A stretch of 64,000 bases of DNA from Pseudorhizobium banfieldiae (GTDB lineage Bacteria > Pseudomonadota > Alphaproteobacteria > Rhizobiales > Rhizobiaceae). Where the stretch lies: positions 4,085,501 through 4,149,500 of the forward strand of contig NZ_FO082820.1 of NCBI RefSeq assembly GCF_000967425.1, in the 5' to 3' direction. The notes beneath the pieces are model-generated. The model did no database searches and was not told where the DNA came from. It worked only from the letters and a program-made list of their open reading frames with translations. Both the position numbers and the translations under genes were made by a program. This document shows positions 1 through 64,000 of this stretch, piece by piece (positions within the stretch are counted from its first letter, which is position 1; every line of letters begins with the position of its first letter).

Positions 1-1
1 C

Positions 2-1174
2 TCGCCAGCTGGCGTCAAGGGTCTCGCTCTTGCTACAAAAGCACCTCTCTTCGTTCTCGACGCTGAGCTTCGTGCGGCCATACCTAGGACGCGAGGGCGT
101 GTGGTGAATCCCCTCGCCAACTCGCGCGATGTTCCCCTTGATGGGCATCCTTTTGAGTCTGTTGCTCTGTCAGCCTTTCTACGTTCCGCCTGGCAAGACT
201 CACGGTCTGGATCAACGATCATTTGCTCAGTAAAGTACCCTCCAGCGGCACGTCTTCAGAAGCCGGTTGGTCAGGAACGCCGTATCAGGTGGTTTGGAGC
301 GAGAGAGGTGGAAGTGCAGTTGCAAGGATACACATCACAGCAGTTGACGCTGGAACATGTCTATACGCGCGATGATCTAAGAAGAATATTTGGCATCATA
401 GACGCGACGCTCAACACAGGCGTATTTAGGCCGAAGGGAACGTCCTCGATCTGGCTTTTTATTACCGAGGAGAAGACATCGGATCGTACACAGTACCGCG
501 ATCGTCTCGAAGGACAGACCCTGTACTGGCAGGGACAATCATCAGGCCGCACCGATGCGCTCATTTTGGAACATCAGCCCCGCGGCCTCGAACTGTTGGT
601 CTTCTTCCGCAGGCGCAAATACGAACATCCCGGTGCCGGCTTCCGCTATCTTGGTCCATTCGCCTATGTCAGCCATTCTGGAAATTTCCCGACAAGCTTC
701 GTTCTAACGCGGCAAAGCCAGGAAATGGCTGCCATTCGCCCCGAGGACGCCGATGATGAGGCGTTCGATCCTTCCGGCGTGGATGATGCAAGGCAACGAG
801 TGCTGCGCTCCATTTCAAGGCGCCGGGGTCAACGTGCGTTTCGGGATGCTCTTATGAGCGCCTATGGGGGGCGCTGTGCGATGACTGGGTGCACTGTCGC
901 AGACGTCCTCGAGGCGGCGCACATTTATCCGTATCGCGGGACGGCGACGAACGCCCTGTCTAACGGGCTTCTCTTGCGGGCCGACCTGCACACGCTGTTT
1001 GATTGCGGCTTGATCGCCATCGACGCCATCTCAAGAACGATTCTGGTGTCGCCACGGCTAAAGAACAGCGAGTATGGTGAATTGCACGGCCGCAAACTGC
1101 GCTCACCGCAAACCTCGGCCCAATTGCCGGGTGAAGCGGTCCTCGATATGCACCGAGCTTCAGCAGGGCTTTAA
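2..1174 (+). CDS. HNH endonuclease with DUF3427-like N-terminal region, 5' end outside window
   Basis: Probable restriction endonuclease of the HNH superfamily. The C-terminal third has the HNH_2 pattern: Cys259 and Cys264 in RCAMTGC, then EAAHI, then SNGLLLRADLHTLFD (numbered from a GTG at 101). The region around residues 130-195, with YRDRLEG, LLVFFRRRKYE and FRYLGPFAYVS, resembles the DUF3427/SRA-like domains that often precede HNH nucleases and are thought to read DNA or modified bases. The frame is open back to base 2 with no stop, so the GTG at 101 is only a possible start and the gene may begin further left. It lies in a defence island, tail to tail with the restriction accessory genes. 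The substrate, and whether it cuts modified DNA, cannot be told from the sequence. Confidence 0.75.
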   Translation, partial: SPAGVKGLALATKAPLFVLDAELRAAIPRTRGRVVNPLANSRDVPLDGHPFESVALSAFLRSAWQDSRSGSTIICSVKYPPAARLQKPVGQERRIRWFGAREVEVQLQGYTSQQLTLEHVYTRDDLRRIFGIIDATLNTGVFRPKGTSSIWLFITEEKTSDRTQYRDRLEGQTLYWQGQSSGRTDALILEHQPRGLELLVFFRRRKYEHPGAGFRYLGPFAYVSHSGNFPTSFVLTRQSQEMAAIRPEDADDEAFDPSGVDDARQRVLRSISRRRGQRAFRDALMSAYGGRCAMTGCTVADVLEAAHIYPYRGTATNALSNGLLLRADLHTLFDCGLIAIDAISRTILVSPRLKNSEYGELHGRKLRSPQTSAQLPGEAVLDMHRASAGL

Positions 1175-1459
1175 GCAATCCTTGTCCTCGGGAATCGCAC
1201 CTACGACAGCCATGCTCTCGTAGACACTATTCCGGCATCGCTGATCGACAGATGGGCTGAGACAGCCGAGATTTACTCATCAGCAGAGAAGCGTTTGGTT
1301 GATGACTTGACTGCCGCGAACCCCGGCGTGATCGATCTGGAGATGGCATTACCAGCGAACTCGTTCCTAGGCGGAAATCGACTTAGCGATATGCCTGGGC
1401 CTGTTCAGACAAACCCAGCCACCTCTAGCCATCGTTCACATGAACGCGGGTGCCCTTGC
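1175..1459. other. Gap between convergent HNH and caspase-like genes; possible coding remnant
   Basis: Just after the TAA of the HNH gene the same frame is open again up to 1561. It reads protein-like near its start (for example SHALVDTIPASLIDRW and SSAEKRLVDDLTAANPG). There is no good start or Shine-Dalgarno at its head and I recognise no family, so it may be a decayed gene end. It overlaps the 3' end of the opposite gene. No clear terminator is visible. Confidence 0.3.
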
Positions 1460-2170
1460 TTAGTCGAAGTCGCGCAGCAGGTCGATGATCCCGCCTTTCG
1501 CGCCTCTGGCTCGGACGAAAATTGCAAGCCCCATTCCGGGCGCGTCCTCGTCTTCAACTGAGCGGCCGTTTTCTTCGCGCGTGTTGATGAGCCCGCGGCA
1601 GGTGTCGCTCAAATATTGTGCGACCAATTCCACGATTTCGCGCGGGCGGGCGTCAGGATTCTCGTCGAGATATCGAAACCACGCGTTGAAGAACATCACA
1701 TCGAGCGCCGTGCCATCGACGAAATCGGCAGCGTGTTGATAACCAGCCACCCAGCGAAGCTTCGGATCTCGCTCCAGAAGGAATGCCGCCAGTTCTTTCG
1801 TCCCGAATTCGCAGGCGCCGAGATAGACGCCACTCAAGGATCTTCTCGTGCCGCCCTCCAGCAGCATCTTGCTAAGCTTCTTCCGATCCACCACTTCCTC
1901 CCAGCCATGAAGGTGGAGACCATGCTCGTTGCCGTGGCATGCGAGGTAGATCGTTGAGATCTCCTTGTCCCAGGCCATTCGCTTGATTGCATCTGCTAGG
2001 GCAGGGGCTGTCGCGACCATCTCGTAGGTAAACTCATGAGTGTTGCCGAAGTGCAGGTCGCAGAGCATGTCGAACATCGGCTTCACCGATGCGTTCTTTC
2101 GCATCGATACGTCTTCGCCGTTCCACTTGCTCTCAATTACGGCGATGCCGGTCCTTGTGGTCTCTGACAT
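1460..2170 (-). CDS. Caspase/CHAT-like protease-fold protein, last gene of the type I RM operon
   Basis: A 236-residue protein of no family I can name firmly. The motif pattern fits a clan CD (caspase/CHAT-like) cysteine peptidase fold: hydrophobic strand plus His in IYLACHG (His79), then about 40 residues later a second strand plus Cys in GVYLGAC (Cys120). The following VAGYQ and FFNAWFRYL fit the next strand and helix of such folds. It has no signal peptide, so it is probably cytoplasmic. It is the last gene of hsdR-hsdM-hsdS-mrrN-like, 23 bp after the winged-helix gene, with AGGAG and AGGAAAG just upstream. The position suggests a guard or effector tied to restriction, but that role is inference and catalysis is unproven. 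Confidence 0.6.
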   Translation of the reverse strand: MSETTRTGIAVIESKWNGEDVSMRKNASVKPMFDMLCDLHFGNTHEFTYEMVATAPALADAIKRMAWDKEISTIYLACHGNEHGLHLHGWEEVVDRKKLSKMLLEGGTRRSLSGVYLGACEFGTKELAAFLLERDPKLRWVAGYQHAADFVDGTALDVMFFNAWFRYLDENPDARPREIVELVAQYLSDTCRGLINTREENGRSVEDEDAPGMGLAIFVRARGAKGGIIDLLRDFD

Positions 2171-2193
2171 AGCTTTCCTGCTCCTCGTTCAGA

Positions 2194-2442
2194 CTATTTG
2201 AGCACCCAGATGCCGCGCTTCGGGCTGATGATCGTTCCCTCCTGCCGCAATTGCCACCGGGCAAAGCGAACCTCCTTCTCGAACAGGTTTTCGCCATCGC
2301 TGGTGAGGCCCGAAAGGTCGGCTGCGGGCACCGCTTCGTTCTTCCGTATCCAGTCGTAGACAGTTTTTGGTGTCGACGGTCCGAGCGCAGTCAGGGCATT
2401 TTGCACCCAGCGGCAATAGGTGGCGCGAGAGGCGATGGGCAT
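2194..2442 (-). CDS. Stand-alone Mrr-N-like winged-helix protein
   Basis: An 82-residue protein matching in outline the Mrr N-terminal winged-helix domain, which in Mrr and related restriction enzymes precedes a nuclease domain. The typical elements are a helical N-terminus, VYDWIRKNE, a loop with GENLFEKEVRFARWQL, and the closing hairpin with GIIxP-like sequence, here GTIISPKRGIWVL. No nuclease domain follows: the frame stops after the wing. It starts 45 bp after hsdS and ends 23 bp before the caspase-like gene, so co-transcription is likely. It may supply DNA binding or control for its neighbour; this is inference. Confidence 0.65.
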   Translation of the reverse strand: MPIASRATYCRWVQNALTALGPSTPKTVYDWIRKNEAVPAADLSGLTSDGENLFEKEVRFARWQLRQEGTIISPKRGIWVLK

Positions 2443-2487
2443 TCAGAATCTCCAGAAGATGCAGTGATTGCAGTCACTCTGTCTGGC

Positions 2488-3972
2488 TCAGGTTGCGCCC
2501 TTCCGCCCACGCTTGCCCTTCGGCGCCGCCTCGCGCTCGGCGCGGATGCGGGCGAGAAGGTGTTCGGCGGGTTCGTCATTTTCGTCCTGGGGGACCAGTT
2601 CGCCGCGGAAGGCTTTGGCCAGGATTGCCTCGTCCAGCCGGCCCACCAGCTCCAGCGCGCGTTTTGCCTCTTTCGCCAGCCGGTCGATTTTCGCGAAGGC
2701 GGATTCGATGCGGCGCACGATTTCGTGTTGTTCTTCGAGGGGTGCGAGACAAATTTGCATCGCGCGGACTTCGGGAAAATAGATGGTCGTGTGAGTGGTT
2801 CCCTTGCCGAACTCTCGGATGTCGTCGCCCTCTGCCATCAAGGCATACATGAGAAACTTCGGCACCAAGGCTTCCGTGCACGTCCAGGTGACGAAATCCT
2901 GACTGGTTGCCATGGGTTTGCCCATGATTGTCACATATCCAACGGAGGCAGTTCGGGATAGGCAAACAGTTCCGGCCGGCAAGAGTCGCGCTGCGGAGTT
3001 GGCAAGACCTTCTTCGTTCGTGGTCTGGATCGTCTCTTCGATAATCCTCCCATGATTTGCACCTGCGTCCTTGATGCCGATCCATGGGATTTCACCGTCC
3101 CACCACTCTGGATGCGACCGGCTTGGAGTGTGCCCCGTTTCCTGTCGAGCGATCCGGCTCAGCGGCACCCATTGCCATTTTGGAGGTGCCCCGCGAGCCG
3201 GAGCATTAATAGCCAATGCCGCCTTCCCCTGAATCACTCTGTCAGTCGCCTCCCTGCCACCTTTCGGCTGAGGCGGTGTCGGAGTGCGATCGATCAAATC
3301 GGACGCGGTTTGAAGGTCAGCTCTTTTAGTACGCCAAGCGGATGTCATCGCTCCTAGAAAGGCGGACCTTAGCACGGCCTGCTTGTAGCGGGAGACGAGG
3401 GTTTCGATGCGGGCGAGTTCGGTGCGGGCGCGGGCGGATTTCGCGTTCAGCGCATCCAGCTTGACCACGATGCGCTTTTGCTCGGCCAGCGGTGGGAGGG
3501 GTAAGGGTATCTCCCCGAGGGTCTTCGATGACAGATGTTTGACGGTCACCGATGACGTGTGTTTGTTGATAAGCCCGAGGTAGCCAGGGAGCACATGGTA
3601 CAGGAACCTCGCGTCGTAAAAGCCAGGCTTTGTCGTCAGTTTACAAACACGCTGATTTAGCAGTGCTGTCGGTCCGCTCCAAAAGTTGCGATTGAAATCA
3701 CCGTCCATTCCCACGAGCAACTCGCCGGGAAGAACCCAATAGCCATCGACGATTTCGCCTTCATAGAAGGTCGACGTTTCACCGTCGAGAACGTTGCGAA
3801 TTCGAATTACGGGGTGCCCGCGGTCGCCTGAGAAGCCCGAAGACGGCCACGGATACCCATTAAGTATATCGACAACTTCGGCCAACGGCACGCGCTGCCA
3901 TGTCTGAGCTGACTGAAGAATTGGATCGAGTGATTCATTTACAAGATCCGTAATTGCCTCGCCGAAACTCAT
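2488..3972 (-). CDS. hsdS: Type I restriction-modification specificity subunit HsdS
   Basis: The DNA-recognition subunit that directs the HsdM2S methylase and HsdR2M2S nuclease. The 494-residue length is usual. Two target-recognition domains are visible: TRD1 starts WQRVPLAEVVDIL (about residue 24) and TRD2 starts WQWVPLSRIARQETG (about 269). Each is followed by a conserved coiled spacer: PPLAEQKRIVVKLDAL and APLEEQHEIVRRIESAF. The C-terminus ends in a basic GKRGRKG tail. The start codon overlaps the hsdM stop in ATGA, so translation is probably coupled. The target sequence cannot be read off by eye. Confidence 0.93.
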   Translation of the reverse strand: MSFGEAITDLVNESLDPILQSAQTWQRVPLAEVVDILNGYPWPSSGFSGDRGHPVIRIRNVLDGETSTFYEGEIVDGYWVLPGELLVGMDGDFNRNFWSGPTALLNQRVCKLTTKPGFYDARFLYHVLPGYLGLINKHTSSVTVKHLSSKTLGEIPLPLPPLAEQKRIVVKLDALNAKSARARTELARIETLVSRYKQAVLRSAFLGAMTSAWRTKRADLQTASDLIDRTPTPPQPKGGREATDRVIQGKAALAINAPARGAPPKWQWVPLSRIARQETGHTPSRSHPEWWDGEIPWIGIKDAGANHGRIIEETIQTTNEEGLANSAARLLPAGTVCLSRTASVGYVTIMGKPMATSQDFVTWTCTEALVPKFLMYALMAEGDDIREFGKGTTHTTIYFPEVRAMQICLAPLEEQHEIVRRIESAFAKIDRLAKEAKRALELVGRLDEAILAKAFRGELVPQDENDEPAEHLLARIRAEREAAPKGKRGRKGAT

Positions 3973-5504
3973 TCCACCGCCTCCGGCAGCTCGTCGGTAA
4001 GCTCGGCCATCAGCGCCTCGATTTCCAGCGTCGCGGCCTGGAGATGGCCCAAGATGGCGGCGGCGATGTCGTCGGGCTCAACGAGGCCTTCTTCGGCTTC
4101 TTCCTCCGCCTCGCGCAGCCAGGCGATGTCGAGATTGTCGCCACGGGCGGCGATGGCTTCGCGGCTGAACTGGCGCCAGCGGCCGGCTTCACCTTCGTCC
4201 GGGCCGCGCTCCTGACCGTAAGGGTCCTTGCCGAACGCCTGCTCGAAGCCTTCGAAATGGGCCTCCGTCAGGGGCGTGGTCTTGCCGAATTTCGGCATCT
4301 GGGCGCGCAGGTCATAGATCCAGACGGCCTTCGTGTTGCCGGTCTCGGTCTTGCCCCGCGTCAGGAAGATGACATTGGTCTTGACACCCTGCGCGTAAAA
4401 AATGCCGGTCGGCAGGCGCAGAATGGTGTGCAACTCGCACCAGTCCATCATCATCCGACGCAGTTCGCGCCCGCGCCCGTCTTCGAACAGCACATTGTCC
4501 GGCACGACTATGGCCGCGCGGCCGCCGGGCTGCAGTGCGCGGATGCAGTGTTCGACAAATGGAAGCTGGTAGGAGGAGACATTTGCGGTGACGGAGAGGT
4601 CATCGCGGGTCGGCGCACCGCCCGCCGGGCCGAAGGGCGGGTTGGTGAGGATGAGGTTGGCGCGGCCGAGACCCTTGCCCTTGTCGGAGAGCGTATCGCC
4701 GAGATCGACATGATCGCCGTCAATATCATGCAGATAAAGGTTCATCAAAAGCAGGCGCAGCGTGCCCGGCACGTTTTCCATGCCGTGGATGGCGCGACGC
4801 TTCTGGAACTCCTGCTCTTTCTCCCCGAGTCCCAGGTAGTCGTCGGTGCGCGCCTTCATGTAGCGATCGGCGGCGATCAGGAAGCCGCCCGTGCCGGCGG
4901 CGGGGTCCTGGATGACTTCGCCGGGCTGCGGTTGCATGAGGCGGACTAGCAGCTCGATCAGCACGCGGGGGGTGAAGTATTGCCCTGCGCCGCGCTTGGT
5001 TTCTTCCGCGTTCTTCTGCAGCAGGCCCTCATAGAGATCGCCGAACTGGTCGCGCTCCTCGGAGAACCAGTCGAGCTCGTCGATGGCTGTGACCAGTGTC
5101 GTCAGGTTCTGTGGCTCACGCAGGAAGGTGGAGGCGTTGTCGAAGATCTTCTGCACCATCTCCGGCAGCGAACGGGCATCGGCATAACGCTTTCGCTCTT
5201 CGGGACTGGCAGCTTCTCCGGGGGGCAGCACAAGGGCATCGTCCTCTCCCAGCCGCGTGCTCGTGGCACCCAGCGTCACCAGCACATTGCGATAATGCTC
5301 CAGCTTCGCCAAACCATTAGCCTTGACGAGATCGGCCCAGCGCATGCCTTTGGGCAGGCTGCCCGTCTCGCGGTTGCGCTCTGCCATCATCTTCAGAAAC
5401 AGCAGATAGGTCAGCTCGGTGACATATTGCTGATAGGTGATGCCGTCCTTGCGCAGGACCGTGCAGAGGCGCCAGAGTTTCTGGACGATGGCATTGGCAT
5501 TCAT
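3969..5504 (-). CDS. hsdM: Type I restriction-modification DNA adenine methyltransferase HsdM
   Basis: The modification subunit; it transfers methyl from S-adenosylmethionine to N6 of adenine in the bipartite HsdS target. At 511 residues it is full length. The helical HsdM N-terminal domain spans about residues 5-150. The SAM motif is DPAAGTGGF (200-208), preceded by GAGQYFTPR, and the catalytic motif NPPF is at 288-291. It lies 79 bp after hsdR and overlaps hsdS by four bases. It is needed to protect self DNA from HsdR. Confidence 0.95.
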   Translation of the reverse strand: MNANAIVQKLWRLCTVLRKDGITYQQYVTELTYLLFLKMMAERNRETGSLPKGMRWADLVKANGLAKLEHYRNVLVTLGATSTRLGEDDALVLPPGEAASPEERKRYADARSLPEMVQKIFDNASTFLREPQNLTTLVTAIDELDWFSEERDQFGDLYEGLLQKNAEETKRGAGQYFTPRVLIELLVRLMQPQPGEVIQDPAAGTGGFLIAADRYMKARTDDYLGLGEKEQEFQKRRAIHGMENVPGTLRLLLMNLYLHDIDGDHVDLGDTLSDKGKGLGRANLILTNPPFGPAGGAPTRDDLSVTANVSSYQLPFVEHCIRALQPGGRAAIVVPDNVLFEDGRGRELRRMMMDWCELHTILRLPTGIFYAQGVKTNVIFLTRGKTETGNTKAVWIYDLRAQMPKFGKTTPLTEAHFEGFEQAFGKDPYGQERGPDEGEAGRWRQFSREAIAARGDNLDIAWLREAEEEAEEGLVEPDDIAAAILGHLQAATLEIEALMAELTDELPEAVE

Positions 5505-5583
5505 GGCATGATTCTCATCTGATCCGGGATCGTGATTGCGGTTGTAGCGAGCGGTGGCCCTCGGTCAACGGCGGTATGAGGGG

Positions 5584-8500
5584 TCAGGCGGCGGGCGGCG
5601 CCCAGATTGCCTCGTTGAAGGCGTACAGCACCTCATCGAGTGCACCGTCAAACTCCTGCGCGATGCGCTTGAAGCCGCCCTTGTCGGCAAAGGCGCCCTG
5701 GTCGAGCAGGGTCGGATCGGCCACGGGCTTGTCCTTCAGGGCACGACCGATACGGCGCAGCCATTCCTTCTGCTTTTGCGTCCAAGGCCTTGAGGCCTCG
5801 ATCTTGACGATGGCGTTGTCGACGCGGGTGGCATAGGGGATCAGCGGATCGCCCAAAGCTGCCTGCCGGACGAAGCCGATGATATGGGCCGCGATATCGG
5901 CATTGCGGGCGCGGCCGTAAGCGGCGCGCAGCATGGCCTCAGAATAGTTCTTCTCGTCCAGCAGGCCGGCGAGTTCGGAGAGTTCCTTGCGGGTGAGATC
6001 ACGCGGGCGCTGGGTGACGGCAATCAGCGCCGGGACCTGGTTCATGTTTTCACGAACGAAGCGTTCGAAGCCGGTAATATAATCCTCGGGCGTCGTGTTC
6101 TTGCCGAAGATCTCCTCGATGCGCAGCAGCTCGTCCTCATGGGTAGAGATGACCACGCCATCGTTCTTGTCCGTGGTCAGCGGGCGGCGTTCGAGCAGCT
6201 CGACGGCGCGCGGATGGTCCGTCAGCCACTGCTGCAACTCGGCACCGGAGCGGGTGGAGAGACGCTGCAGCGCCATGTCGGCGCTTTCGCCAGTGTGGCG
6301 CTCGAAGCTCTCGCGGGTCTCGGCATCCATGCGCTTCACCAGACTGCGCATGCGCACGATGACCTGGGCTGCGACCCAGCTCTTGTCCTCGTCCGTCTCC
6401 GCATTGTGCAGATCCGTGACGAGCTGGCCAAGCGCTATATCCGGTTTCACGACGACCGGGCGCATGTCGCTCATCTCCTGCAGCTCGGCGTATAGATCGA
6501 CGGCGTCAAAGATGCGGAAATGCTCCTTGCCGATCTCCGGGCAAAGCCGCGTGGCGCGGCCGATCATCTGGTCGTAGAGGATGCGGCTCTTGACCCTGCG
6601 GACGAAGACGAGATTGCAGATGGAGGGCACGTCGACGCCTGTTGTCAGCAGGTCGACGGTGACGACGTATTTCGGATAGGGATCATTCTTGAATTTCAGG
6701 ATCAGGTCGTCGGCCTTGTCGACATTGCCGGTGATCTTCGTGACCATGCCATGCGGCACGTTCTCCTTGCCGTACTCCTCCTGCAGTTCTTCGATCAGCA
6801 GGCGCACGATGTCATCGGCATGGGCATCCCGGGCGGCGAAGATCAGCGTCTTGCCAAGCTTCGACGGTGGGATCTCCGTGGCGATCGCACGGCAGACGAT
6901 GCGGTTGAATGCTTCCGAATAGACCCGCTTGTTAAAGTCGGCGAGGTCGTAATCGAGCGAAACTTCATCCGGCAGCTCGAAAAGATCAATCTGACCCGTC
7001 TTGCGGTCGATGATCTCGACTTCCGCGCCCCCATCGAAATGGATACCGGCTTCGGATAGCGCCGTGGTGATGCGCTTCGGCGGCAGATGGTCGTTGAGGT
7101 AACCTTCGACGACGGCCTGACGGTAGCCATAATGAAAGACCGGGTGGCCGAAGATCTCGCGGGTATGCAAAGCGGGTGTGGCCGTCAGCGCCACCTTCAC
7201 GGCATCGAAATAATCGAGGATCTGGCGATAAGCCGACTGGTAGTCATCGATGTTGCGGAAGCCGATATCGCTTTCGCGCAGTTCAGCATCCAGCGTGTAG
7301 CCGCGATGGGCTTCGTCGACGATGATGCAGTCGAAGGTGCCGGGCGTGGGGCGCTTGGCCGGATCCGGCTCGTTGAGGATGCGAGCGATCAGCGACTGGA
7401 CGGTCGCAACCTGTACCTGGTCCTCATCCTCCGGCAGTTTCTGCTCCAGCCCGGCGACCTTGTAGATCTGGGCGAAGTTCAGCATGCCCTCGATCTCGGT
7501 GGTCTCAAGCGCGTCGCTCGTCTGCTTGCCGAGCGCCTTGCGGTCGACCAGGAAGAGGATACGGCGGAAGCGCTTGTGCTTCAGCAGGCGATACATCAGG
7601 GCAATTGCTGTGCGTGTCTTGCCTGTGCCGGTCGCCATGGACACGAGGATGTCGCGCTGGCCCGCGACCACGGCATTCTCGATCGCGGCGATCGCCTCTT
7701 CCTGATAGGGGCGCATCCGGCCCTTGCCGAAACTCTCTCCTGCCAACCCTTGAGCGGCGGTGTCGACATCGGTGGTCAGCTTGTCGAGGAGATCCTTTGG
7801 CGAGAACCAGCTCGTCATCGGGACGGCGTGGTTGGTCTCGCGCCTCACATCACGATACCAGATCCCGGATTTTGTCACCCACTGGCGCACATAGGGTCGC
7901 CCATTGGTGGCGAAGACGAAAGGCACGCGGAAGGGCTCAGCGAGCCCATGTTTCCAAGGACCATCCGGATGGGCCTCTTCCGGGGCGAGCACGATGGTGC
8001 GGGCATAGCGCTCGGCCTGCTGCAGAGTGGAGGGCACATCGACGCTCTCGCGCTTGGCCTCGATGACACCGACGCAAGTCAGGCCGACGAAAAGGGCATA
8101 ATCCGCCCGGCCACCTTCCGAAGGCCATTCGGCGATTGCGAGATTGCGGCATTCCTCCGGTCGGGCGCCCTTTTGATAGGTCAGGCGGTCGCTGTCGGCT
8201 TCCCATCCGGCATCGATAAGCTGCACGTCGATAAGCCGTCGGGTCTGGCGTTCATCGAGCTCCAGGCTGCTCGCCGCTTTCAGGCCTGCCTGCTTGAACG
8301 CGATCTGCAACTGCTCGGGCTGGGCTTCGGCCGCCTTCTGCAACTCGGCAAGCTTGCGAGCGAGAGCTGCCTGATTGGCCTCCATCTCGACGGCGGTCTG
8401 CTCCCAGACGGCACTGTCGGCTGACGCCTGGCGAGCGAGCTCTTCGGCAGCGGCGCGGGCTTTTGCGAGGTCTTCCGTCGAGGCATGGGCCGCCGCTAGT

Positions 8501-8991
8501 TTCTCCTCGGCGTCTCTGACCTGGGCACGCAGCGCTGCCAGTTCCGCCTGGGTCGCCTGGTCAATATCCGCAGAGGCTCGGGGCGGCACAAAGGGACCAG
8601 GCTTGAACCCCGGATCACGCCCATAGGTTCGGCGGTACCAGACGCCGAGCGCGCGGCAGAACTTGAGCGCCGCGAGCGCTTCGGCGGGTGAGTCGGCCAG
8701 ATTGTGGGTCGCTTCGTTGCCGCTCTTGCGAATGGCATGGAAGATGTCGGCGACTTCGCGCGGCAGAACCTGCTGCGTCGCGAGGCGCCGAAGAAGGTCG
8801 TTTGTTGTCTCGCGTGCGGCGGGATCATAAACGCTGGAAAGGGCGGCGATCTCCTTGACCATGTATTCGCCGAACTGGCGGCTCTTGATCAGCGAGGTAT
8901 TGGCATCCTCGGCGAAAAAGCGCTCGGCTAGCGTGCCGAGGCGATGCAACTCAGGGCTAAGCGATTGCAGATGATCAAAGTTTGATGACAT
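5584..8991 (-). CDS. hsdR: Type I restriction endonuclease and translocase subunit HsdR (EcoEI-like)
   Basis: The motor and nuclease subunit: it uses ATP to pull DNA and cuts unmodified DNA away from the target. It has 1135 residues. Order: a DUF4145-like helical domain (about 1-130), an Ala/Glu-rich coiled coil (about 145-235), a PD-(D/E)xK nuclease core with Asp297 in GRADYAL and Glu311-Ala-Lys313, then SF2 helicase with Walker A ATGTGKT (453-459) and DEAH (559-562), and an EcoEI-type C-terminal region. It is first in the leftward operon. The DUF4145 plus coiled coil at the N-terminus makes it longer than a minimal HsdR. All key motifs appear intact. Confidence 0.95.
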   Translation of the reverse strand: MSSNFDHLQSLSPELHRLGTLAERFFAEDANTSLIKSRQFGEYMVKEIAALSSVYDPAARETTNDLLRRLATQQVLPREVADIFHAIRKSGNEATHNLADSPAEALAALKFCRALGVWYRRTYGRDPGFKPGPFVPPRASADIDQATQAELAALRAQVRDAEEKLAAAHASTEDLAKARAAAEELARQASADSAVWEQTAVEMEANQAALARKLAELQKAAEAQPEQLQIAFKQAGLKAASSLELDERQTRRLIDVQLIDAGWEADSDRLTYQKGARPEECRNLAIAEWPSEGGRADYALFVGLTCVGVIEAKRESVDVPSTLQQAERYARTIVLAPEEAHPDGPWKHGLAEPFRVPFVFATNGRPYVRQWVTKSGIWYRDVRRETNHAVPMTSWFSPKDLLDKLTTDVDTAAQGLAGESFGKGRMRPYQEEAIAAIENAVVAGQRDILVSMATGTGKTRTAIALMYRLLKHKRFRRILFLVDRKALGKQTSDALETTEIEGMLNFAQIYKVAGLEQKLPEDEDQVQVATVQSLIARILNEPDPAKRPTPGTFDCIIVDEAHRGYTLDAELRESDIGFRNIDDYQSAYRQILDYFDAVKVALTATPALHTREIFGHPVFHYGYRQAVVEGYLNDHLPPKRITTALSEAGIHFDGGAEVEIIDRKTGQIDLFELPDEVSLDYDLADFNKRVYSEAFNRIVCRAIATEIPPSKLGKTLIFAARDAHADDIVRLLIEELQEEYGKENVPHGMVTKITGNVDKADDLILKFKNDPYPKYVVTVDLLTTGVDVPSICNLVFVRRVKSRILYDQMIGRATRLCPEIGKEHFRIFDAVDLYAELQEMSDMRPVVVKPDIALGQLVTDLHNAETDEDKSWVAAQVIVRMRSLVKRMDAETRESFERHTGESADMALQRLSTRSGAELQQWLTDHPRAVELLERRPLTTDKNDGVVISTHEDELLRIEEIFGKNTTPEDYITGFERFVRENMNQVPALIAVTQRPRDLTRKELSELAGLLDEKNYSEAMLRAAYGRARNADIAAHIIGFVRQAALGDPLIPYATRVDNAIVKIEASRPWTQKQKEWLRRIGRALKDKPVADPTLLDQGAFADKGGFKRIAQEFDGALDEVLYAFNEAIWAPPAA

Positions 8992-9214
8992 CAGACGGGA
9001 GGCTTTCCGGGAATATCAAGCAAATCACTCTACAACCACAACATGAGGTTTAGCGCGACCTCTAACTTAGTTGATAAGATTAAGAGGAAGATGCTGAAGT
9101 GGGCGAGCGTCGGAAGGCATAATTGCCTGTCGAGCAATGGGATGAGCGCTCTGAGCGTAACGCCCCTGGGCCGCAACTTGAGCCGCCGCAGTACTCCTCT
9201 CAATACTGCTAAAG

Positions 9215-9409
9215 TTAATATGGGTAGTAGACGTCGGTCCATCGATCCAGAGCACTTTGGGCTGCAATCTTGGCACTCTCCTCGGAAATGAAGTAATCGG
9301 TGCGCAGCCTTGCCGCAGTCTTTTCCGTGATATCTGGATCCTTGTTCCCCATCTCCTGCCTCATGATCTCGTAAGCGATTGCGTTCAGTTCGGCTTGACT
9401 CCATGACAT
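9215..9409 (-). CDS. Small hypothetical protein, 64 residues
   Basis: A short gene of unknown function lying between hsdR and the Druantia-like pair. The ATG at 9409 was chosen because GGAGAT lies 7 bases upstream; the frame extends to an ATG at 9448 without such a site. The product begins MSWSQAELNAIAYEI, is soluble, mostly helical by composition and mildly acidic. It has no membrane segment and no motif I recognise. It points the same way as hsdR, 223 bp ahead of it. Confidence 0.5.
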   Translation of the reverse strand: MSWSQAELNAIAYEIMRQEMGNKDPDITEKTAARLRTDYFISEESAKIAAQSALDRWTDVYYPY

Positions 9410-9714
9410 TTTTTGTATCTCCGCGACCCTATCAGTACTTCCGTTCAACCCTATCTCTCACCTGTGCTCCGAGAGAACAATCCTTTGGTATCTATTTGTC
9501 CTTCTGCTGAGACTACCTAGGAATGACCAAGATTGGCGCTGTTCTTAGATGTTCTTTGAAGGGTGGGGCGCCATTTTCCTCCCGTGCCTCTTATGAGTCC
9601 CGATTTTCGGAAGCAGCGACCGAGAAATCAAGCCGTATAATCCCCGCATAATCCTTTGATTAAGATTCTTGAGGATTTAGTGTCTCACACGGTGGGGTTG
9701 AGGCAGAGATTCGC
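9410..9714. other. Divergent intergenic region upstream of the Druantia-like pair
   Basis: A 305-bp gap between the small leftward gene and the rightward Druantia-like pair. It is richer in A and T than its flanks. A TATAAT hexamer lies at 9636-9641, but the bases 17 upstream do not resemble a -35 box. I see no long inverted repeat. It probably carries promoters in both directions. Confidence 0.4.
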
Positions 9715-12700
9715 GTGAGTGACATCCACGAAGACGTAATGAGAAACTGTCGCACGGATCGTCTTTCGGCTGCGCGGCGCCTACTTGACAATATCTTGAA
9801 TCGAAACGGGCTGGACAGCCCCAATGGACAGCCCATCTACAAATATCGGATTTCGCGCGCCGAATTCGACCGGGGCCGTCAACTCCTGGAGATGTCGTCG
9901 GCTTTGCTAGATCGGCGCAACATCCCACTTTGTGCGGTTTTCGCTCTTGTGACGTCGGAATGGTACAGGCGGGAGGCCAAGTCACTATGGCGGGTTTGGT
10001 CGCATATTGGCGTCGTTCCTGATGCGTTGACCGTCAACGAGCGAAACGACGTTGCAGATGTTGGGCTCTCGTGGTGGGGTCAATCGCCGAAGATCAGCCG
10101 TTCCTTCAGGAGGAGGCGGCGCGAGTTCTTGTTGACGCTTGCTTTGAACGGCGGGCTGCCATCTTCACTTATCGTTGGCGAGACGGGTAATCGGGTTCGA
10201 CGGTACTTTCTGGGTGTGATGGAGGATGCGCTTTCACGCGGCTCCTTGCCCACCTACAACGAAATAGTGGACTATGCGGAAAGTAACGCTGGCTTTCTCC
10301 CCGAAAGCTACCGGGACGAGACCATCTATGAGCTTACGGCAGAGCTAATCGGGCATCTACACGCTTGCCGGAAAAAACTGCCTCCCGGCGAAACCCAGAC
10401 GAATCCTGCAGGGTGGCTCGATGTCCATGATGCCGGTTGGCGAGAGCGTCTCCCAATTCACCTCCCGGAGGATGTTGCCGCCTGCAATCGCCTCTTCAAC
10501 AACCTCCTTACGGTGGCCCCTCGCGCACGAGGGGGCGGCATCGGGCTCGCAAGATATCTTTATCGTGATCTCTCCGGCGCCTGGAAACAAGGATTTGTCG
10601 CACAAGCGGATGGCGAACTCGCCTTCGATGCGCTCGCAAACTTCACCGAGGGCCGCTTTCGTGCCTACTTTGCTGGACGCGCGGGGCAGCTCATGTCTCG
10701 TGAGTTCGCGCACGTTTACCGCTCGGAAACCGAAAGCAACGGAAACTTCACAGTCACGTCGCAAGCTATTGGTCGTCTTGACCTGATTGGCCCAGTGCCT
10801 TTCTCGGAAGCCATTGCCGTAAACCTGGTCCGCGATGGGATGGCGATCCCGGCAGTCTGCTGGCCTGGCGGTTCGCAGCGCGTTTCAAACTGCCTCGTCC
10901 TCCGGCCAACCGATCGCGAGGATCGCCTAGAATTGCTCGCTACCGGCTCCCTTCGCTCGACTCTGCCTTGCCTATTCGTGCTGACGCCGAAGGGCTCGAC
11001 TGTGTCGGGTCATGAGGGGGGAGAAGCTACGCGGATCTGGAATGATAGCACATGGCAGCTCTGGCGAATCGAGGGAATGGCGCTCGTAGTCACGCCAGGC
11101 GGCGAGCGCTACCGGATCGAATCGGCAGCCAATACATCCGACGATAGACGTTTGGAACTCAATCAGCTCTTCCATCCAGATCTGGTTTTCGAGGACACCT
11201 CGCTAGTCGCGGTTGAGGCTCCGTTAAACCTTCGCCAGTTCAGCGCAGACGGTGGTGCGACCTCGAACGGTGTCATTCGCGTTTTGAAGTCCGGTCAACC
11301 GATCGCTGCACGAGACGAAGTGTCTGGCGTCGTGACGGTCCAATGGCAAGACGATGAAGGGTTCATCATTGATCGCGGTCGTCTGCTCGTGTTGCCAAGA
11401 AATTTCGAGCTGCGCGGTCAGATTGACAGCGGTGGGGCACGGGTCGAGTGGCACGAATTGCCGGGTTGGCGGATTGACGCCCTTGCTAGTGACGGCACTG
11501 TCACGACGACCACGGACAGGACCGAGTACGGATGGCTCTGTCCTTGGAGTGGGACGAGGAACGGGTACCAGCGAATACAGCTTACAGATCCGCACGGCTC
11601 CACCATCAAAGCACGACTGCGTCTAACGGCAAAACAAACCGTGTTGCTTGACGCTGAGGGAAAGGTCCGTACCGATCAACCACAAATGTCGCTCGCCGAA
11701 CTTCGCGGCTCTCTTTTGCTTACCAGTCGACCAGTACTCATCGATCTTGATCTGCGGGGTGCGGGGGCCAATCGTGCACTGATATCCCGGAGGATTGAAG
11801 GCGAAACACCAATGGTTCGCTTTGGTGACCTTGCGCAAAGCCTTCTGGGGCTATCGGCCGAACGCGGCCCAAGTGTCTGCCTGCTTGATGACAGTCACCG
11901 AACAATCTGCAGCATTCGCCGGCCACAAGAGCAACCGTCAATCCTTCACGATCAAATTGAGTTCGCGCGGCCGCTGGCCGAGGGCGAGCTCACAGTGGTA
12001 AGATCACTACAATGCCCCGACGAAGAACACGTACTCGGGGACCAAGATCAACTGATCCCTCGACTGCTTGACAAAGTTCCTGGACCGCTTCTCCTCTACA
12101 GGAGGAAGGGCGACGCAGTTACGACGCGCCCGACCGTGATTTCCGGGGCGCAGGATGCTGTTCCTGAAGAGGCTCTCGACGCGATCGCGCGCGCTGCGGT
12201 CATACAGGATGAAGCACTCCGTCGTCGCGCCTATCACGCCTTACTAAGTGGCGCCGCGAACAACCCTGCCGCCGGCTCCACAATTTCCCGTATCTTGCGC
12301 ACGATCCATTCATTGCGAGGCCTTAGTCCCCGCGCATTGGACATCACTCGGGAGCTCCCGCACTTTCCGAACTTACTGTGCCGCTTGCTCCTTGCCGCCA
12401 ACAGCGAGCGCGTCGAAAGCATAGTCGCGCTAGAGCGCGACCTCCCATTCCTCTGGATGGCGCTGAACGTCAACTCCTGGCGCGACGCAGCACTTGCAGA
12501 ATGGGAGCGTGCGAAGGAAGACTTTGCGCAATTCTATGATGCGAAGGACGCGCAGTCACAGGCTAGTGCATTAATGAAGGAGCGGATTGACTTTCTCGTC
12601 GAACGTACCCAGTGGTTTGCAGGAATACGTGCTGCCTTGGGCTTTAGCAGCGAACTGAGAAGCGACTTACGTCAACTTGCTCAAGAGCACGTCCGCCTTC

Positions 12701-12954
12701 AAGTAGATCAATCGGATCCCATTGCGACCGCCCTGATCAACGAGGCGGAAAAGGCTGGACTTCCCGCGGATATTGCAACCCTCAACTACCATCACTACGC
12801 GACCCTCGTCGCACCCGTCGTGCTCGCGGCTGTCGCGAGTGGACGCATCGAGTGGTCGCCCGCCGTTGCAGCGGGTCTGCGCAACGCGCTAGACATCGAT
12901 CACAACTACATCAGTGCCGCCTTCCCTCATTGTTTGCAGCGATTCCAATCATGA
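9715..12954 (+). CDS. Druantia type III-like protein DruH (STY4851/ECs_5259-like)
   Basis: A 1079-residue protein without a classical catalytic motif that I can see. Its size, its position directly before a giant DUF1998-type helicase, and its general make-up (helical N-terminal half, then a beta-rich region around residues 380-720, then a helical C-terminus) fit the DruH component of two-gene Druantia type III anti-phage systems. The GTG start is preceded by GAGGCAGAG; an ATG eight codons later is an alternative. The stop overlaps the next start in ATGA, so the two products are probably made together. Assignment to DruH is by context and partial recognition; the molecular role is unknown. 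Confidence 0.6.
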   Translation: MSDIHEDVMRNCRTDRLSAARRLLDNILNRNGLDSPNGQPIYKYRISRAEFDRGRQLLEMSSALLDRRNIPLCAVFALVTSEWYRREAKSLWRVWSHIGVVPDALTVNERNDVADVGLSWWGQSPKISRSFRRRRREFLLTLALNGGLPSSLIVGETGNRVRRYFLGVMEDALSRGSLPTYNEIVDYAESNAGFLPESYRDETIYELTAELIGHLHACRKKLPPGETQTNPAGWLDVHDAGWRERLPIHLPEDVAACNRLFNNLLTVAPRARGGGIGLARYLYRDLSGAWKQGFVAQADGELAFDALANFTEGRFRAYFAGRAGQLMSREFAHVYRSETESNGNFTVTSQAIGRLDLIGPVPFSEAIAVNLVRDGMAIPAVCWPGGSQRVSNCLVLRPTDREDRLELLATGSLRSTLPCLFVLTPKGSTVSGHEGGEATRIWNDSTWQLWRIEGMALVVTPGGERYRIESAANTSDDRRLELNQLFHPDLVFEDTSLVAVEAPLNLRQFSADGGATSNGVIRVLKSGQPIAARDEVSGVVTVQWQDDEGFIIDRGRLLVLPRNFELRGQIDSGGARVEWHELPGWRIDALASDGTVTTTTDRTEYGWLCPWSGTRNGYQRIQLTDPHGSTIKARLRLTAKQTVLLDAEGKVRTDQPQMSLAELRGSLLLTSRPVLIDLDLRGAGANRALISRRIEGETPMVRFGDLAQSLLGLSAERGPSVCLLDDSHRTICSIRRPQEQPSILHDQIEFARPLAEGELTVVRSLQCPDEEHVLGDQDQLIPRLLDKVPGPLLLYRRKGDAVTTRPTVISGAQDAVPEEALDAIARAAVIQDEALRRRAYHALLSGAANNPAAGSTISRILRTIHSLRGLSPRALDITRELPHFPNLLCRLLLAANSERVESIVALERDLPFLWMALNVNSWRDAALAEWERAKEDFAQFYDAKDAQSQASALMKERIDFLVERTQWFAGIRAALGFSSELRSDLRQLAQEHVRLQVDQSDPIATALINEAEKAGLPADIATLNYHHYATLVAPVVLAAVASGRIEWSPAVAAGLRNALDIDHNYISAAFPHCLQRFQS

Positions 12955-15900
12955 CAATCCGCCCATTCGACACCCTATCGCGCCTTCGTCAGCGGATGGC
13001 TGAAGCCATCGTCGCCCGGTCGGGCGTACGAAATCCAGCACTGACCGCGCAGCTTCGTCAGACTTTGTCACAAGCGGACACCGGAGGCGCCCTAATCCCA
13101 CCTCCAATCCTAGAGGGGGCATTCCCGTTTATTCCGGCGGACGAAGTGCTCGCAGACCTTTCTGGCAACCTCCTAGCAAGCGCGACCGTTGACGCGCTGG
13201 TGGGAGACGACTCCGGACGCGGCTATTCATTCCCCCGGCAGCGGCGCCCTTACCGACACCAGCTACATGCTTGGCAAGCGCTAAATTCTTCCGAGATCAA
13301 AAGCGCGTTGATCACTGCCGGAACCGGTTCCGGGAAGACCGAGTGCTTTCTTGTTCCTGTTTTGGATTCCCTCTACCGACGCCAAGAGCGCTCAGAAGGC
13401 GTTGAAGCAATAATGCTTTATCCGTTAAACGCGCTCATCGCCAGTCAACAAGAGCGACTCGACGCCTGGACCAAGCCATCAGGCGGCAGAATTCGCTATT
13501 GCCTTTACAATGGCAACCTTCCGGAGACACACACGAGCCTAGTTCAACGCGACAAGCTGTCATCAAACCCGCAACAGGTGCCAGATCGCAAGACGTTGCG
13601 TTGGTCTCCTCCTCCTCTGCTCGTCACTAACCTCACAATGCTCGAATACATGCTCGTTCGTCCCCAGGACCGGCCGATCATCGATCAGTCGAAGGGCAAG
13701 TTGAAGTGGATCATTCTCGACGAGGCCCACACCCTGGTCGGGTCTGCAGCCGCCGAAGTGGCGCTTCTCTTGCGACGGGTGATCGAAGCATTCGAGGTTG
13801 ATCCAAAAACCGTTCGGTTTGTTGCAACGTCTGCAACAATCGGCGACGGCCCGAAGGTCAAAGAAGACCTACGCCGGTTCTTGGCAGATGTAGCCGGCAC
13901 AGAAGTTTCGACTGTCGAGGTAATTTCTGGCGACCGGCTTCTTCCGACCCGGAGCGGAAAGGGCGGACAAGCTCCCAGTCCTTCCGCGATGATCGACCTT
14001 CCTGCAGCCGATCTCTTCGACAAGCTCTCGTCTCACGATCCTGTCTGGTCGCTGGTGGCGGGATTGAAAGATCAGCCCTTACAGACACAGCAGCTCGACC
14101 GCCTTGGAAGAGCGATGGGCGTCGACGGCGAGACTCTTGCAATGGCGCTGACGCGAGCGACGTCCAGATCCGGCGAGACGCTGGCGCCGCTTAGGGTTCA
14201 CAGCTTTCATCGCGCGTTCTCCGGTCTCTGGTGCTGCACAAACCCGGCTTGCCCCGATAGCCTAGGCGGAGAATGGGCTGCCGGACGCCTTCTATTCGAA
14301 CGAGACGAAGCGTGCCCGAAGTGCCACATGCCGGTCGCGGAACTTTATTCCTGCAATGAATGCGGTGAAGCATTTATGATTGCGGACGAGAAGGGTAAGC
14401 GGCTCGCCCCCCCTCGGAACCTGCCTCCGAATGACGAGTTTTTGTTCGAAGCCGATCGTTCCGCGTCGGATGACGACGAGGTGAATGCCGATGAAAAGCT
14501 TGATTTAGACACGCCCACCATCGCGCACTGCTTTTCTCTGTCGGGCCGCGGTCTCATGCCAATCTTCGTGGACACGGCGACCGGCATGACTGCGGATGGA
14601 GACGGTGAACGTCGATACCGACTATCCGCTCATCCTGGCGGAGGTAAAGGCCCCTGCCCGGGCTGCGGCGCGACGGCGAAATCCGGAGACAAACTCTATC
14701 CTTTCAGGTTCGGAGCTCCGTTCACGATCAGCAACGCCGCCCCCATGCTTCTCGAAGCGATGCCGCCGGCGGAAGGATTGGTGCAGCCCTCCCTGCCTCA
14801 GACCCCTCCGGATCTTCCCACCGGCGGTCGCCAGCTAATCAGCTTCACGGATAGCCGCCAAGGGACGGCACGCATGGCGGCGAAGCTTCAGATGGAGAGC
14901 GAGCGAGCCTTCGTGCGCTCCTTCATCTATCAGGTGGTTCAACACAAAGCTTCAGGTAGTGGGGACAACGGGAAGGCTGAAGAGCTCAAAGCCAGGATTG
15001 CGAAGGTGGCGTCCTATCCGGATTGGGAGGACGGGCCACTTAAGAACGTAGTTCGCGAGGCCGAGGAGCAATTGGCGAAGCTGTCGGGCGGCGGCAGCAT
15101 CCCCTGGAGCGACTTACGGGCTCAGCTTGCTGAGCGCACTGAAGTCCGCGACTGGCTTCCTGACGTCTGGGGATCTCGTGCGGACCTCTTCAAGAAAGCT
15201 GCGGCCTCGGCACCTTCTCAGATTGCTGAAGCATTGCTTCTTCGAGAAATGATGCGAAGGCCGAAGCTGGCCAACTCGCCGGAGACGATGGGTCTTGCGA
15301 GATTTGTCTTTCCAGGGATCGAGAAGCACGCCCAGGCGCCGAGCGGCTTCCTGCAACGTGGTGGGAGCCTTGAGGATTGGAAGGCTTGGCTTACGTGTTT
15401 GGTAACTTTTTCCATCCGAAGCAACCTAGCGGTAGCCGTCAATTCGGACCTGCTTCAGTGGATCATGCGTAAAGGCTTCCCGAAAACGCTTGCCTCGCCT
15501 GGTATGGAACCGGGTAGGCGGCAGCTTCGCTGGCCGGCAGCCAGCGCCGCGGGAAAGCAGCCTCAAGTCGTTGAACTCCTCCGGCTCGGCCTCGGCCTGA
15601 ACGTTGGTTCCTCGAGCGATCGTGCGGAAATTAATGACTGGCTCCAGAAGGCGTGGAATCAGCTGCACACCCTGTTTCCTAAGAACGCCAACGGCGAGCA
15701 GGCACTGGATTTCGACAAGCTTGAGGTCGGACCGTTGAGGAACGCGTTTCGCTGCCCGGTCACTAGGCGAATTGTGGATGTCGCGCCCTTCGGTCTCTCA
15801 CCGTATGCGCGGACAAAGGTGGATCGCCCGCAGCCGATTACCATGCCGGTCGCCCCGGCGGATGCCGACACCGCCACCCGAACCCTGTTCCTGTCGGAAG

Positions 15901-18900
15901 ATACCGATGTTGCTGCTCTGAGAGACAGCGGTCTCTGGACCGACATGCATGATCGTATCGCACTGTACTCGCCATACAGCCGGTCTGCCGAGCATTCGGC
16001 GCAGCTCTCTTCACGCCACCTGCGGCATTACGAGTCCGAATTCAAGGCGGGCCGGATCAACCTCCTCAATTGCTCCACCACCATGGAAATGGGGGTAGAC
16101 ATCGGCTCGGTGAATGGGGTGTTGATGGCAAACGTGCCGCCATCGATCGCAAACTATAAGCAGCGGGTAGGTCGCGCTGGTCGACGCGGTCAACCGCTGT
16201 CGCTCGCGTTCACTTTTGCGAAGGACCGCCCGCTAGACCGCGAGGCGTTCCGCGATCCTGTTGCATTCTTGAGCAGGTCTATAGCAGCCCCTCGCGTGGC
16301 GCTAGACAGCCGACCGATCGTGCAGCGCCATGTCAACGCGTTACTTTTTGGTCGCTTTCTAAATCTGAACAGCGGCAATCCCCTAAGCATGGAGACAGGT
16401 GACTTCTTCGGCTTTCCCGCTGCGCCTAACTCAGTGCGCGCTGCGAAAGATGCCCGACCGATTGAGTTGATGCTGAGGTGGCTCGCAAAGGCCACGACGG
16501 CAGAAGAGAATAAGGTCGCACTGCAGCGGTTGGTCCGTGGATCGGTATTGGCTGGCCGTGATGACCTTCTGGACCAATGTGCTGAAGCTCTCAAATCAGC
16601 GGAGACTGAGTTCGAAACCGAGTGGAGCGGGCTGCAAAGTCAGTTTCAGGGAGCCGATATCATAGGCGCTTCAGCCGCGATCGAGGCTCATCTCAAGAGG
16701 CTTTGCAAGGAATTCTTGCTGGCCGATCTTGCAGACCGTGGCTTCTTGCCAGGCCATGGATTCCCAAATCATGTCGTGGCCTTCGAGCTTGATCGAAATG
16801 ACTTGCAGGGCGAATTGAACAACGATGACCGCAGAGGGCGTCGCCACGGGGGCCCGAAGAGACCGCTCGACATCGCGATCAGGGACTATGCTCCAGGATC
16901 GGAGACTGTCGTCGATGGGCAAGTCTATCGCGTCGGCGGCGTCACACTGAATTGGCATCGCCCTTCGAGCGATGACGGCGTCCGCGAAGTTCAAGCACTC
17001 CGTTGGGCCGCCAGGTGCTCTCATTGCGGCGACAACTGGACGGGCGCCGGTTCAAGGCCTGAAGAATGCAGGACATGCGCAGACCCGTCAATTGTTGCTG
17101 AAAGTTTCCTCAAGCCGGCCGGGTTTTTAAGGGACCGGCACGCCCCAGTGCATGCCGAAGTCGAAAATGTGGATTTCATTCGCGCCGAAGCACCACGGAT
17201 CTCAGCCGGCGCGTCCCGCTGGGAGGCCCTCAGCCAACCTACGACAGGTCGGTTCAGAGTGAATCGTCGGGGAACGGTCTACTATCACACACGAGGACAA
17301 AATAACGAAGGGTACGGTCTTTGCTTGCGATGCGGTCGCATGGAAGCGATGAAACCCGGCGAAACAATCTGCACGGGCCTCATAGACCACAAGCCTCTGC
17401 GCGCGCGCGAAAACTTTCTACAGCCGTGCGAGGGCAACAGCGAAACCTTCGCTGTCCAGCATTCGTTACATCTCGGGTACGAAATTTACACCGACGTTTT
17501 GGAGCTGCAGCCTGCTCGATCTCCAGAAATCGGGGCCGCCAATGCGATTGCAATTGCGATACGCGAGGCCACTGCGCGACACCTAGGAATCGAACCAGAG
17601 GAAATGGGCTACAGCATCGGACCATCCAGGAACGCCATGGCTACATCGACCCTCTCGATTTTTCTTCATGACCGAGCAGCCGGCGGTGCCGGCTATGTCG
17701 TTCAGGCTGCCAACGAGATGCGCGCGATTCTACGTAGCGCGCGACGAATCTTAGACTGCCCACGCGACTGCGCACACGCCTGCTCATCTTGCGTACTGGT
17801 GTCTGACGCTCCGGAAAGAGAAGAAGATCTAGATCGACACAAGGCAATCTCTTTCCTTGACACCCATCTGTCCCTACCAGACGTCATCGACGTCGCTGAC
17901 GCCTTCGCTGCGGAAAGCGACGTGTCCGACCGACCTCTCAGCGAGATTGATGATTGGCTCAGCCATCGAGCAGGCTCCGAACTCCATGTCTGGACTGGCG
18001 TGAATGACATTGTGGAGCTTTCGGACTGGGCTTTTACGCCACTGTTCAAAAGGTGGACCGACAACGGTCGGCGCGTCAGCCTAATCCTTCCTAGCGACTT
18101 CGTATCGTCCCTGGACGCGGCTCAAGTGCTATTCCTGCGCGACTACTGCACCCGCAACGGGCTTGATGTGGCTGAAGGTGAACCGAAGCGATTCAACAAT
18201 GGCGGATACCTTTTCGCTTACGCCACAGATGGGACGAAAGGACGTGGGTGGGCAAGTCGAGACGAGACCGTGCTGATGGCAGGTCCTGGTTGGGGAGCAA
18301 CGCATGCTGCGCCAATTGCTCATGCACCCGTCGTTCTCTCTCCCAAATACCGAGAGATATCGCTCCAGGAGCTCAAGCCTAGGTCGGGAGCTGCCGTTGT
18401 TGTACTTGGCTCCGGCCTTGAGGGCCCCATTGCCGATTTTGGCGCTTCCATGGCCAGGAAGATAAGGGATGCGATGGTTAAATGTGGCGTCGCAACCGCG
18501 GACCTGGTGATCAGAGCAAACTACCAGGATAGATACGCGCGATCGCCACTCGTCCTAAAACTGCTGGTCGACACAGTAGCATCACTTAACTCCACTGGCG
18601 CACCTTCGCTCTCGATCCTAACGGCGCCCGACCGCAGCGGCTATTCTCGAACACATATAGCTTCCGACATTATATCCGACGTCGTGCTGGCTGATCTGGC
18701 GCGAAACTACGCAGCTAACAAAGGATTTGAGGCGGAGCTGTCGGTCGGCCAACTGCCACATAAGCGCAGTCTCAGCCTTCACATGCAATCTGGCACCACA
18801 ATGATCGTGGATCTCGACCAAGGGTTTGGCTGGCTCGAGTACAACGGAAGAGAAAGATTCTTTGACGCCAACGGCTCAACGCAACGAAACACAGAGTGGC

Positions 18901-18974
18901 TGCGGAAGCTAATGGGGCAGGTAAAACGCCGCAACGCATATGACAGCCAGATGGTGTTGTGGCAGAAAACATAG
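12951..18974 (+). CDS. Druantia-type giant DEAH helicase DruE-like with MZB/DUF1998 domain
   Basis: A 2007-residue SF2 helicase; the ATG at 12951 overlaps the previous stop. The N-terminal motor has Walker A AGTGSGKT (123-130) and DEAH (257-260), followed by TSATIG; the second RecA half carries MEMGVDIG and QRVGRAGRRGQ. Several Zn-ribbon-like Cys pairs lie at CPKCH, CNECG, CSHCG and CLRCG, and the MZB (DUF1998) cysteine cluster CPRDCAHACSSC is near residue 1600. About 380 residues follow; PHKRSLSL plus a downstream G-W stretch faintly recalls a phospholipase D-like end, but no second motif is convincing. DruE is the shared protein of Druantia systems and is thought to act on phage DNA. Confidence 0.8.
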   Translation: MTIRPFDTLSRLRQRMAEAIVARSGVRNPALTAQLRQTLSQADTGGALIPPPILEGAFPFIPADEVLADLSGNLLASATVDALVGDDSGRGYSFPRQRRPYRHQLHAWQALNSSEIKSALITAGTGSGKTECFLVPVLDSLYRRQERSEGVEAIMLYPLNALIASQQERLDAWTKPSGGRIRYCLYNGNLPETHTSLVQRDKLSSNPQQVPDRKTLRWSPPPLLVTNLTMLEYMLVRPQDRPIIDQSKGKLKWIILDEAHTLVGSAAAEVALLLRRVIEAFEVDPKTVRFVATSATIGDGPKVKEDLRRFLADVAGTEVSTVEVISGDRLLPTRSGKGGQAPSPSAMIDLPAADLFDKLSSHDPVWSLVAGLKDQPLQTQQLDRLGRAMGVDGETLAMALTRATSRSGETLAPLRVHSFHRAFSGLWCCTNPACPDSLGGEWAAGRLLFERDEACPKCHMPVAELYSCNECGEAFMIADEKGKRLAPPRNLPPNDEFLFEADRSASDDDEVNADEKLDLDTPTIAHCFSLSGRGLMPIFVDTATGMTADGDGERRYRLSAHPGGGKGPCPGCGATAKSGDKLYPFRFGAPFTISNAAPMLLEAMPPAEGLVQPSLPQTPPDLPTGGRQLISFTDSRQGTARMAAKLQMESERAFVRSFIYQVVQHKASGSGDNGKAEELKARIAKVASYPDWEDGPLKNVVREAEEQLAKLSGGGSIPWSDLRAQLAERTEVRDWLPDVWGSRADLFKKAAASAPSQIAEALLLREMMRRPKLANSPETMGLARFVFPGIEKHAQAPSGFLQRGGSLEDWKAWLTCLVTFSIRSNLAVAVNSDLLQWIMRKGFPKTLASPGMEPGRRQLRWPAASAAGKQPQVVELLRLGLGLNVGSSSDRAEINDWLQKAWNQLHTLFPKNANGEQALDFDKLEVGPLRNAFRCPVTRRIVDVAPFGLSPYARTKVDRPQPITMPVAPADADTATRTLFLSEDTDVAALRDSGLWTDMHDRIALYSPYSRSAEHSAQLSSRHLRHYESEFKAGRINLLNCSTTMEMGVDIGSVNGVLMANVPPSIANYKQRVGRAGRRGQPLSLAFTFAKDRPLDREAFRDPVAFLSRSIAAPRVALDSRPIVQRHVNALLFGRFLNLNSGNPLSMETGDFFGFPAAPNSVRAAKDARPIELMLRWLAKATTAEENKVALQRLVRGSVLAGRDDLLDQCAEALKSAETEFETEWSGLQSQFQGADIIGASAAIEAHLKRLCKEFLLADLADRGFLPGHGFPNHVVAFELDRNDLQGELNNDDRRGRRHGGPKRPLDIAIRDYAPGSETVVDGQVYRVGGVTLNWHRPSSDDGVREVQALRWAARCSHCGDNWTGAGSRPEECRTCADPSIVAESFLKPAGFLRDRHAPVHAEVENVDFIRAEAPRISAGASRWEALSQPTTGRFRVNRRGTVYYHTRGQNNEGYGLCLRCGRMEAMKPGETICTGLIDHKPLRARENFLQPCEGNSETFAVQHSLHLGYEIYTDVLELQPARSPEIGAANAIAIAIREATARHLGIEPEEMGYSIGPSRNAMATSTLSIFLHDRAAGGAGYVVQAANEMRAILRSARRILDCPRDCAHACSSCVLVSDAPEREEDLDRHKAISFLDTHLSLPDVIDVADAFAAESDVSDRPLSEIDDWLSHRAGSELHVWTGVNDIVELSDWAFTPLFKRWTDNGRRVSLILPSDFVSSLDAAQVLFLRDYCTRNGLDVAEGEPKRFNNGGYLFAYATDGTKGRGWASRDETVLMAGPGWGATHAAPIAHAPVVLSPKYREISLQELKPRSGAAVVVLGSGLEGPIADFGASMARKIRDAMVKCGVATADLVIRANYQDRYARSPLVLKLLVDTVASLNSTGAPSLSILTAPDRSGYSRTHIASDIISDVVLADLARNYAANKGFEAELSVGQLPHKRSLSLHMQSGTTMIVDLDQGFGWLEYNGRERFFDANGSTQRNTEWLRKLMGQVKRRNAYDSQMVLWQKT

Positions 18975-19083
18975 AAAATCTAGCAAGTGTAGCCATAGCC
19001 AAGGCAAACACTTGGGCTGATTAGCTAGCTTGTCACGCACCAGCGCAAGAAGGCTACAGGCAGGCCCAATGGGAAACGCTAGA

Positions 19084-19890
19084 CCGCCGACATCATCCGG
19101 CTAGCTTCCCGGTATAGCCGCTATGGCCATCGCCGGATCAGGGCGATGTTGCGATCTGAAGATTGGACGGTGAATGTGAAGCGCGTCGAGCGCATTTGGC
19201 GGCGGGGGCGGTTGAAGGTTCCCCAGAAGCAATCGAAAAGAGGGCGTCTCTGGATCTCTGGCTGAATGACGGATTTTACATCCGGCTTCGACCGGAGCAC
19301 CCCAATCATGTCTGGTCCTATGACTTCGTCGAGGGCCGCACCCACAACGGCAGCAAGTGCCGCATGCTCAACATCATCGACGAGTTCACCCGGGAATGCC
19401 TCGCGATCCGGATCGATCGCAAGCTCAACTCCACCGACGTCATTGACGTCTTGTCGGACCTGTTCATCCTGCGCGGTGTGCCGAGTCATATTCGTTCCGA
19501 CAACGGCCCGGAGTTCATCGCTAAGGCTGCGCGGGAGTGGCTCGCCGCTGTCGGTGCGATGACCGCTTTCATCGAACCAGGAAGCTCTTGGGAGAACGGC
19601 TACTGCGAGAGCTTCAACTCGAAGCTTCGCGACGAACTGCTCAACGGTGAGATCTTCTATAGCCGGGGCGAAGCCAAGTGTTGATTTCCACTGAGAGCTG
19701 ACCCGGCGCAGCCAGATATTTCCATTGAGAATTCTTGGTGGAAACGCCGGGTCAGCTCTCAGTGGAAACCAACAGCCAAGGTTTTATCGAAGCCTGTCGG
19801 CGCTACCATAACACCGAGCGACCGCACTCATCGCTCCTCCACAAACCACCGGGACCGCAGGCCGTTATCTGGCCTGCGACACCGCTCTGA
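19084..19890 (+). pseudogene. Decayed IS3-family transposase OrfB (DDE integrase core)
   Basis: Pieces of an IS3-family OrfB in at least three frames. The N-terminal part reads ADIIRLASRYSRYGHRRIR to KVPQKQSKRGRLW and stops near 19262. After a frame change, LNDGFYIRLRPEHPNHVW leads into the rve core with WSYDFVEG, IIDEFTRECLAI, RSDNGPEF and the Glu in ENGYCESFN. The frame is then broken at 19679 by a 96-bp insertion, and the tail RRYHNTERPHSSL reappears in another frame at about 19800. Sequence near 19955-19972 (ACCGGACCACCTCA then GGGGCAGG) resembles the right end of such elements. It is non-functional. Confidence 0.85.
19679..19774. mobile_element. 96-bp miniature inverted-repeat element inserted in the IS3 remnant
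   Basis: Ends are 30-bp inverted repeats (19679-19708 and 19745-19774) with one mismatch, beginning TGTTGATTTCCACTGAG on the left and the complement of TGTTGGTTTCCACTGAG on the right. The insertion is flanked by a perfect 6-bp duplication GCCAAG (19673-19678 and 19775-19780). A third partial copy, TTTCCATTGAGAA, lies inside. Such TTTCCA-TGAGA repeats next to TG/CA ends recall IS21-family termini, so this looks like an IS21-derived element that has lost its transposase genes. It splits the older transposase remnant and is therefore the later arrival. Confidence 0.8.
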
Positions 19891-20086
19891 CCTGCCCCCT
19901 CACGCCCCAGGCAATTGCCGGAAAGCCGATCATGCACTAGGGCTGAAACCGGACCACCTCACAGGGGCAGGCGATTTGGGCTATCGCTGTTACACCAATC
20001 CAAGCGGATGACAGCTCCGACTTGTTGATAATCAAGCCGAACTTTGGGGCCAGTACGTGCAATCCTTCGACTGCTTTCGGGATTAA

Positions 20087-20119
20087 AATGTAGCACAGAA
20101 TGTAGCAAATCTTGCTACA
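20087..20119. repeat. TGTAGC repeat cluster next to tRNA-Ser (possible integrase arm or att region)
   Basis: AATGTAGCA occurs at 20087-20095 and 20099-20107 as direct repeats 12 bp apart, and TGTAGCAA at 20101-20108 pairs with TTGCTACA at 20112-20119 around a 3-base centre. The cluster lies 44 bp from the tRNA 3' end on the island side. Short repeated sites beside a tRNA 3' end are typical of tyrosine integrase arm or core sites; no integrase gene is seen here. Confidence 0.45.
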
Positions 20120-20162
20120 ATCATCCTAAGTCTCTGTTTTCCATAAATAAATTCAGGAAATA

Positions 20163-20252
20163 TGGCGGACAGAGAGGGATTCGAACCCTCGATACGGTTT
20201 CCCGTATACACGCGTTCCAGGCGTGCGCCTTCAACCACTCGGCCACCTGTCC
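20163..20252 (-). tRNA. tRNA-Ser (anticodon GGA)
   Basis: Read on the minus strand the gene begins GGACAGGTGGCCGAGTGG and ends with the T-arm GGTTCGAATCC and acceptor TCTGTCC, then G and encoded CCA (90 bases). The anticodon stem CACGC/GCGTG encloses loop CTGGAAC, giving anticodon GGA for UCC and UCU codons. The long variable arm (TATACGGGAAACCGTA) is typical of serine tRNAs. Its 3' end faces the defence island and is a plausible integration target. Confidence 0.96.
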
Positions 20253-20457
20253 TTGGAGTAAGGGCTGCCTGCGCAGATGCGAAGCAGCGGTCGGGCGCGA
20301 TATATAACGAGGATTTCGCGTCGATCAACCGGAATTTGCGTGGCTGCGCCAGAAGGCGCTCTGAGCGGTGCCTGTTGCGCCGCAAGGCGGCCCGCGTTAT
20401 CGCTTGGCGAAATACTTTGCCCTCGCCCTTTCCGTTTGCGACGTCAGGAAACAGCCG

Positions 20458-20778
20458 TTGATACGCAGCTTCTTCCGCCTTCTCAGTCTGTTGGCGCTCG
20501 TCGCGGCGATATTCGCAGGGACGCTCGATTCCATTCAGTCGGTGGCTTCCTCGTCCGTAGTGGTGACGTCGCTTGGAAATCACTGGCAGAACCTCGACGT
20601 CGTCAGCCTCGCTATGGCGGAGGCCGCCTTCGCACACTATATCCATGCCGATGCCTGGCGGTGGGCCATCGCGCCGGTTCTGTCGCAGCCCGCCTTTGCC
20701 GTTTTCCTCGTGCTTGCCTTGCTGTTCTGGATGATCGGCTACCGGCGCCCGCGATTTGCCGGCCGCTTCTCGGCCTGA
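20458..20778 (+). CDS. Small two-segment membrane protein
   Basis: About 106 residues with a hydrophobic N-terminal segment ([17 protein letters not shown]) and a C-terminal one ([16 protein letters not shown]), ending in a basic RRPRFAGRF tail. Proteins of this outline occur in rhizobia as unnamed membrane proteins. The TTG at 20458 was chosen because AGGAAA lies 8 bases upstream; a GTG at 20368 in the same frame would add 30 residues without a better ribosome site. It lies 53 bp before msrA and may be co-transcribed. Function unknown. Confidence 0.6.
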
Positions 20779-20831
20779 TCGAACACCCGGTTCCCGCAGG
20801 CAGGCACTCCCTCTTACGCCAGGAGGCGATG

Positions 20832-21482
20832 ATGTTCGTGATCGACATGTTCAACAAGAAGACTGCCATGCCGACGCCGGAAACGGCGCTGCCGGGCCGC
20901 GACCAGCCCATTCCGACCTCCGACAACCACTTCGTCAATGGCCATTCACTGCATGACCCGTATCCCGAAAGCATGGAGATCGCCTATTTCGGCATGGGAT
21001 GCTTCTGGGGTGCGGAGCGGCTCTTCTGGAAGATCCCGGGCGTGCATGTGACGGCCGTCGGCTACGCTGGGGGCATCACGCCCAACCCGACCTATCATGA
21101 AACGACGACGGGGCTCACGGGCCACGCGGAGATCGTCAAGGTCGTTTTCGACCCTGCGATCGTATCCTATCGCGCCTTGCTGAAGACGTTCTTCGAGGAA
21201 CATGATCCCACCCAGGGCATGCGGCAGGGCAACGACATAGGCACCACCTATCGTTCTGCCATCTACACGACGAACGAGGCGCAGGCGGCCGAAGCGAGGG
21301 AGGCAATGGCGGCTTTCCAGGCAGCGCTCGACTCGGCGGGAAAGAAGGGGCGCATCACGACGGAGATCGCGCCGCTCGACATCTTCTACTACGCAGAGGA
21401 TTACCATCAGCAGTATCTGGCCAAGAACCCAGGCGGTTATTGCGGTCTGCGCGGCACCGGCGTGAGCTGCCCGGTCGGGTAA
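20832..21482 (+). CDS. msrA: Peptide-methionine (S)-S-oxide reductase MsrA
   Basis: Reduces methionine-S-sulfoxide in proteins back to methionine, using thioredoxin. The signature GCFWGAE contains the nucleophile Cys57, and the tail [12 protein letters not shown] carries two likely recycling cysteines. The protein is 216 residues with a roughly 45-residue N-terminal extension common in rhizobial MsrA. The second of two adjacent ATGs (20832) was chosen because AGGAGG at 20821 is then 5 bases away; the ATG at 20829 would be only 2 away. A terminator follows at 21512. Confidence 0.95.
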
Positions 21483-21511
21483 TCACCTCTGGCCTTCAGA
21501 ATATCTTCACG

Positions 21512-21542
21512 ATGCCGCGCCCGTTTCGTGCGCGGCATTTTT
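21512..21542 (+). terminator. Rho-independent terminator after msrA
   Basis: The stem ATGCCGCGC (21512-21520) pairs perfectly with GCGCGGCAT (21530-21538) across a 9-base loop and runs into five T residues, 30 bp after the msrA stop. Confidence 0.85.
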
Positions 21543-21722
21543 CCCGTCATCGGGTGCCGGCGTCGGAATTTTACCAGATGAAAAAAATCGGGTGAATTTT
21601 TCCATCACCCATGCAAAAGTGCTCAAAGCCAGTCTGTTGCGGGGAAGACCGGTTGCCGCAGATTGCCATCAATCGGCATGCGGGAGGACCCCGCTAACAA
21701 CATTCTGAAACAGGGCTGAACG

Positions 21723-22715
21723 ATGAAGAAAACCCTTTTGACCCTCATGGCCGTTGCAGCAATGTCGGCGACCGCGCTGGCAGCGGAGATCAAGCCGGCG
21801 CTCGTCTACGGCACCGGCGGTAAGTTCGACAAATCCTTCAACGAGGCAGCCTTCGGTGGCGCCGAACAGTTCAAGAAGGAGACGGGGGTCGAGTATCGGG
21901 ATTTCGAGCCTACGAGCGACACGCAGGGCGAGCAGGCGATCCGCAACTTTGCGAGCCGCGGCTTCAACCCGGTCGTGGCCGTCTCCTTCGCCTGGACCTC
22001 GGCCATGGAAAAGGTCGCAGCCGAGTTCCCGGACACCAAGTTCGTGATCGTGGATTCCGTCGTCGACCTGCCGAACGTCCGTTCGGTCGTCTACAAGGAA
22101 GAGGAGGGTTCCTACCTCGTAGGCCTCCTGGCCGGCATGGCTTCCCAAACCGGCAAGGTCGGCTTCGTCGGCGGCATGGATATTCCGCTGATCCGCAAGT
22201 TCGGCTGCGGCTATGTCCAGGGCGTCAAGGCGGCAAAGGCTGACGCGACGGTCTTCCAGAACATGGTCGGCACCACGGGTGCAGCCTGGAACGACCCGGT
22301 GCGTGCCGGCGAACTCACCAAGAACCAGATCGACCAGGGCGCAGACGTCGTCTACGCGGCAGCGGGCGCCAGCGGCCTCGGAGTCCTTCAGACCGCAGCC
22401 GACAATGGCAAGCTCGGCATCGGCGTCGACTCCAACCAGAACCACCTGCATCCCGGCAAGGTGCTGACCTCCATGGTCAAACGCGTCGACCTCGCGGTCT
22501 ACAACGCCTTTAAGGACACACAGGACGACAAGTTCACCGCGGGCGTTGAGGCACTGGGCGTCAAGGAGGACGGAGTCACCTACGCTGTCGACGAGAACAA
22601 CAAGGCGCTGATCACGCCGGAAATGTCCGAGGCGGTCGAGAAGGCCAAGGCCGACATCATTGCGGGAACCATCAAGGTTCACGACTACATGTCTGACAAT
22701 TCCTGCCCCAAGTAA
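21723..22715 (+). CDS. BMP-family nucleoside ABC transporter substrate-binding protein
   Basis: Periplasmic receptor of a basic membrane protein (BMP/Med) type importer, a family that binds purine and pyrimidine nucleosides. A signal peptide covers about residues 1-20 (cleavage near ALA-AE). Family features are GGKFDKSFNEAAF near the N-terminus, the Asp-rich VIVDSVV segment, and GVDSNQNH. It has 330 residues, which is usual. It is the first gene of the importer (then ATPase and two permeases) and is followed by salvage enzymes, which supports nucleoside substrates. A strong hairpin lies between it and the ATPase gene. Confidence 0.9.
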   Translation: MKKTLLTLMAVAAMSATALAAEIKPALVYGTGGKFDKSFNEAAFGGAEQFKKETGVEYRDFEPTSDTQGEQAIRNFASRGFNPVVAVSFAWTSAMEKVAAEFPDTKFVIVDSVVDLPNVRSVVYKEEEGSYLVGLLAGMASQTGKVGFVGGMDIPLIRKFGCGYVQGVKAAKADATVFQNMVGTTGAAWNDPVRAGELTKNQIDQGADVVYAAAGASGLGVLQTAADNGKLGIGVDSNQNHLHPGKVLTSMVKRVDLAVYNAFKDTQDDKFTAGVEALGVKEDGVTYAVDENNKALITPEMSEAVEKAKADIIAGTIKVHDYMSDNSCPK

Positions 22716-22721
22716 TCGAAC

Positions 22722-22756
22722 CAAGGGCGCCTGCAGCAGTGCTGCAGGCGCCCTTG
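22722..22756. promoter_or_regulatory. Perfect 17-bp hairpin between binding-protein and ATPase genes
   Basis: CAAGGGCGCCTGCAGCA pairs with its exact complement around a single central base, starting 6 bases after the stop. No T run follows, and the next gene begins only a few bases later. It may protect the binding-protein mRNA end and lower expression of the downstream genes, as in other importer operons where the receptor is needed in excess. Confidence 0.65.
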
Positions 22757-22760
22757 CCAT

Positions 22761-24308
22761 ATGCGCGATTTGAAAGGCGGACGCTTGAGCCTGGACCCTT
22801 CAGCCGTACCGGCGATCGAACTTGTGGGCATCGACAAGAGCTTCGGTCCCGTTCACGCAAACAAGAACATCAATCTCAACATCGCCAAGGGGACGATCCA
22901 CGGCATTATCGGCGAGAATGGCGCCGGCAAGTCGACATTGATGTCGATCCTCTACGGATTCTATCAGGCAGATCACGGAGAGATCCGCATTTCCGGGAAA
23001 CCGATCCTGATCCGGGACAGCCAGGCTGCTATTGCTGCCGGCATCGGCATGGTTCACCAGCACTTCATGCTCGTCGAGAACTTCACCGTTCTGGAGAACG
23101 TGATGCTCGGTGTCGAAGGCGGCCAGTTGCTGGGACGGTCTGCCGACAAGGCGAGAGCCGAACTTGAGCGCCTGGAGAAGGAGTATGGGCTGGAGGTCGA
23201 TCCCGACGGCATCATCGAGGAACTTGCCGTTGGGGCGCAGCAGCGCGTGGAGATTCTCAAGGCGCTCTATCGTGGTGCGGATATCCTGATCCTCGACGAA
23301 CCGACTGGTGTACTGACGCCCGCAGAGGCCGACCACCTGTTCAACGTTCTGCGTGTTCTGCGCGAGCAGGGAAAGACGATCATCCTGATCACCCACAAGC
23401 TGCGTGAGATCATGGCCATTACAGACTCGGTCTCCGTCATGCGCCGCGGCGAAATGGTCGCGACCCGCAAGACGGCAGAGACGACCGTGGAGGAACTCGC
23501 CGAGCTCATGGTGGGCCGCCATGTCCTCCTGCATGTGGAAAAGGGTGAGGCGAGGCCAGGGCCTGTCCTGCTGTCGGTGCGCAACCTGACGGTCAAGGAT
23601 GCCCGCGGCGTGACGATGGTGGACAACGTTTCGTTCGATGTCCGGGCCGGCGAGATCGTCGGGATTGCCGGCGTCGCCGGCAACGGGCAGTCGGAACTGC
23701 TGGAGGCGATTGCCGGAATACGCAAACCCTTTTCAGGCGAAATCATTATGGACGGCCAACCGGTGGCCGGACTTGATGCGGCTCGGCGCCGCGATCTCGG
23801 CCTCGCGCACATTCCGGAAGACCGGCATCACATGGGGCTCGTCCTGAAGTTCGAAGAATACGAAAACTCTATCCTCGGCTATCATCGTGATCCAAAATAC
23901 GGTCGCGGCGCCTTCCTCGATCTGGACGGGATCCGCAAGGATGCCGAAGACAAGATCGCGAAATACGATATCCGCCCGCCCAATCCACGCCTCAGGACGG
24001 CGAATTTTTCCGGAGGCAACCAGCAGAAGATCGTGGTGGCGCGCGAGATCGAGCGAGACCCAAAGCTGCTCATCGTCGGTCAGCCCACACGTGGCGTTGA
24101 CGTCGGTGCGATAGAATTCATCCACCGCCGGATCATCGAGACGCGCGACGCAGGCAAGGCCGTCCTCCTCGTATCCGTCGAACTGGACGAGATCCGCTCG
24201 CTTTCGGACCGCATCCTCGTCATGTTCGCCGGCCGCATCGTTGGCGAAAAGACTGGCGAGACTGAAGAACAGACACTCGGCCTGATGATGGCCGGTATTG
24301 CGGCGTGA
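22761..24308 (+). CDS. Nucleoside ABC transporter ATPase (two fused ATPase domains)
   Basis: Energises the BMP importer. The 515 residues hold two ABC domains in the manner of RbsA: the first has Walker A GENGAGKS, a degenerate signature (LAVGAQQRVEI) and Walker B ILILDEPTGVL; the second has an altered Walker A (GVAGNGQSE), signature FSGGNQQK and a modified Walker B (LLIVGQPTRGVD). So each composite site combines one good and one weak part, as is normal for this family. The ATG at 22761 sits right after the hairpin; a TTG at 22785 with AAAGGCGGA upstream is a good alternative start. Confidence 0.93.
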   Translation: MRDLKGGRLSLDPSAVPAIELVGIDKSFGPVHANKNINLNIAKGTIHGIIGENGAGKSTLMSILYGFYQADHGEIRISGKPILIRDSQAAIAAGIGMVHQHFMLVENFTVLENVMLGVEGGQLLGRSADKARAELERLEKEYGLEVDPDGIIEELAVGAQQRVEILKALYRGADILILDEPTGVLTPAEADHLFNVLRVLREQGKTIILITHKLREIMAITDSVSVMRRGEMVATRKTAETTVEELAELMVGRHVLLHVEKGEARPGPVLLSVRNLTVKDARGVTMVDNVSFDVRAGEIVGIAGVAGNGQSELLEAIAGIRKPFSGEIIMDGQPVAGLDAARRRDLGLAHIPEDRHHMGLVLKFEEYENSILGYHRDPKYGRGAFLDLDGIRKDAEDKIAKYDIRPPNPRLRTANFSGGNQQKIVVAREIERDPKLLIVGQPTRGVDVGAIEFIHRRIIETRDAGKAVLLVSVELDEIRSLSDRILVMFAGRIVGEKTGETEEQTLGLMMAGIAA

Positions 24309-24315
24309 GGTCGAC

Positions 24316-25419
24316 ATGACGACAGCATCCGTGCCGCTTCCCAACTGGATCAGCTATGGCCTGATCCCCCTGATCAACCTTCTCCTGGCTTTCTTCTTCT
24401 CCGGGCTGGTGGTCTGGTGGATCGGTGAGAGCCCTTGGGAGGCTCTGAAGTTTCTGATCCAGGGCTCGCTCGGTCGTGGCGACGCCATCGGCTTCACCCT
24501 CTTCTATGCCACCAGCTTCATCTTTACCGGGTTGTCGGTTGCCGTCGCCTTCCATGCCGGCCTCTTCAACATCGGTTCCGAAGGTCAGGCCTATGTCGGT
24601 GGACTTGGTGCCGCGCTGGCTGCGCTTGCCCTCGATCACTACGTGCCGTGGTACGTAACAATGCCCTTCGCAGTCGCCGGGGCTGCGATCTTCGGCGCCG
24701 CCTGGGCCTTCATTCCTGCGTGGTTGCAGGCAAAGCGGGGCAGCCACATCGTCATCACCACGATCATGTTCAACTTCATCGGCGCAGCGCTGATGGTCTA
24801 CCTGCTGGTCAATGTGCTGATCGTGCCAGGCAAGATGGCGCCCGAAACGCGCACTTTCCTGGAGGGCGGCCAGCTTCCCAAGCTCGACTGGCTGATGGCA
24901 CTCTTCGGTCTGAAGCTCGGGCCGGCGCCTTTCAACGTGTCGTTCCTGATCGCGCTGGTGATGTGTTACCTCGTCTGGCTGCTGATCTGGCGCACGAAGC
25001 TCGGCTATGAGATGCGCACGCTCGGGATCAGCCCGTCGGCAGCGATCTATGCCGGGGTTCCCTACGTCCGGACCGTCATCATAGCCATGCTGATTTCGGG
25101 CGCCCTGGCCGGCATGATGGCGTTGAATGCCGTCAATGGCGCTGCAGCCCGGCTGCAGGTGGAATTCGTCGCAGGCGCGGGTTTCGTCGGGATCGCCGTC
25201 TCGCTGATGGGGCGCAGCCATCCCGTGGGAATTATCCTGGCTGCCATTCTGTTCGGCATTCTCTACCAGGGTGGCGCCGATCTCTCCTTTGAGATGCCGA
25301 CCATCACGCGCGATATGATCGTCGTCATCCAGGGTCTCGTGATCCTGTTTGCCGGCGCGCTGGAACACATGCTGCGCCCGGCGATCGTGCGTGTCTATCA
25401 ACAGATAGCCAGAGCTTGA
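24316..25419 (+). CDS. Nucleoside ABC transporter permease 1
   Basis: Inner-membrane permease of the BPD_transp_2 type that pairs with the next gene. About 367 residues with eight to ten hydrophobic segments, starting with LIPLINLLLAFFFSGLVVWW; the family stretch AGLFNIGSEGQAYVGGLGA faces the transport path. Start ATG 24316 follows GTGAGGTCG, 7 bases after the ATPase stop. It contains the LGISPSAAIYAG loop that contacts the ATPase. Confidence 0.93.
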   Translation: MTTASVPLPNWISYGLIPLINLLLAFFFSGLVVWWIGESPWEALKFLIQGSLGRGDAIGFTLFYATSFIFTGLSVAVAFHAGLFNIGSEGQAYVGGLGAALAALALDHYVPWYVTMPFAVAGAAIFGAAWAFIPAWLQAKRGSHIVITTIMFNFIGAALMVYLLVNVLIVPGKMAPETRTFLEGGQLPKLDWLMALFGLKLGPAPFNVSFLIALVMCYLVWLLIWRTKLGYEMRTLGISPSAAIYAGVPYVRTVIIAMLISGALAGMMALNAVNGAAARLQVEFVAGAGFVGIAVSLMGRSHPVGIILAAILFGILYQGGADLSFEMPTITRDMIVVIQGLVILFAGALEHMLRPAIVRVYQQIARA

Positions 25420-25429
25420 GGAGGGACGG

Positions 25430-26401
25430 ATGGAGTTCTTAGATATTCTCGTCAGCATCCTCGGCTCCGCCGTGCGACTGTCTATCCCGCTCCTATTCAC
25501 GGCGCTCGCCGGCCTGTTTTCCGAACGTGCCGGGGTCTTCGACATCGGGCTCGAGGGTAAGATGCTGGCGGCCGCCTTTGCTTCCGCCTGTGCCGCCTAT
25601 GTCACCGGCTCGGCCTGGCTTGGCCTGCTGGCCGGCATTGGGGTGTCGATCGTCTTCTCCCTCGTCCACGGCTTTGCATCGATCACCAATCGCGGCAACC
25701 AGATTGTCTCGGGCGTGGCCCTGAACTTTGTAGCCATGGGACTGACGGTGGTGCTTGGCCAGGCATGGTTCGGGCAGGGGGGACGTACCCCGCAGGTACC
25801 GGGCGAAGGACGATTTTCTCCAATCATCCTGCCCGGGGCCGATGCAGTGCGCGACGTGCCGATCATCGGCCCCCTCTATGCCAATGTCATCTCCGGCCAC
25901 AACATCCTCGCCTATATGGCATTCCTGGCGGTTCCCATTGCCTGGTGGGTCCTGTTCCGCACCCGGTTCGGCCTGCGCCTCCGTGCCGTCGGCGAAAATC
26001 CCGGAGCTGTGGATACGGCCGGCATCTCGGTGACATGGATGCGGTACCGCGCCGTCATCGTGGCCGGTTTCCTCTGCGGCTTCTCGGGCACCTATCTTGC
26101 TATTGCCCAGTCGGCCGCCTTCATCAACAACATGTCGGCGGGCAAGGGCTATATCGCGCTCGCCGCACTGATCTTTGCCAAGTGGAAGCCGGTGCCGGTG
26201 ATGTTCGCCTGCCTGCTCTTCGGCTTCCTGGATGCAGTCGCCAATTTCATGCAGGGCAAGTCGGTCCCGGGCATCGGCGAAGTGCCCGTCCAGATATTCC
26301 AGGCACTGCCCTACATCCTCACCATTGTACTCCTTGCCGGCTTCATCGGTGTCGCCCATGCGCCGAAGGCGGGCGGTGTCCCCTATGTGAAGGAACGCTG
26401 A
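25430..26401 (+). CDS. Nucleoside ABC transporter permease 2
   Basis: Second inner-membrane permease, 323 residues. It shows the same family pattern (ERAGVFDIGLEGKMLAAAF near residue 30, NQIVSGVALNFVAMG, and the coupling loop VGENPGAVDTAGI). The start follows GAGGAGGG at good spacing, 10 bp after permease 1. Its stop is 3 bp from cdd, so the transporter and salvage enzymes are probably one transcript. Confidence 0.93.
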   Translation: MEFLDILVSILGSAVRLSIPLLFTALAGLFSERAGVFDIGLEGKMLAAAFASACAAYVTGSAWLGLLAGIGVSIVFSLVHGFASITNRGNQIVSGVALNFVAMGLTVVLGQAWFGQGGRTPQVPGEGRFSPIILPGADAVRDVPIIGPLYANVISGHNILAYMAFLAVPIAWWVLFRTRFGLRLRAVGENPGAVDTAGISVTWMRYRAVIVAGFLCGFSGTYLAIAQSAAFINNMSAGKGYIALAALIFAKWKPVPVMFACLLFGFLDAVANFMQGKSVPGIGEVPVQIFQALPYILTIVLLAGFIGVAHAPKAGGVPYVKER

Positions 26402-26404
26402 CGC

Positions 26405-26797
26405 ATGTCCCACGAGCTCTTCGAGGCTGCCCGGGAAGCAATGGCGAGAGCCTATGCGCCCTATTCGAAATTTCCGGTGGGGGCGGCGATCCGTGCCGAT
26501 GATGGCAGTGTCTATGTAGGCGCCAACATCGAGAACATCTCCTTCCCTCAGGGCTGGTGCGCCGAGCCGACTGCGATCGGTGCGATGATCATGGGCGGCG
26601 GCAGCCGTATCGAGGAGATCGCAGTGATCGCCGAGAAACTGCCGCTCTGTACCCCCTGCGGTGGCTGCCGGCAGAAGATTGCCGAGTTCGCGTCAGCGGA
26701 TACACGGATTTATCTCTGCGACGATCAGGGGGTCCAGAAGACCGTGACCATGGCTGAACTCCTGCCCTATGCCTTTGAGACGGACGTGATCGGATGA
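26405..26797 (+). CDS. cdd: Cytidine deaminase
   Basis: Zn enzyme converting cytidine and deoxycytidine to uridine and deoxyuridine. Zn ligand and catalytic Glu are in C52-A-E54 (WCAEPTAIG), with the other ligands in PCGGCRQ (Cys85 and Cys88). At 130 residues it is the short tetrameric type. Translation is probably coupled to the next gene through an ATGA overlap. Confidence 0.95.
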   Translation: MSHELFEAAREAMARAYAPYSKFPVGAAIRADDGSVYVGANIENISFPQGWCAEPTAIGAMIMGGGSRIEEIAVIAEKLPLCTPCGGCRQKIAEFASADTRIYLCDDQGVQKTVTMAELLPYAFETDVIG

Positions 26798-27594
26798 GGG
26801 ATGTCGCGGATCTTCTGGTCGATCGGTTGAACGGGCTGATGCCGCGTTGCGCCGTCGTGCTTGGCTCCGGCCTTGGCTCGCTGGTCGAGAACATCTCCGA
26901 TCCGGTTCGCATTCCCTATCGCGACCTGCCGGGTTTTCCTGTCAGTGGCGTGACAGGTCATGCGGGCGAACTCGTCGCTGGCCATCTGGGCCGGGAGCCG
27001 GTCATCATGCTGTCGGGCCGTGCCCACTACTACGAGAAGGGTGACCCGCGCGCCATGCGCTTCCCCATCGAGGTACTGAAGGGGCTTGGCGTCCAGTCAA
27101 TTGTACTGACGAACTCTGCGGGTTCTCTCCGTCAGGACATGCCGCCCGGCTCGGTGATGCAGATCACCGACCATATCAACTACTCGGGCATGAATCCTTT
27201 GATCGGGGAAGAGGGCGACCGGCGGTTCGTGGGAATGACCAACGCCTATGATGCCGAACTCGCAACCGACATGCGCAACGCGGCGATACGCTGTGGCATC
27301 CCCTTGTTCACCGGCGTCTACATGTGGTTTTCCGGCCCGAGCTTCGAGACGCCGGCGGAAATCCGGATGGCGCGGACCTTGGGAGCAGACGCCGTCGGTA
27401 TGTCCACCGTCCCGGAGGTGATCCTGGCACGCTTCTTCGGTCTGCGCGTTGCTGCCGCTTCGGTGATCACGAATTTCGGTGCCGGCATGACTGGAGAGGA
27501 ACTCAGCCACGAGGAGACGAAGGATATGGCCCCTGTCGGCGGCCGCCGCCTAGCCGCCATCCTTGAGGAAATGCTGGCGGACAAGGGACTGTGA
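26794..27594 (+). CDS. Purine nucleoside phosphorylase (PNP class, trimeric type)
   Basis: Cleaves (deoxy)inosine and (deoxy)guanosine with phosphate to free base and (deoxy)ribose-1-phosphate. Motifs: LGSGLGSLVE phosphate loop, GVTGHAGELV, LSGRAHYYE, LTNSAGSL, and the long MWFSGPSFETPAEI to VGMSTVPEVILA substrate region with the Asn in ITNFGAG. The 266-residue length matches PunA/XapA-type enzymes, not the hexameric DeoD. It overlaps cdd by four bases. Confidence 0.93.
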   Translation: MRDVADLLVDRLNGLMPRCAVVLGSGLGSLVENISDPVRIPYRDLPGFPVSGVTGHAGELVAGHLGREPVIMLSGRAHYYEKGDPRAMRFPIEVLKGLGVQSIVLTNSAGSLRQDMPPGSVMQITDHINYSGMNPLIGEEGDRRFVGMTNAYDAELATDMRNAAIRCGIPLFTGVYMWFSGPSFETPAEIRMARTLGADAVGMSTVPEVILARFFGLRVAAASVITNFGAGMTGEELSHEETKDMAPVGGRRLAAILEEMLADKGL

Positions 27595-27704
27595 CACAGA
27601 CCGGTGCCGGTTTTTGGTCACCCTTGCACGGGATTGCGAAAATCGGCGGGTTGCGTCCGATCGTTTGAACACCGATGATGAAGCCTGACGAGGAGGTATC
27701 AGCC

Positions 27705-28475
27705 ATGGAGATCAACACTCCGCGGGAAGCCGCCAGCTTCGCGCTTTCTCTGCTCGACCTCACCAACCTTCGCGATGATTGCGATGCGGCTGCGATCGAG
27801 ACACTGTGCCGGCGGGCGCAAACCCCTTACGGCTCTGCGGCCGCGATCTGCATCTGGCCGCGATTCGTGGCGCAGGCGAGGGCACTCCTCGGGCAGGGCC
27901 ATCCGGTCCGCATTGCGACAGTGGTGAATTTCCCGTCTGGCGGCCTTCCGGTTGCCGATGTGGTGGGGGAGACGCGGCAGGCGATCAGCGATGGTGCCGA
28001 TGAGATCGATCTCGTCATTCCCTACCGACGTCTGCTTGATGGCGACGAAGCCGCCGTCACCGACATGGTTGAGGCAGTGCGCAGTGCCTGCCCACAGGCC
28101 TGCCTCAAGGTCATCCTGGAGACCGGCGAACTGAAGGACAGCGCCCTGATAAGCCGGGCGTCCGAACTGGCGATCGCGGCCGGTGCCGATTTCATCAAGA
28201 CCTCCACGGGCAAGGTGTCTGTCAACGCCACGCTCGAGGCTGCGGACATCATGCTGCGCACCATACGAGCGTCCCGGAAGCGCGTCGGCTTCAAGCCCGC
28301 AGGGGGTATCGCCACGGTCTCCGACGCAGACCTCTATCTGCGGCTTGCCGAAACCATCATGGGGCCGAACTGGGTCATGCCGTCGACGTTCCGGTTTGGT
28401 GCGTCCGGTCTTCTCGACGACATTCTGGCGGTGCTGAGTGGCGCCGCCTCGCCGCGCGCAGCCACGGGCTACTGA
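27705..28475 (+). CDS. deoC: Deoxyribose-phosphate aldolase
   Basis: Splits 2-deoxyribose-5-phosphate into acetaldehyde and glyceraldehyde-3-phosphate. The Schiff-base lysine is Lys165 in FIKTSTGK and the second conserved lysine is Lys197 in GFKPAGG. It has 256 residues. ATG 27705 was chosen because GAGGAGGT precedes it; ATGs at 27675 and 27678 lack such a site. It uses the product of the DeoB mutase encoded about 4 kb away on the other strand. Confidence 0.94.
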   Translation: MEINTPREAASFALSLLDLTNLRDDCDAAAIETLCRRAQTPYGSAAAICIWPRFVAQARALLGQGHPVRIATVVNFPSGGLPVADVVGETRQAISDGADEIDLVIPYRRLLDGDEAAVTDMVEAVRSACPQACLKVILETGELKDSALISRASELAIAAGADFIKTSTGKVSVNATLEAADIMLRTIRASRKRVGFKPAGGIATVSDADLYLRLAETIMGPNWVMPSTFRFGASGLLDDILAVLSGAASPRAATGY

Positions 28476-28479
28476 CGGC

Positions 28480-29790
28480 ATGATTCCCCAAGAGATCATC
28501 CGCCGGAAGCGCGACGGGCAGGAACTCGCGGCTGAGGAGATCTCGGCCTTCATCGAAGGCCTGACCCGTGAGGATATCACGGAGGGGCAGGCTGCGGCCT
28601 TCGCCATGGCTGTCTTCTTTCGGGGCATGTCCCGTGATGAGACAGTTGCGCTCACTCTTGCCATGCGCGATTCCGGCGAGGTCATGGATTGGCCGGGTGT
28701 GGGCCGGCCCGTATCCGATAAGCATTCGACCGGTGGCGTCGGAGACAACGTCTCCCTGATGCTTGCCCCCATCGTGGCGGCCTGCGGCCTCGCAGTACCG
28801 ATGATCTCCGGCAGGGGGCTCGGCCACACCGGCGGAACGCTGGACAAGCTTCAGTCGATCCCGGGCTACAATGTCATGCCGGATCCCGCGCTGCTCCGCC
28901 GGGTCGTTTCGGATGTGGGCTGTGCGATCATTGGCCAGACGGGGGATCTTGCGCCGGCGGATCGTCGCCTTTACGCCATCCGCGACGTGACTGCGACGGT
29001 GGAGTCCGTGCCCCTCATCACCGCCTCCATCCTTTCGAAGAAGCTCGCTGCCGGGCTCCAGACACTCGTACTGGACGTGAAGGTGGGCAATGGCGCCTTC
29101 ATGGAAGCCCCGGAGGATGCCGCCAGGCTCGCCCGCTCCCTTGTCGATGTCGCCAACGGAGCCGGGACCCGTACGAGCGCGCTCCTGACCGACATGAACC
29201 AGCCGCTCGCCGATGCTGCTGGCAACGCCGTCGAAGTCAGGAATGCTATCGACTTCCTGATGGGGCGGAAGAACGGCAGCCGGCTGCATGAGGTGGTCGT
29301 CGCGCTTGCAGCCGAGATGCTCCAGCAGGCGCAAGCCCGCCGGAGCGCAGAGGAGGCTCGGGCCGCAGCCATTGCCGCACTCGACAGCGGTAAGGCCCTG
29401 GAGATCTTCGCCCGCATGGTCCACGCCCTTGGCGGGCCGTCCGACTTCATCGAGAAGCCGGCCCAGTATTTGCCAAAGGCACCGGTTGTCATACCCGTGC
29501 CGGCCCCGCACGAAGGATGGCTTGCTGCCTGCGCAACGCGTGACGTGGGTCTCGCCGTCGTCGAACTCGGCGGTGGCCGCAAGCGCCCCCAGGACACTAT
29601 TGATCACGGTGTGGGCCTCGACCAAATACAGCCACTCGGAACGAGGGTGTCGAAAGGTGATCCGATTGCCTTCGTGCATGCAAACACCGAAGCCCAAGCG
29701 CAAGGTGCTGTGGCCGCGCTCACGCCTTCATTCAGGATTGCCGATGCTGCGCCGGAGCCTAGCCCGGTCGTGCTGGAACGGGTTGCCTGA
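28480..29790 (+). CDS. deoA: Thymidine phosphorylase
   Basis: Phosphorolyses thymidine and deoxyuridine to base and 2-deoxyribose-1-phosphate. The family signature is clear: DKHSTGGVGDNVSLMLAP near residue 80, SGRGLGHTGGTLDKL after it, and VKVGNGAF. It has 436 residues. The ATG at 28480, 4 bp after deoC, gives the usual N-terminus MIPQEIIRRKRDG. Its stop abuts the stop of the convergent protease gene with no base between. Confidence 0.95.
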   Translation: MIPQEIIRRKRDGQELAAEEISAFIEGLTREDITEGQAAAFAMAVFFRGMSRDETVALTLAMRDSGEVMDWPGVGRPVSDKHSTGGVGDNVSLMLAPIVAACGLAVPMISGRGLGHTGGTLDKLQSIPGYNVMPDPALLRRVVSDVGCAIIGQTGDLAPADRRLYAIRDVTATVESVPLITASILSKKLAAGLQTLVLDVKVGNGAFMEAPEDAARLARSLVDVANGAGTRTSALLTDMNQPLADAAGNAVEVRNAIDFLMGRKNGSRLHEVVVALAAEMLQQAQARRSAEEARAAAIAALDSGKALEIFARMVHALGGPSDFIEKPAQYLPKAPVVIPVPAPHEGWLAACATRDVGLAVVELGGGRKRPQDTIDHGVGLDQIQPLGTRVSKGDPIAFVHANTEAQAQGAVAALTPSFRIADAAPEPSPVVLERVA

Positions 29791-30300
29791 TCACTGCGAG
29801 AGTTTCAGGGTCCCGCGGTCTACTCTGAAGGATTTCAGCTTTTTCAGGAAGCTCATGCCCACCAGTGTCGAGGAAAGTGCCGTGTCGCGCAGCACGAATG
29901 CATCCACCTGCCGCACCCGGACGCCTTGGAGCTCCACCTCATCCAGCACGACATGCGCAGCCTCGGTCTTGCCATTGGCCGTGCTGACCTGGTGCTTGAA
30001 CTGCAGCCGGCTACCGGCGATGCCGATCCGTCTAGCTGTACTCTCGTTCAGGGCGACCAGGGAGGCGCCGGTGTCGATCATGCCGTCGACGGGCCGCCCG
30101 TTGATGCGGAAGACGGCGTTGAAGTGTCCCCGGTCGTCGGCGGAAATCGCCGCAAGCCGCGCAGGCGACGGCGGCGCCGAAGGCGCAGTGGCCTGCGTAG
30201 TCTTCACCGGCTCCGAGATGTCCGTCAGCCCGAGCAGTGACGGCACCTGCGACATCAGTACGGCGCCGACTGCGAACAGGAAGATGTTGCGTCCGATCAT
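29791..30300 (-). CDS. Retropepsin-like aspartic protease, membrane anchored
   Basis: A 169-residue protein with an N-terminal hydrophobic anchor (about 4-22), a Pro/Ala-rich spacer, and a single aspartic protease half-domain with MIDTGAS (Asp76-Thr-Gly) and LVGMSFL. This fits the bacterial clan AA single-domain family that acts as a dimer, probably facing the periplasm. It sits between the two halves of the nucleoside locus, tail to tail with deoA. Its substrate is unknown and a link to salvage is not implied by sequence. Confidence 0.85.
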   Translation of the reverse strand: MIGRNIFLFAVGAVLMSQVPSLLGLTDISEPVKTTQATAPSAPPSPARLAAISADDRGHFNAVFRINGRPVDGMIDTGASLVALNESTARRIGIAGSRLQFKHQVSTANGKTEAAHVVLDEVELQGVRVRQVDAFVLRDTALSSTLVGMSFLKKLKSFRVDRGTLKLSQ

Positions 30301-30422
30301 GCTGGCCCCGCCGCGTTCTCAACTCGGCGCGACTTTACATCATTGCCGATGAAGAATGTTCTGAACGCGATGCCGCCGGGGCCTGAAACTCGTCTCTTCG
30401 TAAAGAGCCGGTTAAGGTGCCG

Positions 30423-31052
30423 CTATTTCGTTCCGTACATCCGATCCCCGGCGTCGCCGAGCCCAGGAACAATGTAGCCGTTCTCGTTGAGGTGGCTGTC
30501 GATGGATGCCGTGTAGACAGGCACGTCCGGGTGGTGCTTGCGGAAGCTCTCGATCCCTTCCGGTGCTGCCAGCAGGCAGAGGAAGCGGATGTTGTGCGCG
30601 CCGCGCTCCTTCAGCTTGTCAATGGCCGCAATCGCCGAATTGCCGGTCGCCAGCATCGGATCGACCACGATGATCAGCCGTTCTGCGATGTCATCGGGCG
30701 CCTTGAAAAAGTACTCCACCGCCTGCAGCGTCTCGTGGTCGCGGTAGACCCCGATGTGGGAGACCCGTGCCGAGGGAACCAGTTCCAGCATGCCCTCGAG
30801 AAGACCGTTTCCGGCGCGCAGGATCGATGCGAAGACGAGTTTCTTGCCTTCGAGGACCGGCGATTGCATCTCCTGAAGTGGCGTCTCGATGGTTTCCATC
30901 GTCAGTTCGAGATCGCGGGTGACCTCGTAGCAGAGCAAGGTAGAGATCTCACGCAGCAGACGCCGGAATCCCGCCGTCGATGTCTCCTTCTTGCGCATGA
31001 TCGTCAGCTTGTGCTGCACCAGCGGATGATCGATGACCGTGACGCCGTCCAT
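30423..31052 (-). CDS. upp: Uracil phosphoribosyltransferase
   Basis: Joins uracil and PRPP to make UMP. The PRPP loop is [15 protein letters not shown], preceded by the uracil-site stretch [12 protein letters not shown] and followed by the C-terminal [13 protein letters not shown]. The 209 residues match the usual length. It is last of deoB-add-upp on the minus strand, 66 bp after add, and recovers uracil freed by DeoA from deoxyuridine. Confidence 0.96.
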
Positions 31053-31118
31053 CAGAACTGCCTTCCCCTGTTTGTTGATGTTTCTCTTCTTTATCGGTTG
31101 GCGGAAAACCGCAAGGGC

Positions 31119-32141
31119 CTAGGCCTGGTTTGCCTGTGGTTGAGCCGCCAAAGTGTCGTCAGCCAACCGCTCAAGCAGCCGCTGGCGTGTTGCCTCGTCG
31201 ACGAAGGCCGCCTCGATCGCAGTGCTTGTCATGGTATTGATCTCGGCAACCGAGAAACCCATTACGCTGGAAGCGATCTCGTATTCCCGCTCGAGCGAGG
31301 TGTGGAAGAAGGGCGGATCGTCCGAGTTGAGGCACACCCGGACCCCCGCCTGGTGGAGCCGGCGTAGCGGGTGGTGGTGGAAGTCAGGGTAGACGTTGAG
31401 GGCAATGTTTGAGCCGGGGCAGACCTCCAGAACCGTGCCGAGATCGCGGAGACGCGCAACGAGTTGCGGATCCTCCACGGCGCGCACCCCGTGGCCGAGA
31501 CGCGAGGGGCGCACGAGGTCGAGTGCATCGATGACGCTGAACGGGCCACAGACCTCGCCTGCATGGATCGTCAATCCGAGACCTGCGTCCCGGGCGATGT
31601 CGAAGGCACGGGCATAGTCGGCGACGCGGCCCATGCGCTCCTCGCCTGCCATGTTGAAACCGGTCACCAGCGGGTTTTGGCTGCGCGCGGCGTATTCGGC
31701 AGCTGCGATGACCCTGCCCGGGCCGAAGTGACGCTCGCCGGTCACGATGATGCGGGCCTCGATACCCGTCTTCTCGTGCGCCCGGCGGATGCCTTCGCAG
31801 ATGCCGGAGAGATAGGCGTCGGCGCCAAGTCCGATTCGGTCACCATGATCGGGGGAAACGATGATCTCGCTGTAGATCGTGTTAGCCTCTGCCAGTTCCG
31901 TGAGATAGCTCTCCGTCAGCAGCGCATAATCCGCATCCGTGCGGAAAAGAGCCGCGACTCGGTCATAGCAGACGAGAAACTCGGAGAAGTCGTTCCAGAC
32001 ATACGCGCCATCGCGGAGGAAGTCGGTCGTGTCGACGCCGTATTTGCCCGCCTGGCTCGCGGCAAGAACCGGCGTTGCTGCCCCTTCGATATGGCAGTGG
32101 ATCTCGGCCTTCAGAAGAGGTCGGGTCAAAGGAAACTCCAT
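31119..32141 (-). CDS. add: Adenosine deaminase
   Basis: Zn enzyme converting adenosine and deoxyadenosine to inosine forms, feeding the purine phosphorylase. Zn ligands HCH are in AEIHCHIEG, with [15 protein letters not shown] and the catalytic-site Asp pair in NSDDPPFF. It has 340 residues. The ATG at 32141 lies inside the end of deoB (16-base overlap); a TTG four codons later (start LTRPLLKAE) is possible. Confidence 0.94.
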
Positions 32142-33346
32142 CCATGCGAGCCGGCGGGGATGCCGAGGTGCGCCGCCACCGACTCGCCAATATCCGCATA
32201 GGTCGGCCGGATACCGATATCGCGGGAGCGGATTCCGGGGCCGAAGGCCATGACCGGCACCCGCTCACGCGTATGGTCCGTGCCTCGCCATGTGGGATCG
32301 CAGCCGTGATCAGCGGTGAGGATCACCAGATCCCCCGCCTTGAGCCGTCGATGAATTTCCGGCAGCGCACGGTCGAAGCTCTCGAGCGCTGCTGCATAGC
32401 CCGGTACATCGCGCCGGTGTCCATACAACTGGTCGAAGTCGACGAAGTTGGTGAAGACCAGGTCTCCGCTCTCGGCGACCTCCATGGCATCCAGTGTGGC
32501 GGCCATCAATGCGGCATTGCCGTTGGCCTTCACGACGCGGGACACGCCCTGGTGGGCGAAGATATCGCCGATCTTGCCGATCGCATGGACCTTGCCCCCC
32601 GCTTCGATAAGGCGATCCAGCAGCGTCGGCTCCGGAGGCGGGACTGAAAAGTCGCGCCTGTTGCCCGTCCTTTCGAAGTCGACCGGCGTCTCCCCGATGA
32701 ACGGACGGGCGATCACCCTGCCGATGTTGAGCGGATCCACGAGACGGCGGACCGTCTTGCAGAGATCGATCAGCCGCTCCAGACCGAAATGGGTTTCATG
32801 GGCGGCAATCTGCAGCACGGAATCGCTGGACGTGTAGCAGATCGGCATTCCAGAACGGATATGTTCCTCGCCGAGGCGTACGATGATCTCGGTGCCGGAG
32901 GCATGGCAGTTGCCGAGGATGCCCGGCACACCGCCTTCGCTGCAGATCGCCTCCACCAGTTCCGGTGGGAAGGCATCCCCATCAGAGGGGAAATAGCCCC
33001 AGTCGAACATCACCGGGGTGCCGGCAATCTCCCAATGTCCTGATGGCGTATCCTTGCCCCGCGAAACTTCATCCGCGGCACCATGCAATCCAAAGATCCG
33101 CTCGGGAAGCGGCATGCCTGCCGGATAGTCGCCGCTCGCCAACCTCGCTATCTCCAGGAGGCCGAGCGAGGACATGTTGGGCAGCTTCAGCGGCCCCGTC
33201 CGCAAGCCTGCGCGGTCGGCGGCTCCGGCGGCACAGAATTCGGCGATGTGGCCGAGTGTGTTGGAGCCCAGATCGCCATAGGCAGCGGCATCGTGAGCGC
33301 CACCGACGCCGAAGGAGTCCAGAACGAAGAGAAAGGCACGCGCCAT
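32126..33346 (-). CDS. deoB: Phosphopentomutase
   Basis: Interconverts (deoxy)ribose-1- and -5-phosphate, linking the phosphorylases to DeoC and the pentose pathway. It belongs to the alkaline phosphatase superfamily: metal site [12 protein letters not shown] at the N-terminus, GSNTLGHI with the phospho-threonine, [12 protein letters not shown], and LTADHGCDP plus GTDHTRE at the C-terminus. The 406 residues are the usual length. It leads the leftward deoB-add-upp set. Confidence 0.96.
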
Positions 33347-33441
33347 CAGTCACCCGGAAAGAGGATCGCGCTGCCGAAGTCAGTCGCGCACCGGGTTACA
33401 TATAGTTTAGCGCCTGCTTTGGCAAAGGGCGTGGTGGAGCA

Positions 33442-34029
33442 TCAACAGTCGGCGCACGTGATCTCCTTGCCGCTTCGAGAACGGAAGTAGTAGTCGCGCC
33501 GGATTGTAATGTCGCGTACTTCGCTCGGCAACAGCCCCGGCATGAACATCAGCAGCCGGTGAGGAATGGACAGTTCCGCATGGACGATGAAGGAGTCTGG
33601 CACCTTCATCTGCGTGGGAATGTCGATGAGGCTTCCCGTGCCGTAAGGCTTGTCCCCCGCTTCGTTCCAGGACCAGGCGACCGTCGAGCTGGAAGAGCCA
33701 ACCTTGATCCCTGTTATGTCGAGAGAGATGTCCGATGCCCCGTATGGCACGAAAATGCTCTGGGCGACATTCATCATCTCTGCGAGCGAGCTCTTGGAAA
33801 CGCTCGGCTGCTGGGTCACGAGATCGGCGATCGCTCCGGAGGCACGGGCGACCCTCTTCGAGACGCTCAGGCCGATCGTCAGTTCGAAGACGGTGATGTA
33901 GATCATCAGGAGCAGCGGCGCGATCAAAGCGAACTCGACGGCGCCCACGCCTTGGCGGTCACGCCAGAGGCGCGCAGCGACCTTGCTGGCCTTCCTCACG
34001 ATGCCGCTCGGCGTTGTCCATCCCATCAC
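33442..34029 (-). CDS. TadE/TadG-like pseudopilin
   Basis: A 195-residue membrane-anchored protein of the tad pilus. The N-terminal RQGVGAVEFALIAPLLLMIY is the TadE-type segment, with the Glu and hydrophobic helix resembling prepilin cleavage regions. The rest (about 150 residues) would be periplasmic, with a closing CADC. The start overlaps the stop of the preceding TadE-like gene in ATGA. The genes run away from the pilin and cpa cluster. Confidence 0.85.
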   Translation of the reverse strand: MMGWTTPSGIVRKASKVAARLWRDRQGVGAVEFALIAPLLLMIYITVFELTIGLSVSKRVARASGAIADLVTQQPSVSKSSLAEMMNVAQSIFVPYGASDISLDITGIKVGSSSSTVAWSWNEAGDKPYGTGSLIDIPTQMKVPDSFIVHAELSIPHRLLMFMPGLLPSEVRDITIRRDYYFRSRSGKEITCADC

Positions 34030-34619
34030 TCGTAGTCCTCGTTCTGGAAGGAGGCAGTGGCAACGATTAGAAATTCCTTGGGAAGCGATCCGTCAGCCGG
34101 TCTCAGGCCGGAAATATAGGGGCGCACGAGATCGGTAAGGACGCTCCACCGGTAATAGGCGCGCAGCATGTTGATGCTGGCCGGCCCGCCGGGAGCGAAC
34201 GTATCCGTCGCGTCCAGGTCGCCGTTCTTGCGCGGGATGTCGTCGGGAATCTCGGCGAACTTGGAGAAGCTGCGGATGTCGAGGATCAGCTTGCTGCTGT
34301 CCTCTCCGCTGCATGTGATGAGGATGGATACCTCGTCGCAGAACTTGCCGCGAAAATCGGCCTTGGTGGTATTCGCAGCCGTGATCTGCCCCGTCCGTAT
34401 CTGGCGCGAGAGCGTATCGACTGCGTTAGACACCAGTTGCTCACCGGTGAACGCAACAAAAGTCTCGATGATGGCAAAGACGATCAGGAAATAGGGGATT
34501 GCGAGCAGGGCGAATTCGATCGCGGCAGCGCCGTCGCGCGAGCGGACGAAGCGCGCGCTCAAGCGTTGGCGACGGGCGCAGGATACGTCATCCGGGGCAT
34601 TGTGTTTGTTCCGGCACAT
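34026..34619 (-). CDS. TadE/TadF-like pseudopilin
   Basis: A partner pseudopilin with the segment RSRDGAAAIEFALLAIPYFL near residue 27 and a soluble remainder that includes two cysteines (KFCDEVSILITCSG), likely a disulphide in the periplasm. The ATG at 34619 gives MCRNKHNAPDD; a GTG at 34640 in the same frame would add 7 residues, and neither has a strong ribosome site. TadE and TadF are needed for Flp pilus assembly in other bacteria. Confidence 0.83.
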   Translation of the reverse strand: MCRNKHNAPDDVSCARRQRLSARFVRSRDGAAAIEFALLAIPYFLIVFAIIETFVAFTGEQLVSNAVDTLSRQIRTGQITAANTTKADFRGKFCDEVSILITCSGEDSSKLILDIRSFSKFAEIPDDIPRKNGDLDATDTFAPGGPASINMLRAYYRWSVLTDLVRPYISGLRPADGSLPKEFLIVATASFQNEDYE

Positions 34620-34720
34620 GATTGATCGACCCGCTGTCACGCAGGTGATGTTAGGGGTCGATTATTGACAAAGCGTTTCGGACGCCGCTGCATTTGCAGT
34701 TAAACGGCAACACGGAATGG

Positions 34721-35122
34721 CTACGGCGTGCCCTGCGGGAATTCCGCATGCTCTTCACACGTTGGCGTGCAGGAGAGGATCTTGCGATCGGACGGGCGGA
34801 ATACGCGAACCGTGTTCCCCTCATCGATCGACACGAGCACACGCTCGTCGGCGATGGCATTGCCGTCGCTGTCCAGCAGGACGAGGTTGGTGGTGCCGAA
34901 GCTGCGCCCCGTGACAACGATGGTCGTCGGGTCGGCCACGGTGGCGTCGGCGACCTTGGCATTGCCGACGATGACCTTGCTGACCGGTCGGTCGAGCCGC
35001 AGGACCCGGGCATGGTTCATGAAGACGCGAAGAATGTCCTCCTCCTGGGCCGATGCTGGCCACGCGCCGCCCGCGAGCGCGAGGAGGGCGAGGCCGAGAC
35101 GAAGGGCGTACGTGCAGAACAT
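34721..35122 (-). CDS. Stand-alone secretin N-domain protein (pilus assembly, CpaC-N-like)
   Basis: A 133-residue exported protein with a signal peptide (about 1-25, cut near ASA-QE). The body matches the short T2SS/T3SS pilus secretin N-domain: residues like VLRLDRPVSKVIVGNAKVAD then VTGRSFGTTNLVLLD, which parallel IVVDLPADAHDILVADPSMAD and GKTVGQTNIFIFG in the CpaC protein of this locus. The secretin barrel is missing, and two Cys (SCTPTC) near the C-terminus may form a disulphide. It may plug or guide the CpaC channel; the role is inference. Confidence 0.8.
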   Translation of the reverse strand: MFCTYALRLGLALLALAGGAWPASAQEEDILRVFMNHARVLRLDRPVSKVIVGNAKVADATVADPTTIVVTGRSFGTTNLVLLDSDGNAIADERVLVSIDEGNTVRVFRPSDRKILSCTPTCEEHAEFPQGTP

Positions 35123-35451
35123 TTCCTGGCCTTTGGATGGATGATGCCTCGGCGATAATGCGGGTTAGTGGTGAATGAAGCCTTAAGGAGAGAAACGGGA
35201 GCAGGAGGCCGCAGCGCCATGTCCATCACCGGCATTTCCCGGAGTGCCGCCCGTTTGCGGTGCCGATCCTCTTGTTTTCTATCGGAATCCCCGGGTGTCT
35301 TTGAGAAGGGAAGAGCGCTGCGGTATTATCACACCATTAACGATCTTCTTTAAGTGGATCGAAATCGTCTCTCGCTACGGTGCCTGCATCCGAACAACGG
35401 AAACAGTTGTCGGGATTTGCTGATTCACCAACGTGTCGTAGGAGAGTTCCA
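35123..35451. promoter_or_regulatory. Divergent control region between secretin N-domain gene and Flp pilin
   Basis: A 329-bp gap. Two TTAA tetramers lie at 35337-35340 and 35350-35353, 9 bases apart, about 100 bp before the pilin start. CtrA sites in related bacteria are TTAA-N7-TTAA, so this is close but not exact. GGAGAG precedes the pilin start. No other repeat is obvious. Confidence 0.4.
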
Positions 35452-35637
35452 ATGTCGAAGTTTTTCGCTCGCTTCAAGAAAGATGAATCCGGTGCGACCG
35501 CCATCGAATATGGTCTGATCGCAGCCCTCATTTCCGTTGCCCTGATCGCCGGCGCAACCACGCTCGGCAACACGCTGAACGATACCTTCAGCTCGATCTC
35601 CGGCAAGATGCAGACTGCCAACAACAAGACCTACTGA
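35452..35637 (+). CDS. Flp/Fap-type pilin
   Basis: Major subunit of the tad pilus, 61 residues. A short basic leader (MSKFFARFKKDESG) precedes the cleavage motif; CpaA would cut after Gly14 to expose ATAIEYGLIAALISVA with the conserved Glu-Tyr pair. The rest is a hydrophobic helix and a short polar tail. The ATG at 35452 follows GGAGAG at good spacing. A strong hairpin follows at 35672 before cpaA, which would favour more pilin message than peptidase message. Confidence 0.94.
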   Translation: MSKFFARFKKDESGATAIEYGLIAALISVALIAGATTLGNTLNDTFSSISGKMQTANNKTY

Positions 35638-35671
35638 TCCAGCAGCAATTCTGCCGGACAAATTCTACAGA

Positions 35672-35691
35672 ACCGCTCCGAACGGAGCGGT
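35672..35691 (+). terminator. Hairpin between pilin and cpaA (partial terminator or mRNA stabiliser)
   Basis: ACCGCTCCG (35672-35680) pairs perfectly with CGGAGCGGT (35683-35691) around AA. There is no T run directly after; TTT comes 10 bases later. It lies 35 bp after the pilin stop and may end or protect most pilin transcripts. Confidence 0.55.
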
Positions 35692-35747
35692 CTGAACCTC
35701 TTTGCTAGAGGAAAGGGTGCGGCAACCACGCCGCCGGGAGAGGACGT

Positions 35748-36263
35748 ATGAGCTCTGCAGCAGTCTTGTTGGTTCTGCCCATGTGCCTGCTCATCGCGGC
35801 TGTCAGCGACCTCTTCACCATGACGATACCCAACAGGATATCGATCTTTCTCCTCGCATCCTTTGCCGTCCTGGCGCCGGTCTCCGGCCTTCCGTGGGCC
35901 GAGATCAGCATGAGCATTGCAGCAGGCGCGGTCGTGCTCGCCGTCTGCTTCGGGTTCTTCTACCTGAACATCATGGGTGGCGGGGATGTGAAGCTCCTGG
36001 CAGCCTCGGCCGTCTGGTTCGGTTTCAGCGCCGCGCTCGGCGCCTTCATCGTTCAGACCGCCCTCTGGGGTGGTCTCATTACATTGCTCGTGATGTTGCT
36101 TCGCTCGCAGGCGAATCGCTTCGCAATGATCGGCCACATTCTCCCGGCCCCCGTCCTTGTATCCAAGAAGGTGCCCTATGGGGTCGCAATCGGCATCGCC
36201 GGCGTGCTGACATTCTGGAGCTCGCCGATTGCGGTGAGCGCGCTGACCCTCCTCCAGAAGTGA
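35748..36263 (+). CDS. cpaA: Prepilin peptidase CpaA (A24 family)
   Basis: Inner-membrane aspartyl peptidase that cuts the Flp leader. It has 171 residues and about five or six membrane helices. The two catalytic aspartates are Asp21 in VSDLFTMTIPNR and Asp80 in MGGGDVKLL. It lacks the N-methylation domain of type IV pilus PilD, as usual for CpaA/TadV. GGGAGAGGA lies before the ATG. Confidence 0.94.
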   Translation: MSSAAVLLVLPMCLLIAAVSDLFTMTIPNRISIFLLASFAVLAPVSGLPWAEISMSIAAGAVVLAVCFGFFYLNIMGGGDVKLLAASAVWFGFSAALGAFIVQTALWGGLITLLVMLLRSQANRFAMIGHILPAPVLVSKKVPYGVAIGIAGVLTFWSSPIAVSALTLLQK

Positions 36264-36285
36264 AGGCTGGGGTTACAAGGTTTCG

Positions 36286-36324
36286 TTAACCAAGCGCGTA
36301 ACGATATCATTAACCTTACTTACA
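36286..36324 (+). promoter_or_regulatory. TTAACC repeats upstream of cpaB (CtrA-like half-sites)
   Basis: GTTAACCAAG at 36285-36294 and ATTAACCTTAC at 36309-36319 share TTAACC, 24 bp apart, and lie 50-90 bp before cpaB. TTAACCAT is the CtrA half-site in alphaproteobacteria, and pilus genes are CtrA targets in Caulobacter. The paired TTAA needed for a full site is only partly present (TAAC at 36299 and TACA at 36321), so this is a candidate only. Confidence 0.4.
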
Positions 36325-36372
36325 CCATTGGCAGCCATTCTGCGGGCAGATTGAGTCCCGCGAGGAATGGTG

Positions 36373-37182
36373 ATGAAACCCGCTCGTATCCTGATTTTGA
36401 CGGTTGCCGTCGTTGCAGCAGGCCTGGCCGGCGTGCTGGCCATGCGGCTGTCCGGCACGAGCGCGCCGCAGATCGCCGAGACGATCATTGAGAAACAGCC
36501 GAGCATCAATGTCCTTGTCTCGTCTGCGAACCTGCCGGTCGGAAGTCGCCTGAACGAGGAAAACCTGCGCTGGCTGCCTTGGCCCGAGGATGGTGTCGTC
36601 GAAGGAGTGATCACGCAGTCGGCGCGGCCCGAGGCCATCACCGAGCTGAGCGGCATGGTCGTCCGCCTGCCGCTTTTCGAAGGCGAGCCGGTCCGGGCCG
36701 AAAAGATAGCAGACTCCTCGAACCGGATCATGTCTTCGCTCCTGCCTGCCGGCAAGCGGGCCGTCGCCACGGAGATTTCGGTTGCAACGGGTGCGGGCGG
36801 TTTCGTTCTTCCAAACGACCGTGTCGACGTCATCATGGTCCGCCGCAGCGAGGAAGGGCGCTTCCTGACGGAGGAAGTGCTCACGAACATCCGCGTATTA
36901 GCGGTCGACCAGCAAATCCAGGAAAGCCAGGACGGCCAGAAAACCGTCATCGGCACAACGGCCACCCTCGAGCTAACCCCGGATCAGGCGAAGGTCATCA
37001 CCGTGGCCCAGCAGATGGCGGACCGCCTGACGCTTGCGCTTCGCTCGGTCGCCGATGCGCAGGAACCCGATACCATCGCGGCCGACTACCTGTTGAGCGG
37101 CGGCGGACGGGCAGAGATTCAGGTCATCAAGTCGGGCGCCATCGTCGGGAACCAGAAGGCGGCAGGGGCAAATGCACAGTAA
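36373..37182 (+). CDS. cpaB: Flp pilus assembly protein CpaB (RcpC)
   Basis: A periplasmic protein that works with the secretin in tad pilus assembly. N-terminal membrane segment (about 4-24), then an SAF-type domain (VLVSSANLPVGSRLNEENLRW) and the RcpC/CpaB domain with AVATEISVATGAGGFVLPNDRVDVIMV. It has 269 residues. The second ATG (36373) was chosen because GAGGA is 7 bases upstream; the ATG at 36367 touches that site. It overlaps cpaC by 11 bases. Confidence 0.93.
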   Translation: MKPARILILTVAVVAAGLAGVLAMRLSGTSAPQIAETIIEKQPSINVLVSSANLPVGSRLNEENLRWLPWPEDGVVEGVITQSARPEAITELSGMVVRLPLFEGEPVRAEKIADSSNRIMSSLLPAGKRAVATEISVATGAGGFVLPNDRVDVIMVRRSEEGRFLTEEVLTNIRVLAVDQQIQESQDGQKTVIGTTATLELTPDQAKVITVAQQMADRLTLALRSVADAQEPDTIAADYLLSGGGRAEIQVIKSGAIVGNQKAAGANAQ

Positions 37183-38689
37183 CGGAGTGCCGACGTTGAC
37201 GATCTTGGGACGCATGGGGCGGACAACCGCTGCGCTTGGCCTGGCATTCGCCATGGCGGTTTCAGGCATTCCCGGAGCGCCGGAATCGGGGGCACTCTCC
37301 GTATCGCGAGCCATGGCTCAGGAGAGTAGCATCGTACGTATCAGCGAGATCGGCATGGGTGCGCGCAAGCGCCTCAAGATAGGCCTCAACAAGGCCATCG
37401 TCGTGGACCTGCCCGCCGATGCCCACGACATCCTGGTTGCCGATCCTTCCATGGCCGACGCGGTCACCCGCACCTCGCGGCGCATCTATCTCTTCGGCAA
37501 GACGGTCGGCCAGACGAATATCTTCATCTTCGGCCGAAACGGGGAAGAGATTGTCGCAATCGACCTCGAGATCGAACGCGATATCTCGGGGCTCGAGGCC
37601 AATCTCCGTCGCTTCCTGCCGGATTCGAACATCAAGGTGGAGATCATCTCCGACAATATCGTGTTGAGCGGGACGGTTCGCACACCGCAGGATGCGACGC
37701 AGGCGACGAAGCTCGCCTCCATCTTCCTCAAGGGCGGCGAGGCAACGACCCGCAACACGGTGGCGACCAGCGAAAGTAGTGGCGATGGCGCCGTCGCCAT
37801 CTATGCCGAAGGGCGCCAGCAGTCTCAGGTCGTCAACCTGCTGACCATCGAGGGCGAAGACCAGGTAACCCTCAAGGTGACCGTCGCCGAAATTCGTCGC
37901 GAGGTTCTCAAGCAGCTGGGCTTCGACAACTCGTTCCGGCGGCAGCCGGCGGGCGCGAGCCAGGGTCTCCAGGTGTTCGATATCGCTGCCGGAAGCGGCG
38001 GGTTGTCCGGTACCATAGCGGGAACAGCCGGACGCATGGGTATCGAGACGGCGTTGAGTGCATTGGAGCAGGCAAAGGCGATTCGTACCCTCGCAGAGCC
38101 GACATTGACTGCCATCTCGGGTCAGTCCGCGACCTTCAACTCCGGCGGCGAGCGTCTCTACACCACCACCAACTCCGATGGCGAGACCGTCATCACGCCC
38201 TATGAGTACGGGATATCGCTCGGCTTCACGCCGACGGTGCTTTCCTCGGGGCGCATCAGCCTGCGAATCCAGACGCGCGTGTCCGAGCCTGTCATCACGG
38301 GTGTTGGCGGCGTCGAGTTCCGCAAGCGCGACGCCGAGACAGTGCTGGAACTGCCGTCTGGCGGTTCCATTGCTCTGGCCGGCCTCATCCGCGATGACGT
38401 GCAGCAGGACATGACCGGGACGCCGGGGGCGTCGAAGCTGCCGCTGTTCGGCGCGCTGTTCAGGGAAAAGACTCTGGAGCGCACCGAGACGGAACTGGTC
38501 ATCATCGCGACGCCCTACCTCGTCCGGCCGGTTGCGCGCAACGAGCTGTCCCGTCCTGACGACAACTTCAATCCCGCGAGTGATGTCGCCAGCGTCTTCC
38601 TCGGCCACGTGAACCGCATCTACGGACGAAAGGATGCTCCACCACCTGCCCTTCCGTATGAAGGCAACGTCGGGTTCATCTACAAATGA
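37172..38689 (+). CDS. cpaC: Outer-membrane secretin CpaC
   Basis: Forms the outer-membrane channel for the Flp pilus. It has 505 residues: an export signal up to about residue 50, the secretin N-domain (about 55-120), a BON-like domain (about 130-220) and the secretin barrel (about 245-455) with VTLKVTVAEIRREVLKQLG, the gate region and LPLFGALFREKTLERTETEL. It overlaps cpaB by 11 bases and cpaD by 4, showing tight coupling. Confidence 0.95.
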   Translation: MHSNGVPTLTILGRMGRTTAALGLAFAMAVSGIPGAPESGALSVSRAMAQESSIVRISEIGMGARKRLKIGLNKAIVVDLPADAHDILVADPSMADAVTRTSRRIYLFGKTVGQTNIFIFGRNGEEIVAIDLEIERDISGLEANLRRFLPDSNIKVEIISDNIVLSGTVRTPQDATQATKLASIFLKGGEATTRNTVATSESSGDGAVAIYAEGRQQSQVVNLLTIEGEDQVTLKVTVAEIRREVLKQLGFDNSFRRQPAGASQGLQVFDIAAGSGGLSGTIAGTAGRMGIETALSALEQAKAIRTLAEPTLTAISGQSATFNSGGERLYTTTNSDGETVITPYEYGISLGFTPTVLSSGRISLRIQTRVSEPVITGVGGVEFRKRDAETVLELPSGGSIALAGLIRDDVQQDMTGTPGASKLPLFGALFREKTLERTETELVIIATPYLVRPVARNELSRPDDNFNPASDVASVFLGHVNRIYGRKDAPPPALPYEGNVGFIYK

Positions 38690-39438
38690 AGAGCCTGCAC
38701 CCAGATTCCCTGACCAGCCAGAGGCAGCACGAAAGGCGCCGGACAATGAGCAATCCTGTCGCAACTGGAGTAGCCGGTCCCGGAAGACGGGCCGTCGCGA
38801 CGGTCCTGCTCGGCATCGCCGTGTTGATGTCTGGCTGCGCCAATCCGGACGGTGTCACGACCGGATCACTCCCGGACGATTACCGGACCCGTCATCCGAT
38901 TACTGTGGGCGAGGGCGAGAAGGTCATAGACATACCGATCGCCGCGGGAGACCACGGCCTGACCGTCGGCCAGCGCGAGGTGATTGCCGGGTTCGCGCAG
39001 GAATACCAGCGGTCGTCGAAGGGCATCATCCAGATCATGACGCCACAGGGAGCTCTCAATTCCGGTGCCGCGGCCTATGCAGCGGGGGATATCCGCCGAC
39101 TGCTGGTGCGAATGGGCGTGCCGAAGAACCGCATCCTGCAGACAGGCTTCGCGGCTCATGATTATGGTGCCTCGGCCCCGATCAGGCTCACCTATGTCGC
39201 GATCACTGCCCAGACCAGTCCCTGTGGTGAATGGCCCGAGGACATCACGCTCAACACCATCGAAAACCGCAACTACTACAACTTTGGCTGCGCCAGCCAG
39301 CGCAACCTGGCGGCACAGATCGCCAACCCCAACGATCTCCTCGGCCCCCGTCGCTCGACACCGGCCGATGCCGAACAACGCGGCCGCGCAATTGAGCGCT
39401 ATCGGGGAGCCTATACCGAACTGAGGGACATGCGATGA
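38686..39438 (+). CDS. cpaD: Pilus assembly lipoprotein CpaD
   Basis: An outer-membrane lipoprotein of the CpaD/TadB-partner family. The lipobox LMSGC puts the lipidated cysteine at residue 51 from the ATG at 38686. That ATG overlaps the cpaC stop; an ATG at 38746 would give a more normal 31-residue signal (MSNPVATG) and may be the true start. The body has the OmpA-like VGQREVIAGFAQEYQ and the conserved SAPIRLTYVAITA segment followed by CGEWPED. Confidence 0.9.
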   Translation: MKSLHPDSLTSQRQHERRRTMSNPVATGVAGPGRRAVATVLLGIAVLMSGCANPDGVTTGSLPDDYRTRHPITVGEGEKVIDIPIAAGDHGLTVGQREVIAGFAQEYQRSSKGIIQIMTPQGALNSGAAAYAAGDIRRLLVRMGVPKNRILQTGFAAHDYGASAPIRLTYVAITAQTSPCGEWPEDITLNTIENRNYYNFGCASQRNLAAQIANPNDLLGPRRSTPADAEQRGRAIERYRGAYTELRDMR

Positions 39439-39469
39439 ACCTCCTTTTCCCGGCACGGCAGGTCGGCTC

Positions 39470-40762
39470 ATGAACCAGATAGATTACAGCATCCCGGCAG
39501 CGCCGGACGAGCAGCACGGAGCCGGACTCGAAGTCGAGGCCCAGTCCGATCTGGCCTCTCTTCGGCCCCTGCCGCGCATCTCCATTCACGCCTTCTGCGA
39601 AAGCGATGCCCTGCAGAGGACTGTCGAGCGCATGGCGCGTGACCGGCGGATGACGAAGGTCAACATGCGGATCACCAATGGCAGCATCGAGGCCGCTGCC
39701 AACATGTTCGCGTCTTCACCGACCCCGAACCTGATCATCATCGAGTCGGATGCCGACCCGGGCCACCTGCTTGGCGAACTCGCGCCGCTGGCGGAAGTCT
39801 GCGATCCATCTACCCGCGTGATTCTCGTCGGCCAGTACAACGATATCGCGCTCTACCGCGACCTGATCCGCAACGGCATCTCTGAGTATCTCGTCGGCCC
39901 GGTCCAGATGGCCGACCTCCTCGCATCGGTGGCGGCGATCTTTGTGGATCCCGAGGCAGAGCCGCTCGGCAGGTCGATCGCCTTCATCGGCGCCAAGGGC
40001 GGCGTCGGATCATCCACCATCGCCCACAATTGCGCTTTCGGCATTTCCAGCCTTTTCTCCACCGAGACGATTCTAGCCGATCTCGACCTGCCCTTCGGCA
40101 CCGCCAATATCGACTTCGACCAGGATCCGGCGCAGGGTATTGCCGAAGCCGTCTTCGCTCCTGAGCGCCTCGACGAGGTATTCCTGGATCGCCTGCTGAC
40201 GAAGTGCTCAGAACACCTGTCCCTTCTGGCGGCTCCGTCCATTCTTGACCGCACCTATGATTACGGCGGCACCGCCTTCCAGCCGGTGGTGGAAATCTTG
40301 CAGCGGAGCGCCCCGGTGGCGGTTCTCGACCTCCCGCACACGTGGTCGGAATGGACCCGATCGTTGCTGGCGGAGGCCGATGAAGTGGTCATCACGGCTG
40401 TTCCGGATCTCGCCAACCTCCGCAACGCGAAGAACATGCTCGACGCGCTTCGCAAGCTCAGGCCGAACGATCATCTGCCCCATCTCGTTTTGAACCAGGT
40501 GGGAATGCCCAAACGCCCGGAGATCGCGCCTTCCGACTTCATGGAGGCGCTTGAAATCGAGCCGGCCGCGATCTTGCCGTTCGACGTGCAGCTGTTCGGC
40601 AACGCCGCAAACAGCGGCAGGATGATCACGGAAGTGGATGCGAAGTCGGCGGCGGCCGAGACCTTCTCCCAGATCTGCCACATCGTCACCGGCCGCACCG
40701 AGATGAGGAAGATCAGGAAGGGCGGGCTTTCCAAGGTGCTTGGAATGCTTCGCCGCAAGTAG
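39470..40762 (+). CDS. cpaE: Pilus assembly ATPase CpaE (TadZ, MinD-like)
   Basis: A cytoplasmic protein that positions the pilus at the pole in related bacteria. It has 430 residues: a receiver-like N-terminal half (about 37-158) without a clear phospho-Asp pocket, then a MinD/ParA-type ATPase with deviant Walker A GAKGGVGSS (174-182) and the switch segment LADLDLPFG. It starts 31 bp after cpaD. Confidence 0.93.
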   Translation: MNQIDYSIPAAPDEQHGAGLEVEAQSDLASLRPLPRISIHAFCESDALQRTVERMARDRRMTKVNMRITNGSIEAAANMFASSPTPNLIIIESDADPGHLLGELAPLAEVCDPSTRVILVGQYNDIALYRDLIRNGISEYLVGPVQMADLLASVAAIFVDPEAEPLGRSIAFIGAKGGVGSSTIAHNCAFGISSLFSTETILADLDLPFGTANIDFDQDPAQGIAEAVFAPERLDEVFLDRLLTKCSEHLSLLAAPSILDRTYDYGGTAFQPVVEILQRSAPVAVLDLPHTWSEWTRSLLAEADEVVITAVPDLANLRNAKNMLDALRKLRPNDHLPHLVLNQVGMPKRPEIAPSDFMEALEIEPAAILPFDVQLFGNAANSGRMITEVDAKSAAAETFSQICHIVTGRTEMRKIRKGGLSKVLGMLRRK

Positions 40763-40791
40763 AAGACCCTATCGAGGGACAGGTTGCACTG

Positions 40792-42285
40792 ATGTTCGGA
40801 AAACGTGGACAAGACGGCTTTGGGAAGGCTTCCGGCGTGGTTGCGCCGGCAGCGCCGGCACCTGTTGCCCCCGCACCCGCGGCAAGCCAGGCGACCGGTC
40901 CGGAAGTCTTCGCCGAACCCCATAGGGATTCCCAGGCGGCCCGCCAGCAGGTCGCGCCGCCGCCGCTTGCTCCGACGAGCGGCCGCAAGAAGACCCCTCG
41001 GACCGAACTCTACTACGATACGAAGAGCCAGGTCTTCTCGGCGCTCATCGATACGATCGACCTCTCGCAACTCGCCAAGCTCGACGGCGAAAGCGCACGC
41101 GAGGAAATCCGCGATATCGTCAACGATATCATCACCATCAAGAACTTCGCGATGTCGATTTCCGAGCAGGAGGAACTGCTCGAGGACATCTGCAACGACG
41201 TGCTCGGCTACGGTCCGCTCGAACCGCTTCTTGCACGTGACGATATCGCCGACATCATGGTCAATGGTTCTGGCCAGACCTTCATTGAAGTGAGCGGAAA
41301 GACGATCGAGTCGGACATCCGCTTCCGCGACAACGCCCAGCTCCTGTCGATCTGCCAGCGCATCGTCAGCCAGGTCGGCCGCCGCGTCGACGAGTCCTCA
41401 CCCATCTGCGACGCCCGCCTGCCCGACGGCTCCCGCGTCAACGTGATCGCTCCGCCGCTTGCCATCGATGGTCCCGCGCTCACGATACGAAAGTTCAAGA
41501 AGGACAAGCTCACCCTCGAGCAACTGGTCAAGTACGGCTCGGTCACACAGGAAGGAGCGGTGCTCCTCCAGATCGTCGGCCGCGTCCGCTGCAATGTCGT
41601 CATTTCCGGCGGTACCGGCTCGGGTAAGACGACGCTGCTCAACTGCCTCACCCGCTACATCGATGCGGACGAGCGGGTGATCACCTGCGAGGATACCGCG
41701 GAACTGCAGCTTCAGCAGCCGCATGTGGTGCGTCTCGAAACCCGCCCCCCGAACATCGAGGGCGAGGGCGAGATCACCATGCGCGATCTCGTCAAGAACT
41801 GCCTTCGCATGCGCCCTGAACGCATCATCGTCGGCGAAGTCCGCGGCCCGGAGGTGTTCGACCTGCTCCAGGCGATGAACACCGGTCACGACGGCTCTAT
41901 GGGAACCATCCACGCCAACTCGCCTCGCGAATGCCTGAGCCGAATGGAATCGATGATCGCCATGGGCGGTTTCGGGCTGCCGGCCAAGACCGTCCGCGAG
42001 ATCATCGCCGGCTCGGTGGATGTCATTGTTCAGGCCGCCCGACTGCGCGATGGCTCGCGCCGCATCACCCATGTGACGGAAGTCATCGGGATGGAGGGCG
42101 ACGTGATCGTCACCCAGGATCTCATGCGTTACGAGATCGAGGGCGAGGATGCCAATGGCAGGCTGATCGGCCGGCACGTTTCGACTGGCATCGCCAAGCC
42201 GCATTTCTGGGATCGCGCCCGCTACTTCAATGAAGAGCGGCGGCTGGCGGCCGCGTTGGACGCGATGGAACAGGTCGCGGGGTAG
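40792..42285 (+). CDS. cpaF: Pilus secretion ATPase CpaF (TadA)
   Basis: The hexameric motor that drives Flp pilin assembly. It has 497 residues; an Ala/Pro-rich N-terminal tail (about 1-60), then the N-terminal domain and the T2S_E core with Walker [10 protein letters not shown], Asp box [15 protein letters not shown], Walker [10 protein letters not shown] and His box [17 protein letters not shown]. It lies 29 bp after cpaE and 7 bp before tadB. Confidence 0.96.
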
Positions 42286-42292
42286 GGGCTTG

Positions 42293-43306
42293 ATGTTCGG
42301 TTTCGACCCCAATGTCCTGCTGGTCATCACCCTCGCCGCCATCGCTGCCGGCGCCCTCTGCTACGCACTGCTCTTCTCCCGCATCGAGACCGAGAAGAAG
42401 ACGGACGCCCGCCTCAGCCGCGTCAAGTCGGCGGAGACCGACATGGGCAAGGTCAAGGCGGCGCGCGACCGTGTCCAGGAAATGTCGAAGCGCCGCAAGT
42501 CGGTCCAGGACAGCCTCAAGGAGCTTGAGAAGAAGCAGGAGGAGAAGTCCCGCAAGATCGGCAATTCGAGTATCAAGTCTCGCCTTGTCCAGACGGGCCT
42601 GCCCCTGCGGATGTCGCAGTTCTACATCATGAGCGCCGTCCTCGGGATCGTCGTCCTGCTCGTGACCGTTCTGGCGGGAGCGCCGCCACTGCTCGCCATC
42701 GGTGCCGGTTTCGCGGCGGCCATAGGCATGCCACGCTGGATACTGAGCTTTCTCGTCAAGCGGCGGCAGAAGCGCTTTCTTGTCGAATTCCCGAACGCAC
42801 TGGACGTCATGGTGCGCTCCATCAAGTCTGGCCTGCCCCTGAACGACGCGCTGCGGCTCATCGCGGCGGACGGCCAGGAGCCGGTGAAGACCGAGTTTCG
42901 CCGGGTGATCGAATCCCAGCAGGTCGGTCTCAGCATTCCGGAGGCCTGCGTGCGGATGATGCAGACCATGCCGCTGCCGGAGGTGAATTTCTTCTCCATC
43001 GTCATCACCATCCAGAGCCAGGCAGGCGGAAATCTGTCGGAAGCCCTCGGTAACCTCTCGCGCGTTCTTCGCGAGCGCAAGAAGATGAAGGCCAAGGTGC
43101 AGGCGCTGTCGATGGAGGCGAAGGCGTCGGCAGCCATCATCGGCGCCTTGCCGTTCATTGTCGCAACGCTCGTCTACCTGACATCGCCGGACTACATGAC
43201 CATCCTGTTCACGGATCCGCGCGGCCACATCATCATGCTGTTCTCGGGGATCTGGATGTCGATCGGCATTCTGGTCATGCGCAACATGATCAACTTCGAC
43301 ATCTAG
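42293..43306 (+). CDS. tadB: Pilus platform protein TadB
   Basis: One of two inner-membrane platform proteins of the tad system (GspF-like). The N-terminal membrane helix (LLVITLAAIAAGALCYALLF) is followed by a Lys/Glu-rich charged stretch (about 35-90) that probably forms a cytoplasmic coiled coil, then the T2SSF domain with NALDVMVRSIKSGLPLNDAL and QAGGNLSEALGNLS. ATG 42293 follows GTAGGGGC. It has 337 residues. Confidence 0.93.
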   Translation: MFGFDPNVLLVITLAAIAAGALCYALLFSRIETEKKTDARLSRVKSAETDMGKVKAARDRVQEMSKRRKSVQDSLKELEKKQEEKSRKIGNSSIKSRLVQTGLPLRMSQFYIMSAVLGIVVLLVTVLAGAPPLLAIGAGFAAAIGMPRWILSFLVKRRQKRFLVEFPNALDVMVRSIKSGLPLNDALRLIAADGQEPVKTEFRRVIESQQVGLSIPEACVRMMQTMPLPEVNFFSIVITIQSQAGGNLSEALGNLSRVLRERKKMKAKVQALSMEAKASAAIIGALPFIVATLVYLTSPDYMTILFTDPRGHIIMLFSGIWMSIGILVMRNMINFDI

Positions 43307-43315
43307 GGGGCAGCC

Positions 43316-44296
43316 ATGACACGGGATATAGCCGCGACGCTAACCGACCCGGTTCTGCTCCTTGCCCTCTTGGTCGCCATTGCCGTCTTCGCCACCTTCT
43401 ACTCGCTCGCAAGCCCATTCCTGGAAAGGGGCGATCTGAACAAGCGCATGAAGGCGGTGTCCACGGAGCGCGAGCAGATGCGCGCGAGGGAACGGGCGCG
43501 GATGAATGCCGAGGCATCGAAGGCGTCACTGCGAACCCAGAACAACCAGTCCGCCCTTCAGCTCGTCGAGCGCTTCAACCTGCGCAAGGCGCTGGTCGAC
43601 GACAACACGGTCAACCGCCTGCGCGCCGCCGGTCTGCGGTCACAGAACGCCCTGAACATCTTCCTTGCGGCACGCTTCCTGCTGCCCTTCGTCTTTCTGC
43701 TCCTCGCCATCGTCTGGATCTTCGTGCTCGGCAATCTGGCCGACCGGCCGATCGCGATCCGGATGCTGGTGACGATCGTCTGCGCCTATGTCGGCTTTTA
43801 CTTGCCGAACATCTACGTCAGCAACCGGGTAACCAAGCGCCAGCAATCCATCAAACGGGCCTGGCCCGATGCACTCGACCTCATGCTGATCTGTGTCGAA
43901 GCGGGGATCTCGATCGAGGCCGCCATGCGAAGGGTGGCGGAGGAAATGGGCAACCAATCGCCGCCGCTGGCCGAGGAAATGGTGCTGACGACAGCCGAAC
44001 TCTCCTTCCTTCAGGATCGCCGGGTTGCTCTCGAGAACCTCGGCCTGCGGACGCAGCTCGATACGGTGAAGAATGTGACCCAGGCGCTCATCCAGGCCGA
44101 GCGCTACGGAACCCCCATCGCGCAGGCATTGCGGGTTCTTGCCCAGGAGGGGCGTGACGAGCGGATGAACGAGGCCGAAAAGAAGGCGGCTGCCCTGCCG
44201 CCCAAGCTGACGGTCCCCATGATCCTGTTCTTCCTGCCGGTGCTGGTTGCCGTGATCCTCGGCCCGGCCGGCATTCAGGTGGCCGACCGCTTCTGA
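43316..44296 (+). CDS. tadC: Pilus platform protein TadC
   Basis: The partner of TadB in the inner membrane, 326 residues. Hydrophobic segments lie near residues 10-30, 108-150 and 295-320, with the T2SSF domain between, marked by ALDLMLICVEAGISIEAAM and AERYGTPIAQALRVLAQEGR. It is the last gene of the rightward cpa run, facing the TPR lipoprotein gene. Confidence 0.93.
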   Translation: MTRDIAATLTDPVLLLALLVAIAVFATFYSLASPFLERGDLNKRMKAVSTEREQMRARERARMNAEASKASLRTQNNQSALQLVERFNLRKALVDDNTVNRLRAAGLRSQNALNIFLAARFLLPFVFLLLAIVWIFVLGNLADRPIAIRMLVTIVCAYVGFYLPNIYVSNRVTKRQQSIKRAWPDALDLMLICVEAGISIEAAMRRVAEEMGNQSPPLAEEMVLTTAELSFLQDRRVALENLGLRTQLDTVKNVTQALIQAERYGTPIAQALRVLAQEGRDERMNEAEKKAAALPPKLTVPMILFFLPVLVAVILGPAGIQVADRF

Positions 44297-44387
44297 CCGG
44301 AGAGCGCATGAGCACGGCGCTGCAGGAGCCATCGGTTCCCCGACATCCATCGCCAGCTATGTAATGGAAACCGGTAGCAGAGACCCT

Positions 44388-45212
44388 TTAGTTGGTTGCC
44401 TTCTGCTGGCTGTCCTTGTCGGCGAGTTTCGCCCAGGAATTCTGCTGCGACAGCATCGAGCGCAGATAGGTGACGTTGGCATCCGCCTGCTGGGCGGATA
44501 GCTCGCGCCGCGCGATCTCCTCGGCCTCCTTGAACCGACCCTGCAGGCCAACCACGAGCGCGAGGTTCTGGCGCACGCGGCTATCGGCGGCGGGCTGCTG
44601 CGCAGCCGAGCGCATATAGGTTTCCGCCGTCCGCAGATCGCCGCTCAGCACATAGGACATGCCGAGATTGGAAATTACGGTCGGTTCATTCGGCTGTGCA
44701 TCGAGTGCCAGTCGGTATTTCTGCCGCGCTTCGTCCGAGCGACCCAGTTGGTCGAGAACCGCCCCTTCGGCGGAGTAGAGGCGCCAGTCCGGGCGATCCG
44801 GCGTCTGGGCGCGCTGGATGGTCGTGAGCGCCTGCTCGAGCTGGCCCGCTGCTGCCTGCGCCTTGCCATAGGCCGCCAATACATCGCGATCTGTCGGATG
44901 GGCGATGACCACCTGCTGCATGACGGCCAGCGCCTGCGCGTGCTTGCCGGTCATGCCGAGCACTTGCGCATAGCGAAGCCCTGCATTGCGGTCCCTTGGG
45001 TTGCGCTCATAGGCGGCGCCGATCGAACGTTCCGCATTCTCGAGCTGTGAGGCGCTCATGCTCTCCAGAGGCGCGCCCGAGATCGGGATCGATCCCGTCG
45101 TTGTCTTGTCCGGCCTTGTGGCGCATCCCGCCAGCGTCGCTGCCAGAAGCAGCATGGCGGTCGCCTGTGCGAGGCGTGCCTTGCGATGCGTCAGGGATGC
45201 GTTAGCTGCCAT
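44388..45212 (-). CDS. TadD-like tetratricopeptide lipoprotein
   Basis: A 274-residue lipoprotein; lipobox TLAGC after a hydrophobic run (TAMLLLAATLAG). At least four to five TPR units follow, for example NAGLRYAQVLGMTGKHAQAL and PTVISNLGMSYVLSGDLRTA. TadD lipoproteins are thought to help the secretin fold. The ATG at 45212 was chosen because it puts the signal at the N-terminus; an ATG at 45287 would add 25 charged residues ahead of it. It is convergent with tadC. Confidence 0.87.
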   Translation of the reverse strand: MAANASLTHRKARLAQATAMLLLAATLAGCATRPDKTTTGSIPISGAPLESMSASQLENAERSIGAAYERNPRDRNAGLRYAQVLGMTGKHAQALAVMQQVVIAHPTDRDVLAAYGKAQAAAGQLEQALTTIQRAQTPDRPDWRLYSAEGAVLDQLGRSDEARQKYRLALDAQPNEPTVISNLGMSYVLSGDLRTAETYMRSAAQQPAADSRVRQNLALVVGLQGRFKEAEEIARRELSAQQADANVTYLRSMLSQQNSWAKLADKDSQQKATN

Positions 45213-45285
45213 GGTCGGTCTCGTGTCTTCTGCTGCGCCTTGCCCGTGGCGAAGGTCCCGCCGATGGCGCATTGCTTGCTCCAGC

Positions 45286-45315
45286 AATAGACTGTTAACC
45301 CTAATAGACCGTTAA
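45286..45315. repeat. 13-bp direct repeats AATAGACYGTTAA between TadD-like and aminopeptidase genes
   Basis: Copies at 45286-45298 and 45303-45315 differ by one base and are offset by 17 bp. Each ends in GTTAA. They lie in the divergent gap, 30-60 bp before the aminopeptidase start and 75-100 bp before the TadD-like start, so they may be a regulator site; TTAA ends recall CtrA half-sites. Confidence 0.5.
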
Positions 45316-45344
45316 GGCGCTGGTTCCTCACGAGAAGGCTTTCC

Positions 45345-46730
45345 ATGAACAGCTATAGCCACATCGACCGCCCATCCCCGTTCACGCAGCACTCCCCTGC
45401 GTCCCGTCCTGTCTATCTCGTTGCGCCATCGGACATCGAGAACGGCGCGATCGAGGCCTCGATGCTTGGTTGGGCGCGCAATGCGGGTTTCGCGGCCGAG
45501 CCTGGCAGCCTGCTCCTCGTTCCCGGAGCGGACGGCGAGCTTGCTGCGGCACTCTTCGGGTTCAGCGGTGAAACGGAAGAGGCATTTGCAGCCGGCAGGC
45601 TGGCCAAGCTCCTTCCCGCCGGCGACTGGCATGTCGAGAGCGCGTTGGCACCGCAGAAAATCGCACTCGGCTTCGGCCTGGGGACCTACCTGTTCGGCCG
45701 TTATCGGAAGGACAAGCATAAGCAGGTTCGGCTTGCGCTTCCCGACGACATTCGGGTCGATGTCGAGCGGCAGCTTGCCGGTGTGTTCCTTGCCCGTGAC
45801 CTGATCAACATGCCGACCAACGACATGGGGCCCGAACAGCTGGAAGCCGCATTGCGCGCTCTCGGCAAACATTACGGAGCAAGCGTCGCATCCATCGTCG
45901 GCAATGAACTGCTGGCCCAAAGCTTTCCCCTAATCCACGCTGTCGGTCGTGCCAGTGCCCAAGCACCCCGGCTCCTGGAGCTGCGATGGGGCAGGGAGGG
46001 TGCACCGCGTATCGTCCTGGTCGGCAAGGGAGTCTGCTTCGATACCGGGGGGCTCGACATCAAGAGTGCCGCCAACATGGCCATCATGAAGAAGGACATG
46101 GGCGGCGCAGCGAATGTCATGGGTCTGGCGTTGATGATCATGGATGCCGGTCTGGATGTGGAGTTGCGGGTGCTGATCCCCGCTGTCGAGAATTCGATTG
46201 CCGGCAATGCATTCCGCCCCGGAGACATCTATCGCAGCCGCAAGGGGCTGACGGTCCAGATCGACAACACCGATGCGGAAGGCAGGCTCGTGCTTGCCGA
46301 TGCTCTTGCGTTCGCCGACGAAACGCCCTGCGATCTCCTCGTGGACATGGCGACCCTGACCGGCGCGGCGCGCGTTGCGCTCGGGCCGGAGGTGGCGCCA
46401 TTCTTCACCGACGACGATGCCCTGGCGGCGCGTCTGTCGGCCATATCGTCCGAGGAGAACGATCCCATGTGGCGGCTGCCATTGTGGAAAGGCTATGACA
46501 AGGACCTGAAATCGCGTGCCGCCGACATCACCAACGCGCCTTCCGGCGGAATGGCAGGGTCCATCACGGCCGCGCTCTTCCTCAAGCGTTTCGTTCGCCC
46601 GCAGACGCGTTGGGCGCATTTCGACATCTATGGCTGGACCCTCTCGGAGAAGCCGCATGCCCCGGTCGGTGGCGAGGCATTCGCCATCCGGACGCTCTAC
46701 CGGTATTTCCGGGAACTCGCCCGGCAATGA
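45345..46730 (+). CDS. Leucyl aminopeptidase family protein (M17)
   Basis: A cytoplasmic two-metal aminopeptidase, 461 residues. The catalytic domain (about 165-455) shows GKGVCFDTGGLDIK, MKKDMGGAANVMG and the family signature NTDAEGRL (about residue 307), which supply metal ligands and the catalytic lysine and arginine. The N-terminal domain is of the shorter PepB-like rhizobial type. It probably forms hexamers and frees N-terminal residues from peptides. Confidence 0.92.
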   Translation: MNSYSHIDRPSPFTQHSPASRPVYLVAPSDIENGAIEASMLGWARNAGFAAEPGSLLLVPGADGELAAALFGFSGETEEAFAAGRLAKLLPAGDWHVESALAPQKIALGFGLGTYLFGRYRKDKHKQVRLALPDDIRVDVERQLAGVFLARDLINMPTNDMGPEQLEAALRALGKHYGASVASIVGNELLAQSFPLIHAVGRASAQAPRLLELRWGREGAPRIVLVGKGVCFDTGGLDIKSAANMAIMKKDMGGAANVMGLALMIMDAGLDVELRVLIPAVENSIAGNAFRPGDIYRSRKGLTVQIDNTDAEGRLVLADALAFADETPCDLLVDMATLTGAARVALGPEVAPFFTDDDALAARLSAISSEENDPMWRLPLWKGYDKDLKSRAADITNAPSGGMAGSITAALFLKRFVRPQTRWAHFDIYGWTLSEKPHAPVGGEAFAIRTLYRYFRELARQ

Positions 46731-46850
46731 TCCGCTAACCGCTTCGCACTAGCATAACGCTCCTGTACTCTGAGGGGCATGTCGCCCTAGCTGAACCCTT
46801 GGGTTGATTTGGTTCATGCCAGTGTATGCGTACTGAACATGGAAGATGCG

Positions 46851-47711
46851 ATGACATTGGACAGACGGCTCCACGCCTTCCGGGCGGATCTGGCAGACGA
46901 GGCCCTGCGGGGGCAGGTGGAGGCTGCGCGCTTCGTGACGGGCGTCCCCGCGCAGGTCGGCGTGCCAGTCGTGCCGTTGAGGCCTAGGCCGGATGCAGAC
47001 TGCGGCATAGATACCGAACTCCTGCTCGGCGAAGCAGTCCGCGTCTTCGAGCGGGCTGACGGCTGGGCATGGGTGCAGTCCTGCGAGGATGGCTATGTCG
47101 GGTATCTGCCGACGGACGTGCTGAAGGAGCCCGAGGAGGCGACGCACATCATCGGTGTCCAGCGCACCTTCCTCTACCCGGGCCCGGAACTGCGCCATCC
47201 TCCCGTCTTTTCCCTGTCCATGGGAAGTCGCGTCAGGATCGTGGGAGCGACGGAAACCCGCGGCACCGCATACCTCATCCTGCCCGACGGGACAGCACTC
47301 ATCAGATCCCACTGCCGGCCGCTCGCTGAGGCTCCTCCGGAAGACTACGTCGATGTCGCGGCGCGCTTCCTCGAGACGCCCTATCTCTGGGGTGGCCGCT
47401 CGGGTTTCGGCATCGATTGCTCCGCGCTCGTGCAGTTGTCGCTGATGATGGTCGGCCAGTCGGCGCCGCGTGATTCCGACATGCAGGCGGCGATCGGAAC
47501 GGAAATCACGAGGGAGGAGCTTCGCCGCGGCGACCTGGTTTTCTGGAAAGGCCATGTCGGCCTCATGGAGGATGCCGAGACACTTCTTCACGCCAATGGG
47601 CATACGATGACGGTGGCGCGGGAAAACCTCGATGCCGCGATCGAGCGGATAGGATGGCTCTACAGCCGTCCGACCGGCTTTCGCCGCCTCGCGCCGTTCA
47701 CGCGATCGTAA
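46851..47711 (+). CDS. NlpC/P60 peptidoglycan hydrolase with SH3 domains
   Basis: A 286-residue cell-wall peptidase of the gamma-D-glutamyl-diamino acid type. Two SH3-like parts (about 35-110 and 115-165) precede the NlpC/P60 domain with catalytic Cys in GFGIDCSALVQLS and His in GHVGLMEDAETLLHANGH. The ATG at 46851 is preceded by GGAAG and gives the common MTLDRRLHAF start; an ATG at 46839 is possible. No signal peptide is visible, as in other rhizobial members next to an M17 peptidase. Confidence 0.9.
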   Translation: MTLDRRLHAFRADLADEALRGQVEAARFVTGVPAQVGVPVVPLRPRPDADCGIDTELLLGEAVRVFERADGWAWVQSCEDGYVGYLPTDVLKEPEEATHIIGVQRTFLYPGPELRHPPVFSLSMGSRVRIVGATETRGTAYLILPDGTALIRSHCRPLAEAPPEDYVDVAARFLETPYLWGGRSGFGIDCSALVQLSLMMVGQSAPRDSDMQAAIGTEITREELRRGDLVFWKGHVGLMEDAETLLHANGHTMTVARENLDAAIERIGWLYSRPTGFRRLAPFTRS

Positions 47712-47773
47712 ACATGGCGGCGTGGCACCTATCGAATGAAGCGCCTATCTTTCCTTCGATTCGAGGGATGAAG

Positions 47774-48130
47774 ATGCTGAAACGCGCCTGGATATTGCCG
47801 CTTCTGATGCTGATCGCCATAGGTTTCGCAGCGCTCATGCCGGCCAGGGCCGCAGCCGACGACGAGTTCCGGCGCAAGCCGTTGAACGTCTACAAGGATC
47901 TCCCCGGCGTCGTTCCGGAAGAGGAGCGAGTCGCGCGCGACAGCTACAGCTGCACGACCAGCATTGAGGATGTCTATGTCGGGCGGGGGCGCTATGACAT
48001 CCTCTATGGCGATGTCGCACCGCGTCGGGTCTACCGATGCGAGAGCGAGAGCGGCCTCACCTATTCCGGCACCCGCCCGCCCAACACGCATTGGGTTCCC
48101 GGTCTCAATCCACTTCATCTGCCCGAATAG
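47774..48130 (+). CDS. Small secreted hypothetical protein
   Basis: A 118-residue protein with a signal peptide (MLKRAWILPLLMLIAIGFAALMPARA in outline, cut near ARA-AA) and a mature part that includes two Cys (YSCTTSI and YRCESES), probably a disulphide in the periplasm. The ATG at 47774 was chosen as GAGGG lies 6 bases upstream. I recognise no family. Confidence 0.65.
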   Translation: MLKRAWILPLLMLIAIGFAALMPARAAADDEFRRKPLNVYKDLPGVVPEEERVARDSYSCTTSIEDVYVGRGRYDILYGDVAPRRVYRCESESGLTYSGTRPPNTHWVPGLNPLHLPE

Positions 48131-48255
48131 GCAATCTTTTTGCCGCATCGCGCTTGCGGGCGACCTTATCTTGCGAAGTCGGGAAGGATCATTGACGCGG
48201 CGCCGGGCGTGCCCCACAACCATGACCTGACAGAGGCACGTCGGGGAGGAGACCG

Positions 48256-49419
48256 GTGTTCCACGCATCGATGAAATTTGCAATCGGAGAGGACGTCGAG
48301 GCTGTCCGCGAGACAGTCCACCGCTTCGCTCAGGAAAGGCTTGGCCCCCGCGCGGACGAGATTGATCGTACGAACGAGTTTCCGCGCGATCTCTGGCCGG
48401 AGCTTGGCGCCCTCGGCTTGCTCGGCATCACCGCCGATCCGGAAGTCGGGGGTTCGGGGCTGGGCTACCTTGCCCATGTCATTGCCGTTGAGGAAATCGC
48501 CCGCGCCTCGGCCTCCACGTCGTTGAGCTACGGCGCGCACTCGAACCTCTGCGTCAACCAGATCAACCGCAATGCTTCCCCTGACCAGAAAAGGCGTTAT
48601 CTGCCGAAGCTCTGCTCGGGCGAGTATGTCGGGGCGCTTGCTATGTCGGAGCCCGGCGCTGGTTCCGACGTCGTCTCGATGAAGCTGCGGGCAGAGAGGC
48701 GCGGCGACCTCTATGTGCTGAACGGCAGCAAGATGTGGATCACCAATGGCCCGGATGCCGATGTGCTGGTTGTCTACGCCAAGACCGACCCATCGGCGGG
48801 GGCCAAGGGCATCACGGCCTTTCTGGTGGAGAAGGGCTTCAAGGGCTTCTCCACGGCACAGAAGCTCGACAAGCTCGGCATGCGGGGGTCCAATACCTGC
48901 GAACTCGTGTTCTCCGAGTGCGAGGTCCCGGCCGAAAATGTCATGGGAGCCGAAGGAGAAGGCGTCCGTATCCTCATGTCCGGCCTCGACTACGAGCGCG
49001 TCGTGCTCGCCGGCATTGGAGTCGGGATCATGCACGCCTGCCTCGACGTGGTGATGCCCTACGTCCACGAACGCAAGCAGTTCGGTCAGGCGATCGGCGA
49101 ATTCCAGCTGATCCAGGCGAAGATCGCCGACATGTACACCGCCATGAATTCCGCGCGGGCCTATGTCTACGCCGTCGCGGCCGCCTGCGATCGTGGCGAG
49201 GTCACCCGCCAGGATGCAGCCGCCTGCTGCCTCTACGCATCCGAGCAGGCCACGCAACAGGCGCTTCAGGCCATCCAGGTTCTCGGCGGCAATGGCTACA
49301 TCAACGACAACCCCACCGGCCGCCTGCTGCGGGACGCGAAGCTGATGGAGATCGGTGCCGGTACGTCCGAAATTCGCCGCGTGCTGATCGGTCGGGAGCT
49401 CTTCCGCGAAACTGCCTGA
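48256..49419 (+). CDS. ivd: Isovaleryl-CoA dehydrogenase
   Basis: FAD acyl-CoA dehydrogenase of leucine breakdown, converting isovaleryl-CoA to 3-methylcrotonyl-CoA. It has 387 residues. Signatures are [13 protein letters not shown] (FAD site), the catalytic-base region [13 protein letters not shown] with Glu in the position typical of isovaleryl enzymes, and [21 protein letters not shown] near the C-terminus. The GTG start has GGGGAGGA upstream; ATG 48271 is an alternative. The other leucine genes (liu set) are not in the window. Confidence 0.92.
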
Positions 49420-49593
49420 CGCAACTGCTCGCTGCATGGGATCTCGGGCAACCGGCATATGAAGTTGCCTAAGGTGGCCATTTCCGCAGAAGAAATGGCT
49501 TGTGTATACCGCCGGCATCGCCGATGACTGTCGTGCGCCGGCGGGGTCCTAAAGCATCCCCGACGGCTGAAGTCGTGTCCGCGAGGAGGTAGC

Positions 49594-50370
49594 ATGTCCA
49601 CGAAGCTCATCATTCCCGACCTTTCCGAAAAAGCCGTTCTGATCACCGGCGCCTCGACCGGAATCGGTGCGGCGCTGGCCCGGGAGTTCGCCGCGCAGGG
49701 GGCGCTTGTCGGCCTTCACTACAATGCAAGCGTAGACGCCGCGAAGGCGCTGGCGGCGGAGATCGAGGCAGCCGGGGGAAAGGTTTACCTGGTCCGCGGC
49801 GATGCATCGAAGTCCGGAGAGATGGCCCGCGTGGTCGAGGAGACGGCGGACGCCTTCGGTCGCCTCGACGGGCTCGTCAACAATGCCGGTGGCATGGTCG
49901 CGCGCGTGGCCTATGCTGAGATGACGGACGAGCATTATGACGCGGTGATGGCCCTCAACGCGCGTTCCGTCCTGGCGGCGTCCACCGCCGCGATACCGCA
50001 CCTGAAGAAGAATGGTGGTTTCATCATCAACACAACCTCCATCGCTGCCCGTAACGGCGCGTCGAACGGGGCCGGCATCTATGGCTCGTCGAAGGCCTTC
50101 GTCTCCAACGTGACGCGGGGCATGGCGAAGGAATTGATTCCGTTCGGGATCCGCGTCAACGGCGTGGCGCCGGGCACCATCACCACGCCCTTCCACGAGC
50201 GCTACTCTACCCCCCAGCACCTGCAGGCGGCGCTGGCGACCATTCCGCAGGGCCGCCTTGGCATAGCCGAGGACTGCGTTGGCGCGTACCTCTTCCTCGC
50301 CTCCGAAAAACTGTCCGGCTACATCATCGGGCAGGTCATCGAGGTCAATGGCGGGCAACTGATGCCGTGA
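49594..50370 (+). CDS. SDR-family oxidoreductase
   Basis: A 258-residue classical short-chain dehydrogenase. The cofactor loop is TGASTGIG (about 18-25), with NNAGG after it; the catalytic Ser, Tyr and Lys are in NTTSIAAR and YGSSK. The C-terminus GQVIEVNGGQLM is typical. Arg or polar residues after the second strand (HYNAS) suggest NADP use, but this is weak. The substrate is unknown. GCGAGGAGG lies upstream of the ATG. Confidence 0.88.
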   Translation: MSTKLIIPDLSEKAVLITGASTGIGAALAREFAAQGALVGLHYNASVDAAKALAAEIEAAGGKVYLVRGDASKSGEMARVVEETADAFGRLDGLVNNAGGMVARVAYAEMTDEHYDAVMALNARSVLAASTAAIPHLKKNGGFIINTTSIAARNGASNGAGIYGSSKAFVSNVTRGMAKELIPFGIRVNGVAPGTITTPFHERYSTPQHLQAALATIPQGRLGIAEDCVGAYLFLASEKLSGYIIGQVIEVNGGQLMP

Positions 50371-50411
50371 GACAGGTGGTGCTGGCGCACTGCCACGCCA
50401 CCGAAGGCAAT

Positions 50412-50436
50412 GGCGGCCGCTGACTGTGCGGCCGCC
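50412..50436. terminator. GC-rich hairpin between convergent SDR and siderophore genes
   Basis: GGCGGCCGC (50412-50420) pairs perfectly with GCGGCCGCC (50428-50436) across 7 bases. It sits between the two convergent stop codons and could serve both directions, but has no T run. Confidence 0.5.
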
Positions 50437-50460
50437 GGACTGGTGACGCAGCTGGTCGCC

Positions 50461-51519
50461 TCAGTTGCGCTCCCAGTACCAGGCGGCATACATCATCTTC
50501 CGGTCGTGCCCGCGGCTCTTGAGAAACTTCCGGATCGAGCGGACGTCCTCCTTTTCGCAGGCCACCCAGACGAATGTCTGGCCCTCGGTATTGGCGATTG
50601 CTTCCTTGCCCGCCTCCGCCAGCACGTTGGTAGAGCCGGCGACATAGCTGTTCCGGTGCAGCCATCGGATATCGATGGAGCCGGAGGTCGCAAGCGGTTG
50701 TTCTTCCGCCGCATCGGCCACCTCGATGATCGCCTTCATCCGGGTCGTGGAGGGGACCTCCTCGGCGATGCGGGCAATTGCCGGCAGGGCGCTTTCGTCG
50801 CCGACGAACAGAATGGAGTTCGCAGTAGGAGCATCACCGCCACCAGGTCCCAACAGGCCAACGAGTTGTCCGGGTTCTGCGTCGCGGGCGAAATCGGCAC
50901 CGGGAGTGGCGACGCCATCTGCGGGGTGCTGCAGGAAGTCGATCCACAACTCGCGCCGGTCCCTGTCGACCCGTCGGATCGTATAGACCCGGACCAGAAG
51001 CTCGTCGTCTCCCTCCGGCCAGGCAACCCGGCCGTTTTCCTGCAGGCCCGGCCAGACCGGCGCCCGCCCCTTTGGCGGCACCAGGATGCGGACATGCATG
51101 TCGCCGCCTGTGAACGGTTCGATATCGGGGCAGGAAAACCTGACGCGACGCATGTGGGGCGTGACGTCCTCGGCGGAGATGACGGTCACCTCGTGGATGT
51201 TCGGTAGCCGGGCGAGGGTGGTGGGGTTTGACCAGGTCAGCTCCAGCGGGTCGTCACCGGCGAAGTAGAACAGGTGTTCGGCGAGCATGACGCGGGTACC
51301 CTGCAGCGTTTCCTCGGTGGTGCAGGCAAGATCGATCAGCAGCTTTCCGTCCTTGAGACGGATGCCGGCCGTGCCGTCCTCGTTCTTAAGGACGACGAGG
51401 TCGCCGTCGCGCTGGACTTCCGAATGTTCGATGAAGTGCTCGCAGACTTCCTCGAGCATGCCGAAGGCGTCCTTCGGCAGCGCAACGCCGGAGAGTTTGA
51501 ACTGCTGGGCTGCATTCAT
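50461..51519 (-). CDS. Possible separate siderophore-interacting protein from internal start
   Basis: The same frame as the fusion, starting at an in-frame ATG (MNAAQQFKLSGVAL). AAAAGGAAGA lies 7 bases upstream, a better ribosome site than chance would give. The product would be 352 residues: DUF2218 (about 1-95), FAD_binding_9 (about 105-225) and SIP domain (about 235-350). This is the usual length of the stand-alone family, so the locus may once have had two genes. Confidence 0.55.
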   Translation of the reverse strand: MNAAQQFKLSGVALPKDAFGMLEEVCEHFIEHSEVQRDGDLVVLKNEDGTAGIRLKDGKLLIDLACTTEETLQGTRVMLAEHLFYFAGDDPLELTWSNPTTLARLPNIHEVTVISAEDVTPHMRRVRFSCPDIEPFTGGDMHVRILVPPKGRAPVWPGLQENGRVAWPEGDDELLVRVYTIRRVDRDRRELWIDFLQHPADGVATPGADFARDAEPGQLVGLLGPGGGDAPTANSILFVGDESALPAIARIAEEVPSTTRMKAIIEVADAAEEQPLATSGSIDIRWLHRNSYVAGSTNVLAEAGKEAIANTEGQTFVWVACEKEDVRSIRKFLKSRGHDRKMMYAAWYWERN

Positions 51520-52383
51520 GAATGGTCTTCCTTTTGAGGATTGTCGCTTGAGTATGGGAGGGGGGGCTCCAGTGCCGGTCGGCTCCGCCGTCACCCTGTG
51601 ACGGCCGATCGGCAACATGATGGGACGTCCCGAGATCGGATCGGAAATGATGCGGCTGTCCAAGCCGAAGACGTGGCGAACGGTCTCTTCCGTCAAGACC
51701 TCTTCCGCAGGTCCGCAAACATGCAGGCGCCCTAGCGCCATGGCAACGAGATGATCCGCGTACCGCGCCGCCAGGTTGAGGTCGTGCAGGACCATCACGA
51801 TCGTCGTGCCGCGCGAGTGGTTGAGGTCGGTGAGAAGATCGAGAACCTCGATCTGGTGGCTGACGTCCAGGAAGGTCGTCGGCTCGTCGAGCAGGAGCAG
51901 GTCTGTCCGCTGCGCGAGCGCCATGGCGATCCACACCCGTTGCCGCTGCCCGCCCGAAAGCTCGTCCACGGGTCGTTCGGCGAGCCCGACCGTCTTCGTC
52001 ATCTCCAGCGCCGCCGCAACCGCCTCGTCGTCGCCGCGGCTCCAGCGCGAGAACATGCCCTGGTGAGGATGTCGGCCCCGGCCCACGAGATCGGCTACGG
52101 TGATGCCCTCGGGGGCGATAGGCGATTGCGGCAGGAGGCCAAGCGTCTTTGCCAGCTGCCGCGGCGGCATGTGGTGGATCGACTTACCATCGAGAAGGAC
52201 CTGCCCGTTCTGGGGCGAAAGAAGCCGGGACATTGCGCGCAGCAGGGTGGATTTCCCGCAGGCGTTGGCACCGACGATTGCAGTGATCCGGCCGGGAGGT
52301 ACGTCCAGGTCCAGGCCGTCCAGAACGGCGGTATCGCCGTAACCGGCGGAGAGGGCTTTGGCAGCCAGGGTGTGAGTGGTCAT
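50461..52383 (-). CDS. Fused siderophore ABC ATPase (FecE-like) and siderophore-interacting reductase
   Basis: One open frame of 640 residues joining two normally separate proteins. Residues 1-270 are a FecE/FhuC-type ATPase: Walker A GANACGKST, signature LSGGQRQRV, Walker B LLLLDEPTTFLD. A Pro/Gly-rich linker (about 270-288) has no stop. Residues 289 on are a DUF2218 domain then an FAD-binding siderophore-interacting protein (ViuB-like; RVYTIRR and the GDESALPA NAD(P) region). It could couple ferric-siderophore import with iron release. An internal start at 51519 with AAAAGGAAG upstream could also give a separate reductase. It overlaps the permease gene by 4 bases. Confidence 0.85.
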   Translation of the reverse strand: MTTHTLAAKALSAGYGDTAVLDGLDLDVPPGRITAIVGANACGKSTLLRAMSRLLSPQNGQVLLDGKSIHHMPPRQLAKTLGLLPQSPIAPEGITVADLVGRGRHPHQGMFSRWSRGDDEAVAAALEMTKTVGLAERPVDELSGGQRQRVWIAMALAQRTDLLLLDEPTTFLDVSHQIEVLDLLTDLNHSRGTTIVMVLHDLNLAARYADHLVAMALGRLHVCGPAEEVLTEETVRHVFGLDSRIISDPISGRPIMLPIGRHRVTAEPTGTGAPPPILKRQSSKGRPFMNAAQQFKLSGVALPKDAFGMLEEVCEHFIEHSEVQRDGDLVVLKNEDGTAGIRLKDGKLLIDLACTTEETLQGTRVMLAEHLFYFAGDDPLELTWSNPTTLARLPNIHEVTVISAEDVTPHMRRVRFSCPDIEPFTGGDMHVRILVPPKGRAPVWPGLQENGRVAWPEGDDELLVRVYTIRRVDRDRRELWIDFLQHPADGVATPGADFARDAEPGQLVGLLGPGGGDAPTANSILFVGDESALPAIARIAEEVPSTTRMKAIIEVADAAEEQPLATSGSIDIRWLHRNSYVAGSTNVLAEAGKEAIANTEGQTFVWVACEKEDVRSIRKFLKSRGHDRKMMYAAWYWERN

Positions 52384-53420
52384 AGGGACCCTCCGCTGCG
52401 ATTGACGCGTATGATGAGGTAGATCAGGTAGGGCGCTCCGAGTGCACCGGTCACGACCCCCACCGGATAACGGCTGGGCAGCAGGAACTGCCCCGCATAG
52501 TCAGCGAGCATCACGAGGACTGCCCCGGCAAGGGCGGCCGGCAATAGTATGGACCCGTTTCCGCCGACAAGACGGGCCGCGATGGATCCCGCCAGGAAGG
52601 CGACGAAGGACACCGGTCCGGCCACTGCGGTTGCGACGGCGATGACGCCCACCGCCGCGATCATGACGATGATGCGGGTGGCGGTCACGTTCGTCCCGAG
52701 TGCGGCAGCTGTATCGTCCCCGAGCCTCAGTGTGTCGAGGTCGCGGGCACGGCTGAGCAGGAGTCCGCCGAAGAGGAAAAGCGCGACCAGCAACGGCGGA
52801 GCCTGACTAGTCTGCGTGCCGTTCAGGCTTCCGGCTAGCCACCGCATGGCCTCCTGAAGGCTCCAGGCAGGCGCGCGCGAAAGCGTGTAGGCGATGAAGC
52901 TCTCCAGCATTGCGGCAACGCCGATGCCGATCAGGATCAGCCGCGTTCCCGCCACGCCGTCCCGGAAGGAGAGGCCGTAGATGGCCATGGCGACGCCTAG
53001 GGCGGCAACCACCGCGAACACCGAGACGGCCGGACCGTTCATCTGCAGGACGACGATCGCAAAGACGGCCGCCGAGCTGGCGCCGAGGTTGATGCCGATG
53101 ATATCGGGGCTGGCGAGAGGATTGCGAAGCATGATCTGGAAAGCAGCTCCCCCCAGGCCGAAGCTCAGCCCGGTCAGCACGGCAAGCACTGCCCGGGGCA
53201 GCCGTAACTGCCCTACGGTGAAGCTTGCCCCCTGAACCTCCTCGCCGAACAGCACCCGGAGGACCTCGCCGGGCGGCGTGAAAGTCTGTCCGAACATGAG
53301 CGTCAGGGCAAAAAGCAGCACGATCAGGGTGAGGAGCGAGCCGATCACCAGTCGCCGCCGCCGCATGCGGCTCACGCGCCCGTTCCAGACGATGTCGATC
53401 GAAGATGCCTGCATGGTCAC
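52380..53420 (-). CDS. Ferric-siderophore ABC transporter permease 2 (FecD-like)
   Basis: Inner-membrane permease of the FecCD family, 346 residues with about nine or ten hydrophobic helices. Family features are LRLPRAVLAVLTGLSFGLGG, NPLASPDIIGINLGAS and SVGGNG-like VGGNGSILLP with the coupling region near VGVVTGALGAPYLIYLI. It starts at a GTG in a GTGA overlap with the previous gene; an ATG two codons later is possible. Confidence 0.93.
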   Translation of the reverse strand: MTMQASSIDIVWNGRVSRMRRRRLVIGSLLTLIVLLFALTLMFGQTFTPPGEVLRVLFGEEVQGASFTVGQLRLPRAVLAVLTGLSFGLGGAAFQIMLRNPLASPDIIGINLGASSAAVFAIVVLQMNGPAVSVFAVVAALGVAMAIYGLSFRDGVAGTRLILIGIGVAAMLESFIAYTLSRAPAWSLQEAMRWLAGSLNGTQTSQAPPLLVALFLFGGLLLSRARDLDTLRLGDDTAAALGTNVTATRIIVMIAAVGVIAVATAVAGPVSFVAFLAGSIAARLVGGNGSILLPAALAGAVLVMLADYAGQFLLPSRYPVGVVTGALGAPYLIYLIIRVNRSGGSL

Positions 53421-54421
53421 AGTTCGCGAACCCGTTGCCGCCTGACGATCCAGATGAAGAAGGGCGCGCCGATGAAGGCTGTGACAACGCCGACCTCCAA
53501 CTCGTTGGGGCGGGCGATGATGCGGCCCATCACGTCCGCCGCAAGGAGCAGGCAGGCCCCTGCAAGTGCCGAGAAGGGCAGCAGCCAGCGGTGGTCAACG
53601 CCGACCAGCAGGCGGCAGAGATGCGGCACGACGAGCCCGACGAACCCGATCGGTCCACACACGGCGGTGGTGGCGCCGCACAGGAGGATTGCCGAGAGCG
53701 CTGCGGTGGCGCGTGCCAGGGCGACGCGCTCGCCAAGGCCCGTTGCCATCTCGTCGCCGAGCGCCAGGGAATTCAGTCGCCGCGCCGAGAGGAGGGCGAG
53801 GAGCACACCGCCAACAAGGAAGGGCGTGACTTCACCGATGGCGCCGAAGGTTGCCCCGCCGACGCCGCCGATCCGCCAGGACTGGATGCCTCCGGCAATG
53901 TCCGCGCGTGGCAGGATGATCGCCACGACCAGCGATGCGAAGGCGATGGATGTCGCCACACCGGCAAGGGCAAGCTTGAGCGGCGTCGCGCCGCCACGAC
54001 CGAGTGAGCCGATGCTGTAGACGAAGACCGCGGTGACACCTGCTCCAAGGATCGCGACCCAGATGAAGGCCTGTGAGGAGGTGATGCCGAACCATGCGAC
54101 CCCAACCACGACAGCGAGTGATGCACCGAGGTTGACGCCCAGGATCCCCGGATCCGCGAGCGGGTTGCGGGTGACGCCCTGCATGATGGCTCCGGCCAGT
54201 CCCAGGGCAACCCCGGCCGCGCCTGCCAGAAGGGTGCGCGGAATGCGCACAGCCACCGCCGCCTGGTCGATCGTCCCGCTGGCGCCGCCCAGCGCGGCCA
54301 CGACATCGCTCCAGCCGACGGATCGGGTGCCGACCGCGACGGAGAGGCCAAGCAGCAGCGTGAGGCCAGCGACGACCGTCGCCAGCCAGAGCAGTCGCAT
54401 CCCCTCCGCGCCCGTCGTCAT
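53417..54421 (-). CDS. Ferric-siderophore ABC transporter permease 1 (FecC-like)
   Basis: The partner permease, 334 residues. It shows the same order of helices with VRIPRTLLAGAAGVALGLAG, NPLADPGILGVNLGAS, VGLVVPHLCRLLVG and the closing VGVVTAFIGAPFFIWI. Overlaps of 4 bases with both neighbours show a tightly coupled operon: binding protein, permease, permease, ATPase-reductase. Confidence 0.93.
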   Translation of the reverse strand: MTTGAEGMRLLWLATVVAGLTLLLGLSVAVGTRSVGWSDVVAALGGASGTIDQAAVAVRIPRTLLAGAAGVALGLAGAIMQGVTRNPLADPGILGVNLGASLAVVVGVAWFGITSSQAFIWVAILGAGVTAVFVYSIGSLGRGGATPLKLALAGVATSIAFASLVVAIILPRADIAGGIQSWRIGGVGGATFGAIGEVTPFLVGGVLLALLSARRLNSLALGDEMATGLGERVALARATAALSAILLCGATTAVCGPIGFVGLVVPHLCRLLVGVDHRWLLPFSALAGACLLLAADVMGRIIARPNELEVGVVTAFIGAPFFIWIVRRQRVREL

Positions 54422-55407
54422 TCTGTTTTTGCTGCTGCCTCTGCCAGCAGCTCTACGTAATCATCGAGAACCCAGCCTATGGAGAGCGGCGTGGGGTTGG
54501 CTGCGGTGCCGAGGGGATTTCGCCCCAGCATGACGATCGCGTCATGGGCGACCGCCGGCATTCTCGACATCAGCGGATCGGCCGCCAGCGCTTTCTTCAG
54601 ATCCTCGCCGCCATAGGTGACGATGATGTCGACATCATCGAAGGCATCGATCTTCTCTGCGCTGATGCCGCCGGAGAACTGGCCGGGACGGGAGGCCTCC
54701 GCCACGCTACTGGGCATGCTCAGGCCAAGGTCCTGGAAGAACTTCACCCGCGTGTCGTTGGTCGTATAGAAATTGATGACGCTAAGGTTGGTCATGTCCA
54801 GATGAGTAACGAACATTGCCGACTTGCCCTCGAGTTCAGGATGCTCGCTCCTAGCCTTCGCGATGTCGGCCTCGATTCGCTCGATCAGCGCCTGTCCTTC
54901 CTCCTTCATGCCGAGGCCGGCGCTGTTGAAGCGGATCATCTCCCGCCAGTCGGTCGCCCAAGGCGCTTCCGGATAGGCGATGACCGGCGCGATCTGGCTC
55001 AGCGTCTCGTAGTCTGCCTTCGACAGACCGGAGTAGGCGGCGAGGATCACATCGGGATTGGTGGCGGCCACGCTCTCGAAATCGATCCCGTCGCCCTCGT
55101 CGAACAGTACGGGCGTCTCTGCTTCTAGCTCTTCCAGCCTCTTTTCTACCCAGGGAAGCAGCCCGTCGCCGTTATCGTCGCCGAAATTGGCTGCGGCAAA
55201 TCCGACAGGAACGATGCCGAGCGCCAGCGGAACTTCGTGGTTCGCCCAGGCGACGGTCGCCACACGTTCAGGCTTGCTGGCAATGGTGGTCGTACCGAAC
55301 GCATGCTTGACGGTGATCGGATACCCCGACTGCTGGGCCGACGCCCCAGTGGCGGACAGCGGGCAGGACGCAATCGCGAGTGCGGACAGGAGAACGAAGC
55401 GCAGCAA
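54418..55407 (-). CDS. Ferric-siderophore ABC transporter substrate-binding protein
   Basis: Periplasmic receptor of the FecB/FepB (PBP class III) type, 329 residues. Signal peptide about 1-24 (cut near ASA-QQ); then TVKHAFGTTTIASKPERVA, a standard N-terminus of this family, and NPDVILAAYSGLSKADYETL around the ligand cleft. It begins at TTG with AAGGAG 11 bases upstream. It leads the uptake operon and is divergent from the TonB-dependent receptor. Confidence 0.92.
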   Translation of the reverse strand: MLRFVLLSALAIASCPLSATGASAQQSGYPITVKHAFGTTTIASKPERVATVAWANHEVPLALGIVPVGFAAANFGDDNGDGLLPWVEKRLEELEAETPVLFDEGDGIDFESVAATNPDVILAAYSGLSKADYETLSQIAPVIAYPEAPWATDWREMIRFNSAGLGMKEEGQALIERIEADIAKARSEHPELEGKSAMFVTHLDMTNLSVINFYTTNDTRVKFFQDLGLSMPSSVAEASRPGQFSGGISAEKIDAFDDVDIIVTYGGEDLKKALAADPLMSRMPAVAHDAIVMLGRNPLGTAANPTPLSIGWVLDDYVELLAEAAAKTE

Positions 55408-55705
55408 CGGGGGAGATACTCCTTGGCGATAACTGGAGTTTCCGTGTCAGCTTAGATTGCATCCGTCAAGTCCTCCGCAGGCTTCTCTCCATGCCCGGCG
55501 GAAGTTTCCGGCGCTTCGTACAAGACCGGAGGAATCAACAATACTGGATTAAAGATATCAAGTTATGGGCGGATGAGGTACAGGCCGATCGCTGCCGCCC
55601 GCCGGGGTTTCGAGGGGGAACTCATGCAGGCCGTAGATGCAGCTCGTATCAACCGGCTGCTGCTGCGGCCGGCTCCAGCAACATAGTGATCAGTTTTCGG
55701 GTTGA
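55408..55705. promoter_or_regulatory. Divergent control region of the siderophore uptake genes
   Basis: A 298-bp gap between the binding-protein and receptor genes, which probably holds promoters in both directions and the AraC-type and iron-responsive sites. An AT-richer stretch lies at 55540-55565. I could not find a clear TGA-N9-TCA iron-responsive operator or a Fur-like palindrome by eye. Confidence 0.4.
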
Positions 55706-57835
55706 ATGATGAAGATCGATAGACGAGGCGGTAATCCCAAGGGGGTCGGCATGGCAGGGTGGCAGGCAGTCCTGCTGAGTTGCACGGCATTGGCGGCCAT
55801 CTGGGCCACGTCAGCCGTGGCCCAGGACGGATCAGACGCAGCTGGCGGCACGCAACTTGAAACCATCGTCATTGAGGGCACGGGAAACGGCGACGATGAC
55901 GCCCGCACAATTGTGGCGAAGAAAGCCACTGGCGTCGGCAAGATGCCGACCGAAGTCCTGCAAACGCCCGCTTCAGTTTCGGTCATCACCTCCAAGGAGG
56001 TCCAGGACCGTGGTGCCTCGACCGTCGAGCAGGTCGTCCAGTACACGGCCGGCGTGGTTACCGACTTCTATGGGTCGGACGATAGGTTCGACTACTTCGA
56101 CATTCGCGGCTTTACTCCCTACACCTATCGCGACGGTTTGCCGATCGGCCGGACCTTCGGCGCAGCACGGGAAGAGCCCTATGCGTTCGAGCGGATCGAG
56201 ATACTGAAGGGCGCCAGCTCGGCGGGCTTCGGCGCGGCAGAGCCCGGCGGCTCGGTGAACTACGTGACCAAGCTTCCCAAGAGCGAGCGCTTCGGGGAAG
56301 TCTACGGCACCGTGGGCTCCTTCTCGCACAAGGAAGCGGGGATCGATTTCGGCGACAACATCACCGAAGATGATACGCTCTCCTATCGCCTGACCGGCAT
56401 CTATCAGAACGCTGATGCCGAGTATGATCATTCCCAGGACAATAAGAAGTTCATCATGGGTGGGCTGACATGGCGCCCCACAGATCTGACAAGCCTGTCG
56501 TTCGTATTCGACCACCTGAACACGGATGGCGTTCCCGGCAGCGGCGGCCACCCCCTTGGATCCGATTTTGACCGCGACCGCTTCTTCGGCGAACCGGACT
56601 ACTATTTCCGGACGACCAACCGGAACACCTACAACGTGATGCTCGACCATGACTTCGGCAACGGACTGAGCTTCGGGTCCAATGCGCGTTACATGAAGTC
56701 CGACGATGCGTTTGGAGGGGCCTACCTCTCGAAGACGTATACGGACGGCTCTAATCTGGCGGACCGCTATTACTTCGGCAGCGACAAGTCGAGCGAGCAG
56801 TTCGTCATCGACGCGAACCTGATGTACGAAACCCGCTTCAACGATCTCGAAAGCCGCACTCTCGCAGGCGTCGACTACAACAACTTCAATTCTCAGAACT
56901 TCGGCCTGTATATCCCCGGGGCACCGAGCATCAACTGGATGAATCCGGTCTACTCCGGGGGACCTGCCTCGACAGCGCCCAATTCAGGCACGCGCAACGA
57001 CCAGACAACCAAGGGCATCTACGTCCAGCAGGACCTGACGTTCTTCGACAGGCTGACAGCAAGCGTCGGCCTGCGGAACGACTGGCTCGACCTGCGTGAA
57101 ACCAACCTGTTCACCGGCGTCGTCAAGGAGGGCGATTACAGCGAGTTCACCAAGCGCTTCGGCCTGAGCTACAGGATCACCGACGAACTGGCTGCCTATG
57201 TAAGCTACGCGGAGTCTGTTGCGCCTCCGGGTGCCGGCAACGAGCCGACAACGGGCAAGCAGTATGAAGCGGGCATCAAGTATCAACCGGAGGCCTTTCC
57301 GGCGCTCTTCACGGCATCGGTGTATGACCTTACCAAGGGAAACATCACCGTATACGACAGCGTGACCTATCTGCCGACCACGGTTGAAGAGGTACGCCAT
57401 CGCGGCATAGAGCTCGAGGCCAAGGCGGAAATCACGGACAACATCGGCCTGATCGCGGCCTATACCTACATCGATTCGGAGATCAAGGAGCCGGGTGGAG
57501 CGAATGACGGAAACCGCCTGATGCGGGTGCCTGAGCATATGGCGTCCATCTGGGGCACCTACACGCTGCCAGGAAACGGCATCCGCGGTGACATGACGTT
57601 CGGTGTGGGAGCGCGCTATGTCGACTCGTATTTCACGAACATTACAAACACCATAGCCTCGGAAAGCGCCGTGGTGTTCGATGCTTCGTTCACCTATGAG
57701 ATCAGGGAGAACACCACGCTCCAGCTCAACGCCAGCAATATCTTCGACGAGAAGCATGTTGCGAGCCAGGACAGCGGCGGCGTCTACTACAATCCCGGCC
57801 GCGCAGTCTACGCCACGCTGCGCCAGACCTGGTGA
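55706..57835 (+). CDS. TonB-dependent siderophore receptor
   Basis: Outer-membrane barrel, 709 residues, for a ferric siderophore of hydroxamate or similar type. Signal peptide to about residue 40 (ATSAVAQD). The plug domain (about 70-185) has QTPASVSVITSKEVQDRGA and DIRGFTPYTYRDGLP; the barrel ends in aromatic W (YATLRQTW) as needed for BAM. A TonB box is likely in ETIVIEG (about 52-58). ATGs at 55706 and 55709 lack a ribosome site; an ATG at 55751 has AAGGGGGT upstream but leaves a signal with no basic residues. Confidence 0.93.
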   Translation: MMKIDRRGGNPKGVGMAGWQAVLLSCTALAAIWATSAVAQDGSDAAGGTQLETIVIEGTGNGDDDARTIVAKKATGVGKMPTEVLQTPASVSVITSKEVQDRGASTVEQVVQYTAGVVTDFYGSDDRFDYFDIRGFTPYTYRDGLPIGRTFGAAREEPYAFERIEILKGASSAGFGAAEPGGSVNYVTKLPKSERFGEVYGTVGSFSHKEAGIDFGDNITEDDTLSYRLTGIYQNADAEYDHSQDNKKFIMGGLTWRPTDLTSLSFVFDHLNTDGVPGSGGHPLGSDFDRDRFFGEPDYYFRTTNRNTYNVMLDHDFGNGLSFGSNARYMKSDDAFGGAYLSKTYTDGSNLADRYYFGSDKSSEQFVIDANLMYETRFNDLESRTLAGVDYNNFNSQNFGLYIPGAPSINWMNPVYSGGPASTAPNSGTRNDQTTKGIYVQQDLTFFDRLTASVGLRNDWLDLRETNLFTGVVKEGDYSEFTKRFGLSYRITDELAAYVSYAESVAPPGAGNEPTTGKQYEAGIKYQPEAFPALFTASVYDLTKGNITVYDSVTYLPTTVEEVRHRGIELEAKAEITDNIGLIAAYTYIDSEIKEPGGANDGNRLMRVPEHMASIWGTYTLPGNGIRGDMTFGVGARYVDSYFTNITNTIASESAVVFDASFTYEIRENTTLQLNASNIFDEKHVASQDSGGVYYNPGRAVYATLRQTW

Positions 57836-57872
57836 CAAGCGAATCCCCGCCTGGACCAGTTCGGGCGGAGAA

Positions 57873-58835
57873 CTAGCGGAAGCGCTGCAGGCGGCGCCAG
57901 GACGCCGGGGTATCGCCGGCGACCTGGCGGAACGCCTTGGTGAGATGGGCCTGGTCGGCGAATCCAAGCTGCAGGGCAATGTCGGCGACCGTCAGATCGG
58001 TCTCCGTCAGTAGCTTCTGTGCCAGCGCGACGCGGCGCGTGCGCTGCCACTGCTGTGGCGTTTCGCCGGTCGTCTGCTTGAAGACATGGGTAAACCAGCT
58101 CTCCGACAGCCCCACGGACTGGGCCATTTCGGCAACGCTGAGGCGCCCGTCGGTGCGCGCATCGAACCGGGCATGCAGCTTCTTCAGCTGCGCCTGCGTA
58201 AGCCGGCCACTGGTAGGGGCCTTCTCTTCCGCCGGAAGATCGAGAAGTGCAGTGGCAATGCTGCCGACGAGGCTTTCGCCATAGACGGCGTGCCTGGCGG
58301 GGGCGGCAAGCTCCTGGACCAGTAGCTCCGCCAGCGTCTCGATCGGTCCGACATCCTCGCTCTCGACAGGGCGGCGCAAGATCGACCGTGCGGCCGCTCC
58401 TCCCAGGGAAGGGGCGATGAAGCGCAGAAGCCGATCGCTGTGAAGGTGGATATCGAGATGCGAGAAGCGATGCGAGGAGGTGAAGGCCGTCCAGAGCGGG
58501 ACGCCTGCCGGCACGTAGACCGCTCGAGTCATTGGCCGCGCGTCGCGTCCGATGCCGCCTTCCCGGTTGGTCATTTGGATATGCGGCGATACGTCGTTGA
58601 AGAAGATGACGATTCGCGGGTCGGGAGAGAGGTAGTAGGCCTTCGCTCCCGACTGGCCCTCTGCATCCCAGTAGACGCCGACGATGCCGTCGAAACTCCT
58701 CCACTGCGCAGGCACGAGCGGCCGGATACCCTCCGTGTAGCAGGTCATCGAGTGTCGGTAGCTCAATGGCGTTTCCTGAAGGCGGCGTAACGTCGCCGGG
58801 TATGAGAGTGATGACGGGCTGGCACGGCTGGACAT
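57873..58835 (-). CDS. AraC-family regulator of the siderophore locus
   Basis: A 320-residue transcription factor. The C-terminal AraC domain (about 215-315) has two helix-turn-helix units: RLSVAEMAQSVGLSESWFTH and LTVADIALQLGFADQAHLTK, the latter followed by FRQVAGDTPASWRR. The N-terminal ligand part includes VPAGVPLWTAFTS. It is convergent with the receptor gene with 37 bp between stops. Such regulators (YbtA, PchR, RhrA) turn on receptor genes when the ferric siderophore is present; here this is inferred from position. Confidence 0.9.
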   Translation of the reverse strand: MSSRASPSSLSYPATLRRLQETPLSYRHSMTCYTEGIRPLVPAQWRSFDGIVGVYWDAEGQSGAKAYYLSPDPRIVIFFNDVSPHIQMTNREGGIGRDARPMTRAVYVPAGVPLWTAFTSSHRFSHLDIHLHSDRLLRFIAPSLGGAAARSILRRPVESEDVGPIETLAELLVQELAAPARHAVYGESLVGSIATALLDLPAEEKAPTSGRLTQAQLKKLHARFDARTDGRLSVAEMAQSVGLSESWFTHVFKQTTGETPQQWQRTRRVALAQKLLTETDLTVADIALQLGFADQAHLTKAFRQVAGDTPASWRRLQRFR

Positions 58836-59146
58836 CTCAGTGATGCCCTATCGTTCAGGCCATTGGAGAAACCTGAAACGACCGTCCCGATTTAACCTGA
58901 ACATTCTCGTCATGTTTGTCCATGCCCTGAGCGGATTTTCTATCGTCCGTCGAGCACGTGGCTGGCGCACAAGCACACGCTTCGTCGAAATTGTCGTCCG
59001 CGGCAATCAAACGGTAATCGCTCGTGCACATCGCCCGTTATGCGGTTGCACTCCCCCTTCTGATGCCAGCCTTCGTACCGGATGACGCATTGAGTAAAGC
59101 TTGCTAGTCTTCGAAGGCAATTGGCTCCGGAACAGGCTTTTCGCGA
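58836..59146. other. Intergenic region between AraC and CoxC-like genes
   Basis: A 311-bp gap between two divergent genes. I see no convincing gene, terminator or long repeat; it is presumably promoter DNA for both sides. AGG lies 10 bases before the CoxC-like start. Confidence 0.4.
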
Positions 59147-60280
59147 ATGCTGGCACCCAATTACGACCTGGTCCTGGTGTTTGCCTCGATCGCGGTGTCG
59201 ATCATGGCTTCCTTTACGGGCCTGACGCTCACGAGGGGCATCAATGCTCTGCCGGATGTGCGGCGGAAGTTCATGATCGTCATGGCATCGATGGCGCTCG
59301 GTGGCGGCATCTGGTCCATGCACTTCGTGGCCATGCTGGCGATGAGCCTGCCTGTCCCCATCAGCTATGACGCAATCAGCACCCTGGGTTCGGCGCTGAT
59401 CGCCATCCTGATGTGCGGCATTGCCATCCTGATCATGCACTATGTCGGGCGCACCTGGATCCATACGGCGGTCGCCGGGACGATCCTCGGAAATGGTATC
59501 GTGGTCATGCACTATGTCGGCATGTCCGGCATTCGCGGCTGCTTGCCGACCTTCGAGCTGCCGGGCGTCGTGCTGGCCGTCCTGGGCGCGACGGCTATGG
59601 GGATTGTGGCCCTGCGGATTTCCTATGTTCGCCGCTCGACCGGCCATATCTTCCTGGGCGCCATCATCTTCGGGCTGTCGGTCGTCCTCGTGCACTTCGT
59701 CGCCGTCGGCTGGACCGGCTTCCGTGTGGGCGAAGGGTCAGGGGCCGTGGCGCCGCTGATCGACAACGGCATTCTGGCACTGCTGGTCATGCTGTCGGCC
59801 TTTGTGATCTGCGGGACGTTCCTGCTGACGGCGACCAACTTCGTGCTGGTCGGCACGTCCGAGGCATCACCTTCCGTTTCCGCCTCCGCTCCGGTGACGA
59901 GCACGCCCCAGCCGCAGGCCGGCGCAAACGAGGCGCAACTGCCGGAGCATGGCCGCCTGCCCTACGAGCGCGACAAGCGCATCTATTTCGTCGAACCGTC
60001 CAAGGTCGCGGCCATCCGGGCTGAAGGGCACTACTCGATCATCTACACATCCGATGAAAAGCTCTTCTGTCCCCTCTCGATATCCGTGGTCGAGAAGCGG
60101 CTCGACCCGCAGCAGTTCCTGCGCACCCACAGGAGCTACCTCGTCAACATTGAGCAGGTGGCGGCCTTCGAGCGCGCCAAGGACAATGGCCGATGTCTGT
60201 TCGAGGGAGTGGCCTCCCTCAAGTCCGCTCCCGTCAGCCGCGCCTTCGTGCCGCGCGTTCGCAGCGCCTTGAGCATCTAA
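59147..60280 (+). CDS. coxC: MHYT-LytTR membrane regulator (CoxC-like)
   Basis: A 377-residue one-component sensor and DNA-binding protein. The membrane part holds MHYT repeats: MHF (58-60), MHY (97-99), MHY (121-123) and VHF (182-184), whose Met/His are thought to bind a metal that senses CO, O2 or NO. About seven membrane helices end near residue 236, then a Pro/Ser linker, then a LytTR domain (about 270-372; RIYFVEPSKVAAIRAEGHY and FLRTHRSYLVNI). CoxC and CoxH of Oligotropha share this layout. It precedes coxM by 158 bp, so it likely controls coxMSL. Confidence 0.88.
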   Translation: MLAPNYDLVLVFASIAVSIMASFTGLTLTRGINALPDVRRKFMIVMASMALGGGIWSMHFVAMLAMSLPVPISYDAISTLGSALIAILMCGIAILIMHYVGRTWIHTAVAGTILGNGIVVMHYVGMSGIRGCLPTFELPGVVLAVLGATAMGIVALRISYVRRSTGHIFLGAIIFGLSVVLVHFVAVGWTGFRVGEGSGAVAPLIDNGILALLVMLSAFVICGTFLLTATNFVLVGTSEASPSVSASAPVTSTPQPQAGANEAQLPEHGRLPYERDKRIYFVEPSKVAAIRAEGHYSIIYTSDEKLFCPLSISVVEKRLDPQQFLRTHRSYLVNIEQVAAFERAKDNGRCLFEGVASLKSAPVSRAFVPRVRSALSI

Positions 60281-60300
60281 CGAGCTCGATCGGCTCTTTG

Positions 60301-60334
60301 CGCGTTTCGTGCAGCTATTTCGCATTTCGTGCAG
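60301..60334. promoter_or_regulatory. Paired 14-bp direct repeats before coxM (candidate LytTR operator)
   Basis: CGCGTTTCGTGCAG (60301-60314) and CGCATTTCGTGCAG (60321-60334) differ by one base and are exactly 20 bp apart, about two helical turns. LytTR proteins typically bind paired direct repeats about 20-21 bp apart. The pair lies 105 bp before coxM and just after the LytTR gene. Confidence 0.65.
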
Positions 60335-60438
60335 AACCGTTCGCCGCCAGGGTCTTCGACGTTGCGGCGGTGGGTGTCCCCTTCATCCTTCCATCAGAGG
60401 CGTGCCTGCCGGCTCGCTTCGTTTCTGGGAGGAAATCG

Positions 60439-61293
60439 ATGATACCGGCACCCTTTGAATACCACCGCCCGGAGTCCGTCGAGGCGGCGGTGAAACTCAT
60501 CGCCGACTTCGGCGACAGCGCCCGCGTGCTCGCCGGCGGCCACAGCCTCATCCCGATGATGAAGATGCGCATGACCGACATCGCGCATCTGGTCGACCTG
60601 CAGAAGATCGGCACTCTGAAAGGCATCCGGATCGACGGACGCAGCGTCACCATTGGTGCCATGACGACGCAGCACGAACTGATCGAAAGTACAGCGCTCG
60701 CGAATGTCGCTCCGATCCTTCGCGAGGCCGCGCTGCAGATCGCCGATCCGCAGGTGCGCTATGTCGGCACGCTCGGCGGCAACGTCGCCAACGGCGATCC
60801 CGGCAACGACATGCCGGCCCTGATGCAGTGTCTCGACGCGAGCTACCACCTGCAAGGTCCGGATGGGGCTCGCACGGTGAAGGCGCGTGACTTCTATGAG
60901 GCTGCCTATTTCACCGCTCGCACGGACGAAGAAATTCTCACCGCGGTGAGTTTCGAGGCGCCGGCCGGCGGCCACGCCTATGTGAAGCAGAAGCGCAAGA
61001 CCGGCGACTATGCCACGGCCGCGGCCGCGGTGGTGATCGCAAAATCGGGCGGCAGCTGTTCCGCCGCGTCCATTTCCATGACCAATCTTTCCGACACGCC
61101 CGTCTGGTGCGAGGCGGCCGGCGAAGCGCTGGTCGGCACTGCACTGGGCGCCGCCGATGTTGAAAGCGCGGTCAATGCGATGCTCGAGGCCATCAACCCC
61201 CAGGATGACAACAAGGGTCCGGCGGAGTTCAAGCGCCACGCCGCCGCCGTTGTCCTGCGCCGCGCGATCGAACGCGCCGCGTCCCGCGCCTGA
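60439..61293 (+). CDS. coxM: CO dehydrogenase medium (FAD) subunit CoxM
   Basis: The flavoprotein that passes electrons from the iron-sulphur subunit to the respiratory chain. It has 284 residues. The FAD motifs are AGGHS (32-36) and TLGG (111-114), at the same positions as in Oligotropha CoxM. GGAGGA precedes the ATG at 60439. coxS follows after 11 bp. Confidence 0.95.
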
Positions 61294-61304
61294 AGGAGTT
61301 TCCC

Positions 61305-61796
61305 ATGAGCAAGACGCACATCAAGATGACGGTCAACGGAAAGGCCGTGGAACTGCTTGCAGAACCCCGTGAACTGTTAATTCACGTGCTCCGCGAGGAG
61401 CTTTCGATCACGGGTCCCCATATCGGCTGCGAGACCACCCATTGCGGCGCCTGCACCGTGGACATGGACGGAAGGTCGGTGAAATCCTGCACCGTCTTCG
61501 CAGCCCAGGCAAATGGCGCCAGCATCACCACGATCGAGGGCGTTGGAACCCCGGACGGTCTGCACGTGCTGCAGACGATGTTCAAGGAACATCACGGCCT
61601 GCAATGCGGCTTCTGCACCCCGGGCATGATCACGCGCGCCTATCGGCTGCTGCAGGAAAACCCTGATCCGACCGAAGAGGAGGTCCGCTTCGGCATGTCC
61701 GGAAATCTGTGCCGCTGCACCGGCTACCAGAACATCGTCAAGGCGATCCTCGCCGCGGCGGCTGAACTCAATGCGGTCAAGGAGGCGGCACAATGA
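61305..61796 (+). CDS. coxS: CO dehydrogenase small [2Fe-2S] subunit CoxS
   Basis: The iron-sulphur subunit that links the Mo-Cu site to FAD. It has 163 residues and eight Cys ligands: Cys42, 47, 50 and 62 for the plant-type cluster ([10 protein letters not shown] and SC), and Cys101, 104, 136 and 138 for the C-terminal cluster (LQCGFCTPG and LCRC). It overlaps coxL by four bases (ATGA). Confidence 0.97.
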
Positions 61797-64000
61797 ACGA
61801 GATGACACCCCCGAACACCGAACGCGCTGCAGCCCTCAAGGGCCTCGGTTCCTCCCGCAAGCGCGTCGAGGACGCCCGTTTCACCCAGGGCAAGGGCAAT
61901 TATGTCGATGACATCAAGATGCCCGGCATGCTGTTCGGCGATTTCGTCCGCAGCCCTTACGCCCACGCCCGTATCAGGTCGATCAACTCGGACAAGGCGA
62001 AGGCGCTTCCCGGCGTGATCGCGGTGCTGACCGCCGCGGACCTTGCGCCGCTCAACCTGCATTGGATGCCGACGCTCGCCGGCGATGTCCAGATGGTGCT
62101 GGCCGATGACAAGGTCCTGTTCCAGGGCCAGGAAGTCGCCTTCGTCGTGGCCGAGAACCGCTACATCGCCGCCGACGCGGTCGAACTGGTCGAGGTCGAC
62201 TACGAGGAACTTCCGGTCGTCGTCGACCCGTTCGCGGCCGAGGCTCCGGATGCGCCGGTGCTGCGCGAGGACCTCGCCGGCAAGACCGAGGGCGCGCACG
62301 GGCCGCGGCGTCACCACAACCATATCTTCACCTGGGAACAGGGCGACAGAGACGCGACCGAGAAGGTCCTCGGCTCGGCGGACGTGGTGGCCGAGGAGAT
62401 GGTCTACTATCACCGCACCCACCCCTGTCCGCTGGAGACCTGCGGCTGCGTCGCCTCGATGGACAAGGTCAACGGCAAGCTGACGGTCTGGGGCACCTTC
62501 CAGGCGCCGCATGCGGTGCGCACGGTCGCCTCGCTCATTTCGGGCATCGCCGAGCATAATATCCGCATCGTCTCGCCGGATATCGGCGGTGGCTTCGGCA
62601 ACAAGGTCGGCGTCTATCCGGGCTATATCTGCGCGATCGTCGCCTCCATCGTCACCGGCGTTCCGGTGAAGTGGGTTGAAGACCGGATGGAAAACCTGAT
62701 GGCGACCGCCTTTGCCCGCGACTACTGGATGAAGGGCAAGATTTCGGCGACGAAGGACGGCAGGATCACCGGCCTCTGGTGCCACGTGACGGCCGACCAC
62801 GGCGCCTTCGACGCCTGCGCCGATCCGACCAAGTTCCCGGCCGGCTTCTTCAACATCTGCACCGGATCCTATGACATTCCGGTCGCCTATCTCGCGGTCG
62901 ATGGGGTCTATACCAACAAGGCCCCGGGCGGCGTCGCCTATCGCTGCTCCTTCCGGGTGACGGAAGCGGCCTATTTCATCGAGCGGATGATCGAGGTGCT
63001 GGCGATCAAGCTCGGCATGGATGCGGCCGAACTCAGGCGCAAGAACTTCATCCGCAAGGACCAGTTCCCCTATCACTCGGCGCTCGGTTGGAAGTATGAC
63101 TCCGGCGACTATCACACCGCCTGGGACAAGGCGTTGAAAGCTGTCGACTACGAGGGGCTGCGACGTGAGCAGGCCCAGCGGATCGAGGACTTCAAGGCCG
63201 GAAAAACCCGCAAGCTGCTCGGTATCGGCCTCACCCACTTCACCGAAATCGTCGGTGCAGGCCCGGTCAAGAACTGCGACATCCTGGGGCTCGGCATGTT
63301 CGACTCCTGCGAGATCCGCATCCACCCGACCGGATCGGCGATCACGCGTCTCGGGACGATCAGCCAGGGCCAGGGCCATGCTACGACCTTCGCCCAGATC
63401 CTCGCCTCGGAGATAGGCATCCCCGCCGACGACATCACGGTGGAGGAGGGCGACACGGACACGGCACCCTATGGTCTCGGCACCTACGGCTCGCGCTCGA
63501 CCCCGGTCGCGGGGGCGGCGACCGCCATGGCCGGCCGCAAGATTCGCGCCAAGGCGCAGATGATCGCCGCCTATCTGCTGGAGGTCCATGACGACGACGT
63601 CGAATGGGATGTCGACCGCTTTGCGGTCAAGGGCGCGCCCGAGCGTTTCAAGACCATGAAGGAGATCGCCTTCGCCGCCTACAACCAGGCGATCCCGGGT
63701 CTCGAGCCTGGCCTGGAGGCGGTAAGCTACTACGACCCGCCGAACATGACCTATCCCTTCGGCGCCTATGTCTGCGTCATGGAAATCGACGTCGATACCG
63801 GCGAACACGAGATCCGCCAGTTCTACGCGCTCGATGATTGCGGCACACGCATTAATCCGATGATCATCGAGGGCCAGATCCATGGCGGTGCGACGGAAGG
63901 CTACGCCATCGCCATGGGCCAGGAGATTGCCTATGACGACATGGGCAACGTGAAGACGGGAACACTGATGGACTTCTTCCTGCCGACGGCCTGGGAGACG
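61793..64000 (+). CDS. coxL: Form I CO dehydrogenase large subunit CoxL (3' end outside window)
   Basis: The Mo-Cu catalytic subunit, oxidising CO to CO2. The first 736 residues (of about 810 in the family) are present. The form I active-site loop AYRCSFR is at 382-388, with Cys385 matching the Cu-binding Cys388 of Oligotropha CoxL; other cofactor parts include the FGN of GGGFGNKVG (268-270) and FQAPH near 236-240. The family's catalytic Glu near residue 763 lies past the window edge. A long open frame on the opposite strand is a codon-bias shadow. The motif separates this from the form II (putative) enzymes with AYRGAGR. Confidence 0.97.

Follow-up and report, generated by a model that had tools for sequence, protein, structure and literature searches.

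The type I restriction operon studied here, in Pseudorhizobium banfieldiae, ends in a gene for a 236-residue protein that we read, at a probability of roughly 0.55, as a caspase/CHAT-fold anti-phage effector occupying a variable cargo slot for second-line defence. The operon lies in a stretch of 64,000 nucleotides (the window) of a genome of 4.58 Mb in three contigs. The computed base of this reading consists of the predicted fold of the protein, its invariant His79 and Cys120, its operon-like position and the known defence modules that fill related slots.

Architecture of the operon and its surroundings

The core of the operon, hsdR, hsdM and hsdS, was identified by both Pfam and PADLOC (Table 1). 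A reading of the sequence alone had placed open reading frames for proteins of 82 and 236 residues directly after hsdS on the same strand of a type I restriction-modification operon; coordinates, strand and operon type all hold. On the minus strand the order is hsdR, hsdM, hsdS, the 82-residue gene and the 236-residue gene, after which a convergent HNH_2/DUF3427 gene follows. The gaps are short, 45 nt from hsdS to the 82-residue gene and 23 nt between the two small genes, and purine-rich stretches lie upstream of both of their starts. No promoter-like site was found on the minus strand between positions 1000 and 9800, a result that says little because the whole scan gave just one site where 2.2 are expected by chance.

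The operon belongs to a wider island of defence genes. Druantia type III genes (9715-18974) diverge from hsdR, and on the other side, left of the window and before the HNH_2/DUF3427 gene, stands a UvrD-type helicase gene that is GajB-like (L023:8006-9940, plus strand; PADLOC E 4.4e-20). The helicase and HNH_2/DUF3427 genes possibly form a defence unit of two genes, with a resolvase gene still further to the left of the helicase gene.

Table 1 Features of the operon, its surroundings and one compared locus (window positions unless a locus is given)
Feature	Position	Strand	Basis
hsdR, type I restriction subunit, 1135 aa, EcoEI_R_C type with DUF4145 start	5584..8991	-	PF08463, PF04851, PF13643; PADLOC REase_I E 2e-247
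hsdM, N6-adenine methyltransferase, 511 aa	3969..5504	-	PF02384 E 7.2e-74; PADLOC MTase_I
hsdS, type I specificity subunit, 494 aa	2488..3972	-	PF01420 E 3.6e-35; PADLOC Specificity_I
Stand-alone Mrr_N winged-helix protein, 82 aa	2194..2442	-	Mrr_N PF14338 above cut-off
Caspase/CHAT-like protein, 236 aa, predicted clan CD cysteine protease	1460..2170	-	predicted fold, invariant His/Cys
His79 codon, predicted catalytic	1934..1936	-	35/35 rows in each of two sets; directly past predicted strand 73-77
Cys120 codon, predicted catalytic nucleophile	1811..1813	-	35/35 rows in each of two sets; directly past predicted strand 114-117
HNH_2/DUF3427 gene, convergent; operon neighbour, not member; frame open at left edge of the window	2..1174	+	PF13391, PF11907
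Druantia type III DruH	9715-12954	+	PADLOC E 6.6e-146
Druantia type III DruE	frame 12852-18974	+	PADLOC DruE3 E 0
ZorA, ZorB of G052	L060:4260-7376	-	PADLOC E 2.5e-266 and 2e-88

Predicted fold and active site of the 236-residue protein

The caspase/CHAT fold carries a conserved His-Gly and a later Cys, each placed after a core strand. The sequence-only reading had pointed to such a pattern in the motifs IYLACHG (His79) and GVYLGAC (Cys120), both present in the protein, and two alignments support it. In A3, which joins the window protein with 34 of its 36 profile-search relatives (the fragments P0015 and P0052 were excluded), His79 and Cys120 are invariant; in a second set of 35 rows, made of the window protein, the proteins of 11 other loci and 23 of the 36 relatives in the source list of A3, both residues are again kept by every row and Gly80 by 34 of 35. 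Judged from these alignments, the two motifs are more than chance.

The predicted structure agrees. A caspase-like fold spans the whole 236-residue domain, and both structure comparisons returned SAVED-CHAT (PDB 8tl0) as the top match with caspases next; the model is weak, of moderate confidence, over its first 50 residues. His79-Gly80 and Cys120 each follow a predicted core strand, as in clan CD. We therefore describe the protein as a predicted caspase/CHAT-fold cysteine protease.

Family profiles are nearly silent on the protein itself and speak faintly for its relatives. It scores above no Pfam cut-off for any protease family and has no match at E <= 1 to CHAT (PF12770) or DUF6642 (PF20347), while CHAT is matched weakly by 6 of 35 relatives (best E 0.025) and DUF6642 by 14 of the 35 members of A3 at E <= 1. 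No family of PADLOC-DB 2.0 matches it at E <= 1, NCBIfam gave no meaningful match, and a sequence-only search of solved structures returned nothing usable for the 236-residue protein, the 82-residue protein or the A3 profile (best E 0.27). The protein is a single domain, with no SAVED domain in Pfam at E <= 1, and neither it nor the 82-residue protein shows a tRNA anticodon nuclease domain in Pfam, PADLOC or NCBIfam.

A variable cargo slot in related operons

HsdR proteins of the same lineage (E <= 1e-100) occur in 13 of 247 family genomes, our own included; with G316, whose HsdR is 78% identical, they give the 14 operons examined here. Gene calls at these and all other compared loci come from an open-reading-frame script with a GC-position rule, not from a gene finder. 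The cargo of the 14 operons comprises Mrr (4), PtuA/PtuB (2), McrB (1), a GmrSD_N-SLFN protein (1, in G032) and a caspase-like protein (2, in the window and in G038). Complete Mrr was recognised by Pfam in G316 and G024, and in G204 and G163 by 66-68% identity to the Mrr of G316, the frames there being open. G163 also holds PtuA and PtuB, both by PADLOC; in G108 a PtuB (PADLOC) goes with an ATPase (Pfam AAA_21), and 8xMP and DUF4357 genes stand between hsdM and hsdS. The mcrB-like gene of G124 is accompanied by an mcrC match, and G024 has in its slot a T5orf172 gene, which we take to be of the GIY-YIG type. In G052 a gene without family and a weakly NucS_C-like gene precede ZorA/ZorB, which lie 1.9 kb behind hsdS. 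The slot genes of G113, G046 and G174 have no family (the G174 contig ends soon after hsdS), and G116 shows nothing recognisable over the 0.9 kb nearest to hsdS. The wider pattern is that of a variable slot for defence cargo, in or behind the type I operons of this lineage.

The contents of the slot may also have been exchanged. P0052, a protein of 116 residues from a 304-kb contig, is 76% identical to residues 159-232 of the window protein, and its residues 54-116 are 62% identical to the C-terminal tail of the G163 Mrr; this hybrid frame looks like an apparent scar of exchange between caspase-like and Mrr cargo. No Mrr remnant was found in the window itself (tblastn with the G316 Mrr, E <= 1e-3). 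Behind the slot Mrr of G204 stands a convergent HNH gene that is 30% identical over 142 residues to the HNH gene of the window.

Two further kinds of slot gene were noticed. The cargo genes behind hsdS in G046 and G204 (198 and 219 residues; L058:8800-9393, plus strand, and L055:8489-9145, minus strand) are 53% identical to each other, share GLCGxYSIxN and HWSVV motifs and match nothing in Pfam or PADLOC. By eye they resemble papain-type cysteine proteases; if this is true, a second protease fold occupies the same hsd slot. A small gene without Pfam family (L054:9430-9918, plus strand; L055:7933-8421 and L018:9759-10328, minus strand; 61-83% identical) precedes Mrr in the hsd slot of G024 and, immediately, in that of G204, and in G037 it adjoins a stand-alone Mrr_N-like gene; by eye, its product seems related to the beginning of the McrB-like protein found in G207.

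The 82-residue Mrr_N protein

That the smaller protein is an Mrr-N-like winged helix without nuclease, as read from sequence, is borne out: it scores 31.3 bits against Mrr_N PF14338 (cut-off 29.5; E 2.2e-7), and Pfam finds no Mrr_cat nuclease domain in it or in the 236-residue protein. At E <= 0.001, similar genes occur in 11 of 394 family genomes; five of these, our own among them, have a close copy (E < 1e-38). Close copies stand behind hsdS in the window and in G316, where a complete Mrr nuclease occupies the slot that holds the caspase-like gene in the window. G368 has an Mrr_N-like fragment behind hsdS. In G152 and G049 the gene adjoins acyl-CoA dehydrogenase-like genes, apart from hsd genes, and in G037, again with no hsd context, it adjoins a 189-residue gene that is 61% identical to the small hsd-slot gene of G024 and G204. 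Two stand-alone Mrr_N-like genes from two genera (L019:9998-10246, minus strand; L020:10001-10249, plus strand) are 96% identical and lie far from restriction genes, each next to an acyl-CoA dehydrogenase-like gene.

Among plasmids, the 82-residue query matched four, at 38-40% identity. One match falls inside an McrB-like ATPase, before mcrC; the other three are alike and come from Paracoccus, and the one that was read lies where nothing is annotated, ahead of an AAA ATPase gene and mcrC.

Caspase-like genes in other genomes

With the A1 profile (16 close rows) the caspase-like gene was found in 2 of 394 family genomes and in 1 of 45 genomes of the genus of the window, two sets in which distant members were possibly missed because of this narrow profile; with the wider A3 it was found in 4 of 397 genomes of the order, 4 of 385 of the class and 2 of 90 of a large genus. 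These samples overlap, and our own genome is counted in all but the 90-genome set. No relative of A1, A2 or A3 was found in viral contigs, and none in phage records. Searching plasmids with the 236-residue protein gave one distant relative, and two other queries recovered the same plasmid gene; a DUF6642 query gave one plasmid gene of Brevibacterium, preceded at 1.3 kb by a gene of the abortive-infection family.

We read the surroundings of the gene at 11 other loci, namely the genome-search finds together with R. tropici and plasmid pRphaN841a. By our own reading and as a raw count, seven are near defence genes; three of these adjoin restriction or methylase genes and a fourth has one within about 6 kb. 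G038 has a complete hsdR-hsdM-hsdS operon in which the caspase-like gene is embedded after hsdR: 9 nt separate it from hsdR, and it shares 10 nt with hsdM, the next gene. In G577 the caspase-like gene follows, at a distance of 765 nt, a methylase gene that we take for a type III mod, and the contig ends 153 nt after the caspase-like gene. The R. tropici protein is 79% identical to that of the window. Its gene is followed after 615 nt, on the same strand, by an mcrB-like gene and mcrC; the opposite flank carries, on the other strand, two methylase genes, a weak third candidate and a gene for a PLD-type nuclease, and type I genes are absent from the 20.7 kb read there. Elsewhere, a type III res gene lies 5.8 kb away on the opposite strand (G881), patatin and SMODS cyclase (CBASS) genes 1.6 kb away (G1216), an OLD/GajA-like ATPase gene 71 nt downstream (G1208) and a TIR gene 4.4 kb away (G1059). 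No defence neighbour was recognised by eye at the chromosomal loci of G645, G455 and G862, nor in the annotation of pRphaN841a; these four of 11 loci imply that the family has a life outside restriction, perhaps outside defence.

Some neighbourhoods are shared. An unassigned protein (342 and 421 residues, 69% identical over 334 residues; L016:1787-2815, plus strand, and L068:9615-10880, minus strand) is encoded directly beside the caspase-like gene on two distant branches, downstream in one and upstream in the other, and is a possible second partner of it. In two genomes of one family the caspase-like gene (L029:9989-10654, plus strand; L030:9977-10645, minus strand) has a common chromosomal neighbourhood, by eye with acetolactate synthase and ketol-acid reductoisomerase genes, and has perhaps been domesticated.

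The sequence-only reading had proposed a survey of whether both genes recur near hsdRMS. For the caspase-like gene recurrence stands, with a second type I operon (G038) and the type III-like mod of G577; for the pair it does not, none of the 11 other loci (8-21 kb read per locus) having an Mrr_N match at E <= 1 near the caspase-like gene. On these 11 loci we reject Mrr_N and caspase-like protein as the conserved unit. The R. tropici genome as a whole gave no Mrr_N match either, which shows little for one genome searched without a positive control. Because the small gene is shared by none of the 11 loci, and G316 and other genomes with it lack the protease, neither gene needs the other. Among metagenome proteins, P0001 and P0016 both come from contigs of 2603 bp, and P0010 and P0021 both from contigs of 9791 bp; these equal sizes are a hint of two further Mrr_N/caspase-like pairs.

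A maximum-likelihood tree of 35 rows, in which four rows (G881 included) carry a restriction-modification label, requires four changes of that label, at least three of them forced by well-supported branches; several end branches are long. All 500 of 500 shuffles scored as low, so the label shows no excess clustering, and its scatter rules out a single restriction-associated clade. Restriction settings are thus scattered over the family and do not go back to a single ancestor, a pattern compatible with repeated recruitment as well as with mere clustering in islands.

Proposed mechanism and alternatives

In the mechanism that we propose, the protease would stay silent in a healthy cell until infection activates it, the likeliest trigger being a phage that carries modified DNA or that evades or inhibits the restriction enzyme. 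Once active it would cut a single protein or a few, of the cell or of the phage, with dormancy, death or a proteolytic cascade as the outcome. The 82-residue winged helix may, more weakly, be a DNA-reading or adaptor chain that links an effector to the HsdS end, the linked effector then differing between operons: the protease in the window, the full Mrr nuclease in G316. A defence protease carried as operon cargo would probably act abortively, and the cell suicide and the parallel with PrrC suggested by the sequence-only reading may apply. Coupling to restriction and a sensor role of the Mrr_N protein are likewise inferred. In its most specific form, this coupling would make the caspase-fold protease a guard of type I restriction: in a variable effector slot of one hsdRMS lineage, a winged-helix reader acting in trans (the solo Mrr_N protein) would be paired with a protease where relatives have an Mrr nuclease, and sensing of DNA state or of restriction failure would lead to proteolysis, not to DNA cutting; we put this forward tentatively and think it rather unlikely.

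We favour an anti-phage effector because the fold matches SAVED-CHAT, the His/Cys pair is invariant and relatives show weak CHAT and DUF6642 matches; because defence genes neighbour the caspase-like gene in G038, G577, R. tropici, G1208, G1216 and G1059 and the operons of the lineage carry defence cargo; and because of the exchange-like P0052 hybrid and an island with Druantia III and a GajB-like helicase. Against it, the linkage to type I genes consists of the starting locus and one other genome, four loci lie outside defence settings, the tree is scattered, the pair is found in no other locus read, and the R. tropici protein has neither type I genes nearby nor an Mrr_N match. The strongest rival is an independent passenger of the defence island: the gene would encode a defence or stress protease in its own right, near hsdS through clustering and co-transcription. 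The close relative in R. tropici, with no Mrr_N gene or adjacent type I genes, the loci, on chromosomes and on a plasmid, where no defence gene was recognised, and restriction settings no more clustered on the tree than in shuffles all speak for such a passenger, as does the sharing of the slot by Septu, Mrr and McrBC modules, which act on their own elsewhere. The 9-nt gap and 10-nt overlap in G038 nevertheless favour joint expression, embedding alone being no proof of joint function, and we regard a passenger as possible, on the unlikely side.

Other alternatives concern the two proteins themselves. A catalytically dead scaffold with a caspase fold would sit well with the moderate confidence of the first 50 model residues, but a dead enzyme is not expected to keep His79 and Cys120 both invariant in very distant relatives, which makes this the least probable alternative of all. 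The adjacency of the two genes, 23 nt apart with the small partner first, recalls a toxin-antitoxin or zymogen pair, in which the 82-residue protein would either keep the protease inactive or serve as its substrate, the toxin being freed by loss or cleavage of this small partner; such a pair is very unlikely, since none of the 11 other caspase-like loci carries the small gene, and the small gene occurs without protease in G316 and elsewhere. Rather than a sensor, the 82-residue protein could be a transcriptional regulator of the operon. It is a small stand-alone winged helix, copies of it lie far from restriction genes (G152, G049), and RptR offers the precedent of a small repressor of type I operons (PMC12255303). 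RptR is, however, encoded first and upstream, as that source describes, while the 82-residue gene comes late in the operon and not at a promoter, and the Pfam family Mrr_N is the DNA-binding part of Mrr nucleases; a regulator seems doubtful to us. An anti-phage effector stays the reading that we prefer.

Comparison with known systems

A His/Cys pair is what the caspase/CHAT fold leads one to expect, an expectation at the level of the fold rather than a comparison with the residues of SAVED-CHAT itself. SAVED-CHAT, known from type III CRISPR and CBASS (PDB 8tl0), shares with the window protein this fold, as its top structural match, and an anti-phage context; the window protein differs in having 236 residues and one domain without SAVED, and type I restriction, Druantia and HNH/helicase genes as neighbours. 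The SAVED-CHAT protease is described as giving anti-phage immunity through a proteolytic cascade (PMC11229360), and caspase-like proteases as effectors in type III CRISPR, CBASS, gasdermin and Thoeris immunity (PMC11229360, PMC12799240). Proteins of DUF6642 (PF20347) are distant relatives by profile search with the same invariant His and Cys, although the window protein itself has no PF20347 match at E <= 1; none of the papers in the literature searched, whose scope excludes most subscription journals, names DUF6642. Hachiman and Avs are cited as unrelated immune systems that recurrently acquire protease modules, but the proteases there are trypsin-like and activate a nuclease proenzyme, and restriction goes unmentioned in the main text of that paper (PMC12799240).

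The mrr gene belongs to the immigration control region of K-12. Similarly, the slot of our lineage also holds Mrr, McrB and GmrSD_N proteins, while in the window it holds a solo Mrr_N domain and a caspase-like protein; the 82-residue protein resembles the N-terminal winged helix of Mrr (type IV), whose complete form stands behind hsdS in 4 of 14 loci, whereas the operon of the window has no Mrr_cat nuclease. The enteric immigration control region is reported to have variable defence genes next to the restriction genes of the host, and in some strains GmrSD takes the place of McrBC (PMC12707154). Accessory genes in type I operons are described as guardians (PrrC), toxin systems (DarTG2) and type IV restriction (TgvAB) (PMC12707154, PMC11411939, PMC12255303). 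PrrC, which according to PMC12707154 acts when the restriction enzyme is inhibited, is like our gene an accessory effector in or directly behind a type I operon (the window; hsdR-gene-hsdM-hsdS in G038), but is a tRNA anticodon nuclease where the window has a predicted protease. TgvAB (GmrSD-like) and DarTG2 are likewise second-line cargo inside hsd operons (PMC12255303, PMC11411939); they are a type IV restriction pair and a toxin-antitoxin system, with no caspase-fold protein. None of the matches listed in our literature searches ties a caspase-like protease to a restriction-modification operon. Second defences embedded in type I operons are already known, and the caspase-fold cargo is the element that is new relative to those listed matches; should the link be functional, it would give restriction systems a backup that works by proteolysis, and a likely fold and active site could be assigned to a family that Pfam covers in part, as a domain of unknown function.
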